Positions 1 through 64,000 of a DNA stretch of 64,000 nt are shown here, one piece after another (the first letter of the stretch is position 1; each line of letters opens with the position of its first letter). Below the pieces are notes generated by a model. It made no database searches. It was not told the DNA's origin and worked only from the letters and a program-made list of their open reading frames with translations. The translations under genes and the position numbers were made by a program. This DNA is from Sandaracinus sp. GTDB taxonomy: Bacteria; Myxococcota_A; Polyangia; Polyangiales; Houyiibacteriaceae. Location of the stretch: positions 1 through 64,000 of the forward strand of contig PABA01000089.1 in the NCBI GenBank assembly GCA_002699025.1, in the 5' to 3' direction.

Positions 1-66
1 GATGAGTTGGGGGATGAGTTGGGGGATGAGTTGGGGGATGAGTTGGGGGATGAGTTGGGGGATGAG
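1..66. repeat. 12-bp tandem repeat
   Basis: The window opens with about five and a half perfect copies of the 12-bp unit GATGAGTTGGGG, the last decaying to GATGAGTAGAGG. The array is cut by the window edge. No convincing gene is seen between it and the stop of the next gene at 154. It is a minisatellite-like array with no assignable function. Confidence 0.9.
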
Positions 67-153
67 TAGAGGATGCGGCGGCTTCCCCCCTCGCGGAGCA
101 CGCGCGGCCGCGATGGCGAGACGGCGGGCCATTCCGGGTCGTGCTGCGCAGGA

Positions 154-1032
154 CTATCCGCTGTCCGCCGGGCAGGGGGGCGCTCGCACGACGACGTCCG
201 TGTCGGGCGTCTCCAGCCGCTCGGCCAGCTCCCCGACGAGGCCGAGGCCGGCGTCGGTCAGTCGCGCGACCAGCCCCTCGCCATCCGTCGCGAGCCGGGC
301 GCCGCGCGCGGGCCCGTAGATGAGCCTGGCATCCAGCGGATCCCCTGCGACGCAGACACGGGCCTGGAGACGAAGCACGGGGTCGCGCTCCGCACGGATG
401 GTCGCGTCCGCGCCGAGGACGCGCGGCTGCATCCCGAGCGCATCGGGCACGAGCAGGCGCCCGTCGAAGCCGCGAAGGCGGACGTCGGCGGGCTCTCCCG
501 CCGGCCGACGCACCTCGAGGGCGCCATCGAGGCCATCGAGCACGAGCCTCGGAGCCGCGGGCATCGCGACCACGAGCCGCGCGTCGCCGACCTCGACGTC
601 GGCGGCGACGGCGAGCGCCGAAGACGATGAATCGCCGCCGCTGGAGAAGGTCTCCTCCAGAGAGGTGCTCGCGCGCTCTCCCGGCCTGACGAAGACGGTC
701 GCCTCATCCACCTGCGCCCGACGGATCGCGAGCGTGCCCCCGAGGAGCTCGCCGAGCGGGAGGTGAGCCCGAACGCCGCGCGCTTCGGCGACGGGACGAC
801 CCCGTGGGTCGTCGAAGCGGAGGCGCTTCGCGTGGATATCGATGCTCGCGCCGAAGCGCACCTCGTCGAGGTCCACCCGCATGCGGCCATCGACGCGCTC
901 GGCGAACACGGCCTCGGCGACGGGACCGGGAGCCAGCCCGGCGGTGGCGGCTTGCCATGCGGCATGGGCGCCGCCGACGACCAGCGCGGTCGCCAGCAAC
1001 GCCCACCCGCCGCGTCGAACGAGCGCGGTCAC
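154..1032 (-). CDS. AsmA/TamB-like membrane-anchored protein, function unknown
   Basis: Predicted 292-residue protein with one N-terminal hydrophobic segment (about residues 8-25) followed by a beta-rich soluble region. The pattern of short strands (RRAQVDEATVFVR, then an LDGLDGALEVRR stretch) resembles AsmA-type periplasmic proteins that sit near the outer membrane, but the match is by style only. I prefer the GTG at 1032 because it lies 4 bases after the stop of the small lipoprotein gene at 1037-1183, which suggests translational coupling. An in-frame ATG at 1071 would overlap that gene. It probably forms an operon with the upstream lipoprotein. Confidence 0.55.
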   Translation of the reverse strand: MTALVRRGGWALLATALVVGGAHAAWQAATAGLAPGPVAEAVFAERVDGRMRVDLDEVRFGASIDIHAKRLRFDDPRGRPVAEARGVRAHLPLGELLGGTLAIRRAQVDEATVFVRPGERASTSLEETFSSGGDSSSSALAVAADVEVGDARLVVAMPAAPRLVLDGLDGALEVRRPAGEPADVRLRGFDGRLLVPDALGMQPRVLGADATIRAERDPVLRLQARVCVAGDPLDARLIYGPARGARLATDGEGLVARLTDAGLGLVGELAERLETPDTDVVVRAPPCPADSG

Positions 1033-1036
1033 TCGG

Positions 1037-1183
1037 TCACTCGGTCGCTTCGTCGACGGCGTCGTCGACATCCTCGGCGACCTCCTCGACGGGGCCGTCC
1101 TCGGCGAGGGGACCCTCGTCTTCGCAGCCGGCGAGCGGGGCGAGGAGGAAAGCGAAGGCGAAGAAGGCGGAGCGGAAGCTCAT
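1037..1183 (-). CDS. Small lipoprotein, 48 aa
   Basis: Short frame encoding a hydrophobic signal (MSFRSAFFAFAFLLAPLAGC) with an LAGC lipobox cleaved before Cys20, followed by a 28-residue highly acidic tail rich in E and D. This is the composition of small myxobacterial lipoproteins. It ends 4 bases before the GTG of the AsmA-like gene, so the two are probably co-transcribed. Function unknown. The lipobox and the coupling are the only evidence. Confidence 0.6.
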   Translation of the reverse strand: MSFRSAFFAFAFLLAPLAGCEDEGPLAEDGPVEEVAEDVDDAVDEATE

Positions 1184-1224
1184 GGTGATCTCCGATACGG
1201 AAGGGGTGAAAGGGAAAGAGCGAG

Positions 1225-1398
1225 TCAGTACCAGGGGAACGAGACGCGCTCGCCGCGCCGCTCCGGCCCGTCCTCGCCCGAGCGGACCACGGAGGGCCGT
1301 GTCGGGGAGGTCTCGGGACGGGGCGCGGGGCGGAGCGCTCGCGCGAGGGGGACGACGATGCCCGTCGCGATGGCGATCACGGTGAACGCGGTCAGCAT
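1225..1398 (-). CDS. Small single-pass membrane protein, 57 aa (putative)
   Basis: Frame with ATG at 1398 encoding an N-terminal hydrophobic helix (MLTAFTVIAIATGIVVPLAR) followed by a Pro/Arg/Glu-rich cytosolic-like tail ending in RVSFPWY. It lies on the same strand between the DUF1328 gene and the small lipoprotein, with 41 bases to the latter. No family recognised. Composition and position make it plausible, but no homology can be offered. Confidence 0.4.
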   Translation of the reverse strand: MLTAFTVIAIATGIVVPLARALRPAPRPETSPTRPSVVRSGEDGPERRGERVSFPWY

Positions 1399-1438
1399 GG
1401 GAGCGGTCGTCGGCTCGGCGCGTGGGGCTCGCGTCCCC

Positions 1439-1609
1439 TCAGCTCGTGGTGCGCGGGAGCTTGCCGAAGATCAGGGCGCCCACGGCGAGGACGAGGAAGC
1501 CGATGAAGAGGATCTTGGCGATCCCGGCCGCGCCGGAGGCGATGCCTCCGAAGCCGAAGACGGCGGCGATGATGGCGACGATGAAGAATCCGAGTGCCCA
1601 ACGGAGCAT
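1439..1609 (-). CDS. DUF1328 / YtjA-family small membrane protein
   Basis: 56-residue protein ([20 protein letters not shown]...) with two hydrophobic helices joined by a Gly/Ala turn ([15 protein letters not shown]). This is the size and pattern of the DUF1328 (UPF0391, YtjA) family of small inner-membrane proteins, often stress-related. The start is set by a strong ribosome-binding site: AAAGGAAA lies just upstream of ATG 1609. Longer in-frame extensions upstream look spurious. The physiological role of the family is not established. Confidence 0.8.
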
Positions 1610-1705
1610 GAGTTTCCTTTCGGTGGTGTGTGATCGTGGCCAGAAGCGAGCCCGGCCAGGTGCCCAGAGAAGGAGCAAGGGGGATGCCGAACCGAACGCC
1701 GTGCT

Positions 1706-1744
1706 CCCCTCGCGGCTCCGTGGGGCAAGCCGCCCCGCGAGGGG
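1706..1744. other. Inverted repeat in divergent intergenic region
   Basis: CCCCTCGCGG and its complement CCGCGAGGGG form a 10-bp stem around an 18-19-base loop, between the DUF1328 gene (minus) and the phospholipase D gene (plus). There is no T-tract. It could be an operator or a structured leader. Confidence 0.4.
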
Positions 1745-1890
1745 CGTGCTGGCGGGCGACGCCGCGATGAAACGGCCGGCATCTCCCTCGAACCGAGGAG
1801 GGACCGGCCCTCCGTGGCGGCTCACCGCCCTTCGCGACGGCCCCCGACCCCGAGCGACAGCGTTTCACGGTTCTTGCTGCCCTCGACCGC

Positions 1891-3087
1891 ATGGACCTGC
1901 CTCTCGCCTCACCCGACCCTGCGGACTCCGTCGATCCCCCCCCGCCCCCGCCGTCGCGTCGGCCGCTCTTCGAGGACGCCCTCGGTGTGCCCTTCCGCGC
2001 CGGCAACCGACTACGTGTGCTGGAGAATGGCTGCCGCGCGTTCCCCAGCATGCTCGACGCGATCGCGACGAGCTGCCGTGCGGTGGAGCTCTCGACCTAC
2101 GTCTGGTGGGATGGACCCATCACCCGCGATTTCACGGACGCGCTCGTCGGGCGCGCCCGCGCCGGGGTGGCCGTGCGCGTGCTCGTGGACGCCATCGGCG
2201 GCGCCGCCATGCCGGAGGCCCAGCAGCGCGCCATGCGCGAAGCAGGCGTCGACCTCCGCCTCTTTCGCGCGCCGCGCCGTCGGCCCCTCCGCACCAACCG
2301 ACGCACCCATCGGAAGGTGCTCGTCTGCGACGGAACGCTGGGCTTCACGGGCGGGATGGGCATCGCCTCGGAGTGGCAAGGCGACGCGCGCCACCCGCAG
2401 GAGTGGCGCGACCTGCACTTCGCGCTGCGAGGACCCAGCGTGGTCGACCTCCGCGCTGCGTTCTGCGGCAACTGGCTCGAGGCGGGCGGCGACCTCGCGG
2501 ACGCGCGGATGGCATACCGTCCCGGGCCGGACGGCGACGCCCATGTCCTGACTCTCCGCGGCGTCTCGACCGTGGGCTATAGCGACGTCGCCACCGTACT
2601 CCGCCTGGCTCTCCGCCAGGCCCGGGAGCGCGTATCCATCGCGAGCCCCTACTTCGTCCCCGATGCCCCGCTCCGAGACGAGCTCCTCCGGGCTCGCGCA
2701 CGGGGCGTCGCGGTCCGCGCGGTGGTCGCTGGCGACCACCACGACGAGCCCGTATCGCGATGGGCCGCCCAGCGTACCTACGGCCCGCTCCTCGAACGGG
2801 GCGTCGAGATCGCGGAGTACGCGCCGACCATGTTCCACTCCAAGTACCTCTGCGTCGACGGTCGGCTGTCCGTCGTGGGCTCGGCGAACTTCAACCAGCG
2901 TTCCCTCCGGCGGGACGACGAGTGCGTCTTGATCGTCGACCACGCTCCCCTCGCGTCCGACTTGGAAGATGTCTTCGCCCGGGACTGGAGCCGGTCCGAG
3001 GTGCTCGACGCGGACAGGTGGAGCGCCCGAGGCTGGCCCCAGCGCGCGAGAGAAGCGCTGTCTCGCCTGTGGTTCTTCCAGGTCTGA
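1891..3087 (+). CDS. Cardiolipin synthase-like phospholipase D protein
   Basis: 398-residue protein of the phospholipase D superfamily with two HKD motifs: HRKVLVCD (His140, Lys142, Asp147), followed by FTGGMGI, and HSKYLCVD (His316, Lys318, Asp323), followed by the GSANFNQRS signature. The order and spacing match ClsB/ClsC-type cardiolipin synthases, which join two phosphatidylglycerols or transfer phosphatidyl groups. There is no N-terminal transmembrane pair as in ClsA; a Pro-rich tail (residues 18-22) precedes the domain. In-frame upstream starts are possible but lack similarity. The gene stands alone. The enzyme class is firm, the exact substrate is not. Confidence 0.85.
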   Translation: MDLPLASPDPADSVDPPPPPPSRRPLFEDALGVPFRAGNRLRVLENGCRAFPSMLDAIATSCRAVELSTYVWWDGPITRDFTDALVGRARAGVAVRVLVDAIGGAAMPEAQQRAMREAGVDLRLFRAPRRRPLRTNRRTHRKVLVCDGTLGFTGGMGIASEWQGDARHPQEWRDLHFALRGPSVVDLRAAFCGNWLEAGGDLADARMAYRPGPDGDAHVLTLRGVSTVGYSDVATVLRLALRQARERVSIASPYFVPDAPLRDELLRARARGVAVRAVVAGDHHDEPVSRWAAQRTYGPLLERGVEIAEYAPTMFHSKYLCVDGRLSVVGSANFNQRSLRRDDECVLIVDHAPLASDLEDVFARDWSRSEVLDADRWSARGWPQRAREALSRLWFFQV

Positions 3088-3251
3088 CCACTCGCCGGCG
3101 CCCCCTGAGCGACGCGACGCACGCCCCCGCCTCAGGCGAGGCAGCTCGCCTCGCCTTCGCCGAAGGGCGGCGGAATCGGCAGCTCGGCACGAACGCTGCT
3201 TTCTGCCCGACCGAACGCGCGAGCTCTCGCGCACCACGAAAGGGCACACCC

Positions 3252-3521
3252 ATGCGACTTCGACTCCTTCCCTTCCTCGCCTTCCTGACGTTCCTCGCCC
3301 TCCCGCTCGCGGGCTGCGGCGACGTCGAGAACGTCATCGACTGCAACGACATCTGCGAGGACGCGGAAGACTGCTTTGGCGAGGACTTCGACCGCAGCGA
3401 CTGCATCGACGCCTGCGAGGACCAGCCCGACTCCGAGATCGACGAGTGCGACGCCTGCCTCGATAGCGAAGGCATGGGCTGCGCCGAGTGCACGCTGCAG
3501 TGCGCCCCCCTCGGCTTCTGA
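3252..3521 (+). CDS. Small Cys-rich lipoprotein
   Basis: 89-residue protein with a clear lipoprotein signal (LTFLALPLAGC lipobox, Cys22) and a mature part with 12 further cysteines spaced in pairs among Asp/Glu, for example CNDICEDAEDC and CIDAC. Such spacing suggests a small disulfide-knotted or metal-binding outer-membrane or periplasmic domain. No family recognised. A hairpin follows the stop. Confidence 0.7.
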   Translation: MRLRLLPFLAFLTFLALPLAGCGDVENVIDCNDICEDAEDCFGEDFDRSDCIDACEDQPDSEIDECDACLDSEGMGCAECTLQCAPLGF

Positions 3522-3541
3522 ACCGACGACCGAGCGTCCTC

Positions 3542-3572
3542 GACGCCGGGCCTCCTCGCGGGGCCCGGCGTC
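3542..3572 (+). terminator. Hairpin after the Cys-rich lipoprotein gene
   Basis: An 11-bp perfect GC-only stem (GACGCCGGGCC / GGCCCGGCGTC) with an 8-9-base loop starts about 20 bases after the stop at 3521. It lacks a U-tract, so it is either a weak intrinsic terminator or an mRNA-stabilising hairpin. The rest of 3573-3842 shows no gene apart from a short repeat. Confidence 0.45.
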
Positions 3573-3776
3573 GACGCGTCGCGGACACACCGAGTGACGG
3601 TGGCCTCCTCGTGGCCGGGGCGATTCGCCCCGCGCGGGGCTCATGGGCCTCGGGCTCGAGGCTCTCGCGAGCCGACCGCAGCGCCACGACGGACCCGACG
3701 CGCGCCGCCGGTGGAGCCAGGCGTACGACGAGGTCGAGGGGAGGCCCCGAGCTTCGCCTGGCCATCGGAGCGAGCG

Positions 3777-3834
3777 GCTGGAACGCGAGCCGCTGGAACG
3801 CGAGCCGCTGGAGCACGGGCTGGAACACGGGCTG
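3777..3834. repeat. 15-bp imperfect tandem repeat
   Basis: Three to four copies of a unit like GCTGGAACGCGAGCC, decaying to GCTGGAGCACGGGCT, sit directly before the AI-2E transporter start. The array lies in the probable 5' leader of that gene. It is short and of uncertain meaning. Confidence 0.6.
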
Positions 3835-3842
3835 CAAGAGGC

Positions 3843-4991
3843 ATGGTCATGGTGGAACGCACGCACGACGACACGCCGGGGGGACCCGCCCCTCGCACCC
3901 AGGTCCCCCTGCTCATCCTCGCCGGCCTCGCCCTCGTCTACGCCCTGAAGGTCACCGCCTTCGTCACGATGCCGCTCGCCTTCGCGACCTTCATCGTCGT
4001 CGTCGCCTGGCCCCTCCACCGCTTCTTCGGCGACCACCTCCCGAAGCCCCTCGGGCGCATCCTCACGCTCCTCGTGCTCCTGGCCGGCGTGGGCGGCATC
4101 ACGGCGCTCCTCTACGTCGCCTTCGAGGGCTTCGTCGCCGACCTCCCGAGCTACGCCGAGATGCTGCGCGAAGCCGAGCGCTCCGTCGCGACCTACCTGC
4201 CCGGCGGCATGTCCCTCGCCGACGGCGTGGGCAGCGCCGCTCCCGCCCTCGCCTCGACGCTCCGCGGCTTCGCCTTCCGCGCGACCATCGTCGTCATGAC
4301 GCTCACCCTGACCGTCCTCGTCGTGGGCGAAGCCTCGGACTGGCGCGAGCGGGTGCAGACCCTCGCCGAGCGGCACCGCCCCTCGCTGCTGACGACGCTC
4401 GAGCACGTGGCCGATCGCTTCCGCCGCTACATGTTCGTCCACACGCTCGTCAGCCTCCTGATCGGCGTCATCACCGGCCTCGCGGGATGGGCCGCCGGCA
4501 TCCCGGACCCGCTCGTCTGGGGTGTGGTCGCGTTCCTCCTCAACTACATCCCCAACCTCGGCTCCTTCCTCGCCGTGCTCCCACCGATGTTCCTCGCCTG
4601 GTCCCACCACGGCTGGGGCTCGGGCCTGCTCATGGGCTTCGGCCTCGGCGCCTCGCACTTCGTGATCGGCCAATGGATGGAGCCCTACGTGCTCGGCAAG
4701 AGCCTGCGCCTCTCGCCGGTCGTCGTGCTCCTCTCCGTGCTCCTCTGGGGTTGGGTGTGGGGCGTCGGCGGCGCGCTCCTCTCCGTGCCGATCACCGTCG
4801 GCCTCCTCGCGCTCGTCGAGGGGCATCCGCGCTGGGGCTGGATCGCCGAGCTCTTCGCCAACGGCACGCTGCGCGCGGAGACGGAGGCGGGCCGAGGCGA
4901 AGAAGCGGGCCGAGGCGAAGAAGCGGGCCGAGGCGAAGACGGGGAGCGCGACGCCGCGCTGCTCGACGAAGCCGCCGCGTCTACAGCGTGA
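3843..4991 (+). CDS. AI-2E family (PerM/YdiK-type) transporter
   Basis: About 382-residue polytopic membrane protein with the AI-2E/PerM layout: two or three N-terminal helices (PLLILAGLALVYALKVTAF...), a soluble segment, and a C-terminal block with the family-typical NYIPNLGSFLAVLPP and GKSLRLSPVVVLLSVLLWGW regions. Members export or exchange small molecules; the substrate here cannot be predicted. The ATG at 3843 is listed, but the ATG at 3849 is better placed behind AAGAGG at 3836-3841. The C-terminus ends in an 18-bp tandem repeat (about 4887-4940) encoding repeated GRGEEA, a charged tail. Confidence 0.85.
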   Translation: MVMVERTHDDTPGGPAPRTQVPLLILAGLALVYALKVTAFVTMPLAFATFIVVVAWPLHRFFGDHLPKPLGRILTLLVLLAGVGGITALLYVAFEGFVADLPSYAEMLREAERSVATYLPGGMSLADGVGSAAPALASTLRGFAFRATIVVMTLTLTVLVVGEASDWRERVQTLAERHRPSLLTTLEHVADRFRRYMFVHTLVSLLIGVITGLAGWAAGIPDPLVWGVVAFLLNYIPNLGSFLAVLPPMFLAWSHHGWGSGLLMGFGLGASHFVIGQWMEPYVLGKSLRLSPVVVLLSVLLWGWVWGVGGALLSVPITVGLLALVEGHPRWGWIAELFANGTLRAETEAGRGEEAGRGEEAGRGEDGERDAALLDEAAASTA

Positions 4992-6084
4992 GCGTCGCCT
5001 CGAGCATGGCCTCGAGCTCGCCGAGCGTGCGCAGGTCGTGGTCCCGCTCGGCGATGGCGACGGCGGCCACCCCGGGCGCGACCTCGTCCCGGAAGCGCCG
5101 CGCGGCCTGCAGCGCGTCCTCCTGCGCCTGGAGCAGCTCGGCCCGGAGCGCGAGGAGCCGGGCCGCGAGGTCGTTCAGCGCGTCCTCGCTCAGCGTCGGT
5201 CGGGCGCCCGGCGGCTCGAGCGGGTGGTCCGCCCCCGGCTCCGGCACCCAGCTCTGGTTGAAGACCACGAGCTCCGGCGGCAGGTGCCGCTCGGCGAGCT
5301 GCTCGGCCAGGTGCCGCGCGTCGTCCATGCTCGTCGGCGCCGTCGACGCGATGAGCAGGTAGGCCGTCGCCTCGTCGCGGAGGAGCCCCCGGGTGACCTC
5401 GGCGCGATGCTGAAACCCCTCCCGGAGGTGCGCGAGCACGCGGAAGAAGGCGACCAGCTCGTCCACGATGGTGTCGCCCGCGAGCTTGCCGAGGAGCTTC
5501 AGCGCCGCCGCCCCGCCCATGCCCGCGAGGCTCGCGAAGGTGCCGCCGAGCCCGCGGCGCTCCTCGAGGAACCACTTCAGCACGCCCTCGTCGAGGAACT
5601 GCGCGAGGCGCGAGGGCGCGTCGAGGATCTCGAGGGCGTTCCGGGTCGGCGGCGTGTCGAGGACGACGAGGTCGAACTCGCCGCCGTGCATCACGTCGTA
5701 GAGGCGCTCGGCGGCGACGTAGGCGTGCGAGCGCGCGAGCGTCTTGCTGAAGGCCTGGTAGACGCGGTTGTCGAGGATGCGCTCCCGGGCTTCGCCCTCC
5801 GCGATGCGCCCGATGAGCGCGTCGAAGGACTGCTTGGTGTCGAGCATCGCCGCGTGGAGCGTGCCGGGCGCGACGCCCGGGGCGGGTTGGAGCCGGTCGT
5901 CGAGCCCCTCGAGGCCGAGCGCGTCGGCGAGGCGCTTGGCCGGATCGATGGTGAGCACGAGGGCGCGCTTGCCCGCGCGCGCGGCGCGGAGCGCGAGGGC
6001 CGCCGCGGTGGTCGTCTTACCGACGCCGCCGGGGCCGACGCAGACGACGAGGCGACGCTCGAGCAGCGCGTCGAGGGCGCTCAC
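4981..6084 (-). CDS. ArsA/Get3-like ATPase, second subunit (no signature lysine)
   Basis: 367-residue ArsA/Get3-family P-loop ATPase. The Walker A reads GPGGVGKTT (residues 17-25), so the intersubunit signature lysine of the deviant Walker motif (normally GKGGVGKT) is replaced by Pro18. Switch I has TIDPAKRLADAL. Switch II has DTPPTRNALEIL. The C-terminal half carries the helical client-binding-like region (FLEERRGLGGTFASLAGMGG). It starts at GTG 6084, overlapping the stop of the partner ATPase gene by four bases, so the pair is translationally coupled. Such pairs resemble the actinobacterial Rv3679/Rv3680 heterodimer. The gene is convergent with, and slightly overlaps, the AI-2E gene end. 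Confidence 0.85.
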   Translation of the reverse strand: MSALDALLERRLVVCVGPGGVGKTTTAAALALRAARAGKRALVLTIDPAKRLADALGLEGLDDRLQPAPGVAPGTLHAAMLDTKQSFDALIGRIAEGEARERILDNRVYQAFSKTLARSHAYVAAERLYDVMHGGEFDLVVLDTPPTRNALEILDAPSRLAQFLDEGVLKWFLEERRGLGGTFASLAGMGGAAALKLLGKLAGDTIVDELVAFFRVLAHLREGFQHRAEVTRGLLRDEATAYLLIASTAPTSMDDARHLAEQLAERHLPPELVVFNQSWVPEPGADHPLEPPGARPTLSEDALNDLAARLLALRAELLQAQEDALQAARRFRDEVAPGVAAVAIAERDHDLRTLGELEAMLEATLTL

Positions 6085-7010
6085 GCCGCGCCCTCCGCGA
6101 GCTGGGAGACGAGGGCGGCGCCGAGAGCGCCGAGCGCCGCGCGGGAGGGGGCCCGGCGAAGCGTGCCGAGCTCCGGGAGCTCCACGCGCGGGAGGGGGAT
6201 GCCGGCGCCGAGGTCGTCGATGCAGCGGCGCGCGAGGGCGTGCTGGGCGAGGGCGCGCTCCGCGAGGGCGACGTCGGCGGCGAACCCCTCGCGGCGGGCG
6301 AGCTCGGGGAGGAGGGCGCTCTCGGGCTCGCCCAGGGGGGGCGCCGGGACGCGGTTGACGACGAGGTAGCCGAGCCCGACCGGCGGCCCGGCGGCGAGGT
6401 GCGCGTGGAACTCGAGCGTCTCGCGAGTCGGGAGCGGGGCCGGGAGCGTGACCAGGTGGAGGGCCGTGCGCTCGCGGTCCCGGAGCAAGGCCGTGGTGGC
6501 GTCGAGGAGCGCGCGGAGGGGCCCGGTGGGGCCGACCAGCCCCTCGAAGACCTGCGGCAGCGAGAGGAACATGCGCGCGTGGCCCGTCGCGTCGAGGTCG
6601 ACGAGGATCGGGTGGTGCTCGCCGCGCTCGGCGAGCTCGGCGAGCTTGCGGAGCGTGACCACCTCGGCGACGGCCGGCGCCGCGTAGAAGAAGCGGCGGA
6701 GCGTCTCGTTCGCCACGACGCGCTTGGCCACGCCGCGGACGCGCACCTGGGCGGCGATGTAGTCCGTGAGCGCCTCGTCGAGCTCCATGTTCAGCGCCGC
6801 GACGCCGTCGCCCACGGGGGTCGGCTCGTAGCCGATGGCGGGGGCCTCGAAGAGCGTCTCCATCGTCGCCCGATGGCCGAGCTCCACGACCAGAGGCCGG
6901 TGCCCCGCCTCCGCCGCCGCCAGCGCGACCGCCGCCACGACGGACGACTTGCCGACGCCACCTTTGCCGGTGAAGAGCTGGACGCGGTGCTGGAACGGAT
7001 CGAGGGCCAT
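6081..7010 (-). CDS. ArsA/Get3-like ATPase, first subunit (signature lysine present)
   Basis: 309-residue ArsA/Get3-family ATPase. The deviant Walker A GKGGVGKSS (residues 15-23) retains the signature Lys16. The switch-II region reads LVDLDATGHARMFLSLP instead of the canonical DTAPTGH. The ATG at 7010 (MALDPFQHRVQLFTG) is chosen because the motif then lies at the usual position. The upstream in-frame extension is low-complexity and looks spurious. It overlaps the downstream paralogue by GTGA. The two differ in their active-site residues, which suggests a heterodimer in which this subunit supplies the trans lysine. Client (tail-anchored proteins, anions or others) unknown. Confidence 0.85.
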   Translation of the reverse strand: MALDPFQHRVQLFTGKGGVGKSSVVAAVALAAAEAGHRPLVVELGHRATMETLFEAPAIGYEPTPVGDGVAALNMELDEALTDYIAAQVRVRGVAKRVVANETLRRFFYAAPAVAEVVTLRKLAELAERGEHHPILVDLDATGHARMFLSLPQVFEGLVGPTGPLRALLDATTALLRDRERTALHLVTLPAPLPTRETLEFHAHLAAGPPVGLGYLVVNRVPAPPLGEPESALLPELARREGFAADVALAERALAQHALARRCIDDLGAGIPLPRVELPELGTLRRAPSRAALGALGAALVSQLAEGAA

Positions 7011-7242
7011 CGGGGGGGGCCAGCGGCCAGGCCGGCCGCCGCGCGAGGCGTAGCATAGGGTCGTCCGCCCCGCGCGGCGCGCCTTTCCCCCGCCCGGGTC
7101 GGGCACGCGCGTCCGCCCGCCGCCCGTCCGCCCGCCGCCGCCCCGCCCTTCGCGGTCGTGGTGGATTATCGAATGGTCGCGGCCGGGTGCGGGAACAGAG
7201 ACGATGGAGGCCCGCCGGGGCGCGGGCCGAGGAGGTGGTCCC

Positions 7243-7380
7243 TTGCGCATCTGGCTCTTCGTTCGCGTCCTCTTCGCGGTGCTCTTGCTCGGCGCGCTGG
7301 TCGTCGGCTGCGACATGCCGCAGGAGCCGGTCCACTACCCGGATGACATCGCCCGCACGAGCGGAGCCGAGCGAGGCTGA
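7243..7380 (+). CDS. Small lipoprotein, 45 aa, TTG start
   Basis: A TTG at 7243 preceded by a strong Shine-Dalgarno (GAGGAGGTGG, ending about 6 bases upstream) opens a 45-residue frame with an Arg-containing hydrophobic signal (IWLFVRVLFAVLLLGALVV) and a VVGC lipobox, then a short tail DMPQEPVHYPDD. It is a small outer- or inner-membrane lipoprotein of unknown role, located between the ATPase pair and typA. Confidence 0.55.
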   Translation: MRIWLFVRVLFAVLLLGALVVGCDMPQEPVHYPDDIARTSGAERG

Positions 7381-7522
7381 GGCCGGGCCGCGGGCGGAGG
7401 CACGTCGCGCGGAGGTGTCCGCGGGGGACGTCGCGCGGGGAAAGACGGCGCGAAGCCGCACCTGCCCCGGGGCGCGGGCGCGCATCGACCGCCCGCCGGG
7501 GGCGTGCTAGCCCCCGCGCGCC

Positions 7523-9358
7523 ATGGAGCCCACCCCCCGCGAGAAGCTGCGCAACATCGCGATCATCGCCCACGTCGATCACGGAAAGACGACGCTGGTC
7601 GACGCGATGCTGCACCAGACCGGCGCCTTCCGCGCCAACGAGGACGTGCAGGAGCGCGTGCTCGACTCCAACGACCTCGAGCGGGAGCGCGGCATCACGA
7701 TCCTCGCCAAGCACGCCTCGGTGCGCTGGCAGGACTACAAGATCAACATCATCGACACGCCGGGCCACGCGGACTTCGGCGGCGAGGTGGAGCGCACGCT
7801 GCGCATGGCCGACGGGGCCCTCCTGCTCGTCGACGCCGCCGAGGGGCCGCTCCCGCAGACGCGCTTCGTGCTCGGCAAGGCCATCGAGCTCGGCCTGCCG
7901 ATCCTGGTCGTCATCAACAAGATCGACCGCAAGGACGCGCGCCCGGACGAGGCCCTGAACGAGGTCTTCGACCTCTTCGTGGACCTCGGCGCGAGCGACG
8001 AGCAGGCCGACTTCGCGACCCTCTACGCCATCGGCAAGGACGGCGTCGCCAAGCGCGAGATGGAGGACGAGGCGACGGACCTGCTCCCGCTCTTCGAGAC
8101 CATCGTCGAGAAGGTGCCCGCGCCGACGCAGGACCCGGAGGCGCCGCTCCAGTTCCTCGTCCACAACACGCTGCACGACGAGTACGTCGGCCGCCTCGCC
8201 ATCGGGCGCATCTGGGCCGGCCGCGTCTCCCAGCGGCAGCGCGTCGCCCTCATCGGCCCCGATGGCGCGGTCACGGAGCACGAGATCGGCACGCTCTGGG
8301 GCTTCGAGGAGACCGAGCGCGTGCGCATCGACGCCGCCGAGGCCGGGGACATCGTCGCCGTCAGCGGCATCGCCGAGGTGGAGATCGGCGACACGCTCGC
8401 GGACCCGAAGGAGCCGAAGGCGCTCCCGCGCATCTCGGTCGAGGAGCCGACCATCAAGGTCGAGTTCCGCGTGAACACCTCGCCCTTCGCGGGCAAGAGC
8501 GGCAAGTACGTGACGAGCCGGCACGTGCGCGACCGGCTCTTCAAGGAGGCCCAGCGGAACATCGCGCTGCGCGTCGAGGAGACCGAGGATCCGGAGGCCT
8601 TCGCCGTCTTCGGGCGGGGCGAGCTGATGCTCTCCATCCTCGCCGAGACCATGCGCCGCGAGGGCTACGAGCTCGCCATGGGCATGCCGCAGGTCGTCAT
8701 CAAGGAGACCGAGGACGGCAAGGTGGAGCCCTACGAGCGGGTCGTCGCGGACGTCGACGAGGAGCACGTCGGCGCCATCACGCAGGCCCTCGGCGAGCGG
8801 AAGGGCCAGATGGTCGGCATGCACAACCTCGGCTTCGGGCGCGCCCGGGTGGAATTCCGGCTGCCGGCGCGCGGGCTCATCGGCTTCCGCTCGATGTTCC
8901 TGACGATGACGCGCGGGAGCGGCCTGCTGAACACGATGTTCGACGGCTGGGAGCCCTACCTCGGGCCGATGCTCCGGCGGAAGAACGGCGCGATCGTGAG
9001 CGACCGGAAGGGGTCCACGACGCCCTACGCGCTCTTCGGCTTGCAGCCCCGGGGCGTGCTCTTCATCGGGCCGGGTACGGAGATCTACGAGGGGATGATC
9101 CTCGGCGAGCACAACCGGCCGAACGACCTGGACGTGAACGGCACGAAGGAGAAGAAGCTCACCAACGTGCGCGCGGCCGGGAAGGACGAGAACGTCGTGC
9201 TGACGCCGCCGGTGGATCACACGATCGAGTCGGCGCTCGAGTGGATCGACCAGGACGAGCTGGTGGAGATCACGCCGGACGCGATCCGCATCCGCAAGAA
9301 GGTGCTCGAGTGCAACCGGCGGCCGCGCCGGGACGGGCCGAAGAAGAAGGACAAGTAG
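7523..9358 (+). CDS. typA: Ribosome-associated GTPase TypA/BipA
   Basis: 611-residue translational GTPase. The N-terminal G domain has G1 AHVDHGKTT (residues 16-24), G2 with RERGITI, G3 DTPGH and G4 NKID. These are followed by the EF-G-like domains II, III and V and the TypA-specific C-terminal domain (DKFG-like [32 protein letters not shown]). BipA acts on the ribosome during assembly and stress adaptation. Full length for the family (about 600-615). The start ATG follows a G-poor leader without a strong SD. It is transcribed alone. Confidence 0.97.
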
Positions 9359-9433
9359 GCCGACCGACCGCTTCGGGCCGTCGCGGGCGGACGCGCGGCC
9401 CGGCCGCTCGGCCCGGCCGCTCAGCCCGGCCGC

Positions 9434-10312
9434 TCAGAACCAGACGAGGAGCGCGGCCCAGCCGAGCCAGAGCGCCTGCGTGGCGAGGCCCTGCGCGAAG
9501 ACGAAGCCGAGCACGTGCCGGCGGCGGCGCACGTCGAGGGCGAGCGCGACGAGGAGCGGCAGGACGGCGAAGGCGAGCGCGCCGCGGCTCTCCCGGGCGG
9601 GGCTCGTCGCGATGGCGAGGTAGATGGCGGCGAGCGTGACGCCGAGGCAGGCCCAGGCGGCGCGGACGCGGCCCATCTGGACGGGCCAGGTGCGCTTGTC
9701 GGCCCGGCGGTCGGCGGCGTGGTCCGGGAGGGCGGTGGCGACGTTCCCGGCGAGGGCGAGGAGGCCCGTCGCGGCGAGGGTCGGGAAGGGGTAGGCGTCG
9801 AGGTCGCCGGCCTGGGCGGCGAAGCCGAGGAGCGGCAGGACGACGCCCACGCCGACGCCCTGGAGGAGCTCCCCGCCGCCGCGGTAGCTGAGGCGGAGCG
9901 GCGGGAAGGAGTAGGCCCAGAGCAGGCCGCCCGCCGCGCCCCAGAAGGCGATGGCCCAGGGGGTGCGCCAGGCGGCGAGCACGAGCGAGAGCACACCGAG
10001 GAGCGCGTAGGCGGCGAAGGCGCCGCGGAGGAGCGCCGAGGCCGTGAGCTTGCCTTCCGGGAGGACGCCCGAGCCGCCGCTGAAGAGGGTCTTCGCCTCG
10101 CCGCCCTCGTCGTGCTCCCGATCGGCGACGTCGTTGGCGAAGACGATGAAGAGCTGGTCGAGGACGCCCCAGAGCGCGAGGGCGAGGAGCACGCGGAAGT
10201 CGAAGCGGCCGGTGGCGTAGTAGGCGAACGCCTGCCCCAGGAGCAGCGGCGCGGCGAGGTTCGCTTGAGCGAGCGGGCGGGCGGCCTGCACCCAGTGGCG
10301 GAGCGTGGCCAT
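9434..10312 (-). CDS. UbiA-family prenyltransferase (MenA-like)
   Basis: 292-residue membrane protein with eight or nine hydrophobic helices and the two Asp-rich UbiA motifs: NDVADREHD (first, binds prenyl-diphosphate Mg2+) and DHAADRRADKRT (second). Overall order is like 1,4-dihydroxy-2-naphthoate polyprenyltransferase MenA, but the aromatic acceptor cannot be fixed from sequence. ATG 10312 overlaps the stop of the upstream FG-GAP gene by one base (TGATG), so the two are coupled, an odd functional pairing. Confidence 0.85.
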   Translation of the reverse strand: MATLRHWVQAARPLAQANLAAPLLLGQAFAYYATGRFDFRVLLALALWGVLDQLFIVFANDVADREHDEGGEAKTLFSGGSGVLPEGKLTASALLRGAFAAYALLGVLSLVLAAWRTPWAIAFWGAAGGLLWAYSFPPLRLSYRGGGELLQGVGVGVVLPLLGFAAQAGDLDAYPFPTLAATGLLALAGNVATALPDHAADRRADKRTWPVQMGRVRAAWACLGVTLAAIYLAIATSPARESRGALAFAVLPLLVALALDVRRRRHVLGFVFAQGLATQALWLGWAALLVWF

Positions 10313-11868
10313 CAGCGCACCGTGGTCCGCACGACGAAGGGCGCGTCCGCGAGGGGGCTGGCCTCGTCCGGCCGCGCGAGCGCGTCGAGGCGCGGGCGCT
10401 CGGCGACGAAGAGGTCGAGGGCGCCGTCCTCGAGCTCGGCCCAGAGGAGCGCGGCGGCGTCCTGGATGCGGACCCAGGCGAGGCCCTGGACGCCGCCGTC
10501 GACGCCCTCGCGCTCGGTGAGCGGCCGCTCGCGCCAGGAGGTGGCGCCGACGCGCTCGAAGAGCACGAGCTGCTGACCGTAGGCGAAGACCTCGGCGCAG
10601 CCGTCGCCGTCCACGTCGGCGACCTGCGCCGGGATGGCGGCGTGGTGGGAGGCGGCGACGAGGCGGAGCGAGGCCCCCTCGAGGCTCTCCCGCTCCCGGG
10701 CGTGCAGCACGGCGAGCCCGCCGCTCCCCCCGACGAGCACGTCCGGGTGACCGTCGCCGTCGACGTCGCCGCTCGTCAGGCCCCAGTGGTGCGCGGCGTC
10801 GATCGCGACGGCCGGGTCGAAGCGGAAGCCCTCGCGTCGGCGATGCAGGTGGAGCGCCTCGTCCGAGCCGACGACGACGTCGCGCACGCCGTCGAGGTCG
10901 AGGTCGGCGAGGGTCACCTCGCGCGCCCACTTGCCGGCGTCGAGGGTCGCGCGGCGACGGGGCCGCGTGGCGCCCTGGAAGACCTGCACGCGGCCGGGCT
11001 GCTCGGCCCAGGGGCGCCCGCGGTCGACGGCGAGGACGTCGAGGCCGCCGCGGCCGTCGAGGTCGACGAGGGCGACGGTCTGGAAGGTGGACTGAGCGAC
11101 GGGGAGCGGGCGCGCGAGGCCGGTCTGGGTGCGGCGCCAGAGGAAGAGGCGGCCGCCGCGGCTCCCGCCGCTGGCGGCACGGAAGTAGAAGGGCAGCACG
11201 GCGTCCGGGAGGCCGTCGCCGGAGACGTCGCCGACGGCGGGGCCGGAGGTGTGGAGGGGCACGTCCCGGCGGCTCTCGAGGGTGAGCACGGCGACACGCA
11301 CGGGGGCGAGGCCGGCGGGGCCCGGGACGAGGCCGACGACGACGAAGCGGTTGGCGCAGCCGACGACGATCTCGGGGGTGGCGTCGCCGACGAGGTCGCC
11401 GAGGGCGAAGGCCCGGTCGAGCGCGTGGGTGATGCGCACGGCGTCGTTCTCGGGCTCGCGGGCGCCGTAGCCGGCGTCGCAGACGCGGACGCGGTGGGTG
11501 GGGCCGGCGGGGCCGGTGTAGGGCTCGGGCGCGCCCGTGTCGGGGCGGGGGCCCGCGTCCACCGGGCCGGCGTCGATCGGACCGGCGTCCACCGGGCCGG
11601 CATCCTCCACACCTGCGTCGGGGCCCGCGTCGATCGGGCCCGCGTCGATCGGGCCCGCGTCGCTCGGGCCGGCGTCGATCGGGCCGGCGTCCACCGCGCC
11701 GGCGTCTTGCACACCGGCGTCTCGCAGGCTCGGGTCGGCGCCGCCGCCCAGCCGCACCGGCTTCAGGACGCCCGCGATGGCGCCGATGACGGCGAGCGAG
11801 GCCCACACACCGACGAGGAGCAGCAGCGTGATCCCGATGGCGCGGAGGGCCTGCATGGGCGGGAGCAT
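10312..11868 (-). CDS. FG-GAP/VCBS-repeat protein with Asp-Ala-Gly-Pro linker
   Basis: 518-residue protein starting at ATG 11868 (MLPPMQALRAIGITLLLLVG), with one signal or anchor helix. A linker of DAGPxDAGP repeats (encoded at about 11560-11720, 15-bp periodicity) follows. The C-terminal 370 residues contain FG-GAP-like calcium-loop repeats: GDVSGDGLPDAVLPF, DLDLDGVRDVVVGS, GDVDGDGHPDVLVGG and ADVDGDGCAEVFA. This implies a secreted or surface-anchored beta-propeller. A further in-frame upstream ATG at 11997 would add 43 residues with no signal character. It is coupled to the UbiA gene. Confidence 0.8.
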   Translation of the reverse strand: MLPPMQALRAIGITLLLLVGVWASLAVIGAIAGVLKPVRLGGGADPSLRDAGVQDAGAVDAGPIDAGPSDAGPIDAGPIDAGPDAGVEDAGPVDAGPIDAGPVDAGPRPDTGAPEPYTGPAGPTHRVRVCDAGYGAREPENDAVRITHALDRAFALGDLVGDATPEIVVGCANRFVVVGLVPGPAGLAPVRVAVLTLESRRDVPLHTSGPAVGDVSGDGLPDAVLPFYFRAASGGSRGGRLFLWRRTQTGLARPLPVAQSTFQTVALVDLDGRGGLDVLAVDRGRPWAEQPGRVQVFQGATRPRRRATLDAGKWAREVTLADLDLDGVRDVVVGSDEALHLHRRREGFRFDPAVAIDAAHHWGLTSGDVDGDGHPDVLVGGSGGLAVLHARERESLEGASLRLVAASHHAAIPAQVADVDGDGCAEVFAYGQQLVLFERVGATSWRERPLTEREGVDGGVQGLAWVRIQDAAALLWAELEDGALDLFVAERPRLDALARPDEASPLADAPFVVRTTVR

Positions 11869-12110
11869 AGTACCGGCGGCGCGCCCGAGCCCGGGACCGG
11901 GTGCGTGTTTTCGAAGGGCCCGACCGAACGCCCCAGCTCCCCAGCACGCCCGGGGGGCGCTCGTCCCTCGTGCTCGTACCCGGTGGTACCCGGGCACGCT
12001 ATCGTCCCCGACCTCCGGATGGAATCACCGGCGAGGTCGGACCGCCGCGATGACGCCCCGGCCGAAGCCCTTCGAGCGCGGACGGCTCCGGCTCCGAGGC
12101 GAGCCCGGGC

Positions 12111-12752
12111 CTACGCCCTCTCGCTCGCTTCGAGCGCCTCGGCTTGCGCGCGGTCGGTGCGCAGGACGAAGCGGGCGCAGGCGAGGGCCGCCAGGGCCGC
12201 CAGGGCCGCGGCGAGGAGCTCGAGGCGACCGGCGGTGCGGAAGCCCGCTAGATCGGCCGCGCCGGCGTTGGCGCGGGCCGCGAGCTGATCGACGAGCGCG
12301 GCGCCCAGCCAGGTCGTCCACCACACGAAGACGCCCCAGGGCCCGCCGCCGGCGCCGGCCTCGATCTCGCGGGCGGCGCGGTAGGGGAGGTAGAGGTTGC
12401 CGAGGGGGATGAACCAGCCGGCGACGGCCCAGCCGGGCGTGGTCCGGGCCGGGCCGCCGAGGTGACGCAGGCGAGCGTAGGCGCCGTGGAACCAGGCGAG
12501 GAAGGGGGCCGCCGTCAGCACGAGGGCGCCGACGCGGAGCAGGCCGAACAGCCCCCGGCGGGCGCCCGCGGCCTCGAGGGCGCGCTCGGCCTCCCGGGCC
12601 GCGCCCACGTCCCCGGCCAGCCCCTCGAGATCGGCGAGCAGCCCCAGCTCGACCACGCCGTTCCCGAGGTCCGCGAGCGCCAGGAGCGCGTCGAGCACCA
12701 GCAGCATGACGACGAGGCGTCCGAGGAGCCCCGGCCGGGAGGGCGCGGCCAT
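12111..12752 (-). CDS. DUF4328 membrane protein
   Basis: 213-residue protein with four hydrophobic helices and the DUF4328 hallmark block: FLAWFHGAYARLRHLGG, then TPGWAVAGWFIPLGNLYLPYRAAREI and WWTTWLGAALVDQ. The family is uncharacterised and found in many actinobacteria and myxobacteria. ATG 12752 is preceded by only a short unremarkable leader. It is likely monocistronic. Confidence 0.8.
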   Translation of the reverse strand: MAAPSRPGLLGRLVVMLLVLDALLALADLGNGVVELGLLADLEGLAGDVGAAREAERALEAAGARRGLFGLLRVGALVLTAAPFLAWFHGAYARLRHLGGPARTTPGWAVAGWFIPLGNLYLPYRAAREIEAGAGGGPWGVFVWWTTWLGAALVDQLAARANAGAADLAGFRTAGRLELLAAALAALAALACARFVLRTDRAQAEALEASERA

Positions 12753-12833
12753 GGGCCGTGCATCGCATGGCCGGGACGAGGCGTCGAGGGAGCGGACGAC
12801 GGCTCCCCCTCGGACCGGGCAGGTCGCGCGCGT

Positions 12834-13310
12834 TCAGACGCCGTGGACGACCTGGGTGACGATGCCCTGCGTGACGATGCCGAGCCGGTTCGTCCGGTTC
12901 GACATGCGGCGCGTCTCCTCACGGACGTGGAACTCTTCGACCACCTGGCCCGCTGCGTCGACGACGACGACGCTCGCCCCCATGAAGGCCGGCCCGTAGC
13001 GGCCGTTGCGAAACTCGTCGACGGTGATGCGCACGGACAGGCCGGGCGTCGCTGCGTCGAACTTCCCGGCGGCCTCGAAGCTCTGGCCCACGCGCTGCTG
13101 GATCACGCCGAGCACGTCGAAGCGCTCCATCATGCGGAGCTTGTCTTCGGCCATCTCGGGCGCGGTGGCGACCTCCACGCGCGCGACCGTGGCGGTCGCC
13201 AGCGCCGAGTCGACCCCCGGGCTGGGCGTCACGGGCTGGACGTCGAAGCCGCCACAGGCGCCCAACAGCAAGGTGAAGACGAGGGGGAAGGAAGCGATGC
13301 GGTACGACAT
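12834..13310 (-). CDS. Lipoprotein, 158 aa, unknown function
   Basis: The signal peptide MSYRIASFPLVFTLLLGAC ends in a LLGAC lipobox. The mature part has a mixed alpha/beta pattern with VRITVDEFRNGRYGPAFMGASVVVVDAAG, reminiscent of DUF4410-type lipoproteins, in which a predicted strand pair binds a partner. An alternative ATG at 13346 exists; 13310 gives the best signal peptide. The C-terminus NRLGIVTQGIVTQVVHGV is hydrophobic. Function not known. Confidence 0.65.
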   Translation of the reverse strand: MSYRIASFPLVFTLLLGACGGFDVQPVTPSPGVDSALATATVARVEVATAPEMAEDKLRMMERFDVLGVIQQRVGQSFEAAGKFDAATPGLSVRITVDEFRNGRYGPAFMGASVVVVDAAGQVVEEFHVREETRRMSNRTNRLGIVTQGIVTQVVHGV

Positions 13311-13372
13311 GGCGCGAAGCCTGGCGCTGCTCTCCCCAGCGCGCATCAGGCTTCTCCCGGAACCGGGCTCGC

Positions 13373-14164
13373 TCAGCGGTGCCGGTCGATCCAGCGCTCC
13401 GCGAACGACGCCGCGTCCCGCAGCGCGAAGAGCCGCGCGTCCGCCTCGCCCACGCGTGCGCGCCGCACCGCCCCCGACGCCTCGAAGTCGCGCCCGAGCC
13501 GGGGGAAGTCGTCCGCGTCGGCGTCGCGACAGCGGAAGCGCACCCAGCGCCGCTCGCCCTCGACCCACATCGCGGCCCCGTCCTCGACCCAGCCCGGCGC
13601 GGCCGCCGCGCGCATCTCGCCGAGGTGGAACGCCGTGCAGCTCCCCCAGCCGGCGCCGAGCAGCAGCCCCTTCGCGCCCCGCCGCTCGAGCGCCCCGAGC
13701 GGGCTCCCGTCGCCGAGCGGGTCGTCGAGCGGGTGCGCCGCCGTCAACGCCTCCGCCCCGGCGCCCCAGGCGCAAAAGGAGCACTGCGGGTGCGCGCTCC
13801 GATGCACGCCATCGAAGGCGCGGAAGACCTCGGGCACGACGCCGATGCGAAAGGTCGGCGTGCGCGCCGGGTGGTAGGCCGGCCAGCCCGCCCGGATCGC
13901 CGGCCACCAGCCCTCCGGCACGGGCGGGTTCGTCCAGCGCCGCGGCTCCGACCAGCTCGCGCTGAAGGCCGGCATCGCCAGCGTGCCCTCGAAGCCGAGC
14001 ACGCGCTGGAGCGCCTCGATGACGGCCACCGGGCCACCGAGCACCAGGCGCCCGCCGGCGACCTTCGAAAGCGCCGTGTGCACCAGCACAACGTCGCCCC
14101 GCACGAGCCCGAGCGAACGGAGGTGTTCGGCGAGCGCGGCCGCCGCGATGGGCGCCCCCCGCAC
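13373..14164 (-). CDS. AAC(3)-family aminoglycoside N-acetyltransferase-like protein
   Basis: 263-residue member of the AAC(3)/FrbF/YokD family. The N-terminal block LRSLGLVRGDVVLVHTALSKVAG and the central TLAMPAFSASWSEP ... HPARTPTFRIGVVPEVFRAFDGVHRSAHPQCSFCAWG follow the family order, and the SAHP motif contains the conserved catalytic His. Members acetylate aminoglycoside 3-amino groups or other amines with acetyl-CoA. A chromosomal, single-copy gene without mobile context suggests a housekeeping or secondary-metabolite substrate rather than acquired resistance. It starts at GTG 14164, 3 bases after the CHAD-CYTH stop. Confidence 0.8.
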   Translation of the reverse strand: MRGAPIAAAALAEHLRSLGLVRGDVVLVHTALSKVAGGRLVLGGPVAVIEALQRVLGFEGTLAMPAFSASWSEPRRWTNPPVPEGWWPAIRAGWPAYHPARTPTFRIGVVPEVFRAFDGVHRSAHPQCSFCAWGAGAEALTAAHPLDDPLGDGSPLGALERRGAKGLLLGAGWGSCTAFHLGEMRAAAAPGWVEDGAAMWVEGERRWVRFRCRDADADDFPRLGRDFEASGAVRRARVGEADARLFALRDAASFAERWIDRHR

Positions 14165-14167
14165 GAC

Positions 14168-15553
14168 CTAGCGCGCCAGGTTCAGGTTCACGTACTCGTC
14201 CTCGCCGGTCACCTCGCGCACGAGCACGGGCGCCATCCAGTCGGGGATCGCGGGGACGACCTCCGTCGAGGGCAGCTCCACCTCGGCCAGCACGAGCTCG
14301 CGGTCGAGGAACTCGTCGACGACCCAGGTCAGCGCGCCGTCCGGCACGCTGTAGCGGCGCTTCATCACGCGGCAGCCTTCGGTGAGCGGCCACATCACGT
14401 CGAAGACCTTCGCCGTCGTCTCCTCCTCGACCTCGACGCGCTGCAGCCCCTTGCCGGCCTTGATGGTGCGCAGGTAGTGGGTCTCGCCGCCGCGGGTCAC
14501 GCGCCGGAGCCGTTCGCGCACCTTCTCGCCCGGGAGGTAGCCCTGCCAGAGCTCCTTCACGGCGTGCTCCTTCACGCGCTCGGGGAGCGCGCGCAAGAGG
14601 TACTTGCGCTCGGTCTCCGTCTGCCGCGCGCCGTCGAGGCGCCGGGCGAGCGTCTCCACCCGATCGACGAGATCCGCGAGGGCGAGCCCGGCGTGCCGGG
14701 CGCGGAAGGTCGCGAAGAGCTCGGCGCCGTGCGCGCGCGCCTTGGCCTTCAGCGCTTCGAGCCCCGGCCGGTGCGCCTCCTCGGCCTTCTTCAGGCGCTT
14801 CTCGAGGCGCCCCTCGAGGACGTGCATGTCGTGGAGATCCCCGAGCACGTCCTGGAGCGCCTTGAGGCGCTTCACCGTGCCCTTGGCGCCCGGCACCTTC
14901 CCGCGCACGGGCTCGAGCAGGTAGCGCAGCCGCTTGCCGGCGATGCGGGCGTCGTGGATGGCCTCCTGCGTGGCGTCCGCGTCGAGGTCCTCGCCGATGG
15001 CGCTGACGAGATCGGCGAGGTCGGCGACGTGGCCGCGGGCGAGGCCCCCGAGGACGGCGCCGTAGGTCTCTGGCTCGACCTCGATGAGCGAGACCTCCGT
15101 GCGCGCGATGGGCTCGCGGACGCGCGCCTCGAGCTTGTGGAAGCGCTTCTTCACGCGCGGCACGACCCCGTCGACGGCGCCGTCCATGTGCGCGCTCAGG
15201 TCGGCCGTGAGCGCGTCGATGCCGACCCGCTCCGCCTCGTCGAAGGCGTCGAGCCAGCCGAGGATCCACTCGAGCTGCACCTCCGTGTCGCGCGCGAGCC
15301 CGGTCATGCGCTGGAGATCGCGGAGCCGCTTGCGCCGCTTCTTGTCGAGCACCTCGCCGAGGTGGTGCCGGTGGGCGCGCGCGAGGCTCCGCAGGCGACG
15401 CACGGCCACGCGGAAGTCGTGGAGCGCCTCTTCGTCTTCCGGATCGTCGAGGCGGGCGCAGGCGGCGCGGGCCTCGTCGAGGAGGGAGAGCGCGATGCGG
15501 CGGGTCGCCTCGTCGGCGCTCCGCGTGATGAGATCGTCGGGCAGCGAAGTCAC
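14168..15553 (-). CDS. CHAD-CYTH fusion protein
   Basis: 461-residue protein joining an N-terminal CHAD domain (about residues 8-290, helical, with the conserved histidines in EALHDFRVAVRRLRS, AIHDARIAGKRLRYLLEP and LGDLHDMHVLE) to a C-terminal CYTH triphosphate-tunnel domain with the ETERKYLLR (ExExK) start and RRVTRGGETHYLRTIKAGKG. CHAD domains bind inorganic polyphosphate; CYTH domains hydrolyse triphosphates or tripolyphosphate. The domain order is the reverse of the common CYTH-CHAD (YgiF-like) arrangement. The GTG at 15553 has a good SD (GGGAGG); an ATG at 15589 is also in frame. Confidence 0.88.
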   Translation of the reverse strand: MTSLPDDLITRSADEATRRIALSLLDEARAACARLDDPEDEEALHDFRVAVRRLRSLARAHRHHLGEVLDKKRRKRLRDLQRMTGLARDTEVQLEWILGWLDAFDEAERVGIDALTADLSAHMDGAVDGVVPRVKKRFHKLEARVREPIARTEVSLIEVEPETYGAVLGGLARGHVADLADLVSAIGEDLDADATQEAIHDARIAGKRLRYLLEPVRGKVPGAKGTVKRLKALQDVLGDLHDMHVLEGRLEKRLKKAEEAHRPGLEALKAKARAHGAELFATFRARHAGLALADLVDRVETLARRLDGARQTETERKYLLRALPERVKEHAVKELWQGYLPGEKVRERLRRVTRGGETHYLRTIKAGKGLQRVEVEEETTAKVFDVMWPLTEGCRVMKRRYSVPDGALTWVVDEFLDRELVLAEVELPSTEVVPAIPDWMAPVLVREVTGEDEYVNLNLAR

Positions 15554-15735
15554 GGCCTCCCAGTGTGGCGTTCGCCGCGCGGAGCACAAGCCGCTCGGAG
15601 GGGGCTCGTGCAGATGCTCATGGGGTGGGATGTCGAGGCTCGGGACAGAGGCGGCGCTTCTGCTATGGTCCGCGCGCCGGAGGGGCGGCGGCGCGTCAGG
15701 CGACGCGGACGGCGCCCGAGACGACGAGGCAGGAC

Positions 15736-16047
15736 ATGAAGCACTCCGTAGAGCACGACCTCGATCTCGCGACCGCGAAGAAGGCGACCCAGAAGGCGTT
15801 CGAGAGCTACTCGGAGCGCTTCGAGAAGTACAACCCGACGGCGAACTGGTCGAGCGAGACGCAGTGCGACGTGAGCTTCACCGTGAAGGGCGTGAAGCTC
15901 GACGGGGCGCTCGAGCTGAAGCCGAAGAGCATCGAGATGGACCTGCAGGTCCCGCTGCTCTTCCGGCCGTTCAAGAACAAGGCGCTCGACGTGGTGGAGC
16001 GCGAAGTGCGCAAGTGGGTCGAGAAGGCCCGCAACGGCGAGCTGTAG
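15736..16047 (+). CDS. Polyhydroxyalkanoic acid system family protein
   Basis: 103-residue protein (MKHSVEHDLDLATAKKATQKAFESYSERFEKY...) with the pattern of the PHA-granule-region family: an N-terminal His, helix, then strands SFTVKGVKLDGALELKPKSIEMDLQVPLLFRPFKNKALDVVEREVRKWVEK. Family members are small proteins linked by genome context to polyhydroxyalkanoate loci. No PHA synthase is visible here. ATG 15736 has a GAGG element upstream. Confidence 0.8.
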   Translation: MKHSVEHDLDLATAKKATQKAFESYSERFEKYNPTANWSSETQCDVSFTVKGVKLDGALELKPKSIEMDLQVPLLFRPFKNKALDVVEREVRKWVEKARNGEL

Positions 16048-16084
16048 TCCCGGTCCTTCCTTCCCGCCCCGCGATGCGGTACCC

Positions 16085-16609
16085 GTGGATCCCGTGGACG
16101 AGCCGGGGGCGCTGCGGGACGAGGACGACGACGGGGTCTGGGCCATCGTCGAGACCCACAAGAACGTCGGAGCGATCTTCACCTACCGGGGGAAGATCCG
16201 ACGCAGCGACCTCGAGGCCTGGCGCGAAGGGACCCTCGGCGGCGCCCTGACGCTCCGGCAGGCCTACTGGGTCGACGAGGACCCGGACACGGGGCGCGTG
16301 ACGCCCATCGTCGTCGGCCGCCACACCAGCTTCCGGCACGGCACGGGCGTGCTCCACCTCGCGGCGGACACGGTCGTCGTCGTCATGGAGCTCCGCACGC
16401 CGGACCCGGGCGTCCTCGAGGGCGAGGCGGCGCAGGTGCTCCGGCTCGGCGCCGTCCGCGGCCCGCGGAGCGTCTCCGCGAGCACCTCCGAACGACGCCG
16501 GGACGAGCGGCCGCCCACGCCCAGCCGACCCCCGAGCGCGCCGCCGGACCCGCCGGAGAAGGACGCCGAGGCGCCCGACGAGGACGAGGGCGACGACGAC
16601 GCGCCGTGA
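16085..16609 (+). CDS. Hypothetical acidic protein
   Basis: 174-residue frame with GTG start 16085. A compact N-terminal part (about residues 18-130) has strand-like segments VWAIVETHKNVGAIFTYRGK, RVTPIVVGRHTSFRHGTG and TVVVVMELRTPD. A disordered Arg/Pro/Asp/Glu-rich tail follows. No family recognised. It lies between the PHA-system protein and the M15 peptidase, on the same strand, with only 37 bases after the former, so co-transcription is plausible. Confidence 0.5.
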   Translation: MDPVDEPGALRDEDDDGVWAIVETHKNVGAIFTYRGKIRRSDLEAWREGTLGGALTLRQAYWVDEDPDTGRVTPIVVGRHTSFRHGTGVLHLAADTVVVVMELRTPDPGVLEGEAAQVLRLGAVRGPRSVSASTSERRRDERPPTPSRPPSAPPDPPEKDAEAPDEDEGDDDAP

Positions 16610-16628
16610 GCATGCGCGGCCCCGGGCG

Positions 16629-17651
16629 ATGCGGTACTCCTTCGCCATGAGCCGCCGCAACGTGCTCCTCCTCACCATGCTCTCCTCGGTCGTCGCGCTC
16701 GGCGCGCTCGGCGCCACGGCCGCTGGGCAGAACCGACCGCAGCGCGCGCCGATCCCCGACGACGCGCCGCCGCGCCCGGAGAACGAGACGGCCTGCAACT
16801 ACCAGGACCCGATCCCGTGGCTGGTGCGCGAGAACTTCCTGCCCCGCTGGACCCAGCCGCCGGAGGAGCAGCGGCGTCGGCGCGAGCTCCAGCAGAAGGT
16901 CGTCCGCTTCCGTACGGAGCGCTACGGCTACTTCGAGGACTTCGGCGACCCGGACTGGAACGAGCACCCGCCGCGCCACTACTCGACGCGGATCGAGTGG
17001 ATGGGCCTCCCCGTTCGCATCAACGAGCGCGTCGTCCCGGCCCTCCGCTGCGTCGAGGAGCAGATCCGCGCGGAGTGCGGCGGCGAGTACGAGCCGGTCC
17101 GCCTCTCGGGCCTGCGCACGCGCAACACCTACCACAACGGTCAGGTCTCCAATCACGTCTACGGCATCGCCATCGACGTGGACCCGCACCTCAACACCTG
17201 CTGCATGTGCGTGGCGCAGTGGGGGGACCACCCGCTCTGCCAGAACCCGGTCGAGTCGATCTACGAGCGCATGGCCATGCCGCCGTGCTGGGTGCACGTC
17301 TTCGAGCGCTTCGGCTTCTACTGGCTCGGCCGCGACCGGCTGCAGGACACGATGCACTTCGAGTTCCTCGGTGATCCGGACCACATCCTGAAGACGGACG
17401 GACCGGCGCCGCACATGGCGGAGGCCGAGGGGGCCGAAGGGGACGCCGAGGGCGAGGACGCGGCGGACGAAGGCGAGGAGGAGGCCGCGGCCGAGCCGGC
17501 GGAGAGCGACGCCGAGGAGGCGAGCGCCGGCGCGGACGTGGACGAGGCCGCGTCGATGGAGGCGGTCGCCGCGGGGGAGACGGCGACGGAGGCGGCGTCG
17601 GCGCCGCCGGCGACGGGCGGCGGGTGCGGCTGCTCGGCCGCGGGGCTCTGA
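16629..17651 (+). CDS. M15-family (VanY-like) peptidase with MYXO-CTERM-like tail
   Basis: 340-residue secreted peptidase: signal anchor (MSRRNVLLLTMLSSVVALGALG) and a peptidase M15-type fold with the zinc motif SNHVYGIAIDVD (SxHxxGxAxD) and the second His in DTMHFEF. Such enzymes cleave D-Ala-D-Ala or other peptidoglycan bonds. The C-terminal tail (residues about 270-340) is acidic, low-complexity and ends in GGGCGCSAAGL: a Cys-containing motif like that of MYXO-CTERM sorting signals but without the transmembrane helix and Arg cluster. The second Met (16647) may be the true start. Confidence 0.8.
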   Translation: MRYSFAMSRRNVLLLTMLSSVVALGALGATAAGQNRPQRAPIPDDAPPRPENETACNYQDPIPWLVRENFLPRWTQPPEEQRRRRELQQKVVRFRTERYGYFEDFGDPDWNEHPPRHYSTRIEWMGLPVRINERVVPALRCVEEQIRAECGGEYEPVRLSGLRTRNTYHNGQVSNHVYGIAIDVDPHLNTCCMCVAQWGDHPLCQNPVESIYERMAMPPCWVHVFERFGFYWLGRDRLQDTMHFEFLGDPDHILKTDGPAPHMAEAEGAEGDAEGEDAADEGEEEAAAEPAESDAEEASAGADVDEAASMEAVAAGETATEAASAPPATGGGCGCSAAGL

Positions 17652-17794
17652 GGAGCGCGGGCGAGCGAGGCGCGGCGGTCGAGCCCGCGGCGGAGAGCGC
17701 GAGAGCGGGCGCCTACGAGTCTCGCCCTCGCTCCACGGAAGGGAACGGGACGGAGCGGCTCCGGGCCGGTGCGCGTTGGGGCGGGTCGCCGCGA

Positions 17795-17954
17795 GATCCG
17801 GCCTTTGGCCGGGGGGCAGGGGTAGGGGCTCGTTGCCTCGGTCGATGTGGGATCCGCTCTGTGGCCGGCGGGCAGGGGCTCCTTGCTTCCTTCGATGTGG
17901 GATCCGCTCTTTGGCCGGCGGGCAGGGGCACGGGCACGGGCAGGGGCACGGGTC
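17795..17954. repeat. Intergenic direct repeats with G-rich (quadruplex-like) tail
   Basis: Three copies of a unit containing GGATCCG/GATCCGGC, CTCT(T/G)TGGCCGGCGGGCAGGGGC and CTTCGATGTGGGATC occur at about 17795-17925, followed by alternating GGGCACGGGCAGGGGCACGGG to 17954. The tail carries four or more G3 tracts with 1-4-base loops, a G-quadruplex-type motif. It sits between two convergent genes (M15 peptidase and cupin). Similar G-rich stretches occur at 22473-22500 and 63596-64000. Confidence 0.7.
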
Positions 17955-18629
17955 TTAGAGGTGCCCCTTCTTCACATAGAGCCTGCAGCCCGCGTCCGTG
18001 TGGAGCTGGTGGGTGCTCCCTGGCGGGTGCCGGGTCCAGCTGTGCCGTCCGTAGGTGCCGTGCTCGTCGGCGTAGCTCCCCTCGAGCACGAAGAGCTCCT
18101 CGCCCCGCGGGAAGCGTACCCGCGGCAGGCGCGTCCCCGCGGGTAGCTCGAGCAGGTGCATGCGCTCGGGCCAGCCGGGCTCGTCGTGCAGCGGCACCCA
18201 GCGCGCGCCCGCGACCTCCGGGTGCGGCTTCCAGCACGCCTCGTCCCCGGCGTCGACGCGGATGGTCCGCCGCCCCTCGCCCGGATGCTGCCGCAGCTTC
18301 ACCAGGATCACGCAGCCGGGCTCGCTGAACGGCGCGTGCTCGAAGCCCTCGGGGTTGATCAGGTAGCTGCCGGGCCCGTGGTCGCCCGTGTGGTCGGAGA
18401 AGACGCCCTCGAGCACGAGGATCTCCTCCCCCTCCGGGTGCGGGTGCGCGCGAAAGCGGCTCCCGGGCTCGTAGCGCACGATGGAGGTCACGCGCCCGGC
18501 CTCCGCCGGGCCGCTCCGCTCGAGGCGCTTGCGCCACACGCCCGGCATGGGGCTGGGCGCCCAGGAGAGCCCCTGCCCGTGCACGATGGCGCGCGCGCTG
18601 AAGTCGTCGTGGAGGCCGTCGTCGCTCAT
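17955..18629 (-). CDS. Double-cupin (ChrR-like) protein
   Basis: 224-residue protein with two cupin-type metal-binding repeats. The first has GSRFRAHPHPEGEEILVLEGVFSDH and HGPGSYLINPEGFEHAPFS. The second has LPRVRFPRGEELFVLEGSYADEH and RHSWTRHPPGSTH. This resembles the anti-ECF ChrR cupin domain, although the N-terminal zinc-binding ASD of ChrR is absent. It may be an oxygenase-like or sensing cupin. ATG 18629. It shares a strand with the HutF-like gene, 80 bases downstream of it, so possibly the same transcript. Confidence 0.75.
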   Translation of the reverse strand: MSDDGLHDDFSARAIVHGQGLSWAPSPMPGVWRKRLERSGPAEAGRVTSIVRYEPGSRFRAHPHPEGEEILVLEGVFSDHTGDHGPGSYLINPEGFEHAPFSEPGCVILVKLRQHPGEGRRTIRVDAGDEACWKPHPEVAGARWVPLHDEPGWPERMHLLELPAGTRLPRVRFPRGEELFVLEGSYADEHGTYGRHSWTRHPPGSTHQLHTDAGCRLYVKKGHL

Positions 18630-18709
18630 CTCGCTCCGCTCGTCTCGTCCAGGACGCGTGCGGCGAGCCCGCGCCCTCTGCCTCACCGTCGCGCCCGCGG
18701 CGCCGAGCG

Positions 18710-19966
18710 CTACGCGATCGCCGCGACGGCCGCCTCGAAGGCCCGCCGCGCCGCCGAGCCCCCCCGCGGCACGCCCCCCTCGACGATCGCCTCGCCGGCC
18801 ACCTCCACGCGCCGCACGGCCCGGCCGCTCGCGCCGAAGATCACCCCGTCGGCCCAGGTCGCCGCGTCGGCGCCGCCGAGCCCCGCGAGAGACGGGTCCG
18901 CCGCGTCGAGCTCGACCCGGTCCGCGCCCTCGGCCCCCTCGAAGCCGATGGCCGCGTAGCCCTCGGCGCTCCCGGCCGCGAGCAGCCCGGCGCCGTCGCA
19001 GGCCACCGTGCGCGCCTCGGTCCGCACGCGCTCGTCGAGCTCCACGGCCCGGAGCTCCTCGAAGGGATCGCCGAGCGCGTGGCTGTCGACGCCGACGCAG
19101 AGCCGCGCCCCCGCGTCGAGGAGCGGGCCGAGGGGCGGCGCGCCGTCGCCGAGGTCGCGCTCGGTCGTGCGGCAGACGCAGGCGAAGCTCCGCGCGGCGC
19201 CGAGGAGGCGCACCTCGTGGGGCCGGAGGTGGGTCGCGTGGACGGCGACGAAGGCGGGGCCGAGCACGCCGCGCTCGGCGAGGAGCTCCACGGGGCGCCG
19301 GCCGTGCTCCGCCAGGCACTCGCGGATCTCGCGGCGCTGCTCGGCCACGTGCGCGTGGAGCGGCAGGGCGCGCTCGGCGGCGAAGCGGGCGGCCTCCTCG
19401 AGCCACTCCGCGGGCACGGCGCGCACGCTGTGGGGCGCGAGGCCGACGCGCACGGCGGGCTCCTCCGCCCAGCGCCGGGCGAGGGCCTCCACGTCCGCCA
19501 GCGCGTCCTCGAGGCGCGCGTCCGAGAAGCGCCGCTGCGCGCCCTCCGGGGCCCGCCCGGCGCCGGCGCGATGGTAGAGCACGCGCAGGAGCGTCACGCG
19601 CAGCCCCGCGTCCCGGGCCGCGCGGATCACCGCGTCGGCCATGGTCGTGCGCTCGCCGTAGGGCGTCCCGTCCGGCTGGTGGTGGACGTAGTGGAACTCG
19701 CCGACGGCCGTCACGCCGTGCCGCGCGAGCTCGGCGTAGGCGAAGCGCGCGAGGGCGTACATGGACTCCGGGTCGAGGCGCTCGGCGAAGCGGTACATCA
19801 GCCCACGCCAGGACCAGAAGCTCCCCGCGGCGCCGGCCGGGAGCCGCTGCGTGCGCCCGCGGAGCCCGCGCTGGAAGGCGTGCGAGTGGGCCGTGGCGAG
19901 CCCGGGCAGGCGGATCACGTCGCCGTCCCGCACGACCGGCGGCGCGCTCGGCTCAGGGCTCGGCAC
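18710..19966 (-). CDS. hutF: Formimidoylglutamate deiminase HutF-like amidohydrolase
   Basis: 418-residue amidohydrolase. HSHAFQRGLRGR (metal His pair), SFWSWRGLMYRFAERLDPE and VTAVGEFHYVHH are hallmarks of formimidoylglutamate deiminase, which converts N-formimino-L-glutamate to N-formyl-L-glutamate and ammonia in histidine degradation. Later catalytic pieces: GLAPHSVRAVP, LHAHVAEQ, VHATHL and VGVDSHA. The usual N-terminal beta-sandwich is shortened. The rest of the hut pathway is not in this window, so the substrate is inferred from similarity. It overlaps the HTTM gene end by 14 bases. Confidence 0.8.
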   Translation of the reverse strand: MPSPEPSAPPVVRDGDVIRLPGLATAHSHAFQRGLRGRTQRLPAGAAGSFWSWRGLMYRFAERLDPESMYALARFAYAELARHGVTAVGEFHYVHHQPDGTPYGERTTMADAVIRAARDAGLRVTLLRVLYHRAGAGRAPEGAQRRFSDARLEDALADVEALARRWAEEPAVRVGLAPHSVRAVPAEWLEEAARFAAERALPLHAHVAEQRREIRECLAEHGRRPVELLAERGVLGPAFVAVHATHLRPHEVRLLGAARSFACVCRTTERDLGDGAPPLGPLLDAGARLCVGVDSHALGDPFEELRAVELDERVRTEARTVACDGAGLLAAGSAEGYAAIGFEGAEGADRVELDAADPSLAGLGGADAATWADGVIFGASGRAVRRVEVAGEAIVEGGVPRGGSAARRAFEAAVAAIA

Positions 19967-21761
19967 GATCGATCCCCCGCTCGACGTAGGAGCGCATCTC
20001 GTCCTCCTGTCGCTGCCGGTTCCGCTCGTTCACCGTCAGGCCCTGCTCCTCGGCGATCGCCTCGGCCGTCTCCCGGCGCCGGTAGCACTCGAGCAGCTCG
20101 CGCCCCTCGTAGACGCACCAGGGGCTGACGACGTGCGCGTTGGCGCGCTCGTAGGCGTCGAGGGCGAGCGCGTACTCGCCGTGGCGCCGGTACTCTCCGC
20201 CGACGAAGCGGTAGTAGTCGAAGCGCACGTCGCTCTGGGCGATGGAGGCCCACATGACGACGGCGCCGAGGGCCGTGGTCGCCGCCCAGCCCCGGGCGCG
20301 GAGGGGGACGCCGGCGCGGAAGGCCCAGGCCGCGCCGAGCACGAGCAGGACGCTCGCCCCGATGCCCGCGCCGAGAGCCCCCGGGAGGTCGAGGAGCGCG
20401 CCGATCCCGACGGCCGTGGCGCCGGCGGCGACCAGGAGGACGCCCGCCTCGAAGCGCGCCTGGGCCTCGGCCTCGGCCCCTTCGCTCTCCTTCGCTCTCG
20501 GCGCGAAGGCGGCGGCGACGCGCTGGGCCGGCCAGCTCCAGCCGGCGGCGAGCACGCGGAGGAGGGGCGCCGGGAGGAAGACGACCGCCGGGATGACGAT
20601 CATGTAGAAGCTGAACCAGCCGATATCGAGGGTCAGCCCCACCTCGGCGGCGAGGTGGAAGGAGAGGGGCGCGAAGAGGGCGAGCTGCACCAGGCGACGC
20701 CAGCGCGGCGAGAGGACGTCCTGGCGGGCGGCGACGAGGTAGCCGGCGAGCGTGACGAACTGCACGAGGATCGCGCCGGTGGCCATGAGCTCCCAGAAGC
20801 CCGCCTCGCGGAAGACGCCGAGCACCGGGAGCCCCTCGCCGACGGCCCGATCGCGGAGGGCGAGGGTCGCGTCGGTGCGCGCGAGGCGCTGGAGGGCGTG
20901 GCCCTGGCGCCAGTCGTCGGAGAGCTTGGTGACGGCCGTGTAGAAGTAGACGATCGCCGTGCTCACGCAGAGGAGCACGTAGCCCCAGGCGCTGGTCGTC
21001 GGCCCGGCGGGCGCCGGCGCGACGGTGGCCTCGCTCTTCTTCGCCTTCGTCTTCCGGCTCCTCTTCCGCCGGACCTTCGTGCTCGGCTTCTCGTCCTTCT
21101 TCGCGCCCTTCTTCGAGCGCGCGGCCTCCGCGCCGTCCGCCTCGCGAGGCTCCTTCAGGAAGACGAGCAAGCCCCCGAGGAGGCCGAGGCCCACGCGCGC
21201 GGCCCAGATCCATCCCGGCGTCTCGAGCGCCGAGCCGGGGCCGAGGAGCCCGAGCGGCGTCGGAGCGCCGGCGAGGCCCAGGACGATCTCGACGAGGCTC
21301 CAGAGGAGCAGCGCCCCGCCCGCGCGCTCGGCGCGGCTCGGCTCGGCTCCGGCGTAGACGTCCGCCCGGACGAGCCGCGGGAAGAAGACGAAGCAGAGCA
21401 GGACCAGCGAGAGCATGTAGTGGTGCTGGTAGCTGTCCAGCATGCTCATCAGCCAGCCGTAGGTGTAGAGGCCGCAGACGACGGCGAGGCCGGCGCGCGT
21501 CGGACGGGAGAGGGCCTGCACGAAGGCGACGAGGCCCGTCAGGAGGATCACCCCGACGTAGGTGCCCGGCCCCGGGACGGGCTGGAGGGCGTCGAGGAAG
21601 GCGAAGTGGCTGACGTTGAAGTCGTTGAAGCCGTAGCGCCCGCCGTGGGGCACGAGGTCGAGCCAGCAGTCGAAGGCCACCATCAGCAGGACGAGGCGCT
21701 GGAGGAGCCAGGGGCGGACGGCGTCGACCTCGCCGAAGAGGTAGCGCTCGAGGGCCTTCAT
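19953..21761 (-). CDS. HTTM / vitamin K-dependent carboxylase-like membrane protein
   Basis: 602-residue polytopic protein with about 10-12 transmembrane helices arranged like the HTTM domain shared with vitamin K-dependent gamma-carboxylases: FGFNDFN-region start, DSYQHHYMLSLVLL and TALTKLSDDW-like TAVTKLSDDWRQG. A Lys/Arg-rich cytosolic insert (residues about 200-245, many KKxxK) interrupts the helices. The C-terminus has a charged TPR-like segment (GEYALALDAYERANAH). Enzymatic activity of bacterial members is unproven. ATG 21761 overlaps the stop of the upstream small protein by ATGA. Confidence 0.75.
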   Translation of the reverse strand: MKALERYLFGEVDAVRPWLLQRLVLLMVAFDCWLDLVPHGGRYGFNDFNVSHFAFLDALQPVPGPGTYVGVILLTGLVAFVQALSRPTRAGLAVVCGLYTYGWLMSMLDSYQHHYMLSLVLLCFVFFPRLVRADVYAGAEPSRAERAGGALLLWSLVEIVLGLAGAPTPLGLLGPGSALETPGWIWAARVGLGLLGGLLVFLKEPREADGAEAARSKKGAKKDEKPSTKVRRKRSRKTKAKKSEATVAPAPAGPTTSAWGYVLLCVSTAIVYFYTAVTKLSDDWRQGHALQRLARTDATLALRDRAVGEGLPVLGVFREAGFWELMATGAILVQFVTLAGYLVAARQDVLSPRWRRLVQLALFAPLSFHLAAEVGLTLDIGWFSFYMIVIPAVVFLPAPLLRVLAAGWSWPAQRVAAAFAPRAKESEGAEAEAQARFEAGVLLVAAGATAVGIGALLDLPGALGAGIGASVLLVLGAAWAFRAGVPLRARGWAATTALGAVVMWASIAQSDVRFDYYRFVGGEYRRHGEYALALDAYERANAHVVSPWCVYEGRELLECYRRRETAEAIAEEQGLTVNERNRQRQEDEMRSYVERGIDRAEP

Positions 21762-22240
21762 CGGCCCTCCTCGACGATCAGCGCGGCGGGCTCGTCGAGC
21801 TCCCCGCTGGCGCAGTCGCGGGTGTAGACCTGCGGCTCGAGCGGGGTCCGGTTGGGGGTGACGCAGGCGTTGGTGAGCGTGACCTCGTCGACGCCCTCGC
21901 GCTCGCAGCGGTCTCGGAGGAAGGCGTGGACGACGGCGCGCCGGTTGCGGGAGAGGTGGTTGACCCAAGCCCGGTGGAGCTCGCGGGTGAGCGGGATCTC
22001 GCGTTCGCCCTCGCCCGTGCGCTCGACGGCGGTGGTGCGGCAGCGGTGGAGGCGGACGGCCGAGAACATGCGCCAGGCAAAGCGCTCGTCGTAGGGGTCG
22101 TCGCGCAGGTAGTAGGTGAGCGGGACGGCGAGCTGGAAGACGAGGGCGGCCAGGACGAAGCGGAGGATCCGCGTCTTCCGGCGGCCCTTCGGCGGGGGCT
22201 CGAGGCCGCTGGGGGCGCTCTCGTCGTGCTCGTTCGCCAC
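21758..22240 (-). CDS. Small membrane protein paired with HTTM gene
   Basis: 160-residue protein with GTG start 22240: one transmembrane helix (ILRFVLAALVFQLAVPLTYYL) followed by a periplasmic part with DERFAWRMFSAVRLHRCRTTAVE and a Cys pair. Genes for such a single-helix partner next to HTTM proteins are common; its stop overlaps the HTTM start by 4 bases, implying an equimolar complex. Function unknown. The long upstream in-frame extension to 22828 looks spurious. Confidence 0.65.
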   Translation of the reverse strand: MANEHDESAPSGLEPPPKGRRKTRILRFVLAALVFQLAVPLTYYLRDDPYDERFAWRMFSAVRLHRCRTTAVERTGEGEREIPLTRELHRAWVNHLSRNRRAVVHAFLRDRCEREGVDEVTLTNACVTPNRTPLEPQVYTRDCASGELDEPAALIVEEGR

Positions 22241-22261
22241 GGGGTACCGCGCGGCATCCTC

Positions 22262-22465
22262 ACGCGGGGCCGGGGTGGTTTCAAATTCTTTCCCCAGGCC
22301 ACGCAACCGGGCGCGTGCCGGCGCGAGGAGGGGGGCGTTCGTCGGAGGCGGGGCCTCTGGCGGGCCGCCGCGGGGCTCCCGCGGCGCACTCTCCAACCTC
22401 TCCACATCCACACATCCCACCCGGCGCGGCCGGGCCTCCTCGAGGAGGCCCGGCCGTTCCTTTTT
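22262..22465 (+). ncRNA. Putative orphan sRNA with intrinsic terminator
   Basis: The 480-base gap between divergent genes (minus-strand gene start at 22240, plus-strand GH gene at 22722) contains an AT-richer patch TTTCAAATTCTTTCCCC near 22279, then about 150 bases without a convincing frame, ending at 22428-22455 in a perfect 28-bp palindrome followed by GTTCCTTTTT. A terminator pointing away from any coding gene suggests a short non-coding transcript on the plus strand. No Rfam family recognised. Confidence 0.4.
22428..22465 (+). terminator. Strong intrinsic terminator
   Basis: Perfect inverted repeat GGCCGGGCCTCCTC / GAGGAGGCCCGGCC (14-bp stem) immediately followed by GTTCCTTTTT. The T-rich tail on the plus strand marks a rho-independent terminator, striking in a GC-rich genome where few such tails are seen. 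No plus-strand gene ends here. Confidence 0.75.
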
Positions 22466-22721
22466 GGACCCCTGCCCCGGCCCGAGAGCCGCAAAGACCC
22501 GTGCCCGTGCCCGCGGGAGGAGGAGATCGAGGAGCGTTCTTCGGCTGAGACGGCTCCGCCTCGATGGCGCTCCTCGCCGTTCCCTTGGTCCGCCCGCGAC
22601 TTCCTCGTGCACGTGCACGTGGACGAGGGGCTCGAAGACCACGAGGGGGCCCCGCGTTCTGCTCGTCAGCCTGCGGGCTCGGGCACCGGCACGGGTTTTC
22701 CCGCTATGGTCGTGGGGCTTC

Positions 22722-23840
22722 ATGGCCACGGAATCCCCGGCCTTCCAGCTCGGTCTCAACCACCCCTGGGTGACCTGCGGCCACGACTTCGGCCCCCGCC
22801 CCCCGGCCTGGAGCGGCGCCCGCGGCACCGACTGGGGCGAGGTCGAGCGGCAGCTCGCCGAGGCCCGCGCAGCCGGCGTGCGCGTCAGCCGCTGGTGGGT
22901 CCTCGCCGGCGGCGTGAACTACCCCGCCGGCGCCCACCCGGACGAGGCCTTCGCCTTCGACGGCCAGCGCTTCCACCGCCGCCTCGCCCTCCCCTCCCTG
23001 CCCGACGCCTTCCTCGCCGACTTCGACGCCCTCCTCCGCGCTTGCGCCAACGCGGGCGTCCGCCTCGTCCCCAGCCTGCTCAGCTTCGAGGCCTTCTTCC
23101 CCGCCGAGCGCCAGGGCCCGCGCGTCCACTCCGGCGGGCGCGCGCCCGTGATCCTCGGCGACGCCCGCGGGCACGGCGTGGACGCCTTCCTCGACGCCGT
23201 CCTCGCCCCCCTCCTCGAGGTCTCCCGCGGCCGCGCCGCGACCCTGGAGGCCTGGGAGCCGATCAACGAGCCCGACTGGGTCGTCCGCGGCGGCCCGCTC
23301 CACCTCCGCGTCCGCGCCGGGCGCCTCCACCGCATGCCGAAGACGGTCGCCCCCGAGGCCATGGCGCGCTTCCTCGACCGGGCCCTCGACCGCATCCTCG
23401 ACGCCGGCTTCCGCGCGACCATCGGCTTCAAGCAGGCCGACCCCCGCTGGCTCCCAGCGCCGCTCCGGGCGCGCCTCCAGCGCCTCGGGCGCGCCAGCCG
23501 CTACGTGCACCAGCTCCACTACTACCCCTCGCTGCACGAGCCGACGCCGCTCCCGGCGCACGACACCCTCCCCATCCGCCCCTGCGTGGTCGGCGAGATG
23601 CCCACGGCGCGGGGCCGCTGGCTCGACCCCTTCTTCATGCGCTGGCTCGACGGCGGCCCGGCCCGCTGGCGCCGCGAGGCCGATCCGGACGCCTACCTGC
23701 GACAGCGCCTCGAGCTGGTCGATCGGCTCCGGGGCTACCCGGGCGCCTGGCTCTGGTCGGCGCGCGGCGAGGACGGCGCCTCGCGCTGGGGGCCGGCGCA
23801 GCGGGCGCAGGTGCGCGCCCACCTCGACGCGCGGCGGTGA
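22722..23840 (+). CDS. Glycoside hydrolase 5-like TIM-barrel protein
   Basis: 372-residue protein with GH-A clan features: N-terminal GVRVSRWWVLAGGVNYP and ANAGVRLVPSLLSFE, an acid/base motif EAWEPINEPDW (NEP, Glu about 183) and a later Glu in CVVGEMPTARGRW that fits the nucleophile position. No signal peptide, so possibly cytosolic or released by another route. Substrate (mannan, cellulose or other beta-glycan) cannot be set. ATG 22722. Confidence 0.7.
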   Translation: MATESPAFQLGLNHPWVTCGHDFGPRPPAWSGARGTDWGEVERQLAEARAAGVRVSRWWVLAGGVNYPAGAHPDEAFAFDGQRFHRRLALPSLPDAFLADFDALLRACANAGVRLVPSLLSFEAFFPAERQGPRVHSGGRAPVILGDARGHGVDAFLDAVLAPLLEVSRGRAATLEAWEPINEPDWVVRGGPLHLRVRAGRLHRMPKTVAPEAMARFLDRALDRILDAGFRATIGFKQADPRWLPAPLRARLQRLGRASRYVHQLHYYPSLHEPTPLPAHDTLPIRPCVVGEMPTARGRWLDPFFMRWLDGGPARWRREADPDAYLRQRLELVDRLRGYPGAWLWSARGEDGASRWGPAQRAQVRAHLDARR

Positions 23841-23843
23841 CCC

Positions 23844-24821
23844 TCAGGACACCGGCGGCTCGGGCGGGGCGGGGAGCGCCTCGGCCGCGCGCAGCCAGAC
23901 TCCGCGCAACCACTCGTGGGCCGGGTCGGCGTCTCGCCGCGGATGCCAGAGCGCGTGCAGGGCGTAGCTCCCGAGCGAGAGGGGCACCGGGCGGAGGGCG
24001 AGACCGAGGCCGGGCCCGAGGGCGGCCGCGAGGCGCGCCGAGAGCGTGAGGGCGAAGTCGGTGCCGGGCAGCAGGTGCACGGCGGCCAGGAAGTGGGGCA
24101 CGGTCCGCGCGACGCGCCGACTCCGGTCCTGCTCCTCGAGGACCCGATCGACGAGCCCCCGGGGGGTGCCGCGCGGCGCGACGAGGAGGTGGTCGAGGGC
24201 GAGGTAGGCGCCGAGGTCGAGCGGCGCCTCGAGCGCCGGGTGGCCCTCGCGGAGGACGACCACGAAGCGATCCTCGAAGAGGCGCCGCGTGCGCATCTCC
24301 GGCGGGGCCTCCGGGAAGACGCCGATGGCGAGGTCGAGCCGGCCGTCGCGGAGCCGCTCCATGGTGACCGGCGTGAGCGGCTCGACGAAGAGGTCGACGG
24401 CCGGCGCCTCGGCGGCGAGGAGGCGCTCGACCCCGGGCTGGAGCAGCGTGACGACGTGGTCCGTGGCCATCACGCGGAAGGCGCGCTCGAGGGTGGAGGG
24501 ATCGAGCTCCGCCGGCGGCGCGAGGAGCGCCTCGAGGGCGCGGAGCTGGGCGTGGAGCGGGCCGGTGAGGGCGAGGGCCCGCTCGGTCGGGACCATGCGG
24601 CGACCGGCGCGCGTGAGGATCGGGTCGCCGAGCAAGTCCCGGAGGCGCGCCAGGGCGTGGCTCATGGCGGAGGGCGTCAGCCCGACGCGCTCGGCGGCGC
24701 GGCGGACGCTCTGCTCCTGGAGGAGCGCGTCGAGCGCGACCAGGAGGTTCAGGTCGATGCGGGAGAGCTCCACGGCGGGGGCGGACCAGGGGGAGCCGGA
24801 AGGAGGGGGCGCGTCGCTCAC
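23844..24821 (-). CDS. LysR-family transcriptional regulator
   Basis: 325-residue LysR-type regulator. Winged-helix DNA-binding region: LSRIDLNLLVALDALLQEQSVRRAAERVGLTPSAMSHALARLRDLLGDPILTRAG. The C-terminal periplasmic-binding-like effector domain follows. GTG 24821 is listed; GTG 24773 starts closer to the usual family N-terminus and is a fair alternative. Divergent from the NADP oxidoreductase at 24928, the classic arrangement for LysR control of the neighbour, with the shared intergenic region at 24822-24927. Confidence 0.9.
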   Translation of the reverse strand: MSDAPPPSGSPWSAPAVELSRIDLNLLVALDALLQEQSVRRAAERVGLTPSAMSHALARLRDLLGDPILTRAGRRMVPTERALALTGPLHAQLRALEALLAPPAELDPSTLERAFRVMATDHVVTLLQPGVERLLAAEAPAVDLFVEPLTPVTMERLRDGRLDLAIGVFPEAPPEMRTRRLFEDRFVVVLREGHPALEAPLDLGAYLALDHLLVAPRGTPRGLVDRVLEEQDRSRRVARTVPHFLAAVHLLPGTDFALTLSARLAAALGPGLGLALRPVPLSLGSYALHALWHPRRDADPAHEWLRGVWLRAAEALPAPPEPPVS

Positions 24822-24927
24822 GCTCCTTGCTTGGGGTCGCGCGTGAAGACGGCCCCTGCGCGCCGTGCAGGGTCCGGCTGCACGGGATGCACTTCCGTAC
24901 CGCGGCCCGGCCCCGAAGATCAACGCC

Positions 24928-25578
24928 ATGGACATCGCGATCTTGGGCAACGGAAACGTGGGCGAGGCGCTCGGCGGCGCGTGGGGCGCGCGAGGGCACA
25001 CGATCCACTTCGGCGTGCTGGACCCCTCCGGCGAGGCGGCGCGCGCGTCGGTGGCGAAGGGGGGCGCCGGCGCGAGCGCGGGCACGGCGCAGGAGGTCGT
25101 GGACCGCGCCGAGCTCGTCGTCATCGCGCTGCCATGGGGCGTGACGCGGGAGGTCCTCGGCGGGCTGGAGGGCCTCGACGGGAAGATCGTCGTCGACTGC
25201 ACGCTGCCGCTGGTCCGGGACGAGGGCGGCATGCGCCTGGAGCTCGGCCACGGGGACTCGGGCGCGGAGCGGGTGCAAGCGGCGGCGCCGGGGGCGCGGG
25301 TCGTCAAGACGCTCGGCCAGGTCGGCTTCGAGACCATGGCCGACGCCGCGCGCCTCGACGGGGCCCCCGTGATGTTCCTCGCCGGCGACGACGCGGGCGC
25401 CCGGGAGACGGTCGGCGCCCTGCTCGAGGCGATCGGCTTCGAGGCCGTCGACGTCGGCGAGCTGCGCCTGAGCCGGCTCCTCGAGCCCTACGGCATGCTC
25501 TGGGTGCACCTGGCCTTCCGGGCCGGCCTCGGCCGCGACTTCGCCTTCGGCCTCCGGCGCGCGCGCAGCGAGGGCTGA
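24928..25578 (+). CDS. F420-dependent NADP oxidoreductase-like reductase
   Basis: 216-residue Rossmann protein beginning MDIAILGNGNVGEALGGAWGARGH, the nucleotide-binding GxGxxG turn typical of NADP oxidoreductase coenzyme F420-dependent (NPD1-like) proteins, with ALPWGVTREVL, DCTLPLV and VKTLGQVGFETM. These enzymes use NADP(H) with F420 or reduce imine or ketone groups; whether this organism makes F420 cannot be seen here. Divergent from the LysR gene, its probable regulator. Confidence 0.8.
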   Translation: MDIAILGNGNVGEALGGAWGARGHTIHFGVLDPSGEAARASVAKGGAGASAGTAQEVVDRAELVVIALPWGVTREVLGGLEGLDGKIVVDCTLPLVRDEGGMRLELGHGDSGAERVQAAAPGARVVKTLGQVGFETMADAARLDGAPVMFLAGDDAGARETVGALLEAIGFEAVDVGELRLSRLLEPYGMLWVHLAFRAGLGRDFAFGLRRARSEG

Positions 25579-25614
25579 CCCCGGCGAGCGGCTCCGGCGA
25601 CGGGCCTCGGACGC

Positions 25615-26190
25615 TCAGGCGCCGCCGTGCGAGTGGCCCCGGACGAGCGCCGCGCCGAGCAGGTGCGCGACGCGAAGCGGCTCGGGGAGGCTCCCGTAGC
25701 GGGCGTGGAGCGCGAGCGTGGCCTCGGCGTCGGCGGCGTCGATGCCGGCGCGCTGCACCCAGAGGCCGGCGAGCGGCTCCATCGGCCCCGCGCGCTCGAT
25801 GCGCGCCCACTTCGCGGCGCCGCCCGGCACCTTCTCGAGGGCGGAGCGGATCTTCTCCCAGCGCGGCTCCTTGCGCGCGACCACGATCACCGGCCGCGCG
25901 AGGCGCTCGGCGAGCGCCGGCAGGTCGACGACGTTGAAGCCGCCGAAGGCGATGCCCTGGAGCAGCACGGCCTGGACGTGCCCGTCGAAGCGGGAGCCCT
26001 CGAGCAGCGCGGCGACGGCGTCGGTCGCGTCGTCACCGTCCCGCGTGACCTCGCCGAGGACGACGCCGTCGAGGCGGTCGCGGGCCACGACGACGCCGAC
26101 GAGCTTCACGGGCTCGTGGCGGGGCGCGGCTTCGAAGGGCGCGTCGTCGAAGCCGATCAGGTTGGCGATGGCACGCGGCACGGAGGGCAC
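25615..26190 (-). CDS. DUF99 / UPF0215 family protein
   Basis: 191-residue protein of the DUF99 family (endonuclease V-like fold): VKLVGVVVARDRLDGVVLGEVTRDGDDATDAV, QAVLLQGIAFGGFNVVDLPAL and RPVIVVARKEP. The family is common in archaea and some bacteria; its function is unproven. It starts at GTG 26190, five bases downstream of the stop of the carboxypeptidase-regulatory-like gene, so the two are likely co-transcribed. Confidence 0.8.
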   Translation of the reverse strand: MPSVPRAIANLIGFDDAPFEAAPRHEPVKLVGVVVARDRLDGVVLGEVTRDGDDATDAVAALLEGSRFDGHVQAVLLQGIAFGGFNVVDLPALAERLARPVIVVARKEPRWEKIRSALEKVPGGAAKWARIERAGPMEPLAGLWVQRAGIDAADAEATLALHARYGSLPEPLRVAHLLGAALVRGHSHGGA

Positions 26191-26195
26191 GCGCG

Positions 26196-27119
26196 TCAGC
26201 GGATGCGCAGGGTGACGCGGGCGACGGCCGAGCCGAGGCTCCAGCGTGTGCGGGTGAGGGCGCCCGTGCGCGCGCTCCGGGCTTCGACCTCGTAGGTGCC
26301 GGCCGGGAGATCGAAGACCGAGAAGCGGCCGGCGACGCTGCGCACGCGGCCGACGACCGTCTCCCCGCGGCGCACCGTGAGAGTGGCGTCCGCCGGACGG
26401 CCGGCCTGATCGACGACGCGGCCCTGGAGGCAGAGGCGCTCACCGCTGGCGAGGTTCGGGGGCTCGTCCTCGCGGATCTGCGTGTTGGCCTCGGCGGGGG
26501 CGGCGGTGCGCACGATGGTCGTGCGGGTCGAGCGCGGGGCCGGGTCGGTGGGCGCGGTGCGCGGCGTCACGGTGCGGGGCGTCACCCGGCGCGGCGTCGT
26601 CGTGCGCGGCGTCACGGTGCGCGGCGTCACCCGGCGCGGCGTCGCGGTGCGGGGCGTCACCCGGCGGGGCGTGGTCGTGCGGGGCGTGTCCGTGCGGGTC
26701 GTCCCCGTGGGGCTCGGGCTCGTCGTGGGCGAGGTCGCCGTGCGGGTCCGGACGGTGGTGGCGCGCTGCACCTGCGGCGCGGTGGCGGTACCCGTGGTCG
26801 CGGCGGTGGTGCGACGGCAGCGAAGCGTGAGGGAAGCCGTGACCCCCTCGCGCACGCTCAGGGTCTGCACCGGCGGGGCCGTCTCCCGCACGGGCCGCAC
26901 GCTCACGCGATAGCTCCCCGCGGGGGCCTGCACCGTGCAGCGCCCGGCGACGGTCCGGCAGCCCCGGGTCCCCTGCCCCGGCGTCGTGCTCTGGAGCGTG
27001 ACCTGCCCGTCCAGAGGTCGCCCGGCCGAGTCGACGACGCGGACGCGGACGGCGCCTTGCGCCTGGGCCCAGGCGGGCGCGGCGGCGAGGAAGGCGAGGG
27101 CGGCGAGGAGCGGGCGCAT
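26196..27119 (-). CDS. Secreted two-domain carboxypeptidase-regulatory-like protein
   Basis: 307-residue secreted protein (signal MRPLLAALAFLAAAPAWAQA) with two prealbumin-like carboxypeptidase-regulatory domains: residues about 23-105 (VRVRVVDSAGRPLDGQVTLQ) and about 225-305 (LCLQGRVVDQAGRPADATLTVRRG). Between them lies a basic Thr/Pro/Arg linker with VTPRT and TPRR repeats (DNA about 26570-26720), recurring in 15- and 30-base units. It looks like a surface or matrix protein; the linker could bind acidic polymers. The exact role is unknown. Confidence 0.75.
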   Translation of the reverse strand: MRPLLAALAFLAAAPAWAQAQGAVRVRVVDSAGRPLDGQVTLQSTTPGQGTRGCRTVAGRCTVQAPAGSYRVSVRPVRETAPPVQTLSVREGVTASLTLRCRRTTAATTGTATAPQVQRATTVRTRTATSPTTSPSPTGTTRTDTPRTTTPRRVTPRTATPRRVTPRTVTPRTTTPRRVTPRTVTPRTAPTDPAPRSTRTTIVRTAAPAEANTQIREDEPPNLASGERLCLQGRVVDQAGRPADATLTVRRGETVVGRVRSVAGRFSVFDLPAGTYEVEARSARTGALTRTRWSLGSAVARVTLRIR

Positions 27120-27333
27120 GGGAGCAGGGTTCGTCGGGCGCGGGCGCGAATCAAGGGTGGGCGGGGCTTGGACGCGGCGCCCGCGCGGATATTCGCGGCG
27201 CGCGATCGGCGAAGCCGGGGCGACGTGCCCCGCACGCCCTGCCTCTCGCGGCCGAGCCGCGCGCTCTTCGGTGGCGACCCACTCGGCGTCGACTCACCCG
27301 GTCTCGCTCGCCTGGCCGCTCTCGCTGGGCGGA
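27120..27333. other. Intergenic, no gene seen
   Basis: 214 bases between two minus-strand genes. No plausible frame with a start and family resemblance was found. This leaves the carboxypeptidase-regulatory-like gene apart from znuB. Confidence 0.6.
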
Positions 27334-28152
27334 TCAGCGCCGGACGAGCAGCGCGAGGAAGAAGGTCGCGCCGAGCGTGAGGATGATGGTCGCGCCGCTC
27401 GCCACGTCGAGGTGGTAGCTCCCGAGGAGCCCCACGAAGCTGCCGCCCACGCCGATGCCCACGGCGACCGCCGTCATGCCGAGGAGCCGCCGCGCGAGGA
27501 GCCCCGCCGCCGCCGCCGGGATCACGATGAAGCTGCTCACGAGCACGATGCCCACGGTCTTCACGGAGACCACGATCACGACGGCCGTGAGCGCGAGCAG
27601 CATGTAGTCGAGGGCCGCGACGGGCACGCCGCTGAGCTGCGCGAGCTCCGGGTCGAAGGTCGCGTAGGCGAGGCGGCTCCAGGTCAGGGCGAGCACGAGG
27701 GCGGCCGCCGCGGCGACGCCCGTGACGACCCAGAGGTCGGTCTCGCCCACGGCGAGGATGGAGCCGAAGAGGATCGACTCGACGTTCACCACGGCGCGCT
27801 CCGGTGGGCGGAGGCCGATGAAGAGCACGCCGAGGGCGAAGCTCACGGAGAAGAAGACGCCGGTGGCGACGTCGCCGTGGAGCCGACCGGTGCGGAGCCC
27901 CCAGCCGATGCCGAGGGCGATGGCGACCGTGAAGGGGAGCGCCACCCAGGTCGCGTTGGCCGTCTCGATGTCGAGGAGCAGCCCGAGGGCGATGCCCCCG
28001 AAGGCCGCGTGGGCGAGCCCGTCGCCGATGAAGCTCATGCCGCGCTGCACGACGAAGACGCCGATGGCCGCGCAGAGGCCGCCGACGACGGCGCCGCAGA
28101 TCAGCGCGCGCATCATGAAGGCCTGCGAGAGGGGCTCGACGACCCAGTCCAC
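27334..28152 (-). CDS. znuB: Zinc/manganese ABC transporter permease (ZnuB-like)
   Basis: 272-residue ABC-3 family permease with about eight helices: MRALICGAVVGGLCAAIGVFVVQRGMSFIGDGLAHAAFGG, including the conserved SFIGDGLAHAAFGG block, and FGSILAVGETDLW. It pairs with the ATPase and the His-rich solute-binding protein just upstream. GTG 28152 lies 2 bases after the ATPase stop. Metal specificity (zinc versus manganese) is inferred from the His-rich partner and is not proven by this subunit. Confidence 0.9.
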   Translation of the reverse strand: MDWVVEPLSQAFMMRALICGAVVGGLCAAIGVFVVQRGMSFIGDGLAHAAFGGIALGLLLDIETANATWVALPFTVAIALGIGWGLRTGRLHGDVATGVFFSVSFALGVLFIGLRPPERAVVNVESILFGSILAVGETDLWVVTGVAAAAALVLALTWSRLAYATFDPELAQLSGVPVAALDYMLLALTAVVIVVSVKTVGIVLVSSFIVIPAAAAGLLARRLLGMTAVAVGIGVGGSFVGLLGSYHLDVASGATIILTLGATFFLALLVRR

Positions 28153-28154
28153 GC

Positions 28155-28958
28155 TCAGCGCTCCCTCGCCGGCACGGGCGGCGGGCGGCTGTCGTCGTCC
28201 CAGCGGGTGCTGCGGAGGCGCGGGTCCGAGATGGCGGCGAGCTCGGCGCTGCCGAGGAGCTCCTGCGGGAGGCCCCAGGCGACGACCCGGTGCTCGAGGT
28301 AGAGGACGCGCTCGGCCGTGCGGGCGATGGTCTCCGGGTGGTGGCTGACGAGGATCGCGGCGAGCTCGTCGCTGCGCGAGACCTGGTAGAGCACCTCGAC
28401 GAGCTCGCGGCGGCCCATGACGTCGACGCCCGCCTCGGGCTCGTCGAGGATCAGGATCTTCGGCTCGGTGACGAGGGCGCGGGCGAGGAAGGCGCGCTGG
28501 GTCTCGCCGCCGCTCAGGTCGGCGAGGGACTTGCCCCAGAGGTGCTCGGCGCCGACGCGGGCGAGGGCGCGCTCGGTGGCCTCGCGCTCGGCGGCGCGGA
28601 GGCGGAGGGGCCACTTGCCGCGGAGGTTGGCGGCGACGAGCTCCTCGACCTTGGCCGGGAAGCGGCGGGCGAAGGACTTGCGCTGGGGGACGTAGCCGAG
28701 CACGCGGCTGTCCGGGAGCTGGGCGCCGGGGACGCGGACCGTGCCGGCGTCCGGCTCGAGGAGGCCGAGGCAGACCTTGAGAAGCGTGCTCTTGCCGGCG
28801 CCGTTGGGGCCCACGAGGCAGAGGAACTCGCCCTTCGGGATCCAGAAGGAGACGTCGTCGAGGACGGCGCGATCACCGAAGCGCTTGGTGACGCCGCGCA
28901 CCTCGAAGACGCACTCCTCCCGCTCGCGGTCGGGGTGCGTGTAGTGGGGGGCGCTCAT
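28155..28958 (-). CDS. znuC: Zinc ABC transporter ATPase (ZnuC-like)
   Basis: 267-residue ABC ATPase with all motifs: Walker A GPNGAGKST, Q-loop YVPQRKSF, signature LSGGETQR, Walker B ILILDEP, switch His in SHHPETIA. The C-terminal extension (SAELAAISDPRLRSTRWDD) is Pro/Asp-rich. It drives import with the permease and the ZnuA-like protein. Its stop and the permease start are 2 bases apart, and its start ATG overlaps the ZnuA stop by ATGA. Confidence 0.93.
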   Translation of the reverse strand: MSAPHYTHPDREREECVFEVRGVTKRFGDRAVLDDVSFWIPKGEFLCLVGPNGAGKSTLLKVCLGLLEPDAGTVRVPGAQLPDSRVLGYVPQRKSFARRFPAKVEELVAANLRGKWPLRLRAAEREATERALARVGAEHLWGKSLADLSGGETQRAFLARALVTEPKILILDEPEAGVDVMGRRELVEVLYQVSRSDELAAILVSHHPETIARTAERVLYLEHRVVAWGLPQELLGSAELAAISDPRLRSTRWDDDSRPPPVPARER

Positions 28959-30163
28959 CGGAGGGCGTCGTTCAGGACCGAGACGTCGTGGCGGAGCAGC
29001 GCCTCGTAGCTCTCCCGGCCCTCCGTGCCGCCCATGGGGTCGAGCTCGAAGAGGGGCGTGTGCGCCTGCTCGCTGATCACGCGGGCCGGGCGGGGGTCGA
29101 GCTGCGGCTCGTAGAAGAGAGCGGCGACGTCGGCGCCCCGGAGCGCGGCCAGCACGTCGGCGACGTAGCGGGGGGTCGGCTCGCGGCCCGGGAAGGGCTC
29201 GACGACGGCGGCGATGCGGAGGTCGTAGCGCTCGGCGAAGTATCCGAAGGAGCCGTGGAAGGTGACGATGGTGCGCTTCGTCCAGGCGCGGCTGGCGGCC
29301 AGGACCTCCTCGTGGAGGGCCTCGAGCTCGCGCTTCAGGGCCGCGCCGCGCTCGCGGAAAGCGTCGGCGCCGGCCGGGTCGAGCTCCGCGAAGGCGGCGA
29401 CGAGGAGGTCGACGGCCTCGACCATGCGGACCGGGTCGAGCCAGAAGTGGGGATCCTCGGCGCCGTGATGGTGGTGCGCCTCGCCGTGGCGCTCACTCTC
29501 CTCGTGCTCGTCCTCGTGCTCGTCCTCGTGCTCGTGCTCGTGCTGTTCCTCCGCCTCCGCGTGCTCCCCCCCCTCGTCGCCGTGCGCCTCCTCCGCGTGC
29601 TCCTCGTGGTCCTCGTGGTCCTCGTCGCCGTGCGCCTCCTCCTCGTGGTGCTCCCCCTCCTCGTGCTCGCCGGCCTCGTGACCCGCGTCGTCCCCGGGCG
29701 CCTCCTGCGAACGGGCGGCCCCCTCGAGGTCACCCACCTCGACCTGGGTCATCCGCCTCGGCTCGAGCTGCGGCCCGAGCTCGAGCCGCGCCACGTCCTC
29801 GCCCGCCGCGCTCTGCACGATCCGATGCAGCCAGTCATCGAGCTCGAGCCCCACCGACACCGCGAGGTCCGTCCCCGTCAGCCGCGCCACCTCCCGCGGG
29901 CTCGGGTCGTAGCTGTGCCCCCCACGCCCCGGCGGCAACACGCAGACCACCTCGAGCCGCTCGCCGGCGATGCGCCGCGCGACGTCGTAGAGAGGAAAGA
30001 TCGACACGGCGACCTTCGGCTCCTCGTCCGCGCCCCCCTCCTCGTCACCGCCACAGGCGGCGGCGGGGAGCACGAGAGCGCAGGCGAGCGCGATGGAGAG
30101 TGCACGGCCCACGCGGGGATGAAAGACCGCCGGCCCGATCCTCCGCAAGCCCGAAGCAAGCAC
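28955..30163 (-). CDS. znuA: Zinc-binding lipoprotein ZnuA with His/Glu-rich arm
   Basis: 402-residue metal-binding lipoprotein. Signal VGRALSIALACALVLPAAAC with lipobox Cys. ZnuA-type metal-site segments: VCVLPPGRGGHSYDPSPRE, ATFHGSFGYFAERY (VTFHGSFGYF), EPFPGREPTPRYVADVL and the terminal GGTEGRESYEALLRHDVSVLNDALR. A long His/Glu/Asp-rich insertion (about residues 155-235) including AHHHHGAEDPHF carries dozens of metal-ligand residues. It is lengthened against the ordinary ZnuA His loop. Its GTG start (30163) is uncertain; a later GTG gives a shorter leader. Confidence 0.92.
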   Translation of the reverse strand: MLASGLRRIGPAVFHPRVGRALSIALACALVLPAAACGGDEEGGADEEPKVAVSIFPLYDVARRIAGERLEVVCVLPPGRGGHSYDPSPREVARLTGTDLAVSVGLELDDWLHRIVQSAAGEDVARLELGPQLEPRRMTQVEVGDLEGAARSQEAPGDDAGHEAGEHEEGEHHEEEAHGDEDHEDHEEHAEEAHGDEGGEHAEAEEQHEHEHEDEHEDEHEESERHGEAHHHHGAEDPHFWLDPVRMVEAVDLLVAAFAELDPAGADAFRERGAALKRELEALHEEVLAASRAWTKRTIVTFHGSFGYFAERYDLRIAAVVEPFPGREPTPRYVADVLAALRGADVAALFYEPQLDPRPARVISEQAHTPLFELDPMGGTEGRESYEALLRHDVSVLNDALR

Positions 30164-30187
30164 CGCGAAGCGCGAACGCCGCAGGAC

Positions 30188-30526
30188 CTACTCGAGGCCG
30201 GCGTCGCGCCGGAACTCGTGGCACTGCCGGCTGCCCTTCTCGAACTCGCGGCAGGTCGTCCCGCGCAGGGCGTAGATCTGGCAGGCGTGCGGGCTCTCCG
30301 ATGTCCCCAGGTGCACGCAGCTCCCGTCCGGCCGCGTCGCGAAGGCGACCATCCCGAAGTGCCCGGGCTGCACGGCCTCGGCGATGTCGTCGCGCCCCAT
30401 GGCCCGCCAGCGCACGAGATCCTCCGGCGGAATCAGGATGCGCCCGTCGTGGCCCGTCCGGCAGCAGACGCCGCAGGCGAGGCAGTCGAGCTCGTCGTCC
30501 TTCGTGGCCATGGCGCGGCTCGACAA
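30188..30526 (-). CDS. YkgJ-family cysteine cluster protein
   Basis: 112-residue protein with the YkgJ (zinc/iron-chelating) pattern: LDCLACGVCCRTGHDGRILIPPEDL, HACQIYALRGTTCREFEKGSRQC. The Cys pairs likely bind zinc or iron. Being 24 bases before znuA on the same strand and strand-coupled to a zinc importer hints at metal handling. ATG 30526 or 30511 (MATKDD) may be the start. Confidence 0.8.
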   Translation of the reverse strand: MSSRAMATKDDELDCLACGVCCRTGHDGRILIPPEDLVRWRAMGRDDIAEAVQPGHFGMVAFATRPDGSCVHLGTSESPHACQIYALRGTTCREFEKGSRQCHEFRRDAGLE

Positions 30527-30631
30527 GGTAGCCGCTCGGCTCTCCCGGTCGAGCCGCCGTCACGCGCGCCGCCGCCCACCGTACGCCCCGGCATGGCCCC
30601 CACCCCGGCGAGCCCGCATGCTGCGCCCACG

Positions 30632-31243
30632 ATGTCCACCGAGGAGGCCCCAGCGCCGACGCTGGCGCTCTACCACTACGACGCCTGCCCCCACTGCGCG
30701 CGCGTCCGCGACGCCATCGACACGCTCGGCGTCGAGGTGGCCTTCCGGGACGTGCTGGCCGAGCCGGAGCGGCGGCGCGAGCTCGCCCATGCGACGGGGC
30801 GCGCGACCGTCCCCGTGCTGCGCATCGAGCGCGCGGACGGCGAGGTCGAGTGGATGCCGGAGAGCCGGGACATCGTGCGCTGGCTCTGGCGCGAGGTCCG
30901 CGGCGAACAGCCGCCGCGCGTCGACGCCAGCGCCATCCACCGCGGCATGACGCTCGCGATGTGGGGCCTCCTGGTGGCCGGGATGTTCTTCGTCGACCAG
31001 CAGCTCTGGCTCTGGGCCGTGGCGCTCGCCCTCGGCACCGTGCGGAGCACCTGGACGGGCCTCCGCACGCGGAGCGCCATCCACGGGGCCATCGCCCTCG
31101 TCTCCGCGATCGGCGCCGGCAGCGTCACGCTCCAGGCGCTCGGGATCGCGACGCTCTCCTGGTGGTACGTCGCCTACGCGCTGGTCGCGGTGCTCTTCGT
31201 GGCGACGGTGGTGCTCCGCGTGCGCCTCGCCCGCCGCCGCTGA
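30632..31243 (+). CDS. Glutaredoxin-like domain fused to membrane helices
   Basis: 203-residue fusion: residues 10-85 form a glutaredoxin/GST-N fold (LALYHYDACPHCARVRDAID with CPHC, cis-Pro segment ATVPVLRIERADG). The C-terminal part has three or so hydrophobic helices (TLAMWGLLVAGMFFV, LWLWAVALALGTVRSTW, IHGAIALVSAIGAGSV, WWYVAYALVAVLFVATVVL). This suggests a membrane-tethered thiol redox protein. ATG 30632 is well framed by the first strand. Partner unknown. Confidence 0.75.
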   Translation: MSTEEAPAPTLALYHYDACPHCARVRDAIDTLGVEVAFRDVLAEPERRRELAHATGRATVPVLRIERADGEVEWMPESRDIVRWLWREVRGEQPPRVDASAIHRGMTLAMWGLLVAGMFFVDQQLWLWAVALALGTVRSTWTGLRTRSAIHGAIALVSAIGAGSVTLQALGIATLSWWYVAYALVAVLFVATVVLRVRLARRR

Positions 31244-31273
31244 CGCCGACCCAGGACGGCGCCGCGCACACGC

Positions 31274-32068
31274 CTACATCGTGTCTTCGCCGACGTCCTC
31301 GGCGACGTCGAGCGAGGGACGGAGCTCGTCGGGGAGCTGCCCGAGGTCGACCAGGCGCCAGCTCTGCTCCGAGGGCTCGGCGCCGCGCCGAACGATCTCG
31401 AAGATCCCGACGTTCCGGCAGATGCGCATCTCGGTCTCGATGTCGCCGTCGCGCCGGTCCAGCCGCACGCAGCGCTCCCCGCGCACCGGCCCCTCGATGG
31501 ACGGCTGCAGGTCGTGGAAGCGCCAGCCGGCGACCGGGTCACGCTCGAAGGCGCGCTCGCTCAGGTCGTACCAGCGCGACGGCACGCGCCAGGCCACGTT
31601 CCCCTCGGCCTCGGTCACGAGCGTCCCGCCGGCGTCGACGGGCACGAAGCCAGGCTGACTGAGCGAGACGTGCGGCTCGAGCCCGACGAACTCGCTCTCG
31701 GTCGCGACGAGCCAGCCCACGTAGACCGGGTCCTCGCCGAGCGGCGTGCCCACGGGCCGCAGCTTCACGGCCGTGGCCGTCCCCTGCCGGTGGATCTGGT
31801 CGATGACCATCCGCACCTGCCGCTCCTCCTGCGTGAGGTGCACGAGATACGTGAGCGTGTCGCCCTCGTGGAGCCCGTCCAGCGGCGGCGCCTCTTCCGC
31901 CGCCGTCGGCTCCGCCCGCTCCTCGGAGCCCGCGTCGCCGGCCGGGTCCTCCTCGCCCGCCGCCTCGCTCCCGGCGGTGGCCTCGGGCCCGTCGCCCCCG
32001 CTGCCCCCACCGCCAGGATCTCCGCACGCGACCAGAGCGAGGAGAGCGAGCCACGACGTGAGCCTCAT
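31274..32068 (-). CDS. Lipoprotein of unknown function
   Basis: 264-residue lipoprotein: signal MRLTSWLALLALVAC, then a 45-residue Gly/Glu/Ala-rich linker and a folded domain (GDTLTYLVHLTQEERQVRMVIDQIHRQ, VYVGWLVATESEFVGL). Short acidic C-terminus (SLDVAEDVGEDTM). No family recognised. An ATG at 32077 (MLVMRL) adds three residues. It is convergent with the glutaredoxin fusion and divergent from the CPBP gene. Confidence 0.65.
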   Translation of the reverse strand: MRLTSWLALLALVACGDPGGGGSGGDGPEATAGSEAAGEEDPAGDAGSEERAEPTAAEEAPPLDGLHEGDTLTYLVHLTQEERQVRMVIDQIHRQGTATAVKLRPVGTPLGEDPVYVGWLVATESEFVGLEPHVSLSQPGFVPVDAGGTLVTEAEGNVAWRVPSRWYDLSERAFERDPVAGWRFHDLQPSIEGPVRGERCVRLDRRDGDIETEMRICRNVGIFEIVRRGAEPSEQSWRLVDLGQLPDELRPSLDVAEDVGEDTM

Positions 32069-32165
32069 CACGAGCATCCTACCCGATCTCGGGGTCCCCG
32101 ATCGACCCGCACCTGGCCAGAGACGTTTCGACGCGTCCCCTCGCCCCCGTGGCATCCTCGCGCCG

Positions 32166-32918
32166 ATGAGCGGGGAGAACGAAGGGGGCTGGCGCGGCCT
32201 GCTGCGCGACCCGGACGTCGTGGTGCCGGCGAGCGTGCTCCTGGGCCTGCTCCTCTGGGGCCCGGAGGGCGACCCCTGGCTGCTCGACTTCGACGCCTTC
32301 GGCTGGCCCGCCCACCGCGCCTGGATGGCCCGCTTCGCCTGGGGCGCCCTCTTCGTCGTCGCCGTCCCCATCGCCGCCCTGAAGCTCTGGGCTCGCCCCG
32401 CGGGCCGGCGCCGTTCGCTCGCCGCCTGGGGGCTCGGCCTCGGGCGCTGGCGCCGGGGGCTCCCCTGGGGCCTGGGCCTCGCGATCGCCGGCGCGCTCGT
32501 CATGGTCTTCTTCACGTCGAAGGCCCCGACCATGCAGGCCGAGTACCCGCTCTACGGCCACGAGCCGCTCCCGACGGGCGAGCTGGTGGCCTACGAGGCG
32601 AGCTACCTCCTCTTCTTCCTCTGCGGCGAGGCGGGCTGGCGCGGGCTGCTCCTCTTCGGGCTCCGCGACGCGCTCCTCGGCGATCGGGACGACGCCTCCG
32701 CGCGCCTCCGCGCCGGCGCCCAGGCCGTCCTCTGGACCACCTTCATCCAGCTCGTCTGGCACCTCGACAAGCCCACCGCCGAGCTCGCCCTCGCGCCCGT
32801 CTGGGGCCTCCTCGTCGGCGCCGCGAGCCTCCGCCTCGGGAGCGTCTGGTACATGCTCCTCTTCCACTGGGTCTCCAACGTGGCCCTCGACCTCGCCATC
32901 CTCGCGCGCGTGGGTTGA
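32166..32918 (+). CDS. CPBP-family intramembrane protease-like protein
   Basis: 250-residue membrane protein with about seven helices. The CPBP/Abi signature appears as EAGWRGLLLFGLR (E-x3-R) in place of EExxxR, with a following FIQLVWHLDK and C-terminal LFHWVSN (His). The second Glu of the canonical EE pair is Ala, so catalysis may be impaired. Members cleave prenylated CAAX-like peptides or act in bacteriocin immunity. ATG 32166. Confidence 0.7.
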   Translation: MSGENEGGWRGLLRDPDVVVPASVLLGLLLWGPEGDPWLLDFDAFGWPAHRAWMARFAWGALFVVAVPIAALKLWARPAGRRRSLAAWGLGLGRWRRGLPWGLGLAIAGALVMVFFTSKAPTMQAEYPLYGHEPLPTGELVAYEASYLLFFLCGEAGWRGLLLFGLRDALLGDRDDASARLRAGAQAVLWTTFIQLVWHLDKPTAELALAPVWGLLVGAASLRLGSVWYMLLFHWVSNVALDLAILARVG

Positions 32919-33081
32919 CGCCTCGCGCGGGGACCCGCTCCGCCCCGCGCTCCTCGGTGGGATCGAGCGGTCCGTCACCGCCGCAGCATGGAAGGCCGGC
33001 CGTACGGCGGCGCGGGAAGACCACCGCCCGGCCCCATGCGCCTCCAGGTTGCCGGGTGGATGCAACGTGGGAACGCCCCAG

Positions 33082-33237
33082 CCCGGATTCGTCACCAGTC
33101 GACGCGCCCTCGCACCATCCTTCGGGCCCGCAGCGGATTCTCGCTTCGCCGAAATACGGCCTGTATTCCTTGCTCCGCGACAATCCTCTGCGAACCCGAA
33201 ACCTTGCACGATCATCACGCCGCTTGGTGACTCATCC
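33082..33237 (+). repeat. Dispersed ~155-bp repeat, copy A
   Basis: This segment (starting CCCGGATTCGTC and ending GACTCATCC) is clearly homologous to the reverse complement of 45174-45324. Shared blocks include GTCGACGCGCCCTCGC, TCTCGCTTCGCCGA and CGATCATCACGCCGC. It lies just before the start of the gene at 33257. It has no obvious coding potential; the two copies shift frame relative to each other. The gap 32919-33081 shows nothing else. Confidence 0.85.
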
Positions 33238-33256
33238 GGGCTACACTCGGTGCCGG

Positions 33257-33811
33257 ATGGAAGACGTGCCGCGCGCATCGGGGGCGCTCCTGGCGAAGGA
33301 GCGTGCGGTCCTCGAGTCGCTGGTCGGCCGGAGCACGGTCGCGAGCGCGCTCGAGCGAGTGCCGGCGCCCGTGCGCGAGGAGTACGAGGGGATGACGCCG
33401 CTCAGCCGGATCCCCACGGACGTGGTCGAGCAGGTCTACTACGCGATCGCCGAGGAGGCGGGGCGCGACCCGCTCCAGCTCCACCGCGAGGCCGTGCGCA
33501 TCGGCGTCGAGCAGGCGCTCAAGAGCATCTGGCGCGTGCTCCTCCGCTTCACCAGCGACAAGGCCATCGTCCAGCGCACGCCGCTCTTCTTCGCGCGCGG
33601 CCTGAGCCGCGGCGAGCTCACGGCTCAGCTGCTCGGCCCGGGGCGCGCAGAGATCCGCCTCGTCGGCTGGCAGGACGTCTCGGTGATGCAGATCAACGGC
33701 ATCGCCGCCGCCATCGAGGCGGTGCTCCTCTGCGCCGGCCGGCGCGGCGTCCTCGTCGACACGGACCGCACCCTCGACGGCGCCCGCTTCGACGCCTCCT
33801 GGGAGGTCTGA
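33257..33811 (+). CDS. Conserved-looking protein of unknown function, 184 aa
   Basis: 184-residue alpha/beta protein (MEDVPRASGALLAKERAVLESLVGRS...) with no signal peptide. Segments VGVEQALKSIWRVLLRFTSDKAIVQRTPLFFARGLSRGELTAQLLGPGRAEIRLVGWQDVSVMQINGIAAAIEAVL recall myxobacteria-restricted DUF2378-type proteins in layout, but I cannot assign it. It starts 20 bases downstream of dispersed repeat copy A, which could contain its promoter. Confidence 0.6.
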   Translation: MEDVPRASGALLAKERAVLESLVGRSTVASALERVPAPVREEYEGMTPLSRIPTDVVEQVYYAIAEEAGRDPLQLHREAVRIGVEQALKSIWRVLLRFTSDKAIVQRTPLFFARGLSRGELTAQLLGPGRAEIRLVGWQDVSVMQINGIAAAIEAVLLCAGRRGVLVDTDRTLDGARFDASWEV

Positions 33812-33924
33812 GCGCCGGCCCGCTCGCGCTCGAGCTCCACGCTCGCAGACGCTGGCAGCCGCAGACGCCGCCGCGCACTCCCTCCGGAGCGCGCGCCACG
33901 GCTCCTCGTGCTACCCCCGCTCCC

Positions 33925-34539
33925 ATGTGGTGGCGTTGGACCCTCGGCTGCGCCTTCGGCGAGTCCCTCGGGCTCCTCGCCTCCGCGCTCCTCGGCGCCC
34001 TCGTCTCCCGCCTCGCCCCCGAGGACGGCTCCATCCCCTGGCTCCTCGCCACCCTCCTCCCGCTCGTCGGCGCCGTCGAGGGCGCCTTCGTCGGCGCCGG
34101 CCAGGCCTTCGCCCTCGGCGCCCTCGTCGACCGCCGCCGCTGGATCGGCGCCACCGCCGCCGCCTTTGCCCTCGCCTGGCTCGGCGGCGCCCTCTTCTCC
34201 TTCCTCGAGCCGCCGCGCCCCTCCTCGACGGGCCTCCTCCTCCTCGCCGCCGCCATCGCCGGCGCCCTCGTCGGCCTCCTCGCCGCCCTCGCCCAGGCCC
34301 GCCGCGCCGGGCTCCCGCGCCTCCCCTGGGTCGCCGCCAGCGCGACCGGCTGGGGCGCCGGCCTCGTCCTCGCCGCCCTCCTCAGCCAGCGCATCTGGGG
34401 CCCCTTCGGGGCGGCGGTCCTCCTCCAGGAGGCCGTGAAGGGCCTCGCCGTCGGCCTCGTCGTGGGCCTCGTCACGGGCCCGACGCTCCGCCGCCTCCTC
34501 CTCTCGGCGGCCCGTGAAGGCGAAGAGAGTTCCGCATGA
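33925..34539 (+). CDS. Integral membrane protein, unknown function
   Basis: 204-residue protein with five or six hydrophobic Gly/Ala/Leu-rich helices (GESLGLLASALLGALVSRL, LLATLLPLVGAVEGAFVGAGQAFALG, WIGATAAAFALAWLGGALFSF, LLLLAAAIAGALVGLLAALAQA, WGAGLVLAALL). Codon use is extremely GC-biased, like its neighbours. No family recognised. A perfect hairpin spans its stop codon. Confidence 0.65.
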   Translation: MWWRWTLGCAFGESLGLLASALLGALVSRLAPEDGSIPWLLATLLPLVGAVEGAFVGAGQAFALGALVDRRRWIGATAAAFALAWLGGALFSFLEPPRPSSTGLLLLAAAIAGALVGLLAALAQARRAGLPRLPWVAASATGWGAGLVLAALLSQRIWGPFGAAVLLQEAVKGLAVGLVVGLVTGPTLRRLLLSAAREGEESSA

Positions 34540-34551
34540 GAACGGAACTCT
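34526..34551 (+). other. Hairpin spanning a stop codon
   Basis: AGAGTTCCG (34526-34534) and CGGAACTCT (34543-34551) form a perfect 9-bp stem around the loop CATGAGAA, which includes the TGA stop at 34537-34539. There is no T-tract. It could be an mRNA-end hairpin or a protein operator. A 33-codon frame starts inside it (ATG 34536), overlapping the stop by ATGA, but looks weak. Confidence 0.5.
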
Positions 34552-34841
34552 GCGAGCACGGTGAAATCGCCGATGAACGCGCTGTGGGGAAAGGCCTTTC
34601 ACGCCGGCGAGGCGACGCCCCGACCCACCCCCACTGAACCGCGCTCACCTGCGCTTCCGCCGCCCTCGGCGGGGTGACGGGACCCCGGCGGTTCCCCCGA
34701 CCCCCGCGAGGGATCCCCGGCTCCGGCCCGAACGGGCCGCCGCTCCGGGGTCACGGGACACCGCCTCGCGCGCCCCCTTTCAGTTGCTGAATCCCCGTTT
34801 GCTGGCGCCGATCCCGCGTGATAGCTGCCGAGGGTTCGGTG
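34552..34841. other. Intergenic, no gene seen
   Basis: 290 bases before the pgs operon. No tRNA-like fold or convincing frame was found. The AT-richer TTTCAGTTGCTGAATCCCCG near 34789 is a candidate promoter region for the operon, without a clear -35/-10 match. Confidence 0.5.
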
Positions 34842-35930
34842 ATGCGGAAGGCAGCCCCATCCACCGCGCTCTCCGCGGCCCTCGCCCTCGTCGTCTTCGC
34901 GACCGGCTCCTGCGCGAGCGGCCCCTCCGCGGAGCCCGCCCACGCCGGCGAGGCCCTCCCGCTGCCCGAGCTCTCCGCCCGCCGCCTCGGGGAGCTCCGC
35001 GCCCACGCCCCCGAGCTGGCCGAGCGGATCGTGCGCCTCCACCGGCTGGCGCGCGAGTACGCGGCCCGCGGCGAGCACGGCGCGGCGCAGGAGCTCGCGA
35101 CCCTCGCCGAGATGACGCTGGTCTCGGCGGGGCAGATGTCCGCGCGCCTGCTCGAGGCCGAGGCGACGGCCGAGCGCGCCGAGGCCGAGGTCGAAGCCGC
35201 CCGCGCCGCCGAGGCCCCGGCCGCGCCCCCGGCCGCGGCCGAGGAGCCCCCCGCCCGGGCCCGCCGCCCGGCCCGCCCGCGCCGCCGCCCGACGCCGCCC
35301 CCGGAGGAGACCCCGGAGCCGGTCGAGGCGGTCGATCCCTCCGCGGCTCTCAGCGCCCGCCTCGCCGCCCTCGCCGGCGCTCTGAGCGAGCTCGAGGCGG
35401 AGAGCGCCCAGGAGCGCGTCGCCGTGGACGCCGTGGAGACCGCCCTCATCGAGGCCGACCGGGCCCTCGCCGAGGGCCTCGTGGAGCGCGCCGGCCGCTT
35501 CGCCGACGAGGCCGAGCGCCAGCTCGCCGCCCTCACCGGCGCCGACGCCCCCGCGCCCCGCGCCGCCTCCGAGGCCAGCCTCACGGACGACGCCCGCCGC
35601 CGCCTCGGCGCCCGGGCGATCGTGCGCGGCTCCGTCGTCGCCGTCCGCCTCGACGACGTGCTCCGCTTCGACCGCGCCTGGGAGGCCGACGCCGCCTCGC
35701 CCCTCGGCCCGCTCCGCGTGCTCGTCCGCGGCTACCGGCACGTCCCCCTCTTCCTCGTCACCGTCGGCGAGCCGAGCCACGCCGCCTTCCGCGAGGAGCG
35801 CCGCTCCCTCGCCGCCTACCTCGTCGAGCGCTTCCAGATCCCCGGCGAGCGCCTCCGCTGGGCGCCCGACGCCGGCGCGCCCCTCGGCGCCGGCACCTAC
35901 CTCGTGCTGCGGGCCGCCGAGGGCGGATGA
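34842..35930 (+). CDS. OmpA-like lipoprotein preceding pgsB
   Basis: 362-residue lipoprotein: signal MRKAAPSTALSAALALVVFATGSC, then a helical Ala/Glu-rich region (residues about 60-125) with DUF4398-like repeats, a Pro/Arg/Ala linker, a second helical stretch, and a degenerate OmpA-like C-terminal domain (YLVERFQIPGERLRWAP...). Its stop overlaps the pgsB start (ATGA), so it is the first gene of the pgs operon and is a candidate outer-membrane component. ATG 34842 is preferred over the in-frame start at 34818 because it gives a clean signal peptide. Confidence 0.75.
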   Translation: MRKAAPSTALSAALALVVFATGSCASGPSAEPAHAGEALPLPELSARRLGELRAHAPELAERIVRLHRLAREYAARGEHGAAQELATLAEMTLVSAGQMSARLLEAEATAERAEAEVEAARAAEAPAAPPAAAEEPPARARRPARPRRRPTPPPEETPEPVEAVDPSAALSARLAALAGALSELEAESAQERVAVDAVETALIEADRALAEGLVERAGRFADEAERQLAALTGADAPAPRAASEASLTDDARRRLGARAIVRGSVVAVRLDDVLRFDRAWEADAASPLGPLRVLVRGYRHVPLFLVTVGEPSHAAFREERRSLAAYLVERFQIPGERLRWAPDAGAPLGAGTYLVLRAAEGG

Positions 35931-37183
35931 GCTACGCCGCCGAGCTCCTCACCGGCCTGGTCCTCTTCGTCGTCGCCTGGCTCGGGCACGAGGTCGTTCG
36001 CCATCGCCGCGCCCTCCGCCGCATCCCGGTGCGCGTCCACGTCAACGGCACCCGCGGCAAGAGCAGCGTCACGCGCCTCATCGCCGCGGGCCTCCGCGCC
36101 GGCGACAAGCGCGTCGTCGCCAAGACCACCGGCACGCTCGCCCGCGTGATCCTCCCCGGGGAGCGCGAGCTCGCCGTCTTCCGCCCCCTCGGCGCCAACG
36201 TGCGCGAGCAGATCCGCATCGTGCGCTTCGCCGCCGAGCAGAAGGCCGAGGTGCTCGTCGTCGAGTGCATGGCGCTCCAGCCGATCCTCCAGTGGCTCAG
36301 CGAGCGCATGTTCGTCCGCGCCACCCACGGCGTGATCACCAACGCGCGCCCCGACCACCTCGACGTGATGGGCCCGGGCGGGGACGACGTCGCCAAGGCC
36401 CTCTGCGGGATGATGCCCGTCGAGGCCGCCTGCTTCACGGCCGAGCGCGAGCGCCTGGCGATCCTCGAGATGGCCGCGAAGGATCGCGGCTCGCGCCTCG
36501 CGGCCATCGGCGAGGACGAGGTCGAGGCCATCCGGGACGCCGACATGGAGGGCTTCGTCCACTTCGAGCACCGCGAGAACGTCGCCCTCGCCCTCGCCGT
36601 CTGCGAGGACCTCGGCGTCCCGCGCGAGGTCGCGCTCCGCGGCATGTGGGAGGGCACGCCGGACCCGGGCGCGCTCGTCTTCCACCACCTCGACTTCTTC
36701 GGCCGCGAGCTCGTCTTCGTGAACGCCTTCGCCGCCAACGACCCCATCTCGAGCCAGCAGATCTGGGAGATGTGCGTCGAGCGCTTCCCCGAGCATCGGA
36801 GCGTCGCCGTCTTCAACTGCCGCGTCGACCGCGCCGACCGCTCGCGCCAGCTCGGCCAGGCTCTCCCCGCCTGGGCGCCGCCGGACCACGTCGTCGCCGT
36901 CGGCACGGGCACGCTCTTCTTCGGGCGCGCCGCCGCCGCCGCCGGCTGGGACGTGAGCCGCGTCGTGAACATCGAGGATCGCGACGCCCGCGAGGTCTTC
37001 GAGCGCCTCATCGAGCTCGCCGGCGAGCGCACGCTGATCGTCGGCCTCGGCAACATCGGCGGCCTCGGCCTCGATCTCGTGCGCCTCTTCCGCAACCGCG
37101 CCCGGCGCCGCCCGGCGCTCGCCCCCCTCCCCGACCGCGCCGCCCCGAGCGCGCCGACCCCCGCGCCCGCCGAGGATCTATGA
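35927..37183 (+). CDS. pgsB: Poly-gamma-glutamate synthase-like ligase PgsB/CapB
   Basis: 418-residue Mur-ligase-like ATP-dependent amide ligase. N-terminal transmembrane helix, then HVNGTRGKSSVTRLIAAGL with the ATP-binding GTRGKSS, VVECMALQPILQ, NARPDHLDVMG and VFNCRVDRADRS. It is the catalytic subunit that links glutamate (or similar) units in Bacillus-type gamma-PGA synthesis. It overlaps the previous and next genes by 4 bases each, so stoichiometric translation is likely. Confidence 0.93.
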   Translation: MSYAAELLTGLVLFVVAWLGHEVVRHRRALRRIPVRVHVNGTRGKSSVTRLIAAGLRAGDKRVVAKTTGTLARVILPGERELAVFRPLGANVREQIRIVRFAAEQKAEVLVVECMALQPILQWLSERMFVRATHGVITNARPDHLDVMGPGGDDVAKALCGMMPVEAACFTAERERLAILEMAAKDRGSRLAAIGEDEVEAIRDADMEGFVHFEHRENVALALAVCEDLGVPREVALRGMWEGTPDPGALVFHHLDFFGRELVFVNAFAANDPISSQQIWEMCVERFPEHRSVAVFNCRVDRADRSRQLGQALPAWAPPDHVVAVGTGTLFFGRAAAAAGWDVSRVVNIEDRDAREVFERLIELAGERTLIVGLGNIGGLGLDLVRLFRNRARRRPALAPLPDRAAPSAPTPAPAEDL

Positions 37184-37659
37184 GCCCGCCGGATCTCCTG
37201 GTCGTCTCCATCGCCATCGGCATCGTCGTCAGCTTCCTCTTCTCGGAGGTCTACGGCCTCGCCGCCGGCGGCGTCGTCGTGCCCGGCTACGTCGCCCTCT
37301 ACCTGAACCAGCCCTGGGCGCTCGCCCTCACCCTCGGCGTGGCCCTCGCGACCTTCGCCTTCACGAAGATCGTCTCGAGCTTCGTCATCATCTACGGGCG
37401 ACGGCGCACCTCGCTGACCATCCTCGTCGGCTTCGCCCTCGGCGCCTGGCTCGCCCGCGTCGACTTCCTGCCCGGGCTCTTCGACGCCGACGAGGGCGAC
37501 GTCACCGTCATCGGCTACATCATCCCCGGCCTCATCGCGATCTGGTTCGACCGCCAAGGCATCGCCCCGACCACCGCGTCGCTCGCCATCGCCGCCGCCG
37601 TCGTGCGCCTCGTCCTGCTCCTGGTGGTCGGCCCCCTCGCGCTCCAGGGGGCGCCATGA
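37180..37659 (+). CDS. pgsC: Poly-gamma-glutamate synthesis membrane protein PgsC/CapC
   Basis: 159-residue membrane protein with four or five helices: LLVVSIAIGIVVSFLFSEVYGLAAGGVVVPGYVALYLNQPW and the conserved EGDVTVIGYIIPGLIAIWFDRQG block of the CapC/PgsC family. It forms the membrane complex with PgsB. The start ATG overlaps the pgsB stop and its stop overlaps the next gene, both by ATGA. Confidence 0.93.
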   Translation: MSPPDLLVVSIAIGIVVSFLFSEVYGLAAGGVVVPGYVALYLNQPWALALTLGVALATFAFTKIVSSFVIIYGRRRTSLTILVGFALGAWLARVDFLPGLFDADEGDVTVIGYIIPGLIAIWFDRQGIAPTTASLAIAAAVVRLVLLLVVGPLALQGAP

Positions 37660-38795
37660 AGTCCCTCTACTGGCGCTCGAACACGGTCTCCACGCCGCAG
37701 CTCGTGGCCGTCGCCGCGCTCGCCATCGCCGGCCTGGTCGGCGTCGAGTCGAACCCGGTGGAGGAGCGCGACCCGCTCTTCGAGACCAAGCTCGAGGCCG
37801 CCCAGCTCGCCGAGCAGGCCTTCCGCGCCGTCTACCTCGAGCGCATCCGCCTGCGGATCCCCCTCGAGCCCGAGCTCGACCCGGCCGGGAGCGGGCTCAT
37901 CGGCCTGCCGCACTCGCCCATCGTCTCGAACGAGGGACACCTCACGTCCAAGCAGACGACGGCGAACCCGAACTTCGCGGCGGTCTTCGTGGAGATGCTC
38001 GCCGAAGCGGGCGTCGAGGAGGGAGACCTGGTCGCGCTGAACCTGACCGGCTCCTTCCCGGCGATGAACGTCGCCATGTACGCGGCCCTCGAGACGATCG
38101 GCGCCGAGCCCATCGTGATCAGCAGCGTGGCCGCCTCCGAGTATGGCGCGACGCACCCGGAGCTGACCTGGCTCGACATGGAGCGCGTGCTCTTCGAGCA
38201 GGACCTGGTGAGCTTCCAGAGCGTGGCCGCGTCCATGGGCGGCGTGCTCGACGTGGCGCGCAACCACAGCGAGGAGGGGCGGCGGCTCATCATGGAGGCG
38301 ATCGAGCGGAACGAGAAGCCGCTGCTCTCGCCGGGCGACTACGAGCAGGCCGTGCAGATGCGCCTCGACCTCTACGACGAGGTGCGCGGCGACCGGCCCA
38401 TCGCCGTCTTCGTGAACATCGGCGGCGGCACGGCCTCCGTGGGCACCTCGGACGACAAGCGCGACTTCCGCCCGGGGCTGAACACGCGCCTGCCCCGGGG
38501 CCTCGACCGCTCGTCCGTGATGCGCTCCTTCCTGCAGCGCGACGTGCCCGTGATCCACGTGAGCAAGATCCGCAGCATCGCGCGACGCTACGGGCTGCCG
38601 GACGCGCCGGTGGAGACGCCCGAGCCGGGCGAGGGGGGCGTCTTCCGCCACTCGGTGATCCGCACCTGGACCATCCTGGTGGTGCTCGTGCTGATCCTGC
38701 TCGCCATGTGGGGCGCGACCCGCTTCGACCTGGCCACGGTCTTCGGGCGGGGCGGCGGCAAGGCGGACAAGCCCAGCCCCGAGCAGATGGTCTGA
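37656..38795 (+). CDS. pgsW: Poly-gamma-glutamate system protein PgsW
   Basis: 379-residue protein with an N-terminal signal or anchor (VAVAALAIAGLVGVES) and a C-terminal helix (TWTILVVLVLILLAMWGATRFDL). It matches the poly-gamma-glutamate system family (PgsW) with LTSKQTTANPNFAAVFVEML, VALNLTGSFPAMNVAMYAALET and VFVNIGGGTASVG. Known members sit next to pgsBC in Gram-negatives. Overlaps pgsC by ATGA. A PgsA/CapA-type protein is not present in this operon. Confidence 0.9.
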   Translation: MKSLYWRSNTVSTPQLVAVAALAIAGLVGVESNPVEERDPLFETKLEAAQLAEQAFRAVYLERIRLRIPLEPELDPAGSGLIGLPHSPIVSNEGHLTSKQTTANPNFAAVFVEMLAEAGVEEGDLVALNLTGSFPAMNVAMYAALETIGAEPIVISSVAASEYGATHPELTWLDMERVLFEQDLVSFQSVAASMGGVLDVARNHSEEGRRLIMEAIERNEKPLLSPGDYEQAVQMRLDLYDEVRGDRPIAVFVNIGGGTASVGTSDDKRDFRPGLNTRLPRGLDRSSVMRSFLQRDVPVIHVSKIRSIARRYGLPDAPVETPEPGEGGVFRHSVIRTWTILVVLVLILLAMWGATRFDLATVFGRGGGKADKPSPEQMV

Positions 38796-38832
38796 CGCCG
38801 GACCGGCGGCGAGCGCTCCGGTCCTCGGTCGC

Positions 38833-38972
38833 TCCTCACCGGCCGGTCCTCACCGGCCGGTCCTCACCGGCCGGTCCTCACCGCCCGGTCCTCACTGCCC
38901 GGCCCTCACTGCCCGGTCCTCGCCGGCCAGTCCTCGCCGGTGGGTCTCGACCGGCCGCTCTCGACCGGCCGC
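38833..38972. repeat. 14-bp tandem repeat array
   Basis: Eight or so copies of TCCTCACCGGCCGG with drift to TCCTCACTGCCCGG and TCCTCGCCGGCCAG, then two CTCGACCGGCCGCT units. Lies just downstream of pgsW, between convergent genes (the SnoaL-like gene is on the minus strand). Can form many small hairpins via CCGGCCGG. Confidence 0.85.
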
Positions 38973-39117
38973 TCCGCGCACGGCCCTCGACGTCGGCCGC
39001 GCGCGGGAAGAACCGCGCCGCCCCGCCGGTCCATGGGCACGCGCTCGCCTCGAGGTACGAGCCGGCGTGGACCCACGGCGACGGGGAGGTCGGGCTCGGC
39101 GGACCCGAGCGCGGCGC

Positions 39118-39486
39118 TCACATCCCGTAGAAGAACTCCTCCTTCGCGACCTTGCCCTCCTTCACCGTGAAGACGCCCACCTCTTCCATCTTCATGCGCT
39201 TCTTCTCGGGCTTGAAGGTGACGTCGTAGCGGAAGACCACGGCGAAGCGGTCGTCCCCGTGCGGGAAGGGTCCGTCCACGCTCGCCTCGTGCACCTCGTG
39301 GTTCTCCATCCACCAGGTGTTCTTCCCCTTCACCGCCTCCTTGCCCTTCGTCGTCCGCTCGCCCCCCGGCGGGTCCATGGCCTCCACGCTGACGACGTCG
39401 TCCGCGTAGAGCGTCTCGACGGACTCCATGTTCTGACCCTTCCTGCAGAAGGCCACGAGCTTCTCTCCGATTTCCTGTGCCGACAT
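39118..39486 (-). CDS. SnoaL-like / NTF2-fold small protein
   Basis: 122-residue protein MSAQEIGEKLVAFCRKGQNMESVETLYADDVVSVEAMDPPG..., with the cone-shaped SnoaL/NTF2 fold pattern: N-terminal helix, ESVETLYADDVVSVEA, later AVVFRYDVTFKPEKKRMKMEEVGVFTVKEGKVAKEEFFY. Such small domains act as hydrolase/cyclase or binding modules. ATG 39486 fits the family start; upstream in-frame residues to 39549 look spurious. No partner visible. Confidence 0.75.
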   Translation of the reverse strand: MSAQEIGEKLVAFCRKGQNMESVETLYADDVVSVEAMDPPGGERTTKGKEAVKGKNTWWMENHEVHEASVDGPFPHGDDRFAVVFRYDVTFKPEKKRMKMEEVGVFTVKEGKVAKEEFFYGM

Positions 39487-39832
39487 GCCTGCCTCGTCTT
39501 TCCGCCCGCGCGCCTCGCGCCGGACGAGAGGGACCCTACGCCGCCCCACTGACAGCCCCCGTCAGGTTTCGTCACACACGCCGCGGCGTAGGGGAGCGCC
39601 CTGGCCGCCTAAGCGGCGAAGTCACCCTTCTGCGAAGGGGAGCGCTCCCACCTCCGCCCCGTAGCCCGGCCCCACGGAGCCGCGTGCGTGTACCCACGAA
39701 GAACCGACCCGTGTGACGCCGCCGAAGGCGGCGCCGAGCGGCCCACGGCCGCGCTGGTAAGCCAAAGATAGCGAGCGCCAGCGAGCGGAAGCCGCCTTGC
39801 AACTCGGCGGGGCTCCCCCCAGGTAGGGGCGC
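39487..39832. other. Divergent intergenic region with short hairpins
   Basis: About 345 bases between a minus-strand SnoaL gene and a plus-strand hydrolase. It contains three small hairpins: GCCGCctaaGCGGC near 39605, CCCTTCtgcGAAGGG near 39625 and GCCGCCgaaGGCGGC near 39720. No gene recognised. This is the only place for both promoters. Confidence 0.5.
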
Positions 39833-40624
39833 ATGACCGCCCTCGCCCACGACGTGCTCCACGCGAAGGACGCCTCCCCCGACAAGGCGATGCTCTTCCT
39901 GCACGGCATCCTCGGGCGCGGCTCCAACTGGCGCTCCATGGCGCGGCGCTTCGTCCGCGCGCGCCCGGACTGGGCGGCGGTGCTCGTCGACCTCCGGCTC
40001 CACGGCGACTCGCTGGACGCGGCCCCGCCCCATACGGTCACGGCCTGCGCCGCCGACCTCCGCGAGCTCCCCCTCGACCTCCCCCTCGCCGGCGCCCTCG
40101 GCCACAGCTTCGGCGGCAAGGTCGCCCTCGCCCTCGCCCAGCAGGCCTCGCTCCACGAGCTCTGGCTCATCGACTCCATGCCCGGCGCGCGCCCCGACCG
40201 GCACGGCTCCGAAGCCATCGCGAAGGTGCTCGCCGCCCTCCGCGCCGTGCCCGCCCGGCACGCCGATCGGGACGCCTTCGTCGCCGCGCTGAGAGCCGAG
40301 GGCGTCGCCGAGCCGCTGGGGCGCTGGCTGGCCATGAGCCTGAAGCGCGAGGACGACGGCCAGATGCGCTACCCGGTCGACCTGGACGCCATCGACGGGC
40401 TCCTGGACGACTACTTCGCCCTCGACCTCTGGGGCGCGCTCCCGGGCGCGAACCGGGCGCACGTCGTCATCGGCGAGAAGAGCGAGGTCTTCGCGGGCCC
40501 CGATCGGGAGCGCGTGCGCGCCCTGGCCGCCGAGGATCCGCGCCTCGAGGTGCACCTCGTCGAGGGCGCCGGCCACTGGGTCCACGTCGAGAAGCCCAGC
40601 GCCCTCGCGGCGCTCTTCGGGTGA
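39833..40624 (+). CDS. Alpha/beta hydrolase
   Basis: 263-residue alpha/beta hydrolase. LFLHGILGRGSNWRSMARRF is the strand-3/oxyanion region, GHSFGGKVALALA carries the nucleophile Ser, and GAGHWVHVEKPSAL supplies the catalytic His. There is no signal peptide, so it is cytosolic. The lid is moderately sized. Substrate is unknown; the fold is shared with esterases, epoxide hydrolases and others. Confidence 0.87.
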   Translation: MTALAHDVLHAKDASPDKAMLFLHGILGRGSNWRSMARRFVRARPDWAAVLVDLRLHGDSLDAAPPHTVTACAADLRELPLDLPLAGALGHSFGGKVALALAQQASLHELWLIDSMPGARPDRHGSEAIAKVLAALRAVPARHADRDAFVAALRAEGVAEPLGRWLAMSLKREDDGQMRYPVDLDAIDGLLDDYFALDLWGALPGANRAHVVIGEKSEVFAGPDRERVRALAAEDPRLEVHLVEGAGHWVHVEKPSALAALFG

Positions 40625-40730
40625 CGCTCCGTAACCGTGCGGGCGCCCCAGCGGGATGACATAGTGCCGGCCCGGGCGCGCCGCCGAGCGGCCACGCGCC
40701 TCCTCGCCTTTCCTTTCGTCTCCGTCCCCG

Positions 40731-42506
40731 ATGGCTCCCATGGATCGCTCCGACGCCGTGCGCCGCTTCTTCCCTCTCGTCCTCCCTGCGCTCCTCGCCT
40801 TCGCCCTCGCCGCCACCGGCTGCGGCGACGACGACGGCGGCTCCGACCCGGACGCCGACGTCCCCGACGGGAGCACGCCCGCCGAGCCCCTCGAGATCGA
40901 CCGGCTCTTCACGACCGACGAGGGCGAGACCTGCCTCTACGCCTCGCCCATCGAGGTCGTCTCCCAGGGCGAGCGCGGCGTCCTCACGGCCGACCTCGGC
41001 GGCACGCTCCGGGCCCACGACCCCATCACCGGCGAGCTCCAGTGGAGCGCGAGCCTCCCCGAGGGGCCGGAGGGCGCCGGCGCCCGTGAGATCCTCGCCA
41101 CCCCCGCCGCCCTCGGGAACCTCCTCGTCGTCGGCTGGCAGCACTTCCGCACGCACCACTTCATCGGCGTCTTCGACCTCGAGACGCGCGCCATGGCCAC
41201 GGACTTCCCGGTCCTCCAGCTCGGCGGGAGCGTCCCCAACTTCGACGGCACGGAGGACGTCGACTTCCGCTCCGACAAGCAGCTCATGCGCGGGATCGTC
41301 AAGCTCCTCCCGCGCCCCGGCGCCGAGCTCGGCCTCGCCTACGTGGCCCTCGGCAACGCGCCGAACTCCTCGCCCCACCACGGCTGGATCTTCGAGCTCG
41401 ACCTCGACGCCTGGCGCGCCGAGGGGGCCGAGGCGGCCGTGCTGAACCGCTTCTCCACCACCGCGGACAACGACTGCGGCCCCGAGGGCGACCCGGACCC
41501 GGGCCTCTGCGGGGGCGGCATCTGGAACGCCGCCGGCCTCCAGTTCTACGAGGACGACGAGGGGCAGACCCAGATCTACTTCGCGACGGGCAACGGCCGC
41601 ACGAACTACAACCGGCGGGACTACGCGAACTCGCTCCTCCGCATCACGCCGGGCCTCGAGTTCGAGGACGGCTGCGACCCGGAGCTCTGCGCCGACTACG
41701 ACGAGGTCGAGCCGAGCCGCGCATGCCTCGCCTCCTGCCGGAACGTCTTCACGCCGCGCCTGATGGAGGGGGAGCCGCCGCTCCAGCTCGAGAACGGGCT
41801 CTGCGACGGGCTCGCCTTCACCGAGTGCTACCGGCTCCTCGACGCGGACCTCGGCTCCTCGGGACCGGTCCGCATCACGCTCCCCTCGGGCGACGCGCAC
41901 TTCGTCCAGGCCGGCAAGGACGGCGCCCTCTACCTCGTCGACGGCGAGAACATGGGCGTCATGCACCAGCGCCTGCAGGTCATGGAGTTCTGCGGCACGG
42001 AGGACGACCCCTGCACGGCGAACTGGCTCGGCATGTTCGTCACGCACCCGGTCGTGGCCGAGGTCGACGGCGACCCGGTCGTGATCCTCGCTTCGAACAT
42101 GGCCGACCGGACGCACTGGTCGGGCATCTCCGCCGTGCGCATCTCCGAGACGGCGGAGGGTCCGCGCATGAGCGTCCTCTGGCGCGTGCCCGAGTTCGAC
42201 TCGGAGGAGGGCTCCTCGACCTTCCGCCACCACCCGGGGCGCCCGGTGCTCTACACGGTCGGCGGCGTCGACTACGTCTTCGTCGTGGAGACGCGGCGCG
42301 GCGGCGTGGCCGATCCCCCCGGCCGGCTCTGGGGCGTGCGCGTGGACACGGGCGAGCTGGTCGTCCGCGAGCGCCTGGCCGACTCGGGTCAGCGCTGGAG
42401 CCTGCCGCTGGTCCTCGAGGACCGGATCTACGTCGCCGGCTGCGACCCGCGCGCCGCCGAGGAGGGCTACCTGATGGGCTTCCAGCTCTCCGGCGGAGGC
42501 CTCTGA
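40731..42506 (+). CDS. Lipoprotein with PQQ-like beta-propeller
   Basis: 591-residue lipoprotein: signal ... LLAFALAATGC with lipobox, then Asp-rich linker. Mature region has propeller-like strands such as GTLRAHDPITGELQWSASLPEG (PQQ-like) and YFATGNGRTNYNRRDYANSLLRITPG, VQAGKDGALYLVDGENMG, and a C-terminal RVDTGELVVRERLADSGQRWSLPLVLEDRIYVAG. Numerous Cys pairs suggest disulfides. It is followed at once by a second lipoprotein gene (overlap TGATG). Surface-exposed or periplasmic; ligand unknown. Confidence 0.7.
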   Translation: MAPMDRSDAVRRFFPLVLPALLAFALAATGCGDDDGGSDPDADVPDGSTPAEPLEIDRLFTTDEGETCLYASPIEVVSQGERGVLTADLGGTLRAHDPITGELQWSASLPEGPEGAGAREILATPAALGNLLVVGWQHFRTHHFIGVFDLETRAMATDFPVLQLGGSVPNFDGTEDVDFRSDKQLMRGIVKLLPRPGAELGLAYVALGNAPNSSPHHGWIFELDLDAWRAEGAEAAVLNRFSTTADNDCGPEGDPDPGLCGGGIWNAAGLQFYEDDEGQTQIYFATGNGRTNYNRRDYANSLLRITPGLEFEDGCDPELCADYDEVEPSRACLASCRNVFTPRLMEGEPPLQLENGLCDGLAFTECYRLLDADLGSSGPVRITLPSGDAHFVQAGKDGALYLVDGENMGVMHQRLQVMEFCGTEDDPCTANWLGMFVTHPVVAEVDGDPVVILASNMADRTHWSGISAVRISETAEGPRMSVLWRVPEFDSEEGSSTFRHHPGRPVLYTVGGVDYVFVVETRRGGVADPPGRLWGVRVDTGELVVRERLADSGQRWSLPLVLEDRIYVAGCDPRAAEEGYLMGFQLSGGGL

Positions 42507-42907
42507 TGCAGGCGCCTCGGATGCAGGCGCCTCGGACGCGGCGCCTTCGAACACCCCGCCTTCGAACCGGGCTCCGGCTCGTCGCGGCCCTCGCGCTCAC
42601 GCTCTGCCTCGGCGCCGGCTGCGGCGACGACGACGCGCCGGCCGGCACGGACGCCGGGATGGACGCGGGCGGCCCCGCCTGCACGCCGAGCGGCTTCTGG
42701 TGCGACCCGGGCGAGTCCTGTGATCGGGGCGGCCGCTGCGACGGCCCCGGAACCTGCGTGCCCGTGCCCGACCCCTGCCCCACGCCCGGCCCCGACGACC
42801 AGGTCTGCGGCTGCGACGGTGCGTTCTACCCGAGCGAGTGCACGGCCCGGGCGGCGGGGGTCGACGTCTACTTCGACGACGAGCCCTGCACGACCCCCGC
42901 GGAGTGA
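42506..42907 (+). CDS. Lipoprotein with Kazal-like domain
   Basis: 133-residue protein. A basic N-terminal stretch (with the 15-bp repeat ATGCAGGCGCCTCGG twice in the DNA) precedes a hydrophobic signal LRLVAALALTLCLGAGC. The mature part has a Cys-rich segment and VCGCDGAFYPSECTARAAGVDV, a Kazal-type inhibitor pattern. It overlaps the upstream PQQ-like lipoprotein stop by one base, so probably the same transcript. It could inhibit serine proteases. A degenerate repeat (GGAGTGACACCGC) follows the stop at 42908-42960. Confidence 0.65.
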   Translation: MQAPRMQAPRTRRLRTPRLRTGLRLVAALALTLCLGAGCGDDDAPAGTDAGMDAGGPACTPSGFWCDPGESCDRGGRCDGPGTCVPVPDPCPTPGPDDQVCGCDGAFYPSECTARAAGVDVYFDDEPCTTPAE

Positions 42908-43046
42908 CGGCGAGTGACGCTGCGGAGTGACACCGCGGAGTGACACCGCGGAGTGACGCCGGGCCGGCGCGGGCCCGGCGCGCCCCCACGACCCCCGCCC
43001 GCGAGTTGACCGGCCGCCACCCCGCGTGCTTCAACGCGGCACGGCC

Positions 43047-43811
43047 ATGAAGCACGTCTTCTTCGCGAGCCTCGTCAGCCTCCAGGACGCCGCCACGGGC
43101 GGCGCCGGCGCTGGCGGAGAGCACCAAGCCCTCGACCCCTGGGAGCTCATCCTCGAGGCCTCCCCGATCGTGAAGGCGGTGATGATCCTGCTGCTGCTCA
43201 TGTTCCTCGTGAGCAGCTTCATCACCGGCGCCAAGCTCGTCCGCCTCATGCAGGCGACGGGCAAGAGCCGGCGCTTCCTCGATCTCTTCTGGCAGGGCGA
43301 GGGGCCCGACTGGACCACCGAGCGCCTCGAGGAGCTCTACGCCCAGGTCCGCGCCTACGACGCCTCGCCGGTCGCCCAGGTCTTCCGCGCCGGCTACGTC
43401 GAGCTCGCCCGCGTCATGGGCTCGAGCACGCCCACGGACCAGGGCGACATCGACAACATCGAGCGCGCCCTGCGGCGCTCGGCCACCACCGAGCTCACGG
43501 CCATGGAGGCCATGCTCCCCTTCCTCGCGACGACCGGCTCGACGGCCCCCTTCATCGGCCTCTTCGGGACCGTCTGGGGCATCATGGACTCCTTCCTGAG
43601 CATCGGCGCCCAGGCGAGCGCGAGCCTCGACGTCGTCGCCCCGGGCATCGCCGAGGCGCTCATCGCGACCGCCATCGGCCTCGTCGCCGCCATCCCGGCG
43701 GTCGTCATGTACAACTTCTTCGTGCGGAAGATTCAGGTCCTCGAGAGCGAGCTGGACGCCTTCTCGAGCGACTACCTGAACATCGTGCGGCGCCACTTCC
43801 TGAGGACCTGA
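43047..43811 (+). CDS. tolQ: TolQ-type proton channel protein
   Basis: 254-residue TolQ/ExbB family protein with three helices (IVKAVMILLLLMFLVSSF; MLPFLATTGSTAPFIGLFGTVWGIMDSF; VAPGIAEALIATAIGLVAAIPAVVMYN). The GSTAPFIGLFGTVWGI block is the family signature. With TolR it forms the proton-motive-force-driven motor at the inner membrane. ATG 43047 (MKHVFF). First gene of the tol operon. Confidence 0.95.
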   Translation: MKHVFFASLVSLQDAATGGAGAGGEHQALDPWELILEASPIVKAVMILLLLMFLVSSFITGAKLVRLMQATGKSRRFLDLFWQGEGPDWTTERLEELYAQVRAYDASPVAQVFRAGYVELARVMGSSTPTDQGDIDNIERALRRSATTELTAMEAMLPFLATTGSTAPFIGLFGTVWGIMDSFLSIGAQASASLDVVAPGIAEALIATAIGLVAAIPAVVMYNFFVRKIQVLESELDAFSSDYLNIVRRHFLRT

Positions 43812-43812
43812 G

Positions 43813-44274
43813 ATGGGCATGTCGGGCGGCGGGGGCGGCGGCCGCGGCAAAGGGCGCGCCCCCCTCGGAGAGATCAACGTCACGCCGCTCGTCGACGTGA
43901 TGCTCGTGCTGCTGATCATCTTCATGGTCGCCGCGCCGATGCTCTCGACTGGCGTCGAGGTCGACCTCCCGCAGACCCGCGCGCCGCGCATGGAGATGGA
44001 CGAGGAGAAGCTCGTCCTGACCATCGACGAGGAGCGCCGGGTCTTCCTCGGCGAGGCCGAGGTCCCGCCGGAGCGGCTCGAGGAGGCCCTCCTCAACAAC
44101 GCGCGCGTGCAGGAGGACGACGAGATCTACGTCCGCGCCGACGCGAGCGTGGAATACGGCTTCGTCCTGCGGGTCTTCACGATCATCCGCCAAGCTGGCG
44201 TGGAGAAGCTGGGTCTGGTCACCGACCCGGCCGGCGGCGCGGCGCCCGCGCCCCAGGGGCAGCCGGACGAGTAG
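43813..44274 (+). CDS. tolR: TolR/ExbD-type protein
   Basis: 153-residue protein: one N-terminal helix INVTPLVDVMLVLLIIFMVAAPM with the essential Asp (VDVM), then a periplasmic domain (VEVDLPQTRAPRMEMDEEKLVLTIDEER). Starts 1 base after the TolQ stop, so the two are co-translated. A Gly/Arg-rich N-terminal tail precedes the helix. Together with TolQ it energises the TolA-like protein. Confidence 0.95.
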   Translation: MGMSGGGGGGRGKGRAPLGEINVTPLVDVMLVLLIIFMVAAPMLSTGVEVDLPQTRAPRMEMDEEKLVLTIDEERRVFLGEAEVPPERLEEALLNNARVQEDDEIYVRADASVEYGFVLRVFTIIRQAGVEKLGLVTDPAGGAAPAPQGQPDE

Positions 44275-44284
44275 GCCCAGCGAG

Positions 44285-45106
44285 ATGTACCGGGAACAGC
44301 CCAAGCGCATGCACGTCGAGGAGGGCGATTGGCGCCCGCCCTCGGTGCTGCGCGTGGCCTGGATGACGGGCGCGGCCTGGATCGGGGGGCTCGGGCTGAG
44401 CGGCACGCTCGCGCTGGCCCTCGGCATCGCCCTCGCCCTCTACGCCATGGGCGTGGAGATCCTGCCGGACGACGAGCAGGCGGCGCCGCTCATCGAGGAG
44501 GAGGAGGTCGTCGCCGCGCGCTTCGTGCAGCTCGGCCGCGAATTCCGCGAGGAGCTCCCGAACCGGAACGTGCCGCTCCGCTCGACGGCGCCGCCGGACA
44601 CGACCGCGATCAGCGAGAACCCGCGCGAGCGCCAGGAGATGCCGGACGCGGGCCCGCGCCCGCCGGACCCGATGGAGGACCCGCTCCAGCGCCTCGTGAA
44701 CCGCGCCGACCTCTTCGCGGAGATCGCCGAGGAGCAGGAGCGCGAGGGCAGCCCGGACGGCATCGAGGAGGGCACGGAGACCGAGGCGACCGAGGGCAAC
44801 GTCTACGCCGGGCGCATCTACGGCTTCTTCCGCCGCGGCTGGAGCGTCCCGGAGACCATCGGTGACCAGGCCCTCCAGGATCTCAGCGTCGAGGTGACCA
44901 TCGAGGTCGGCGAGGACCTCGAGATCGTGCGCTTTCGCCTGCGCGGCGAGAGCGGCAACCCAGACTTCGACCAGAGCGTCGTCGCCCAGCTCGAGCGCCT
45001 GAACGCCTCGGACGCGACCATCCCCGAGCCGCCGATCCTGGTCCGCCCCCAGTACGTCGGCGCGCCCTTCACGCTCCGCTTCCGCGGTCGCCACGCCGGT
45101 CGCTGA
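44285..45106 (+). CDS. TolA/TonB-like energy-transducing protein
   Basis: 273-residue protein with a single N-terminal helix (AAWIGGLGLSGTLALALGIALALYAMG), a Glu/Pro-rich linker and a C-terminal TonB/TolA-like domain (YGFFRRGWSVPETIGDQALQDLSVEVTIEVGEDLEIVRFRLRGESGNPDFDQSVVAQLERL). Being directly after tolR and before tolB, it is the TolA counterpart. The helix has no long Lys/Ala region typical of E. coli TolA. Confidence 0.88.
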   Translation: MYREQPKRMHVEEGDWRPPSVLRVAWMTGAAWIGGLGLSGTLALALGIALALYAMGVEILPDDEQAAPLIEEEEVVAARFVQLGREFREELPNRNVPLRSTAPPDTTAISENPRERQEMPDAGPRPPDPMEDPLQRLVNRADLFAEIAEEQEREGSPDGIEEGTETEATEGNVYAGRIYGFFRRGWSVPETIGDQALQDLSVEVTIEVGEDLEIVRFRLRGESGNPDFDQSVVAQLERLNASDATIPEPPILVRPQYVGAPFTLRFRGRHAGR

Positions 45107-45173
45107 GCCCGGCGCCGCCCCGCGCGGAGCGCCGCCCGCCCGGAATGCCGCGCCCCTTCCAGGCGCTTGGCCT

Positions 45174-45324
45174 GGATGAGTCCCCACGCGGCGTGATGAT
45201 CGTGCGAGGTTCGGGTTCGCAGTGGGCTTTCGCGGAGGAGTACGGGCCGGATGTCGGCGAAGCGAGAGCCCGCGGCGGGGCCGAGGGATCGGGCGAGGGC
45301 GCGTCGACCGGGGACGAATCCGGG
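45174..45324 (-). repeat. Dispersed ~150-bp repeat, copy B, inside the tol operon
   Basis: The reverse complement of this segment aligns with 33082-33237 over most of its length, including GTCGACGCGCCCTCGC and GCACGATCATCACGCCGC. It occupies the 309-base gap between the TolA-like gene and tolB, which are normally close in tol operons, in inverted orientation to copy A. No coding potential of its own is convincing. Confidence 0.85.
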
Positions 45325-45415
45325 TCCGATGAAGCCCCCGCCGCCCCCCGCGTCCAACTCTCCGGTTGGACCCGCCGCGCCGCGGGTGCGATCCTCCCGA
45401 CAGCCAGGACGCCCC

Positions 45416-46711
45416 ATGAACCGTCGCCGCCTCCCCGCCCTGATCGCCGCGCTCGTCGCCAGCGCCGCCCTCGTCTTCGTCGCCCTCCCGGGCCACTCGC
45501 AAGAGACCCCGGGCGAGGACGAGCCGCTGCCCGAGCGCGGCGTCGTCATCGAGATCGACTCGCCCGAGCGCTCCCTCTACAAGATCGCCATCCCGAACCT
45601 CCGCGGCTCGGCGACCATGGGCAGCGCGGGCGCCGACGTGGTCCGCAACGATCTGACGCTGGTCAGCCTCTTCCAGGTGCTCGACTCGCGCTCCTTCATC
45701 GCCGACCTCGACGCCGAGGGGCTGGGCATCACGCCGGCGAGCTGGAGCGCCGTCGGCGCGCAGGGCGTCGTGAAGGGCGAGATCCGGCAGCGCGGCGGCT
45801 CCATCGAGGTGGAGATGCGCCTCTACGAGCTGAGCCGGGGGGACTCGGCGACGCTCACCAAGGTCTACCGCGGCAGCCCGGGCGAGCTCCGGGGCTTCAT
45901 GCACGACTTCGCCAACGAGGTGCTCCGCGTGCTCACGGGCGAGGCGGGCGCCTTCGACAGCCGCATCCTCTTCGGCCGGCGCCTCGGCCCGGGGCGCAAG
46001 GACGTCTACGTCGCGCACTGGGACGGCCACAGCGTCGGCCGCGTGGCCGGCGGCGACGGCGTGAACATGCTCCCGAGCTTCGGCCCCGGCGGCATCTGGT
46101 ACAGCCGGCTCACGGACATGGGGATGTTCATCACCCACTCCAACGCGAACGGCCGGCGCATCATCGACGGCGACGGGCTCAACATGGGCCCCACGATCTG
46201 CAACGGGAAGGTCTACTTCACGTCCACGCGCGACGGGAACAGCGAGATCTACTCGGCCGACACGGACGGCTCGAACGTGCGGCGCATCACCCGCCACCCG
46301 GCCATCGACGTGAGCCCGAGCTGCGGCCCCGGCGGGCGCCTCGCCTTCGTGTCGACGCGCCACGGCAGCCCGCAGATCTTCGTGATGAACGGCAACGGCT
46401 CGGGCGTGCGGCGCGTGACCTTCCGCGGCTCGCACAACCAGACGCCGAGCTGGTGCATGCGCGGCGACCAGCCGATGATCGCCTTCACCGGGCGGAGCGG
46501 CGGCCTCGACGTGTTCACGGTGAACATCGCGACGCAGGAGTACACGCGGCTCACGCAGGCGCAGGGGACCAACAAGGACCCGGCCTTCTCGCCCGACTGC
46601 CGCATGGTCGCCTTCTGGTCGAACCGCGGCGGCATCTTCGTGTCGAACCCCGAGGGCGCCAACCAGAACCTGGTGATCCCGGGCGGCGCCGAGACGCTCC
46701 GCTGGCGGTGA
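45416..46711 (+). CDS. tolB: Tol-Pal system translocation protein TolB
   Basis: 431-residue periplasmic protein with signal sequence (LPALIAALVASAALVFVALPGHS), TolB N-terminal domain and a six-bladed propeller with the WD40-like signature repeats VYFTSTRDGNSEIYSADTDGSNVRRITRH and LAFVSTRHGSPQIFVMNGNGSGVRRVTF. The third repeat lies at about residue 350-390. TolB binds Pal/Lpp and TolA in outer-membrane maintenance. ATG 45416. No pal gene follows in this window. Confidence 0.94.
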   Translation: MNRRRLPALIAALVASAALVFVALPGHSQETPGEDEPLPERGVVIEIDSPERSLYKIAIPNLRGSATMGSAGADVVRNDLTLVSLFQVLDSRSFIADLDAEGLGITPASWSAVGAQGVVKGEIRQRGGSIEVEMRLYELSRGDSATLTKVYRGSPGELRGFMHDFANEVLRVLTGEAGAFDSRILFGRRLGPGRKDVYVAHWDGHSVGRVAGGDGVNMLPSFGPGGIWYSRLTDMGMFITHSNANGRRIIDGDGLNMGPTICNGKVYFTSTRDGNSEIYSADTDGSNVRRITRHPAIDVSPSCGPGGRLAFVSTRHGSPQIFVMNGNGSGVRRVTFRGSHNQTPSWCMRGDQPMIAFTGRSGGLDVFTVNIATQEYTRLTQAQGTNKDPAFSPDCRMVAFWSNRGGIFVSNPEGANQNLVIPGGAETLRWR

Positions 46712-46718
46712 CGCCGGC

Positions 46719-47441
46719 GTGAAGGCCGAGCGCGAGGAGGAGACGGTCGACGCGCGGGGGCGGCCGCTCCCCTCGACGAGCACCCTGCGCCTCGCCTTCA
46801 TCGGCGGGGGCATGCTGGTGCTGGTGCTCTTCGTGGCCTGGCTCCTCTTCGGCCGTGGCCCCGAGCCTCGGCCCGACCCGACGCTCCGCGGCGAGCCCGT
46901 CGTCGGCACCTGGCGCGTGACGGAAGCGACGGCCGGCTGCCCCGGCCAGGAGGTGGTCGTGCCGAGCGAGCCCTTCATGGCGATCCACCGCGGCGCCCCG
47001 CCGGTCGTCGGCCCCATCGCCTACCCCTGCCCGACCGAGCTCGCCTGCAGCCAGCGGCTGGCGAACCCGCGCCTCGGCACCGGCGCGAGCGGCATCCCCC
47101 TCGAGCTCCTCCTGGCCGACGGCGCCTGCGCGAGCTGCGCGACGCCCGCCCCGGAGGAGGTCGACTGGCGCCCTTCCCTCGCGCTGCCGTTGCCCATGCA
47201 AGCCGAGGGCGACGACGCGCCGCTCGTCGCCGACCGAGGCCAGGTGCGCCCGACGCGCACCGGGTGCCTGCTCTTCCGCTTCGCCGCGACGCTCGACCGC
47301 GGAGAGGGCGGCGAGCTCCGCTACACGCGCGCCATCCACCACGAGCGCACCCCCGGCCCCTGCGACGACGCCGCCCGCGCCCGCGCCGACACCCTCGACG
47401 CCTGCGTCGCCGCCCGCCGCTACACCCTCGCCCCCCGCTGA
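46719..47441 (+). CDS. Membrane-anchored protein after tolB, unknown function
   Basis: 240-residue protein: short basic N-terminus, one transmembrane helix (FIGGGMLVLVLFVAWLLFG), and a periplasmic domain with many Cys residues (ATAGCPGQEVV, PCPTELACSQRLANP, CASCATP, TGCLLFRF). Starts at GTG 46719, 7 bases after the tolB stop, so it is co-transcribed. It occupies the place usually taken by pal but is not OmpA-like. Confidence 0.6.
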   Translation: MKAEREEETVDARGRPLPSTSTLRLAFIGGGMLVLVLFVAWLLFGRGPEPRPDPTLRGEPVVGTWRVTEATAGCPGQEVVVPSEPFMAIHRGAPPVVGPIAYPCPTELACSQRLANPRLGTGASGIPLELLLADGACASCATPAPEEVDWRPSLALPLPMQAEGDDAPLVADRGQVRPTRTGCLLFRFAATLDRGEGGELRYTRAIHHERTPGPCDDAARARADTLDACVAARRYTLAPR

Positions 47442-47532
47442 GCCCTCGGCTCCGCCCTCGACCCCCCGCGCGCCCGGTAACGCGAAGGCTCGAAGGCCTG
47501 CCGCGCGCGGCGGGCCGTGGGGGACGTGTGGG

Positions 47533-47631
47533 ATGTCGACCAAGCGACTGGCGCGCACCGTCATCGAGCGCGTGGCCTTCGCCGCCCTCGACCCGGACGA
47601 GCGGCTGGCCCTGCTCGTCGAGCTCGGCTGA
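47533..47631 (+). CDS. Possible 32-aa micro-protein
   Basis: ATG 47533 opens MSTKRLARTVIERVAFAALDPDERLALLVELG, ending at TGA 47629-47631. Amphipathic helix character and normal codon bias make it plausible, but no SD or homology supports it. Region 47442-47755 otherwise holds nothing recognised. Confidence 0.3.
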   Translation: MSTKRLARTVIERVAFAALDPDERLALLVELG

Positions 47632-47755
47632 GCGACGCCGCGCGACGCCTCACGACGCCGGTTCGAGCGGCGCCCGGCGCGCGGATCGAGGGCGGCGACC
47701 GAAACGGCGATCGTCTGCCACGGAGCGGCGAGGCGGCGCGCCGCCCCACCCCGAC

Positions 47756-48817
47756 CTACCCCGCCGTCTCCACGATCTTCGCCGCGAGCCCCTCGAGGGG
47801 CACCACCGCGTCCGCGAGGCCGAGGTCCACGACGGCCTTCGGCATGCCGTAGACGACCGAGCTCGCCTGATCCTGCGCGAGCACCTTGCCGCCGGCCGCC
47901 TTGATCGCCTGCGAGCCGAGCGCGCCGTCTTTGCCCATGCCGGTCATCACGACGACCGTGATGCGCTTGCCGAGCCCCCGCGCCGCCGCCTGCAGGGTCA
48001 CGTCCGCGCTCGGGCGGCAGCCGTGCACGGGCGGCGTCTCCGTGAGCTTGATGCGCCCCGCCGCGTCGAAGACCAGGTGCCGATCGCCCGGCGCGACGTA
48101 GACGGTCCCCGGCTCGAGCGCGTCGCCGGCCACCGCCTCGCGCACCTCGAGCCCGCTGATGCCGTCGAGGCGCTTCGCGAGCGCGCGCGTGAAGGCCTTC
48201 GGCATGTGCTGCACGACGAGGACCGCGCCCGGGAAGTCGGCCGGGAGCCGCGGCACCACCCGCTCGAGGGCCGCCGGGCCGCCGGTCGAGACGGCGATCA
48301 CCACCACCGGGAAGTCGCCCCGGGCGCTCGGTCGCGGCGTGGCGCGCTGGGTCGGCGCCGGCGCCCGCTCCCGCGTCGGCCCGCTCGCCAGCGCCTTGGC
48401 CACGGCCGGCTTCGAGCGCGACGCCGCGCGGATCTTCCGGAAGAGCTCCTCCTTCACGCCGCTGAGATCGGTCGAGACCTCGCCGTCGGGCTTCGGGATG
48501 AAGTCCACGGCCCCGGCGGCCAGCGCGTCGAGCGTCTCCTGCGCGCCCTCCTGCGTGTGCGCCGAGAGCATGAGGATGGGCACGGGCTCGTCCGCGAAGA
48601 TCGCCCGGATGGCCTCGACGCCGTTCATGCGCGGCATGTTGAAGTCCATCGTCACGACGTCGGGCCGGAGCTCCTTCACCTTCTGCACGGCCTCGGCGCC
48701 GTCCTTCGCCTGTCCGACGACCTCGATCTTCGGGTGGCTCTCGAGCGTGCGCTTCACGGCGATGCGCATGAAGGCGCTGTCGTCCACGACCAGCACGCGG
48801 ACCTTCGAATCACTCAT
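47756..48817 (-). CDS. cheB: Chemotaxis response regulator protein-glutamate methylesterase CheB
   Basis: 353-residue CheB: receiver domain VRVLVVDDSAFMRIAVKRTLESHP with phosphoacceptor Asp58 in TMDFNMPRMNG, linker with Arg/Ala/Pro, and a methylesterase domain with the catalytic Ser177 (AVSTGGPAALERVV), the His region VVQHMPKAFT and the GMGKDGALG motif. It demethylates and deamidates chemoreceptors. It is alone here: no cheR, cheA or MCP in the window. Confidence 0.95.
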   Translation of the reverse strand: MSDSKVRVLVVDDSAFMRIAVKRTLESHPKIEVVGQAKDGAEAVQKVKELRPDVVTMDFNMPRMNGVEAIRAIFADEPVPILMLSAHTQEGAQETLDALAAGAVDFIPKPDGEVSTDLSGVKEELFRKIRAASRSKPAVAKALASGPTRERAPAPTQRATPRPSARGDFPVVVIAVSTGGPAALERVVPRLPADFPGAVLVVQHMPKAFTRALAKRLDGISGLEVREAVAGDALEPGTVYVAPGDRHLVFDAAGRIKLTETPPVHGCRPSADVTLQAAARGLGKRITVVVMTGMGKDGALGSQAIKAAGGKVLAQDQASSVVYGMPKAVVDLGLADAVVPLEGLAAKIVETAG

Positions 48818-48886
48818 CGCTCGCCACTCCTCCCCATCCGCGCGTCCCGCCCGACCGGGGCACCGACCCGCGCTCCGCTCGCCCGC

Positions 48887-50653
48887 TCACCAATCGTCGT
48901 CATCGTCGTCCTCGACGAGCCCGACGAGCACGTAGCCCGTCACCGGCTCGGCGATGCCCTTCAGCTCGAGCCCCTCGAGGGGCTCCACCTTCACGTGCTC
49001 CTTCACCCGCGCCCAGGTGTCGGCGCTCAGGAGCACGCCGCCCTTCGGCGCCTTCGACTCGTGGCGCTGCGCTCGATTCACCGTGTCGCCGATGACCGTG
49101 TAGTCGCGCCGCACGAAGCGGCTCCCGAGGTCGCCGCGCACACAAGGCCCGCTGTTGACGCCGATGCGCATCTTCAGCGGCGGCCCCTCGTGGATCGCGT
49201 TGTACACGTCGAGGGCCCGCTGCATCTCCCAGGCCGCCTTCGCCGCCCGCAGCGCGTGGTCCTCCTCGAGCTCGGGCGCGTCCTCGAACACCGCCATGAT
49301 CGCGTCGCCGATGAACTTGTCGATGTCACCGCCGCGCGCCTGGATGACCGGGCACATCGCGTCGAAGTAGCCGTTGAGCCGCTCGACGACGGCGCCCGCG
49401 TCCATCTGCGCGCTCATGGCCGTGAAGCCCGCCAGGTCGCTGAAGAGGATGCTCATGGTCCCCTCCTTCGCGCGGTACGAGAACATCTCCCCGGCCGCCT
49501 GCGCCTCGGCCGCCTTCGCCGCCGCCTGGCTGATGTAGAGGCGCGAGGCCTCCTTGTAGGCCTGCAGCCGCCGCTCGGCGAGCATGCGCTCGACCATGGC
49601 CACGCACTTGTCGGCGCTGAAGGGCTTGACCAGGTAGGCCGTGAGCCCGGCGGCGCGCATCTGGGCCCGGTCGCGCTTGGTGTCGCGCGCCGTGAGCATG
49701 AGCACCGGGAGCTCGCCGAGGCGCTCGTCGCGCTTGAGGGCGTGCACGAGCTCGAAGCCGGTCATGCGCGGCATGTCGTAGTCCGTGACGACGAGCTCGA
49801 AGGGATCGGCCGCGTCGATCTTCAGCGCGTCGAGGGCCTCGCGCCCGTCCCGCGCCGTCGTCACCTCGAAGCCCTGCCGCGTCAGCGCGTCGGCGACGAG
49901 GTGACGGATGGCCGGCGAGTCGTCGACGACGAGCACGCGCTCGCGCCCCCCGAGGGCCTTCTCGGCGATCAGGTCGCGCACCCGCATGAGCAGGTCCTCG
50001 GGCACGACGGGCTTGACCAGGTAGTCGTCGGCGCCCACGTCGAAGCCGCGCTCGAGATCCGCCGCCTCGCCGAGGCTCGAGCAGATCAGGACCGGCAGAT
50101 GCGCCGTGTCCGGGTGCGTCTTGAGCGCGTGGCAGACTTCGTAGCCGTCCTGGCCGGGCATCTCGACGTCGGTGATGACGAGGTCCGGGCGCGCCTCGGG
50201 CACCAGGGCGAGGGCCTGGTCTCCGTCGTAGGCGTGGACGACCTCGTAGCCGGCGTCTTCGAGGATGGGCGTGACGTGCCGGTGCACGAGATCGCTGTCG
50301 TCGGCGAGGAGCACGACGCGGGTCGAGCGCGTGGAGACGCCCAGCGCGCCGAGCACGTCGCCGGCCTGGAAGGGCACGGGGAGGAAGCCGGCGAGGCGGG
50401 CGGCACGGGCGGCCTCTCGATCGGCCTCGTCGAGGGAGACGAGCACGCTGGGGATCGGGGGCGCCTCGTCGAGGGCGTCGCCGCCGGGCAGGCGCCGCGC
50501 GACGAAGGCCGCGGCGGGCGGGGCGCCGTCCTCGAGGGCCGCGTCGAGGGCCGCCCGATCCCGGGCGCGCAGCACCTCGTGCCCGGCGCTCCGGAGCGGC
50601 TTCGCGAGCGCCTCGGCGAGCGTGTGGGTGGCGGCTGCGACGACGACTCGCAC
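48887..50653 (-). CDS. Triple-receiver protein with class III nucleotide cyclase domain
   Basis: 588-residue protein: a first receiver-like domain lacking the phosphoacceptor Asp (region PAAAFVARRLPGG), a second with VVLLADDSDLVHRH ... LVITDVEMPGQDG, a third with VLVVDDSPAIRHL ... LVVTDYDMPRMTG, and a C-terminal class III adenylate/guanylate cyclase (residues about 405-570: SILFSDLAGFTAMSAQM, GDAIMAVFED, IGDTVNRAQRHES). Metal-binding Asp pair and Lys of DKFIGDA are present, so cyclase activity is expected. GTG 50653. Divergent from the hybrid kinase at 50725. Confidence 0.9.
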   Translation of the reverse strand: MRVVVAAATHTLAEALAKPLRSAGHEVLRARDRAALDAALEDGAPPAAAFVARRLPGGDALDEAPPIPSVLVSLDEADREAARAARLAGFLPVPFQAGDVLGALGVSTRSTRVVLLADDSDLVHRHVTPILEDAGYEVVHAYDGDQALALVPEARPDLVITDVEMPGQDGYEVCHALKTHPDTAHLPVLICSSLGEAADLERGFDVGADDYLVKPVVPEDLLMRVRDLIAEKALGGRERVLVVDDSPAIRHLVADALTRQGFEVTTARDGREALDALKIDAADPFELVVTDYDMPRMTGFELVHALKRDERLGELPVLMLTARDTKRDRAQMRAAGLTAYLVKPFSADKCVAMVERMLAERRLQAYKEASRLYISQAAAKAAEAQAAGEMFSYRAKEGTMSILFSDLAGFTAMSAQMDAGAVVERLNGYFDAMCPVIQARGGDIDKFIGDAIMAVFEDAPELEEDHALRAAKAAWEMQRALDVYNAIHEGPPLKMRIGVNSGPCVRGDLGSRFVRRDYTVIGDTVNRAQRHESKAPKGGVLLSADTWARVKEHVKVEPLEGLELKGIAEPVTGYVLVGLVEDDDDDDW

Positions 50654-50724
50654 CGCGCGAGGCTACCGCCGACGGGCCCCACGCCCAAGCGGCGGAGGCA
50701 TCGGCGCTGGGGTATGCTCGGCGC

Positions 50725-52596
50725 GTGGCCGCTCTCCGTGCGCTCGTCGTGGACGACTCCTCGTCCATGCGCCGCCTGCTGGAAGAGGAGCTCCGGGAGC
50801 TCGACTTCGACGTGGAGTCCGTCGGCAGCGCCGAGGAGGCGCTCGCCCTGCTCGCGCACCGCCCGGCCGAGCTCCTCCTCGTGGACTGGACGCTGCCCGG
50901 CATGTCCGGCCTCGAGCTCACGCGCCTGATCCGCGCGCGCCCCGACGGGGACGTGCCGGTCATCCTCGTGGTGACGGGCCGGCGGGAGCCGGACGATCTC
51001 GGGGCGGTCCTGGACGCCGGCGCGAGCGACTACCTGGCCAAGCCCGTCGACCCCGAGCAGCTCCAGCGCCGCCTGCTCATCGCGCGGCGCCACGCGGAGC
51101 GCACGCAGCGCGCCCGGGCCGACCGGCGCGCGCTGGAGGAGGCCGAGCGCGCCTTCGAGCAGCTCGTCGACGCCGCGCCGGACGCGATCCTCGTTCACCG
51201 CCGCGGCGAGGTGGTCTACGCCAACCGCGCGCTCCTGCGCTTTCTCGATCGGGCCACGGAGAGCGTCGTCGGCGCGCGCCTCGCGAGCCTCGTGCTCCCC
51301 GACGATCACGGCCTGCTCGGGGAGCTCCCGCTGGAGGACGATGCCACCCTCCGCCTGCTCCACCGGGACGGCACCGTGCGCACGATCGAGGTGGCCGCCG
51401 TGGCCATGCGCTTCCGCGGCGAGCCCTCGGTGGCCCTGCTGATGCGCGACCTCACGCAGCGGCGCGCGACGCAGTCGCGGCTGATGGCGGCGGACCGGCT
51501 GGCGAGCGTCGGCACGTTGGCGGCGGCGATCGCGCACGAGCTGAACAACCCGCTCGCCTACGTGCTCTCGAACATCGGCCTGAGCCGGGAGGAGCTGGAG
51601 CGGGCGCCGACCGACGCGCGCCTCCGCTTGGTCCGCGCGCAGCTCGATGAGGCCGCCGAGGGCGGGCGGCGCATGCGGGACATCCTGCGCGACCTCCGCA
51701 CCTTCACGGTGCGCGAGGAGGACGTCGAGGGGCCGCGGGCAGCCGACCTCCAGGGCGTGCTCCGTTCGTCGATCCATCTCTGCTGGAACGCCATCCGGCA
51801 TCAGGGGACGCTCGAGCGACGCTTCGGCGAGGTCCCGCCCGTCGACATCACGGAGTCGCGCATGGGGCAGGTGTTCCTGAACCTGCTCATGAACGCGGCG
51901 GAGGCGCTCGAGGGCGGCGGCGAGATCGAGGTGCGCACGGAGACCGACGCCGAGGGCTGGGCGCTGGTGACGGTTCGCGACACGGGCAAAGGGATCGCGC
52001 CGGAGGACATGGCGCAGATCTTCGAGCCCTTCTTCTCGCGGAAGGCCGAGGGGACGGGCCTGGGCCTCGCCATCTGCCACGACATCGTGCTGGCCGCCGG
52101 GGGCGAGCTGGCCGCCGAGAGCACCCCCGGGCGCGGCTCGACCTTCACCGTGCGCCTGCCTCCGGCGGAGCGCCGCCCCGCGCGGCCCGCGGTCGAGGTC
52201 GCGCCCCCGCGGCGCGAAGAGAAGTCCAAGGCGCGCGTGCTGGTGATCGACGACGAGGAGCTCGTCGGGCGCTCGCTGGCGCGGGCCCTGATGAAGCACG
52301 AGGTCGAGGTCCTGCAGGCGGGCGCGGCGGCGATCGAGCGGCTCACGGGGACGGCGGCGCCCGAGCTCGACATCATCCTCTGCGACGTGATGATGCCCGG
52401 CACCAGCGGCATCGACGTCTACCGCGCGGTGCTCGCGCACGACCCGGCGCTCGCGAAGCGCTTCGTCTTCATGACCGGCGGCGCCTTCGGCTCCCAGGCG
52501 CGCCGCTTCCTCGACGCCTCCGAGCGGCCGGTCCTCGACAAGCCCTTCGACCTCGGGCAGGTGCGCGAGCTCGTCGAGGAGTACGCCCGCCGCTGA
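50725..52596 (+). CDS. REC-PAS-histidine kinase-REC hybrid sensor kinase
   Basis: 623-residue cytosolic hybrid kinase. Residues about 1-120: receiver (ALVVDDSSSMRRLLEEELREL, LLVDWTLPGMSG). About 140-250: PAS domain (ERAFEQLVDAAPDAILVHRRGEVVYANR). About 270-460: HisKA H-box AAIAHELNNPLAYVLSNIG and HATPase N/G boxes (LMNAAEAL, DTGKGIAPEDMAQIFEPFFS, GTGLGLAICHDIV). C-terminal receiver (VLVIDDEELVGRSLARALM, ILCDVMMPGTSG). GTG 50725. It probably phosphorylates receivers of the divergent cyclase protein. Confidence 0.93.
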   Translation: MAALRALVVDDSSSMRRLLEEELRELDFDVESVGSAEEALALLAHRPAELLLVDWTLPGMSGLELTRLIRARPDGDVPVILVVTGRREPDDLGAVLDAGASDYLAKPVDPEQLQRRLLIARRHAERTQRARADRRALEEAERAFEQLVDAAPDAILVHRRGEVVYANRALLRFLDRATESVVGARLASLVLPDDHGLLGELPLEDDATLRLLHRDGTVRTIEVAAVAMRFRGEPSVALLMRDLTQRRATQSRLMAADRLASVGTLAAAIAHELNNPLAYVLSNIGLSREELERAPTDARLRLVRAQLDEAAEGGRRMRDILRDLRTFTVREEDVEGPRAADLQGVLRSSIHLCWNAIRHQGTLERRFGEVPPVDITESRMGQVFLNLLMNAAEALEGGGEIEVRTETDAEGWALVTVRDTGKGIAPEDMAQIFEPFFSRKAEGTGLGLAICHDIVLAAGGELAAESTPGRGSTFTVRLPPAERRPARPAVEVAPPRREEKSKARVLVIDDEELVGRSLARALMKHEVEVLQAGAAAIERLTGTAAPELDIILCDVMMPGTSGIDVYRAVLAHDPALAKRFVFMTGGAFGSQARRFLDASERPVLDKPFDLGQVRELVEEYARR

Positions 52597-52670
52597 GCGC
52601 GGGAGCGAGGCCGCGCCGGGACGGCTCTCGCGCAGGGAGCGCGCGCCGGAGCGCGAATCGCGGGACGGAC

Positions 52671-52706
52671 AAAGAAATCCGCCGCCCTCCGAAGAGGACG
52701 GCGGCG
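52671..52706 (-). terminator. Probable terminator of the tRNA-Met transcript
   Basis: Read on the minus strand, CCGCCGTCC and GGAGGGCGG form an imperfect 9-bp stem around CTCTTC-like loop bases, followed by GATTTCTTT. This lies just 3' of the tRNA gene on the same strand. Confidence 0.5.
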
Positions 52707-52710
52707 ACGG

Positions 52711-52784
52711 TGCCGATGGCTGGAGTCGAACCAGCGACCTAGCGCGTATGAAACGCCCGCTCTAGCCACCTGAGCTACATCGGC
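52711..52784 (-). tRNA. tRNA-Met (CAU)
   Basis: Minus-strand 74-nt gene: acceptor GCCGATG/CATCGGC, D-arm GCTC...GAGC with AGGTGGCTA loop, anticodon stem GGCGT/GCGCT with loop TTCATAC (anticodon CAT), variable loop AGGTC, T-arm GCTGG TTCGACT CCAGC, discriminator A. G1-C72 pairs, so elongator Met rather than initiator; tRNA-Ile with modified C34 cannot be excluded. The CCA end is not encoded (CC followed by G). Confidence 0.9.
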
Positions 52785-52861
52785 GCCAAAGGGAGCGGGA
52801 GTATGTGCAGGGCGCGCGGCTTCCGCAAGAAGAATCGGCGAGCGGCGCGCGTTGCGCGCCG

Positions 52862-53165
52862 CCGGGGCCGGGTGGGGGTCCGGCGCTCCGCGGAGATGGG
52901 GGCAGAGGTCGCGCGACAGCCGAGCTTCGAAGGAGCGGCGGCGATGGGGGTCGGGGAACTGGGGCGCGTTCGACGTGCCGAGGGGCCCGGAGAGGCTCGG
53001 GCGCTCCGGGGAGATGGGGTCGATGTCGCGCAGCTGCGGCGCGCGCCGCCGGGCCGGGTGGGGGTCCGGCGCTCCGCGGAGCCGGGGCCGAGGTCGCGCG
53101 ACGGTGGGGCTGCGGGGGAGGCAGCGATGGGGGAAGGGGAGCTGCGGCGCGTCCGACGCGCGCCT
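52862..53165. repeat. 186-bp-spaced imperfect repeats in a gene-free stretch
   Basis: The block GGCCGGGTGGGGGTCCGGCG plus CTCCGCGGA occurs near 52866 and again near 53052, a 186-bp offset, with further shared blocks (GGTCGCGCGAC and GATGGGG-rich stretches) and a partial copy between them. It is upstream of the tRNA gene on its strand. No convincing gene was found in 52785-53569; the frames seen are low-complexity and inconsistent. Confidence 0.65.
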
Positions 53166-53569
53166 CACGTGCGCCGCGATCCGAACACGCGGCCGCACCG
53201 CGATCCCACTCGGCACAGTTCCCCGACCCCCATCCGCCCCGGCCTCCCTGCTCCGCCCCCGCCACGCCACCCACCCCGCCCTCCCCGAAGCCCCCCGACC
53301 GCCGCCCCCGAGAAGAGCGACGGCGGCGCCAGAGGCGCGGCCGGCCGCGACCCCCCCACGCGACGGCGGCGCCGCTAGGCGCAGCCGCCGCGTGTGCAGG
53401 CGTCGTACTGGAAAGGCGCCCAGCCATGGCAAATCGCGCGGCCTCCACAGCCGGGGGACGCATGCACGAGATGAAAGGGAATTCCCCACGGTGTAGGTGA
53501 GGCACGCACCTTGCTCCCGAAGTCCAGCGCAAGGAGGGGCCGAGGGCCCCGTTCATTCCAAGAGGAAAC

Positions 53570-55084
53570 ATGCACACCGGACTTCGCTTCACTCTCTGTC
53601 TCGCCCTCGTGGGCTGCGCCGCGCAGCCCGCCAAGGACGGCGGCGAGCTGACCACCACCGAGCTCGAGCTGCGCCGCGGTGGCGCCGCCGACTCGGCCAA
53701 CCCCATCGACCAGGGCGCGCTCGCCTGGTGCGACTGGGTCGACGGCGAGCTGAGCCGCCGCGCCCCCTACCACCTGTGGACCTTCTCCACCGAGGCGGGC
53801 TGCGACGACCTCCTCGTCGACCTCGCCAGCCGCGAGGGCTTCGACACCTACGCCCTGCTCTACCGCGTCGTGCCCGCCGCCCACGGCGGCCGGCCCAGCT
53901 ACGAGCTCGTGGCCACGAACGACGACTGCTACGACGGCACGCTCAACAGCTGCATCGAGGGCGAGCTCCCCGCCGGCGAGTACGTCGTCGCCGCGACCAC
54001 CTACCCGTTCATGCGCTGGGGCATCCGCCAGGAGGCCACCTACTCGCTCCGCGTCGTCTGCCGCGACGGGGCCGGCGAGTGCGTCGACCCGGACGAGCCC
54101 ACGGAGGTCGTCTGCGGCGGCTTCCGCGGCGCCAGCTGCGACGAGGGCGAGTACTGCCACTTCGAGCCCTCCGCGACCTGCGGCTGGGCCGACGCCACGG
54201 GCATCTGCCGCCCGACGCCGGAGATCTGCCCGGCGGTCGTGATCCCGGTCTGCGGCTGCGACGGCCGCACCTACAACAACAGCTGCGAGGCGAACGGCGC
54301 CGGCACGAGCGTCCTCCACGAGGGCCCCTGCGAGGACGAGCCCGAGCCCGAGCAGCTCTGCGGCAGCCGCGGCCTCGAGCCCTGCCCCGAGGGCACCTTC
54401 TGTGCCTGGGCCCCGGAGGCCATGTGCGGCGCCACGGACATCCCCGGCACCTGCGAGCCGATGCCCGAGGCCTGCACGCGCGAGTACGCGCCGGTCTGCG
54501 GCTGCGACGGCCGCACCTACTCGAACGCCTGCATGGCGGCCAACCACGGCATCAGCGTCGCCAGCGAGGGCGAGTGCGAGGATCCCTTCGCCGGTGAGGG
54601 CGAGCTCTGCGGCGGCATCGCCGGGGTCCTCTGCGCCGACGGCCTCGTCTGCGACATGAGCGCCAACGACTTCTGCGGCGCCGACCTCGCGGGCACCTGC
54701 GTCGTCGACGAGCCCACGGCCTGCACGCGCGAGTACGTGCCGGTCTGCGGCTGCGACGGCGTCACCTACTCCAACGACTGCGAGCGCCGGGCGGCCCACG
54801 TGGCCCTCGACCACGCGGGCACCTGCGAGGGCGCGGGCGCCGGTGAGGGCGAGCTCTGCGGCGGCATCGCCGGCTTCGTCTGCGCCGACGGCCTCGTCTG
54901 CGACATGAGCGCCAACGAGTTCTGCGGCGCCGACCTCGCGGGCACCTGCGTCGTGGACGAGCCGACCTTCTGCACGGCCCTCTACGACCCGGTCTGCGGC
55001 TGCGACGGCCGCACCTACTCGAACGACTGCTGGCGTCGGGCCGCCTACGTGCCCCTCGACCACGTCGGCGCCTGCGAGCGCTGA
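53570..55084 (+). CDS. Four-module Kazal-type lipoprotein
   Basis: 504-residue lipoprotein with lipobox LALVGC (Cys16), an N-terminal beta-domain (residues about 40-175) and four modules each made of an eight-Cys region plus a Kazal-like segment such as VPVCGCDGVTYSNDC. Modules 3 and 4 are near-identical at DNA level (period 249 bp, starting about 54591 and 54840), a recent duplication. Kazal domains inhibit serine proteases, so this may block host or prey proteases. SD AAGAGGAAAC precedes ATG 53570. Confidence 0.85.
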   Translation: MHTGLRFTLCLALVGCAAQPAKDGGELTTTELELRRGGAADSANPIDQGALAWCDWVDGELSRRAPYHLWTFSTEAGCDDLLVDLASREGFDTYALLYRVVPAAHGGRPSYELVATNDDCYDGTLNSCIEGELPAGEYVVAATTYPFMRWGIRQEATYSLRVVCRDGAGECVDPDEPTEVVCGGFRGASCDEGEYCHFEPSATCGWADATGICRPTPEICPAVVIPVCGCDGRTYNNSCEANGAGTSVLHEGPCEDEPEPEQLCGSRGLEPCPEGTFCAWAPEAMCGATDIPGTCEPMPEACTREYAPVCGCDGRTYSNACMAANHGISVASEGECEDPFAGEGELCGGIAGVLCADGLVCDMSANDFCGADLAGTCVVDEPTACTREYVPVCGCDGVTYSNDCERRAAHVALDHAGTCEGAGAGEGELCGGIAGFVCADGLVCDMSANEFCGADLAGTCVVDEPTFCTALYDPVCGCDGRTYSNDCWRRAAYVPLDHVGACER

Positions 55085-55106
55085 GCGAGAGCCCGTCGAA
55101 CACGCC

Positions 55107-55147
55107 GCGAGGCCGCGCTCCTTCGGGGGCGCGGCCTCGCGCTTTCC
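55107..55147 (+). terminator. Intrinsic terminator after the Kazal lipoprotein
   Basis: Perfect 12-bp stem GCGAGGCCGCGC / GCGCGGCCTCGC with a TCCTTCGGGG loop, followed by GCTTTCC, starting 23 bases after the stop. Confidence 0.6.
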
Positions 55148-55187
55148 GTCACGCCCCGCGCGCGCCGGCCGTGGTACTCCCGTCCCC

Positions 55188-56594
55188 ATGGAGCTCTGCG
55201 ACGTCGGTGTGATCGGCCTGGGGGTCATGGGGCGAAACCTCGCCCGGAACTTCGCGCGCCAGGGGCAGAAGGTCGCCGGCTACGACCTCGACCCGGAGGC
55301 GGGGCCGCGGCTGGTCGCCGCCGAGCCGAGCGGCGACTTCGCCATCGCCGCGGACGCGAAGGCCTTCGTCGCCAGCCTCGAGCGCCCGCGCCGCATCCTG
55401 CTCATGGTCAACGCCGGCAAGGCCGTGGACGCCGTGCTCGACGCCCTCGACTCGCTCCTCGAAGAGGACGACGTCGTCATCGACGGCGGCAACTCGCTCT
55501 ACGAGGACACGGATCGGCGGAACGCGCGCGCCGAGGGGCGCCCCTGGCGCTTCGTCGGCATGGGCGTGAGCGGCGGCGCGGAGGGCGCCCTGAAGGGCCC
55601 CTCGATGATGCCCGGCGGGGATCGGGAGGCCTGGGAGCGGCTGAAGCCCGTGCTCGAGGCGAGCGCCGCCGTGGGCGAGGACGGGCCCTGCGTGACCTAC
55701 TGCGGGAGCGGCAGCGCCGGCCACTTCGTGAAGATGACGCACAACGGCATCGAGTACGGCGACATGCAGCTCATCGCCGAGACGACGATGCTGCTCCGAC
55801 GTGGGCTCGGGAAGAGCGGCGCCGAGGTGGCCGAGATCTTCGGCGTCTGGAACGAGGGCGAGCTCGAGAGCTTCCTGATCGAGATCACCGGGCGCATCTT
55901 CGCGCGGCCGGACCCGAAGGACCCGGCGCGGCTCCTGGTCGACCAGATCCTCGACCGGGCCGGCCAGAAGGGCACGGGGCGCTGGACCGTCATGGCCGCC
56001 GTGGAGATGGGCATCCCCGTCCCGACCATCGCGGCCGCCGTCGACGCGCGCGGGCTGAGCTCCTTCAAGGCGCTCCGCGAGCGGGCCGAAGAGGCCATCG
56101 GGCTCGAGCGCCCCGGGCCGGAGAGCCTCGCGGGCGTGAGCGTGGAGGATCTCCGGGACGCGCTCTACGGAGCGAAGATCGCGAGCTACACGCAGGGCTT
56201 CGCCATGCTCCGGGCGGCGAGCGAGGAGCGCGGCTACGGCATCGACCTCGGCGAGATCGCGCGCATCTGGACGGCCGGCTGCATCATCCGCGCGCGCTTC
56301 CTCGGGCGCATCCGGGAGGCCTACGCCGCCGATCCGGAGCTCGCGCTCCTCGCGCTCGCGCCGAGCTTCGCCGAGGATCTCGGGCGTCGCGCGCCCGCCT
56401 GGCGACGGGTCGTGAGCGCGGCCACGGCCGCCGGCCTGCCGATCCCGGGCCTCGCCGCCTCGCTGACCTGGCTCGACACGCTGACCACGGCGAAGGGCAC
56501 GGCGAACGTCATCCAGGCGCAGCGGGATTACTTCGGCAGCCACACCTACCGGCGCGTCGACGACCCGGACACGCCCGTGCACACGGACTGGTGA
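55188..56594 (+). CDS. gnd: 6-phosphogluconate dehydrogenase, decarboxylating
   Basis: 468-residue enzyme. Rossmann N-terminus DVGVIGLGVMGRNLARNFARQG (NADP binding), substrate block GMGVSGGAEGALKGPSMMPGG, and the signature GSGSAGHFVKMTHNGIEYGDMQL with catalytic Lys-x2-His-Asn. C-terminal tail with RRVDDPDTPVHTDW. Converts 6-phosphogluconate to ribulose-5-phosphate, CO2 and NADPH in the pentose phosphate pathway. Length is normal for the family. The stop is 29 bases before a 44-bp repeat that marks an insertion boundary. Confidence 0.97.
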   Translation: MELCDVGVIGLGVMGRNLARNFARQGQKVAGYDLDPEAGPRLVAAEPSGDFAIAADAKAFVASLERPRRILLMVNAGKAVDAVLDALDSLLEEDDVVIDGGNSLYEDTDRRNARAEGRPWRFVGMGVSGGAEGALKGPSMMPGGDREAWERLKPVLEASAAVGEDGPCVTYCGSGSAGHFVKMTHNGIEYGDMQLIAETTMLLRRGLGKSGAEVAEIFGVWNEGELESFLIEITGRIFARPDPKDPARLLVDQILDRAGQKGTGRWTVMAAVEMGIPVPTIAAAVDARGLSSFKALRERAEEAIGLERPGPESLAGVSVEDLRDALYGAKIASYTQGFAMLRAASEERGYGIDLGEIARIWTAGCIIRARFLGRIREAYAADPELALLALAPSFAEDLGRRAPAWRRVVSAATAAGLPIPGLAASLTWLDTLTTAKGTANVIQAQRDYFGSHTYRRVDDPDTPVHTDW

Positions 56595-56623
56595 GCGGCC
56601 CGGCGGGCAGCGGCAGCGGGGCC

Positions 56624-56667
56624 CGCCGCCGGCGACGCCAGCCGCTCCACGCCGCGCCGCTCGGGCC
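56624..56667. repeat. 44-bp direct repeat, left copy
   Basis: This 44-bp sequence (starts CGCCGCCGGCGACGCC, ends CGCTCGGGCC) recurs at 57902-57945 in the same orientation with only 3 differences. It flanks a 1.28-kb segment holding the DUF3396 gene, between the convergent gnd and DUF2252 genes. Confidence 0.88.
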
Positions 56668-56699
56668 GGCCGCCGGGACGATGAGAGGACACAGCAGGC

Positions 56700-57635
56700 T
56701 CATGGATCGAACCGCGTGAGCCAAGCTTCCGTGCGACCGGTGTAGTCCCCGGAGAGGTTCAGCGCCGGCGTGTCGCTCGGGTCGACGAGCAGCGGTCGGA
56801 CGGCAGCGAAGACCGACTCGTACTCCGGCAGGTCGTCCTTGCGGTTCACGTCTCCGAACGCGGGGCGATCACCGGCGCGCAGCACCACCCCCCGAGCAGG
56901 CTTCGTGACCGAGACCTCGGCGTCGACGTTGCTCGCGATCGCCTCGGCCCCGTCGAGACGCATCGTGAAGTCGTCGTCGAGGAACGTCAGCCAACCGATG
57001 CCGCGGAGGTGGTCGTGGCCGGAGTTCGTCGCGTCGTTGACAGCGTCGGGGATGTCCAACCCCCGATGACGCATCGATTTGGCGTATGCGTGCTCGTGCG
57101 CTTCGTCGAGAAAATAACGAGAGCACTCGAGTCCGAATCCGGCCTGTCCGCTCTGGAACGGCACCGTGGACCAGATCTCCTCGGCGAAGCTCTGCATCTG
57201 GGCCGGGTCCTCGATTGCGAAATCGATGGGCAGGGAGATTCGAACGAGCGTTGCATCCTCCACCCGCTCGCCGTCGACTTCTTCGGCCCCCGCCAGGAGG
57301 AACAGGCTGGACGGAGCGTCGTTGTAGGCCTCGGCGTCCTCGAAGGAGATGAACACGTAGTCGTCGAGCGCGGCCCCGGGCTGCAACCATGTCTCGAGCA
57401 TCGCCAGAGCACGCTTGGTGACCTTGCGGTGCTTGCTCATGTTCGCGGTGGCATAGAAGCGCAGCGCGTCTTCTCCCACGATGTCCCTGTAGCGCGTGAA
57501 CGTATCGAGCAGGGGCAGCCCCAGCTCACTGACGGCCTCTTTGGCGAAGAAGCTGAGCGTGAAGACCAAGCGCGTGGCGATACTGTCGTCGTATCGCAGC
57601 TCGAGATCGGCGGGAATCTGCGTCGCGTTTGGCAT
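56700..57635 (-). CDS. DUF3396 / type VI secretion immunity-family protein
   Basis: 311-residue protein of the DUF3396 family, annotated elsewhere as type VI immunity proteins. Family features: IATRLVFTLSFFAKEA near the start and HRGLDIPDAVNDATNSGHDHLRGIGWLTFLDDDF. ATG 57635 (MPNATQ) has AGGA-type SD upstream. Its sequence looks less GC-rich than the neighbours, which suggests recent transfer. It is flanked by 44-bp direct repeats and has only an apparent effector remnant upstream, so it may be an orphan immunity gene protecting against kin or competitor toxins. Confidence 0.75.
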   Translation of the reverse strand: MPNATQIPADLELRYDDSIATRLVFTLSFFAKEAVSELGLPLLDTFTRYRDIVGEDALRFYATANMSKHRKVTKRALAMLETWLQPGAALDDYVFISFEDAEAYNDAPSSLFLLAGAEEVDGERVEDATLVRISLPIDFAIEDPAQMQSFAEEIWSTVPFQSGQAGFGLECSRYFLDEAHEHAYAKSMRHRGLDIPDAVNDATNSGHDHLRGIGWLTFLDDDFTMRLDGAEAIASNVDAEVSVTKPARGVVLRAGDRPAFGDVNRKDDLPEYESVFAAVRPLLVDPSDTPALNLSGDYTGRTEAWLTRFDP

Positions 57636-57870
57636 GGTCGGTGGTTTCCTCGGCGTCCGTCTCTCGACACGTGCAGTTCGAGACCTTCTTGCTCTTCGCA
57701 TCCTCCGGCGTCGCACACTCCACCTTCTCGACACCTTTGATCGTCTCCCCGTCCCGCGATTCCTTCGCGGGCGGATGGGACATTCCGAGCGTCACTCTGC
57801 TCGATTCGGCGGTGGAGTCGAACCTGAGCCACTCGCCTGAAGCGTCGTGGCGTCTCCCGGAACCTCCTCG
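57526..57870 (-). pseudogene. Possible 5'-truncated T6SS effector remnant
   Basis: In the frame overlapping the immunity gene start, a stretch reading GEWLRFDSTAESSRVTLGMS then HPPAKESRDGETIKGVEKV and CATPEDAKSKKVSNCTCRET has normal codon bias and protein-like composition, but begins after a stop near 57885 next to the right-hand repeat. It looks like the C-terminal end of an upstream gene cut off at the repeat. Its stop (57526) would overlap the immunity ORF by 110 bases, which is unusual. Effector identity is inference. Confidence 0.35.
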
Positions 57871-57901
57871 CCAGCGGTTTCAGCGGTTTGGGCACGGGGC
57901 A

Positions 57902-57945
57902 CGCCGCCGGCCACGCCAGCCGCTCCAAGCCACGCCGCTCGGGCC
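57902..57945. repeat. 44-bp direct repeat, right copy
   Basis: Near-identical (41/44) to 56624-56667, in direct orientation, directly abutting the 3' end of the DUF2252 gene (stop at 57947-57949). Marks the other border of the inserted segment. Confidence 0.88.
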
Positions 57946-57946
57946 C

Positions 57947-59134
57947 TCACTCGTCGCGGTAGGCGCGCCAGCTCCGCGCCACCAACGCGGTCATGCGCCG
58001 CACCTCCTCGCGCAGCCAGCCCTCGCGCTCGCGGAGCCACTCGAGCTGGGCGAAGCGGAGCTGCGAGTCGAAGGGCGCCGCGATGAGCCGCACGTGGCCC
58101 CGGCCGAGCTGCACGCCGACGTCCCGCGCCAGCTCCCGCAGCTCGCCCCCGTCGCGCAGCGCGCCGAGCTCGAGCTCCCGGTAGTTGTGCGACCACTCCT
58201 GCACCCAGAAGGGCGGATCGTCGTGCGCCTCCGAGGGCGCCCGCGGCACGATGCCGAGGAAGGGGCTCGGGTTGGCGGTGAGCCGCGCGTGGGCGACGAG
58301 CACGCGGAAGCCCCCGCGCCCCGTGCCGCTCTGGACGCAGGGCACCATCGAGAGCTCGCGCACCTCCTTCGCCTCGAGCACGACGTCGTCGTTCGGCGCC
58401 TCGGTCCAGCCCTCGACGCGCGCCAGGAACTTCGGATCCAGCCGCGACCCGACCCCGCCCCGCAGCCGCCCGTAGCTCCGGAGCTCGAAGAAGTGGGCCG
58501 GCAGCTCCGGGTGCTCGACCTCCATCATGCGCCGGTAGCGGCCGTAGCCCTCCTCGATCTCCGCGCGCACGCGCGCGTCCTCGACCGGCTCCATGAGCTC
58601 CTCCACCTCCCGCAGGAAGGGCTCCCGATCGGCCGTGAAGGTCGCCTGCATGCGCGCCGCCACGGCCGGCGGGGGCTGCTCGGCCTCGGGCTCGCGGAGC
58701 GCATCCCGGTAGCCCTCGAGGAAGGCCGCGAAGGGCCCCGCGCCCTCGTCCCAGCCGCGCGCCCGCCGCACGATCTCGAGGCTCACGCCGAAGCGCACCA
58801 GATCGATCGCCGCCGGCCCCTCCGTCGCGTCGTCGAAGTCGGCGAGGCCGCGCCCCTCGGGCGTGACCGCGTACTGCTCCACGTGGGCGTCGCCGTGGAG
58901 GTTCACGGTGGGCGCCGCCCGCACCGCGCCGCCGAGATCCGCGCAGACCTGGCGGGCGAAGGGGCGGTTGGCGAAACGGAAGAAGTCGTGCTCGCTCCGG
59001 GCCAGGCGCCGGCGCAGATCGGGCGCCGCCTCGAGCTCCTCCCGCTCCGCCTCGCTGGGCCCGAGGAGCGTGGGCGTCGCCGCGCCGCAGGCCACGAGGG
59101 CGAGCAGGGCGCCGTAGGAGACCGAGCGCGGCAC
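57947..59134 (-). CDS. DUF2252-family lipoprotein
   Basis: 395-residue protein starting GTG 59134: short signal SVSYGALLALVAC with lipobox, then the DUF2252 pattern (ARSEHDFFRFANRPFARQVCADL, VNLHGDAHVEQYAVTPEG, GLADFDDATEGPAAIDLVRFGVSL), which resembles a kinase-like fold with HGDxH and DFD motifs. The lipobox makes it unusual: most DUF2252 proteins are cytosolic. An in-frame ATG at 59248 lies in a 12-bp repeat and seems unlikely. Function unknown. Confidence 0.8.
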   Translation of the reverse strand: MPRSVSYGALLALVACGAATPTLLGPSEAEREELEAAPDLRRRLARSEHDFFRFANRPFARQVCADLGGAVRAAPTVNLHGDAHVEQYAVTPEGRGLADFDDATEGPAAIDLVRFGVSLEIVRRARGWDEGAGPFAAFLEGYRDALREPEAEQPPPAVAARMQATFTADREPFLREVEELMEPVEDARVRAEIEEGYGRYRRMMEVEHPELPAHFFELRSYGRLRGGVGSRLDPKFLARVEGWTEAPNDDVVLEAKEVRELSMVPCVQSGTGRGGFRVLVAHARLTANPSPFLGIVPRAPSEAHDDPPFWVQEWSHNYRELELGALRDGGELRELARDVGVQLGRGHVRLIAAPFDSQLRFAQLEWLREREGWLREEVRRMTALVARSWRAYRDE

Positions 59135-59184
59135 GGGCGCAGCATACGCCACCCGGACGAGAACGCGACGCGGCGGTCGACCCG

Positions 59185-59246
59185 CCTCGATACTGGCCTC
59201 GATACTGGCCTCGAGACCGGCCTCGAGACCGGCCTCGGAACGGGCC
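59185..59246. repeat. 12-bp tandem repeat between divergent genes
   Basis: Five copies of CCTCGATACTGG drifting to CCTCGAGACCGG and CCTCGGAACGGG, in the short gap between the DUF2252 start (59134) and the phospholipase D-like lipoprotein start (59312). It could affect their promoters. Confidence 0.85.
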
Positions 59247-59311
59247 ACAGAACCCTCCCGGGCGACGAAGACGGAAGAGAACCCCCCTCACGCGTCGTAT
59301 CCTCTCGTCCG

Positions 59312-60541
59312 ATGTCGGATCGACGCGCTTCCTTTCCCGCCCCGTCCCCCCTCTCCATCCTCCTGGCCCTCGCCCTCCTGGCCCTCGGCGCCTGCGGCGA
59401 CGACGACGGCCCCGGCCCGACCGGAGACGCCGGCCCGGGCGTCGACGCGAGCGCGCCCTTCGACGGCGGCGGGGGAGAGGCGGACGCCGCGACGGAGCCG
59501 GACGCCGGCGCCCCGGCGGACGCGGCCCCGGACGGCGGCACGGACGCGGGCATGGACGCGGGCCCGCCCTGCGCGTGCCCCACCCTCCCGACGACCTGCA
59601 CCGGCCCGGTCGCCGGCCCGGTCTTCAGCCCCGAGGATCCGGCCTTCGGCGAGCAGCTCATGGAGGTGCTCGCCTGCGCCGACGAGTCGCTCCACATGGC
59701 GCTCTACCTGCCCGGCTGGGACTGCATCGGCGACGCCCTCGCCGACAAGCTCGAGGCCGACGAGGACATCGTCATGGAGATCGTCGTCGACGACGACCAG
59801 TGCCCGACCTTCGGGGGCACGCGCGACTGCGACATGCTCCGCGGCATCGCCGATCACCCGCGCGTGACGATCGTGGACGACGACCGGTCCGCGCTGATGC
59901 ACCACAAGTACATCGTCGCCGACGGTACGAGCGTCTGGGTCTCGAGCGCGAACATGACCGAGGACAGCTTCTGCGAGGACCTCAACAACAGCGTGGTCAT
60001 CGACGACGCGACGATCGTCGGGCGCTTCGAGGAGGTCTTCCAGCGCATGTTCACGGACGGGAGCTTCGGCCCGGTGGAGCCCGAGGGGGTCACCGAGAGC
60101 GCGCCCTACCGGCTCTACTTCAGCCCCGAGTCGCCGATCAGCTCGCCCTCGGGCTGGTTCACGGCGCTCACCGACGCCATCGCTGAAGCCGAGACCTCCG
60201 TGGACGTGATGATCTTCGCGCTGACGCGGGGCGAGATCAGCGAGGCGCTCGTCGCGGCGCACGAGCGGGGCGTGGAGGTGCGCGTGCTGAGCAGCTTCCG
60301 CTTCGGGGGAGAGGCGGCGATCCAGACGCTGCAGGACGCGGGCATCGACGTCCGCGTCGCCGACGTCCACCACAAGGTCATGATCCTCGACGGGGAGACC
60401 GTCGCGACCGGGTCAGCGAACTGGTCGATGAACGCCTGGTCGAACAGCGAGAACAGCCTCTGGATCGCGGACGCGGACGTCGCGAGCGCCTTCACCGACG
60501 AGCTCGATCGGGTCTGGGCCACGGCCTCGCCGGCGGAGTGA
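59312..60541 (+). CDS. Secreted phospholipase D-like lipoprotein
   Basis: 409-residue lipoprotein: signal with LLALALLALGAC lipobox, Asp/Ala/Gly linker (residues about 30-85) and a phospholipase D catalytic region with two HKD-type motifs: HHKYIVADG ... GTSVWVSSANMTEDS, and HHKVMILDG ... ATGSANWSMNAW. Likely acts on phospholipids or nucleic acid outside the cell or is a cell-surface hydrolase. ATG 59312. Confidence 0.85.
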   Translation: MSDRRASFPAPSPLSILLALALLALGACGDDDGPGPTGDAGPGVDASAPFDGGGGEADAATEPDAGAPADAAPDGGTDAGMDAGPPCACPTLPTTCTGPVAGPVFSPEDPAFGEQLMEVLACADESLHMALYLPGWDCIGDALADKLEADEDIVMEIVVDDDQCPTFGGTRDCDMLRGIADHPRVTIVDDDRSALMHHKYIVADGTSVWVSSANMTEDSFCEDLNNSVVIDDATIVGRFEEVFQRMFTDGSFGPVEPEGVTESAPYRLYFSPESPISSPSGWFTALTDAIAEAETSVDVMIFALTRGEISEALVAAHERGVEVRVLSSFRFGGEAAIQTLQDAGIDVRVADVHHKVMILDGETVATGSANWSMNAWSNSENSLWIADADVASAFTDELDRVWATASPAE

Positions 60542-60638
60542 CTCCGGGGCGCCGATTCGACCTCGGCGCCCGGCCGGAGCCGTCCTCATCTCGCGGGGCA
60601 CGCTTGAGGGGCCGGCGCGCTCGGCATACCCTCGCCGG

Positions 60639-63581
60639 GTGAGGGGATGGATGCGTGTGGGCGCCGTCGCGGCGTGCCTTTGGGCAGCGGCGTGCGGCGA
60701 TGACGATGGGATGACGACGCCCGGGGGCGACGCCGGACCGGGCGGCTGCCTGACGGCGGCGGACTGCGACGACGGGCTCTTCTGCAACGGCGCCGAGCTC
60801 TGCCGGCCGGCCGATCCGCTCGCGGACGGTCGGGGGTGCGTGCCCGCCGAGCCCACCTGCGGCGAGGGCGTGGCGTGCGACGAGGAGACCGACGCCTGCA
60901 TGCCCGGCTGCCCCGACGCCGACGAGGACGGCTTCGCCGACGCGAGCTGCGGCGGCGAGGACTGCGACGACGCCGACCCGAACCGCTTCCCCGGCAACCC
61001 GGAGGTCTGCGATCTCGAGGGGCACGACGAGGACTGTGACCCGGAGACGCTCGGGCCGGACGCGGACGGGGACGGCTACGTGGGCGCCCGCTGCTGCGCG
61101 CGCGAGGGCGACACCTTCCGCTGCGGCGAGGACTGCAACGACGGGCAGCGCCTCATCCAGCCGGACGGCCTCGAGATCTGCAACGGCTTCGACGACGACT
61201 GCGACGGCATGGTCGACGAGGAGCTCCTCGAGGACGGCTTCGAGGACGCGGACGGGGACCTGCACGGCGACCCGCGCGCGCCGACGAGCGGCTGCCCGGG
61301 CCGCGCCGGCTTCTCGACGGTCGGCGACGACTGCGACGACACGGAGCCGGGCGTCTGGGGGGGCCGCGCCGAGGAGTGCAACGGGCGCGACGACGACTGC
61401 GACGGCGCCATCGACGAGAACGTCGGCGAGCTCACCTATTGGCCCGACGTGGACGGCGACGGCTTCGGCGACCCGGACGGCGCCACCGAGACCGGCTGCA
61501 TCGCGCCCGAGGGCTTCTCGCCCCTGCCGCTCGACTGCGACGACCGGGACCCGGAGGTGCGCTGGGGCGCCGAGGAGCGCTGCAACGGCGTCGACGACGA
61601 CTGCGACGGGATCCGCGGCTTCCAGGTCGGGCCCGGCGACTTCGAGGACGACGACCTCGACGGCGCACCGGACGCGGCCTGCGGGCTCGAGGTGGCGGAC
61701 TGCGACGACGAGGATCCGCGGGCGGCGCCGGACCTGAGCGAGGTCGAGCTCGACGGGGCGGACAACGACTGCGACCCGGAGACGCCCGACGCGAGCTGTG
61801 AGGCGGCGACCTGGTACGTGGACGAGGACGGCGACGGCTACGGCACGAGCGAGGCGCCGCGGGGCTGCGTCCAGGAGGCGGGCACGGCGCCGCGGGCCGG
61901 GGACTGCGACGACGGCGACGTGGCCGTGCGCCCGGGCGCGGCCGAGCGCTGCAACGGCGAGGACGACGACTGCGACGGGCAGATCGACGAGCTCGCGGAC
62001 CCGCAGTGCGCCCTCCCGCGGGCCACCGGGCTCTGCGAGGAGGGGGCCTGCGCCATCGGAGTCTGCGAGAACCACTGGCTCGACTGCGACCCGGAGTCGC
62101 CGGGCTGCGAGACGGACGCCCTCTCGCCCATGAGCTGCGGCGGCTGCGACGTGGTCTGCGAGGACGACATGCCCGACGACATGGCGGCGCCCGGCTGCTT
62201 CCCCCAGCCCGGCATCCCGGCGGAGGCCTGCGGTGTCGGCTGCGTCGGCGGCTACGCGGACTGCAACGCGGATCCGGCGGACGGCTGCGAGGTGCTCCTG
62301 CCCGCAGACCCGAACCACTGCGGCGCGTGCTTTCGGCGCTGCGACATCCCCGCGAACGCCGAGCCGACCTGCGTCGACGCGAGCTGCGGCTTCGAGTGCG
62401 AGCGGGGCTGGGAGGACTGCAACGGCGAGGTGGACGACGGCTGCGAGGTCTTCGTCGACGGCGACGCGACCAACTGCGGCAGCTGCGGGCGGGTCTGCCC
62501 GGACGGAAGCCCGGTCTGCGTCGGCGGCGCCTGCGTCGCGCCGCCCTGGACGAGCGACGAGAGCGAAGGCGACTTCATGCCGACGGAGGACACGGTGCTG
62601 CCCGCGGGCGTGCACCAGTTCCGGCGGGTCGTGATCCCTGCGGGCGTGCGCGTGACGACGAACCAGGACGGGGTCGGCGTGCTCGACATCCGCGCGACCG
62701 AGGAGGTCGTCATCGCGGGCGTGCTCGATCTCTCCGGGGCGCGCGGCGGCGACGCGGTCGACGGCAACCCGGGGGGCGGCGGGGACACCGGCTACCCGGA
62801 CGGGACGCGCCCGGTGCGTCAGCCGGGCCGGGGCGGCCTCGGCGAGGCCGGCAGCCCGCCCGACTGCACGGGCTGGGGCGGCCAGAACGGCGGCGGCAGC
62901 TGGGGCGGCGGCGGCGGCGGCTACGCGGGCGGCGGCGGCGGCACGCGCGGCAGCTGCGATGGCGGCGACGGCGGCGGGCCCGACGGCGGGCTCGGCGGCG
63001 ACCGGCCCGGCAACACGCGCAACCAGGGCCTGCCGGGTCGGGTCGACATCGCGTGCTACGGCGGCACCTTCGGCGGAGGCACCGTCGGCTACGGCAGCGG
63101 AGGCGGAGGCACGATCGGCAACGCGGCGGCCATGGACCGCGCGGTCGAGAGCACCTTCTACCCGGGCTCGGGCGGCGGCGGCGGGGCCGGGCCGGGCGCG
63201 AACGGCGGCGGCGGAGGCGGCAGCGGGGCCGTGCGCATCCACTCGCCGGTGCGGATCGTCGTGGAGATCAGCGGGGCCATCCTGGCGCGCGGCGGCAACG
63301 GCGGCGGCGGGGGGAGCTGCGATGGAGGCGGCGGGTCCGGCGGGGTCATCTACCTGAGCTCCCCGGAGCTCCAGCTCCAGGGCGAGCTCGACGTCGCCGG
63401 GGGCATCGGCGGGCGCACGGGCTGCAACGGGGGCGACGGCGGCATCGGCCGGGTGCGGCTGAGCACGGACCCGAACCGCTGCGACCTCGACGGCATCTTC
63501 ACCGGCGTCGACGTGGTCCCGACGAGCTGCCGCGTCCACGACGCCGAGTGCGGGGTGTACATCGGGAGCTACCCGAATTGA
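60639..63581 (+). CDS. MopE-like metal-binding-motif lipoprotein with Gly-rich C-terminus
   Basis: 980-residue secreted lipoprotein. Signal ACLWAAACGDDDG with lipobox. Residues about 85-490 hold six repeats of the putative metal-binding motif of the form DCDDxDP...CNGxDDDCDGxxDE, as in MopE-like proteins. A Cys-rich region and a conserved domain with TEEVVIAGVLDLSGARGGDA follow, then a Gly-rich stretch (residues about 700-870), probably beta-helix-like. Starts GTG 60639 (or ATG 60651). Likely surface-exposed and calcium- or copper-binding. A very long antisense frame is a shadow. Confidence 0.85.
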   Translation: MRGWMRVGAVAACLWAAACGDDDGMTTPGGDAGPGGCLTAADCDDGLFCNGAELCRPADPLADGRGCVPAEPTCGEGVACDEETDACMPGCPDADEDGFADASCGGEDCDDADPNRFPGNPEVCDLEGHDEDCDPETLGPDADGDGYVGARCCAREGDTFRCGEDCNDGQRLIQPDGLEICNGFDDDCDGMVDEELLEDGFEDADGDLHGDPRAPTSGCPGRAGFSTVGDDCDDTEPGVWGGRAEECNGRDDDCDGAIDENVGELTYWPDVDGDGFGDPDGATETGCIAPEGFSPLPLDCDDRDPEVRWGAEERCNGVDDDCDGIRGFQVGPGDFEDDDLDGAPDAACGLEVADCDDEDPRAAPDLSEVELDGADNDCDPETPDASCEAATWYVDEDGDGYGTSEAPRGCVQEAGTAPRAGDCDDGDVAVRPGAAERCNGEDDDCDGQIDELADPQCALPRATGLCEEGACAIGVCENHWLDCDPESPGCETDALSPMSCGGCDVVCEDDMPDDMAAPGCFPQPGIPAEACGVGCVGGYADCNADPADGCEVLLPADPNHCGACFRRCDIPANAEPTCVDASCGFECERGWEDCNGEVDDGCEVFVDGDATNCGSCGRVCPDGSPVCVGGACVAPPWTSDESEGDFMPTEDTVLPAGVHQFRRVVIPAGVRVTTNQDGVGVLDIRATEEVVIAGVLDLSGARGGDAVDGNPGGGGDTGYPDGTRPVRQPGRGGLGEAGSPPDCTGWGGQNGGGSWGGGGGGYAGGGGGTRGSCDGGDGGGPDGGLGGDRPGNTRNQGLPGRVDIACYGGTFGGGTVGYGSGGGGTIGNAAAMDRAVESTFYPGSGGGGGAGPGANGGGGGGSGAVRIHSPVRIVVEISGAILARGGNGGGGGSCDGGGGSGGVIYLSSPELQLQGELDVAGGIGGRTGCNGGDGGIGRVRLSTDPNRCDLDGIFTGVDVVPTSCRVHDAECGVYIGSYPN

Positions 63582-63595
63582 TCACCGAACGAGAA

Positions 63596-64000
63596 TCCGT
63601 GCCCGTGCCCGTGCCCCTGCCCGTGCCCGCAGGCTGAAGGGGCTGAAGGGGCTGAAGGGCGCACGCGAAAACCCGTGCCCGTGCCCGTGCCCCTGCCCCT
63701 GCCCGCAGGCTGAAGGGGCTGAAGGGCGTACCCGCGAAGACCCGTGCCCCCACTGCCCCTGCCCCTGCCCCTGCCCCTGCCCGCAGCCTGAAGGGGCCGA
63801 GTGCTCTCCTCGCTCGGCTCTTCCGCCGGCGGGCACGGGCAGGGGCAGGGGCACGGGCACGGGTTTTCTGCCCTTCTGGCCACGGGCACGTCCTCGAGGC
63901 GGCTCCCGTACCGAGTGCTCTCCTCGCTCGGCCCTTTCGCCGGCGGGCACGGGCAGGGGCACGGGCACGGGCACGGGTGGCCGTTCTCCGGGGTGGGCCT
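63596..64000. repeat. G/C-rich repeat array with quadruplex-type motifs
   Basis: After the MopE-like gene, alternating C-rich blocks (CCCGTGCCCGTGCCCCTGCCC, with GGCTGAAGGGGCTGAAGGG links) and, from about 63830, G-rich blocks (GGGCACGGGCAGGGGCAGGGG then CACGGGCACGGG). The block CGAGTGCTCTCCTCGCTCGG recurs at 63799 and 63915 (116 bp apart). The C- and G-blocks are inverted relative to each other. The window ends inside it; no gene seen. Confidence 0.85.

Follow-up and report, generated by a model that had tools for sequence, protein, structure and literature searches.

Two ATPase genes of the ArsA/Get3 kind stand next to each other in Sandaracinus sp., one of them with and the other without the signature lysine of the P-loop, which raises the question of whether their products form a heterodimer in which one subunit lends its lysine to the active site of the other. 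The genes lie in a stretch of 64,000 nucleotides, called the window here as a whole, and the following features were placed on it.

6081..7010, minus strand: BagA-like subunit (A), 309 aa, signature lysine present, without the long helical insert
6945..6968, minus strand: P-loop of A, GKGGVGKS, residues 15-22, with Walker Lys21
6963-6965, minus strand: signature Lys16 of A, codon AAA
6876..6878, minus strand: Gly45 of A, in ELGHR where B has TIDPA, aligned with the switch-I Asp of B
4981..6084, minus strand: BagB-like subunit (B), 367 aa, GTG start
6081..6084, minus strand: GTGA overlap of the A stop (TGA, 6083-6081) and the B start (GTG, 6084-6082)
6013..6036, minus strand: P-loop of B, GPGGVGKT, residues 17-24, with Walker Lys23
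6031-6033, minus strand: Pro18 of B, codon CCC
5944..5946, minus strand: switch-I Asp47 of B (TIDPA)
5377..5583, minus strand: helical insert of B, residues about 168-236, absent from the A model

The pair shows the BagAB-type arrangement, with bagA followed directly by bagB on the same strand. The gene coordinates, the two P-loops and the switch II motifs (DLDATGH from D138 in A; DTPPTR from D143 in B) given in the initial annotation were all recovered on the translated genes, as was the overlap of the B start with the A stop, and a GGAGG sequence was found immediately 5′ of the GTG start. That annotation had also considered that a sequencing error might have made the proline. The assembly is a draft of 238 contigs, but CCC differs from either lysine codon at all three bases, and the orthologues carry P or V at this position in the 26 window-type loci, which together exclude such an error. 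Moreover, both frames are open with a high GC3 (0.97 in A, 0.98 in B), and dN was lower than dS in a comparison with locus L042, a weak indication. We therefore regard it as extremely improbable that the proline stems from a sequencing error or from decay of the pair.

Both genes matched the Pfam family ArsA_ATPase (PF02374; 65.4 bits for A and 80.7 bits for B, with a cut-off of 24.3). The top NCBIfam match was BagA for A (93 bits; equivalog cut-off 400) and BagB for B (252.5 bits; cut-off 521), and since both scores fall below the cut-offs, the two proteins are relatives of BagA and BagB and not the named equivalogs. A sequence search of solved structures placed A closest to chain A of 6bs3, Rv3679 (E 3.4e-19), and B closest to chain B, Rv3680 (E 2.9e-59). 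The same chains were the top structural rows for single-chain models, each built from a 29-row alignment: 6bs3_A for the A model (mean pLDDT 91.5; Z 30.0, rmsd 2.8, 297 residues) and 6bs3_B for the B model (mean pLDDT 84.6; Z 30.4, rmsd 3.8, 334 residues). The resemblance to Rv3679/Rv3680 proposed at the outset was thus borne out, with one chain closest to each gene by sequence and by model and the same lysine asymmetry in the alignments. Between switch II and the following strand lie about 97 residues in the B model, which form helices at 152-165, 168-177, 184-202 and 204-236, and 44 residues in the A model, with helices at 142-156 and 164-177. The extra helices of B sit at the place of the client-binding helices of Get3; the pLDDT falls below 50 at residues 183-188, inside this insert.

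In BagA/BagB (Rv3679/Rv3680; PDB 6bs3-6bs5; NCBIfam NF053622, NF053621), as in the window pair, the signature lysine occurs in A only, the printed alignments have DPA in B only, the fold of each chain matches its window counterpart, and the A gene precedes the B gene (Mycobacterium locus L164). Given that the 6bs3 chains are already asymmetric in the alignments, the asymmetry pre-exists in the known pair. The P-loops differ, being GKGGTGKS and GAGGVGKT in chains A and B versus GKGGVGKS and GPGGVGKT in the window, so that BagB has Ala at the signature position where window B has Pro, and at the switch-I position BagA has Glu where window A has Gly. Window A and B are relatives of mycobacterial BagA/BagB, a known kind in a new branch, and the same unequal pair occurs in mycobacteria and other bacteria. 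Literature searches, of which one named myxobacteria, found no study of bagAB-like genes in this group, and we know of no client or mechanism for BagAB pairs. For mycobacterial bagAB, passages of PMC10597346 describe insertions that affect citrate tolerance and cite a link to glycerol and nitric oxide, and passages of PMC12216072 describe transposon effects on survival under streptomycin and rifampicin.

With Get3/TRC40 the window pair shares the fold (Z about 20 to 28), the P-loop and switch II. Get3 is a homodimer with the signature lysine in both copies and a zinc-binding CxxC at the dimer interface. Window B has Pro18 instead of the lysine, and each window subunit contains one cysteine, which makes both a CxxC zinc pair and the Cys triad of ArsA impossible within a subunit. 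The Pfam name of both genes and the presence of ArsA chains among the structural matches of both models point to an anion pump ATPase driving arsenite export, and the tandem A1-A2 units of ArsA are likewise unequal and of the same fold. However, both ArsA halves keep the signature lysine (GKGGVGKT) and are fused in one chain, whereas the window has separate genes with Pro in B; the triad is missing, as noted; and none of the sampled neighbour genes, in the window and at related loci, matched an arsenite pump by Pfam. An ArsA-like role is therefore very unlikely.

We then read the lysine position across relatives. The first sample comprised the window, 80 Myxococcota stretches and the best 80 of 374 confirmed loci of named genomes, the titles of which include Actinomycetota, Desulfobacteraceae, a Bdellovibrio and a planctomycete. 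Two of the Myxococcota stretches cover PF02374 places in the genome from which the window comes and the others surround B-like places, most of them taken in the list order of a search with a match in 216 of 235 genomes; the named genomes were scanned with the peptides T[IA]DPA[RK]RLA and [CVA][VA]GxGGVGKT (x free). After identical sequences had been merged, 134 A rows and 155 B rows remained; two A rows (L127, L159) lack a P-loop, and in one B row (L043) the P-loop is not readable and its aligned letter was ignored. A spacing regular expression matched 39 of the 134 A rows and 130 of the 155 B rows, and no result rests on it. The signature lysine was present in 132/132 A rows and in 1/154 B rows (L182), the best 80 of 374 named-genome loci included. 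Eighteen planctomycete pairs were added, from which L229, a copy of L182, and L247, which has no P-loop, were dropped; there were no other repeats. With these, again including the best 80 of 374, the lysine was found in 150/150 A rows and 2/172 B rows (L182, L230), and was thus absent from 170 of the 172 readable B rows, a sample in which lysine-keeping relatives may be under-represented because of the scan peptides and because most loci were found through their similarity to B. The concern that orthologous second subunits might retain the lysine did not materialise, as the two that do belong to one distant planctomycete lineage. In B the lysine was replaced by S, P, A, T, V, C or G; what is conserved is only its absence. 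A check on the conservation of the proline, as suggested initially, gave a divided answer: the non-lysine state was kept, but the proline itself varies, with P in 21 and V in 5 of the 26 window-type loci with a readable B P-loop.

The Asp of the switch-I DPA motif is catalytic in Get3, and a second asymmetry was observed at this position. In B the Asp was present in 155/155 aligned rows (best 80 of 374 included), though DPA in the named-genome half was partly selected for by the scan peptide. In A, the 132 rows of the same sample had D in 50, E in 49, G in 18, N in 7, S in 6, and A and H in one each; of the 27 window-type A genes, 26 had Gly here and L201 had Ser. The Walker lysine of A was replaced in 6 of 150 rows (Thr in L080, Asn in L178, Arg in L105, L239, L243 and L248), all of which still have the signature lysine, while B kept its Walker lysine in 172/172 readable rows, the best 80 of 374 again included. 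This contrast (6/150 versus 0/172; Fisher p 0.01, with kinship ignored and draft assemblies included) is small, and some of the draft-assembly rows may be erroneous. The A rows tolerate damage to their own site and never lose the donor lysine, and no other observation in this analysis argues more strongly for trans action.

Judging from these patterns, the pair probably has one working ATP site. We propose that A and B would form a heterodimer of the BagA/BagB kind with a division of labour. The working site would be held by B, with Walker Lys23, switch-I Asp47 and switch II, together with the helical insert, the counterpart of which in Get3 binds hydrophobic clients, and Lys16 of A would reach across the dimer to complete it. 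B, with Pro18, would have no trans lysine to give to the site of A, which in the window branch also has no switch-I Asp (Gly45); lacking both, this site is expected to bind nucleotide but to turn over little or none of it. Overall, we consider it likely that the pair is such a one-site heterodimer, with ATP bound and hydrolysed at B, the client helices also on B, and Lys16 contributed by A. Stop-to-stop frames from the first 16 kb of the window and from the related loci L039-L198 (best 80 of 374 included) contained no natural A-B fusion.

Trans action of the signature lysine is accepted for Get3. It is also the accepted model for MinD, according to passages of PMC10482377, which add that mutation of this lysine caused no significant change in the ATPase activity of a mycobacterial MinD homologue. 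In passages of PMC8262871, beta-type 1 McdA, a member of the ParA family, lacks the signature lysine, as window B does, and these passages mention no lysine-bearing partner ATPase for it. The lysine is therefore not always needed, and the main rival is that its absence from B says nothing about trans action: ATP may be hydrolysed without it by B or by both subunits, with A as a structural or regulatory partner. However, A has lost its Walker lysine in 6/150 rows, its switch-I Asp often and its signature lysine in 0/150, and such constancy amid the loss of its own site is hard to explain if the lysine does nothing for B. We thus hold the lysine-free reading to be unlikely, and the conservation patterns strengthen the trans-lysine idea. 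Two points sit less well with one-site hydrolysis. The Asp kept at the switch-I position of A in 50 of 132 rows counts against it. Further, a 2020 study (Whitaker et al.) reportedly found an in vivo requirement for intact ATP-binding motifs in Rv3679 as well as in Rv3680, a poor fit with a dispensable A site.

The two B rows with lysine belong to planctomycete pairs, L182 (2955-5107) and L230, in which both subunits carry the signature lysine. Matches in the class of L182 were found in 2 of 23 genomes, G379 (its own) and G400, both of which keep the lysine in both subunits; the G400 B is 73% identical to the L182 B. In the phylum as a whole, 16 of 294 genomes had a match at 1e-30. A quick tree was built from 74 B and 9 A rows, with long branches flagged. 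In it the L182 B branched first in the B group, although the fork joining the other 73 had a support of 84, which is not strong. The window's branch held 11 rows with a support of 100, and Pro versus the rest required five changes, with Pro in three separate groups. Tentatively, the two-lysine planctomycete pairs may preserve the state of an ancestor with both lysines. These pairs are new here; our literature searches, which did not name planctomycetes, found no study of them.

We further considered what the client of the window branch might be. Two genes upstream of bagA bear on this.

7523..9358, plus strand: TypA/BipA-type GTPase gene, between bagA and the UbiA gene
9434..10312, minus strand: MenA-like UbiA prenyltransferase, 292 aa, Pfam UbiA 84.5 bits

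All NCBIfam matches of the UbiA protein were below their cut-offs, and a search of solved structures with E up to 1 gave no match for it. A 561-aa frame for an FG-GAP repeat protein (10312-11997, minus strand) ends where the UbiA gene begins. When four UbiA proteins were searched by tblastn against the window and L039-L198 (best 80 of 374 included), only window-branch loci matched. The linkage was then counted in 192 genomes of the class, of which 27 had a window-type A (E at most 2.3e-49). A window-like UbiA (E at most 4e-33, a threshold set once the list had been seen) was present in 27/27 of these and in 26 of the 165 others, counts that ignore kinship. It lay within 3 kb of the window-type A in 19 of the 27, namely within 300 bp in 18 and, in the window, at 2,427 bp with the typA/bipA-type gene in between; in the other eight it was on another contig in seven and 2.09 Mb away in G177, a single contig. 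Of the 47 A places that follow in the list, two (G094, G125) had a UbiA within 3 kb. A partial A in G342 (57% identical over 117 residues, UbiA 2.3 kb off) was excluded from both counts. The orientation relative to bagA varies, being the same strand in L042 and divergent in L044. A UbiA neighbour also distinguishes the window branch from BagA/BagB, a comparison in which the neighbours at actinobacterial loci are known as clusters only. This linkage to a MenA-like UbiA is new here, and literature searches, which did not name UbiA, found no study of it.

By analogy with ArsA-ArsB, the window-branch BagAB might be the ATP-driven partner of the adjoining UbiA, delivering, assembling or energising the enzyme or handling its lipid substrate. 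Against a dedicated client, 26 genomes have a window-like UbiA without a window-type A, and the window's own genome has six UbiA-family places. We consider this partnership quite improbable. At L054 (1857-4497), L056, L063, L067 and L068, a gene for a conserved protein of about 250 aa stands next to bagAB with a UbiA gene on each side; this protein had no NCBIfam match (L045, L054, L056) and no Pfam match (L045).

The window's genome also holds a second bagAB-like pair (L040:5665-7697, G000 C99), with GKGGVGKS in A (283 aa) and GGGGVGKT in B (394 aa), both on very long branches; it lies near a TonB-dependent receptor gene. An A-like gene with GKGGVGKT (L041:5609-6538, G000 C18) and a B-like gene with GSGGVGKT (L039:437-1636, G000 C156), the latter preceding a nucleotidyltransferase/hexapeptide gene, each have no partner beside them in their stretch; being on different contigs, they are possibly a split third pair. 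At many Myxococcota loci (L061, L062, L065, L074, L079 and others), bagAB is flanked by gyrB- and gyrA-type genes and often preceded by a fabH-type gene; these neighbour clusters, each named from one representative, occur in 27, 13 and 14 loci. The conserved gene 3′ of bagB in this group (15 loci) was considered as a tail-anchored client and rejected, as none of 12 sequences had a C-terminal hydrophobic stretch. An N-terminal one was found in 3 of the 12, and by eye the product looks like a secreted or outer-membrane protein.

Taken together, the alignments make asymmetric active sites a rule across the rows read. The one-site model predicts that Lys16 of A is essential and that A's own Walker lysine is much less so, and the two-lysine planctomycete pairs provide a natural control for it. 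The adjacent UbiA enzyme offers a concrete membrane-protein candidate for the putative hydrophobic client and, if that reading were true, the window branch would be a bacterial Get3-like heterodimer with a genomically predicted membrane client.

What the first reader, a model, noticed from the sequence alone, without database searches (positions are those of the whole stretch)
34842..38795. Four-gene overlapping operon lipoprotein-pgsB-pgsC-pgsW without PgsA
All four genes overlap by ATGA. PgsB and PgsC match the gamma-PGA ligase core. The first gene encodes an OmpA-like lipoprotein that could serve as the outer-membrane exporter or anchor, which Bacillus lacks. No CapA/PgsA is linked. This suggests a Gram-negative route for an anionic amino-acid polymer.
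Basis: partly seen in the sequence, partly recalled or inferred. Interest (0 to 1): 0.55.

Follow-up and report, generated by a model that had tools for sequence, protein, structure and literature searches.

The report
Polyglutamate-type synthase operon with added lipoprotein
A myxobacterium carries a compact set of genes for making a polyglutamate-like polymer, in which the usual third Bacillus protein is replaced by an unrelated membrane protein and, in this branch only, a lipoprotein gene has been added.

Summary
Four genes (34842-38795) are joined by three ATGA overlaps. PgsB, PgsC and PgsW pass their curated NCBIfam cut-offs. No CapA/PgsA is linked; two CapA-domain proteins lie on other contigs.

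The core is not peculiar to this genome. 36 of 36 Myxococcota genomes with a PgsB above cut-off also have PgsW. 76 of 80 named loci, from at least seven phyla, are contiguous B-C-W, and none of the 80 flanks held shows a CapA homologue. 24 of 50 PgsW genomes have no CapA-domain protein anywhere. PgsW models confidently as a membrane-anchored alpha/beta domain without profile similarity to CapA.

The lipoprotein is real but local: 3 of 115 order genomes, all three directly upstream of pgsB, one clade. Its C-terminal domain probably has the OmpA fold, but the model has no barrel: an accessory or tether, hardly an exporter. In the same clade PgsW changed at otherwise near-invariant residues.

The polymer is inferred, not shown. 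New variant of a known kind.

The parts
34842..35930 (+). Lipoprotein gene, 362 aa: signal peptide with Cys24, helical regions (46-124 and 166-232), C-terminal OmpA-like domain (about 241-361)
   Evidence: homologues found only in two other genomes, both upstream of pgsB
35927..37183 (+). pgsB, 418 aa: Mur-ligase-type amide ligase with P-loop GTRGKS and one N-terminal membrane helix
37180..37659 (+). pgsC, 159 aa: membrane protein with five predicted helices
37656..38795 (+). pgsW, 379 aa: TIGR04332, membrane helix at each end (model helices 13-32 and 337-356) around an alpha/beta domain
35927..35930 (+). ATGA overlap lipoprotein/pgsB, also present in L068 and L069
37180..37183 (+). ATGA overlap pgsB/pgsC
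37656..37659 (+). ATGA overlap pgsC/pgsW

Best explanation
This is a PgsBC-type polyglutamate synthase of the PgsW class. PgsB, a Mur-ligase relative held to the inner membrane by one helix, activates the end carboxylate of a growing chain with ATP and joins the next acidic amino acid, most likely glutamate. PgsC, with five membrane helices, works with PgsB and lets the chain out across the inner membrane. PgsW, held by a helix at each end, presents an alpha/beta domain to the periplasm and does there what PgsA does in Bacillus (helping, stereochemical selection, or release of the chain), with an unrelated fold. In this one clade a lipoprotein was added to the front of the operon. It is translated in coupling with PgsB and probably sits in the outer membrane facing the periplasm, holding or receiving the polymer or the synthase through its helices and OmpA-like domain. 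Shown: the gene set, its order, co-occurrence, absence of linked CapA, clade restriction, fold predictions. Inferred: substrate, polymer, topology of PgsW, role of PgsW, location and role of the lipoprotein.
For: Family scores above cut-off for all three core proteins. P-loop, and membrane helices as reported for Bacillus PgsB (one) and PgsC (five) (PMC6029982 Discussion). PgsB and PgsW co-occur in 36 of 36 phylum genomes with PgsB above cut-off (235 genomes searched); the one PgsW-only genome, G302, is cut at a contig end inside pgsW. 76 of 80 named loci are contiguous B-C-W; three lack B and C because W lies at a contig end, one (L143) has B elsewhere nearby. No CapA homologue in the flanks of 80 loci (some flanks are short), with a control in which one own CapA finds the other at 1e-19. 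24 of 50 PgsW genomes lack PF09587 entirely, among them Pan216 (complete), Lacipirellula limnantheis, and the nearest lipoprotein-bearing relative. PgsW and CapA profiles do not match (probability 0.2%). Lipoprotein: 3 of 115 genomes, 3 of 3 next to pgsB, ATGA kept, one clade with 100/100 support, and shared PgsW changes at positions conserved in 55-60 of 60 others.
Against: No polymer has been measured. 26 of 50 PgsW genomes, and this one, do have CapA-domain proteins elsewhere, so an unlinked PgsA cannot be excluded for them. In Francisella, whose capA carries the same product name as TIGR04332 (PMC5362203 table), no polyglutamate capsule is reported in the passages read and capB/capC are not needed for its O-antigen capsule (PMC4688374, PMC2897883, passages). 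The lipoprotein model is modest (pLDDT 75.5, pTM 0.41, three sequences). Three related sequences on a long branch could share changes by drift.
Confidence: 0.62

Rival explanations
1. The operon makes a different gamma-linked or mixed amide product (a short peptide, or acidic residues added to another envelope molecule) and not a polyglutamate coat. PgsB would be an amide ligase of another substrate, and the Bacillus-derived names would mislead.
For: PgsB is of the Mur-ligase/FolC family, which uses many substrates. A PgsB-like class inside much larger proteins exists in the same phylum. The Francisella locus has no shown polyglutamate product in the passages read.
Against: P0002 scores 421.5 bits in an equivalog model with cut-off 222.7, and PgsC is above cut-off too. 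PgsB and PgsC alone make polyglutamate in B. subtilis when over-expressed (PMC6029982).
Confidence: 0.25
2. The lipoprotein is the outer-membrane exporter or exit channel for the polymer.
For: Cys24 lipoprotein signal, constant linkage and overlap in its clade.
Against: No barrel in the model: helices and one OmpA-like alpha/beta domain. PgsBCW persists without it in 30 of 33 PgsW genomes of the order, and it was seen in only 2 of 80 named loci (some flanks are cut short).
Confidence: 0.05
3. One of the two unlinked CapA-domain proteins (C188, C83) serves as PgsA here, and PgsW does something else, such as turnover or sensing.
For: Both proteins pass the PF09587 cut-off (194 and 133 bits against 27); C188 has an N-terminal hydrophobic stretch (sequence).
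Against: PF09587 also rings in 7 of 14 control genomes, E. coli and Caulobacter among them, so it is not specific to polyglutamate. 24 of 50 PgsW genomes have none, including the closest lipoprotein-bearing relative.
Confidence: 0.12
4. The lipoprotein is a chance neighbour, read in the same transcript but with no part in the system.
For: Most PgsBCW operons lack it.
Against: 3 of 3 detected members lie directly upstream of pgsB with the same 4-base overlap across two families of the order, and no member was found elsewhere in 115 genomes, though only some first-look candidates were scored.
Confidence: 0.15

Closest known systems
PgsBCA(E) / CapBCA(E) of Bacillus and Staphylococcus
   Same: PgsB and PgsC families, gene order B then C, one and five membrane helices
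   Different: PgsA (PF09587) is absent from the locus; PgsW stands in third place; a lipoprotein gene precedes pgsB; PgsE was not searched for
NCBIfam TIGR04332 'poly-gamma-glutamate system protein'
   Same: P0004 scores 312.5 against a cut-off of 100; the family is already named for its link to this system
   Different: The clade of this window has its own residues at near-invariant positions and a linked lipoprotein
Francisella capBCA locus
   Same: Gram-negative three-gene locus with B and C; its capA bears the product name of TIGR04332 (PMC5362203 table), so it is probably a PgsW locus (inference, sequence not compared)
   Different: No lipoprotein is mentioned in the passages read; it is studied as an attenuation locus and no polyglutamate is reported there
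Fusobacterium nucleatum polyglutamate synthesis
   Same: Gram-negative polyglutamate producer (PMC3815933, passages read)
   Different: That review calls its genes homologous to the B. subtilis set; not compared here
OmpA-like periplasmic domains (PA0833, YiaD, MotB-like DVU_2228)
   Same: Predicted fold of lipoprotein residues about 241-361 (VIA Z 8.1, 7.8, 7.3)
   Different: No sequence-level match; Asp/Arg of the peptidoglycan site apparently not conserved

Membership tests
PgsB (TIGR04012) | Score above curated cut-off over the whole model | tested here: met
   421.5 against 222.7 bits, positions 6-379 of 380
PgsB (TIGR04012) | P-loop of Mur-ligase middle domain and an N-terminal membrane helix | tested here: met
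   GTRGKS in P0002, PF08245, helix 1-19
PgsB (TIGR04012) | ATP-dependent glutamate ligation | not testable with these tools
   needs an enzyme assay
PgsC (TIGR04011 / PF14102) | Score above cut-off and about five membrane helices | tested here: met
   120.5 against 96.45 and 113.2 against 27 bits; five helices
PgsW (TIGR04332) | Score above cut-off and linkage to PgsB/PgsC | tested here: met
   312.5 against 100 bits; B-C-W contiguous in 76 of 80 loci
PgsBCA system of Bacillus type | PgsA (PF09587) encoded in the operon | tested here: not met
   No PF09587 on the window's contig; two copies on other contigs
PgsBCA system of Bacillus type | Poly-gamma-glutamate made | not testable with these tools
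   needs polymer analysis
PgsA/CapA (PF09587) for PgsW itself | Profile similarity to the CapA domain | tested here: not met
   hhalign probability 0.2% against the own-genome CapA; no Pfam match
OmpA-like domain for the lipoprotein | Sequence match to the Pfam OmpA family | tested here: not met
   No Pfam match at E 1 for P0001 nor an OmpA match for its two homologues
OmpA-like domain for the lipoprotein | OmpA-like fold | tested here: inconclusive
   Favourable: Foldseek rank 1 PA0833 (prob 1.00, E 8.2e-3), rank 3 Legionella OmpA; VIA Z 8.1, 3.2 A over 105 residues; but the model is modest (pTM 0.41)
OmpA-like domain for the lipoprotein | Conserved Asp and Arg of the peptidoglycan site (recalled) | tested here: inconclusive
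   Likely positions read E/S/P (310) and R/R/Q (320) in three members; register set by eye, not by superposition
Bacterial lipoprotein | Signal peptide followed by Cys | tested here: met
   Hydrophobic 9-27 and Cys24 invariant in three members; the residue at -3 is not the usual Leu

The most novel reading that the evidence does not exclude
PgsW is a new periplasmic enzyme or chain-handling protein with no known structural relative. It has replaced PgsA across Gram-negative phyla, and in this Sandaracinaceae-related clade it was re-tuned together with a captured OmpA-like lipoprotein, giving a two-membrane machine that passes an acidic polyamide from synthase to outer membrane.
Probability: 0.28. 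Interest if true: 0.68.

Novelty: new variant of a known kind. Interest (0 to 1): 0.42.

Why it matters
Polyglutamate is known mainly as a Gram-positive capsule and mucilage. If PgsBCW makes it, the polymer, or a relative of it, is spread over Myxococcota, Planctomycetota, Verrucomicrobiota and other two-membrane bacteria, and a search that asks for PgsA would miss it. The four-gene clade offers a handle on how such a polymer meets the outer membrane. PgsW is a conserved, structurally confident protein of unknown activity that could be assayed directly.

Tried and rejected

Direct protein search with P0001 over the order failed twice by machine error; I later used a three-row alignment, A4. 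There at most 17 candidates per genome were scored, out of up to 135 found, so distant unlinked homologues could be missed.

PgsW in viral contigs: 13 pattern matches, none a relative. PgsW fold: no PDB match with Foldseek E at or under 1e-3 and none in viral models. VIA best Z was 7.7 (parts of CoA ligases and dehydrogenases), within the range the tool calls common, so I name no relative. PDB sequence search with the PgsW profile gave only weak hits (E 0.45 and above). PDB hits of the lipoprotein profile (a designed protein, FabG) I take as composition artefacts of helices. PgsB against PDB: one weak FolC hit (E 0.29).

Recurrent neighbours other than B, C and W: only group-specific ones. Promoter and terminator scan and Rfam: nothing. 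The NCBIfam scan of the CapA proteins failed on one wrong coordinate and was not repeated; Pfam was used.

Papers: searches for 'PgsW', the TIGR numbers, and pgsB with myxobacteria found no paper on this operon; the library lacks most subscription journals.

One search is void: it read aligned copies and wrong CapA frames; redone. only wrote a helper file.
Full report
What is there. Third-position G+C is 97-98% in all four, as expected of genes in this DNA. The three core proteins pass their NCBIfam cut-offs: 421.5 bits against 222.7, 120.5 against 96.45, 312.5 against 100. The lipoprotein matches nothing in Pfam or NCBIfam.

CapA. Searched with PF09587, the genome has two matches, on contigs C188 and C83, neither on the window's contig C100. 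The domain is not specific: the same search rings in 7 of 14 control genomes, E. coli among them.

How general the core is. PgsW occurs in 18 of 33 genomes of the family, 33 of 115 of the order and 37 of 235 of the phylum. PgsB above cut-off occurs in 36 of the same 235; by comparing the two lists, all 36 also have PgsW. The one PgsW genome without PgsB, G302, is cut by a contig end inside pgsW. One scan of named genome contigs gave 169 relatives of PgsW, of which 80 were kept, from Myxococcota, Planctomycetota, Verrucomicrobiota, Lentisphaerota, Nitrospirota, Spirochaetota, Bdellovibrionota and candidate division WOR-3 (labels as printed). In 76 of 80 the order is B-C-W within a short stretch; L076, L093 and L097 hold W at a contig end and no B or C; in L143 B lies further on. 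Homologues of the two own CapA proteins are absent from the flanks held of all 80, some of which are short; as a control, each of the two finds the other at about 1e-19. Genome-wide, PF09587 is found in 26 of 50 PgsW genomes tested (50 of the 80 loci were given) and not in 24, which include the complete genome of Planctomycetes bacterium Pan216 (G131), Lacipirellula limnantheis (G135) and the nearest lipoprotein-bearing relative (G115). PgsW thus takes the third place of the operon, and the operon can exist in a genome without CapA.

PgsW. The model from 63 sequences is confident (mean pLDDT 91.4, pTM 0.86): helix 13-32, an alpha/beta domain from about 35 to 334, helix 337-356. Charges at both ends suggest that the domain is periplasmic (inference). 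It is not CapA by profile. Structure searches give no clear relative. Nine polar or aromatic residues (D75, K99, N106, S133, S161, W172, E176, D199, N254) are the same in 63 of 63 rows, as in an enzyme or a tight binding site; which of the two is open.

The lipoprotein. A profile of three members finds 3 of 115 order genomes: this one, G011 (same family; L068, Myxococcota IP29b_bin.34) and G073 (another family; L069, Sandaracinaceae ACE_MYX11). All three lie directly upstream of pgsB with the same ATGA. Of the 80 named loci only L068 and L069 show it. 30 of the 33 PgsW genomes of the order lack it. The three PgsW proteins form one clade with 100/100 support, on a stem of 1.31 changes per column against a median tip of 0.48 (63 rows, 18 of the 80 loci left out, mostly near copies or short ones). 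In that clade five positions held by 55-60 of 60 other sequences are changed in all three to one common residue: P8S, T90V, G129N, S131T, N166T; three more (128, 203, 237) are changed to mixed residues (threshold 85%). G129 and S131 lie beside invariant S133. This fits a shared shift of PgsW when the lipoprotein joined, but drift on a long branch is not excluded.

Fold of the lipoprotein. The model is modest (pLDDT 75.5, pTM 0.41). The C-terminal part matches OmpA-like domains: Foldseek rank 1 is PA0833 (probability 1.00, E 8.2e-3), rank 3 Legionella OmpA; IspF and other rows lower in that list are unrelated. With VIA, the seven rows of the 50 shown that start at residue 205 or later and run to the C-terminus are of the OmpA/MotB or Dot/Icm outer-membrane kind, the best being Z 8.1, rmsd 3.2 over 105 residues. 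The other rows fit helices only. There is no barrel. The Asp and Arg that bind peptidoglycan in OmpA (recalled) fall, by eye, on variable positions. So 'OmpA-like' is probably right, 'anchor' possible, 'exporter' unlikely.

Mechanism. In B. subtilis, PgsB and PgsC are both needed and, over-expressed, are enough for polyglutamate, with L-rich product when PgsA is missing; the same paper tells that others found PgsA essential (PMC6029982, abstract and Discussion). A review lists Fusobacterium nucleatum as a Gram-negative producer (PMC3815933, passages). I therefore read the locus as a synthase at the inner membrane with PgsW as its periplasmic partner, and the lipoprotein as a clade-specific receiver or tether. 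Product and roles are inferred.

Known or new. The three core families are named in NCBIfam, so the core is a known kind. Francisella capA bears the TIGR04332 product name in one paper's table (PMC5362203, passage), which suggests that the much-studied Francisella capBCA is a PgsW locus; there capB and capC are not needed for the O-antigen capsule, and the passages read report no polyglutamate (PMC4688374, PMC2897883). I found no paper on PgsW, its replacement of PgsA, or a lipoprotein-bearing form, within an open-licence library only. Verdict: new variant of a known kind.

Noticed in passing
G202:C235:14552-15532, G183:C4:517888-518925, G191:C110:76747-77823, G090:C153:3979-4986 (L151-L154): A second PgsB-like class in Myxococcota: 21 matches of 175-221 bits (below the PgsB cut-off) inside open frames of 755-3134 codons. 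Four were read: a long N-terminal region, then a PgsB-type domain with GGWGTRGKSG, then a C-terminal extension. L151 has no Pfam match.
   Followed up: partly
window 38833-38975: A G+C-rich tandem repeat of period 14 (10.2 copies, TCCTCACCGGCCGG) directly after pgsW.
   Followed up: no
G000:C188:67234-67965 (L001, L021) and G000:C83:15111-15860 (L002, L022): Two unlinked CapA-domain proteins of unknown role in the same genome; the C188 one lies beside a kinase-like gene (label recalled).
   Followed up: partly
window 28155-30163: An ABC-transporter ATPase next to a binding protein with a long His/Glu/Asp-rich stretch, as in zinc uptake (label recalled).
   Followed up: no
window 43026-44274: A pair that looks like ExbB/TolQ and ExbD/TolR (label recalled), an envelope module about 4 kb downstream of pgsW.
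   Followed up: no
Francisella capA (PMC5362203 table): Its product name is that of TIGR04332, so the Francisella capBCA locus may be a PgsBCW locus and not a true CapA one; sequence not compared.
   Followed up: partly

Follow-up and report, generated by a model that had tools for sequence, protein, structure and literature searches.

A single gene of the TsiV immunity family (PF11876), for which no partner effector was found, lies in this Sandaracinus genome within a low-GC segment bounded on both sides by a 51-bp direct repeat, in the gap between gnd and a gene for a DUF2252 protein. Positions are those of the window, the whole 64-kb stretch of DNA that was analyzed. We think it probable, with moderate confidence, that an orphan TsiV fragment was inserted once between gnd and the DUF2252 gene and that the boundary was duplicated by non-site-specific recombination; insertion at this site is plausible, not demonstrated.

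A direct repeat coincides with a break in base composition

The left copy of the repeat (56617-56667, plus strand) starts 22 bp past the gnd stop codon, and the right copy (57895-57945, plus strand) ends 1 bp before the stop codon of the DUF2252 gene (57947-57949). The two 51-bp copies have the same orientation, a spacing of 1278 and 4 mismatches (47/51 identical positions); the sequence-only reading had given 41 of 44 matches for 56624-56667 and 57902-57945, which is correct and extends to the longer repeat. Under an independent-base model with 74% GC, the probability of at least 47 matches in 51 is 5e-20, and about 2e-12 such repeat pairs are expected by chance within 6 kb when all pairs are counted. 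The runner-up match to the repeat inside the 64-kb window reaches 33/51.

The enclosed segment (56668-57894, 1227 bp) has a GC content of 64.4%, in comparison to 74% in its surroundings. In 1.2-kb windows drawn from 1.1 Mb of the same genome, the mean GC content was 74.0% (standard deviation 3.3), and 0.6% of the windows were as low as the segment, which bears out the earlier impression of a lower GC content. The repeats thus lie where the composition changes. The segment contains one complete TsiV gene and a short upstream stretch with a coding signal.

Several other origins of the repeat were considered and rejected. A structured RNA or terminator hairpin was rejected, as folding equaled that of shuffled sequences and neither a terminator nor an Rfam match was found; derivation from the 3' flanks of gnd or DUF2252 genes of relatives was rejected, as scores equaled chance. 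A tRNA as target was likewise rejected: there is none at the site, and the nearest one in the window is 3.8 kb distant.

The TsiV gene has no recognizable effector partner

The TsiV gene (56700-57635, minus strand) is complete and encodes 311 amino acids. Its product matches PF11876 over profile positions 3 to 271 of 271 (E 8e-36; 124.2 bits versus a curated cut-off of 25), so that the DUF3396 immunity-family gene proposed earlier carries the full-length domain under its current Pfam name, TsiV. The protein is an ordinary member of a known family. The solved PA0821 structure (PDB 7drg) was also matched, weakly but significantly (E 8e-4), as was phrog_6456. Among the loci compared, its nearest relatives are 27 to 34% identical over most of the protein (best, 33.6%), and all TsiV matches on plasmids and phages are distant (22 to 33% identical). 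A match to the PADLOC phage-defence candidate PDC-M20B (E 1.5e-25) was also observed, indicating that the TsiV immunity family also figures among candidate defence genes.

By its protein, which matches the Pfam family in full length, the gene belongs with TsiV1-4 of Salmonella bongori, members of the same family, but it does not form a paired module. Each TsiV gene of S. bongori adjoins a VRR-NUC effector gene, and that genome encodes a type VI secretion system (T6SS) (PMC9635880); here, no cognate effector gene adjoins TsiV, and no T6SS was detected. Searches of the whole genome assembly (9.24 Mb, 238 contigs, 95.9% complete) returned no domain match to VipB, TssK/VasE, VRR_NUC or Tox-PAAR-like, and PF11876 is present in one copy. 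TsiV is therefore an orphan immunity gene here, and nothing indicates that the cell produces either the toxin or the secretion apparatus. Since the genome is fragmented, a T6SS could sit in a gap between the 238 contigs, and this counts against the proposed insertion of an orphan gene.

TsiV is present in 36 of the 184 genomes of the order, and many of the copies there have a PAAR-like or VgrG-type effector immediately upstream, suggesting that the TsiV gene described here lost its partner or never had one. The two genes most similar to it (L085:6888-7877 and L086:1786-2733) likewise have no recognizable effector directly upstream; orphan TsiV genes may therefore be common in the order. One genome of the order (G169, locus L099) has four TsiV copies, two of which are separated by about 7.7 kb and have similar surroundings, each with a long VgrG-type effector-like open reading frame (ORF) upstream.

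TsiV3 blocks the substrate-binding site, or DNA-binding face, of TseV3 (PMC9635880). Going by this knowledge of the family, we infer that the TsiV product would bind incoming VRR-NUC nuclease effectors from the T6SS of neighbors and block their DNA-binding face. If the gene does protect, a bacterium without a detectable T6SS keeps an acquired gene for immunity against VRR-NUC effectors; otherwise the gene is simply a further orphan.

Upstream of TsiV, a stretch on the minus strand (57680-57840) shows a coding-type codon-position signal, judged by third-position GC, stops and starts, and has no intact start. Third-position GC is ∼0.8 from about 57840 to 57680 in this minus-strand frame, which has stops at 57880-57882 and 57526-57528. 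The stretch would fit an upstream gene that has been cut off, although this is not proven, and might be the remnant tail of a partner gene. Of the decapitated ORF described in the sequence-only reading, the coding signal without an intact start thus stands, but its identity finds no homologue: family and sequence searches with this stretch returned no match. An effector tail was also considered, because the residues NCTC in this stretch resemble a CxC motif that several TsiV-linked effectors have close to their ends, but is not claimed for want of a significant match in the searches.

The repeat occurs at a single locus

The repeat has no further copy in its own genome or in the 184 genomes of the order, and is therefore not a common intergenic repeat, an explanation that had been allowed for at the outset; other matches in the same genome are short and weak (77 to 96% over 25 to 65 bp). 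A survey for direct repeats and low-GC segments covered 1.16 of the 9.24 Mb. It yielded 100 pairs of direct repeats similar in size, many of them clustered in a few loci, and the pair 56617-56667/57895-57945 was the only one among these that encloses a low-GC segment. Flanking repeats were absent from all 20 other TsiV loci examined. The genome encodes six tyrosine recombinases above the Pfam cut-off, none of them on the contig that carries the segment. In agreement with the earlier reading, no integrase is present in or beside the segment, PF00589 matches being found on other contigs only. The repeat also has no dyad beyond that of shuffled sequences (P = 0.99 and 0.93), and thus no inverted core binding sites.

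The uniqueness of the repeat, the lack of a dyad, unusual fold or terminator and the location of the recombinases off the contig argue against a recurrent swap site. A previously undescribed swap site for orphan immunity genes, as the sequence-only reading had proposed, is thus not borne out: the anatomy resembles one, but the repeat was found at one locus only in this genome and the 184 genomes of the order, no relative examined has the gnd/DUF2252 site and hence none has another cargo there, no recombinase accompanies it, and the other low-GC segments surveyed and TsiV loci examined have no such repeats. We regard a dedicated site exchanging orphan immunity genes as having next to no probability. 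Only marginally better is the chance that, in this lineage, a trans-acting recombinase moves individual orphan immunity genes into an intergenic site of 51 bp, which would amount to a portable defence cassette for bacteria without a T6SS.

The same features lend no positive support to an att site. The repeats could nevertheless be attL and attR sites, belonging either to a prophage remnant or to an integrative element that is small or has decayed; its tyrosine recombinase would have acted from elsewhere or been deleted, with the immunity gene left behind as cargo. In favor of this, 51-bp direct repeats (47/51) at a composition break look like such sites. The Aux3 element of Vibrio cholerae, which carries T6SS effector-immunity cargo, lies between genes with att repeats on either side (PMC7721734), and the temperate Burkholderia phage KL3 (L186:524-3986) carries a T6SS-type effector-immunity cassette of PAAR, VRR-NUC, DUF3396 and DUF3396 genes beside an excisionase gene, which makes phage delivery a real possibility; the match to phrog_6456 points the same way. 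With six tyrosine recombinase genes in the genome, an integrase may act in trans at this site. However, the segment's contig carries no integrase, the repeat has no dyad beyond that of shuffled sequences, no tRNA lies at the site, and the site sequence is used only once in the genome. Aux3 resembles the present locus in placing T6SS-related cargo between direct repeats at an intergenic site, but it possesses an integrase, and there are naive strains with just one attB (PMC7721734); neither was seen here. On balance, we consider an att site unlikely.

A single insertion would account for the locus

Insertion with boundary duplication is favored because the repeats and the low-GC segment fall together, the immunity gene has neither a partner nor a secretion system and no integrase is near. 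It is further favored because the repeat is far beyond chance and unique, and because only 1 of the 52 low-GC segments in the 1.16 Mb surveyed, namely, this one, is so flanked. The earlier proposal of an insertion by recombination, or of a duplicated target, is upheld to this extent and parts from the data over the swap site. A foreign fragment would have entered the short space that separates gnd from the DUF2252 gene, carrying TsiV and probably the end of an upstream gene, and the insertion would have left a 51-bp piece of this space on both sides. The route might have been illegitimate recombination assisted by homology, or else a staggered break at which the fragment was captured, followed by fill-in; TsiV would then have been kept as an orphan immunity gene.

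Losses of the effector with retention of the immunity gene have been described for Vibrio, with homology-facilitated illegitimate recombination as the proposed route (PMC5361080). The orphan immunity genes of V. cholerae, ascribed to effector displacement, share with this locus an effector-less immunity gene and a possible effector tail; the Vibrio orphans, however, form arrays inside T6SS clusters (PMC5361080), whereas here there is a single gene and no T6SS was detected. Orphan immunity against T6SS is likewise provided by the rAID systems of Bacteroidales, but these have a tyrosine recombinase, a gene array and intergenic motifs (PMC12247911), none of which is found here; in place of a co-oriented immunity array there is one gene, and no recombinase lies at the locus. 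Short single-locus segments with repeats at their ends are also known from microdiversity loci of other bacteria, where about 10 to 18% of small variable segments are flanked by direct repeats; those segments are defined by strain comparison and typically under 500 bp (PMC2884548), in contrast to the 1227 bp of the present one.

Several observations count against a single insertion. With 4 mismatches in 51 positions between the repeat copies, either the event was not recent or the copies were not identical to begin with. No homologue was found for the upstream remnant, the closest TsiV relative in the surveyed loci has only 34% identity, and no empty site was found among the relatives examined. 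A once larger island, inserted by any route, might also have shrunk by deletion to a 1.2-kb stub, the repeats then being the trace of its first insertion. This would agree with the upstream coding signal, which is truncated and lies near the right repeat, but the deletions must then have ended just inside the repeats, and no further remnants were seen; we hold such a history to be quite improbable.

Flanking genes and their arrangement in relatives

The segment lies between gnd (55188-56594, plus strand), which encodes 6-phosphogluconate dehydrogenase (PF00393 and PF03446), and the DUF2252 gene (57947-59248, minus strand; PF10009, E 8e-23), which has a host-like composition (third-position GC [GC3], 0.956). 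A GC3 percentile among ORFs was discarded because the ORF list includes antisense ORFs. The two genes are convergent, as noted before, with their 3' ends facing the segment.

Searches by gnd, DUF2252 and repeat DNA found no genome among the relatives examined in which gnd lies beside a DUF2252 gene, and a larger genome collection scanned with TsiV and with DUF2252 returned no matches. The outcome that would have spoken against the earlier reading, a shared gene order with both repeats in all relatives, was not seen. The gene after gnd differs in eight relatives, DUF2252 is rare and distant in relatives (37 to 45% identity in the best three), and within the family both DUF2252 and TsiV have a patchy distribution.

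These data also bear on the possibility that nothing was inserted, TsiV being a long-term resident and the repeat having arisen locally when one 3' flank was copied onto the other. The fact that no empty site is known and the 8% divergence of the repeat copies would fit this, but the GC break at the repeats, the variable gene after gnd and the patchy distribution of DUF2252 and TsiV do not. We consider a resident TsiV very unlikely, and an insertion rather than a local change would better explain the locus.

Further upstream of gnd, the window contains a plus-strand gene (53570-55084) encoding a protein with several Kazal protease-inhibitor domains. The last part of this protein is a 249-bp tandem duplication, the two units of which (54558-54806 and 54807-55055) are 85% identical.
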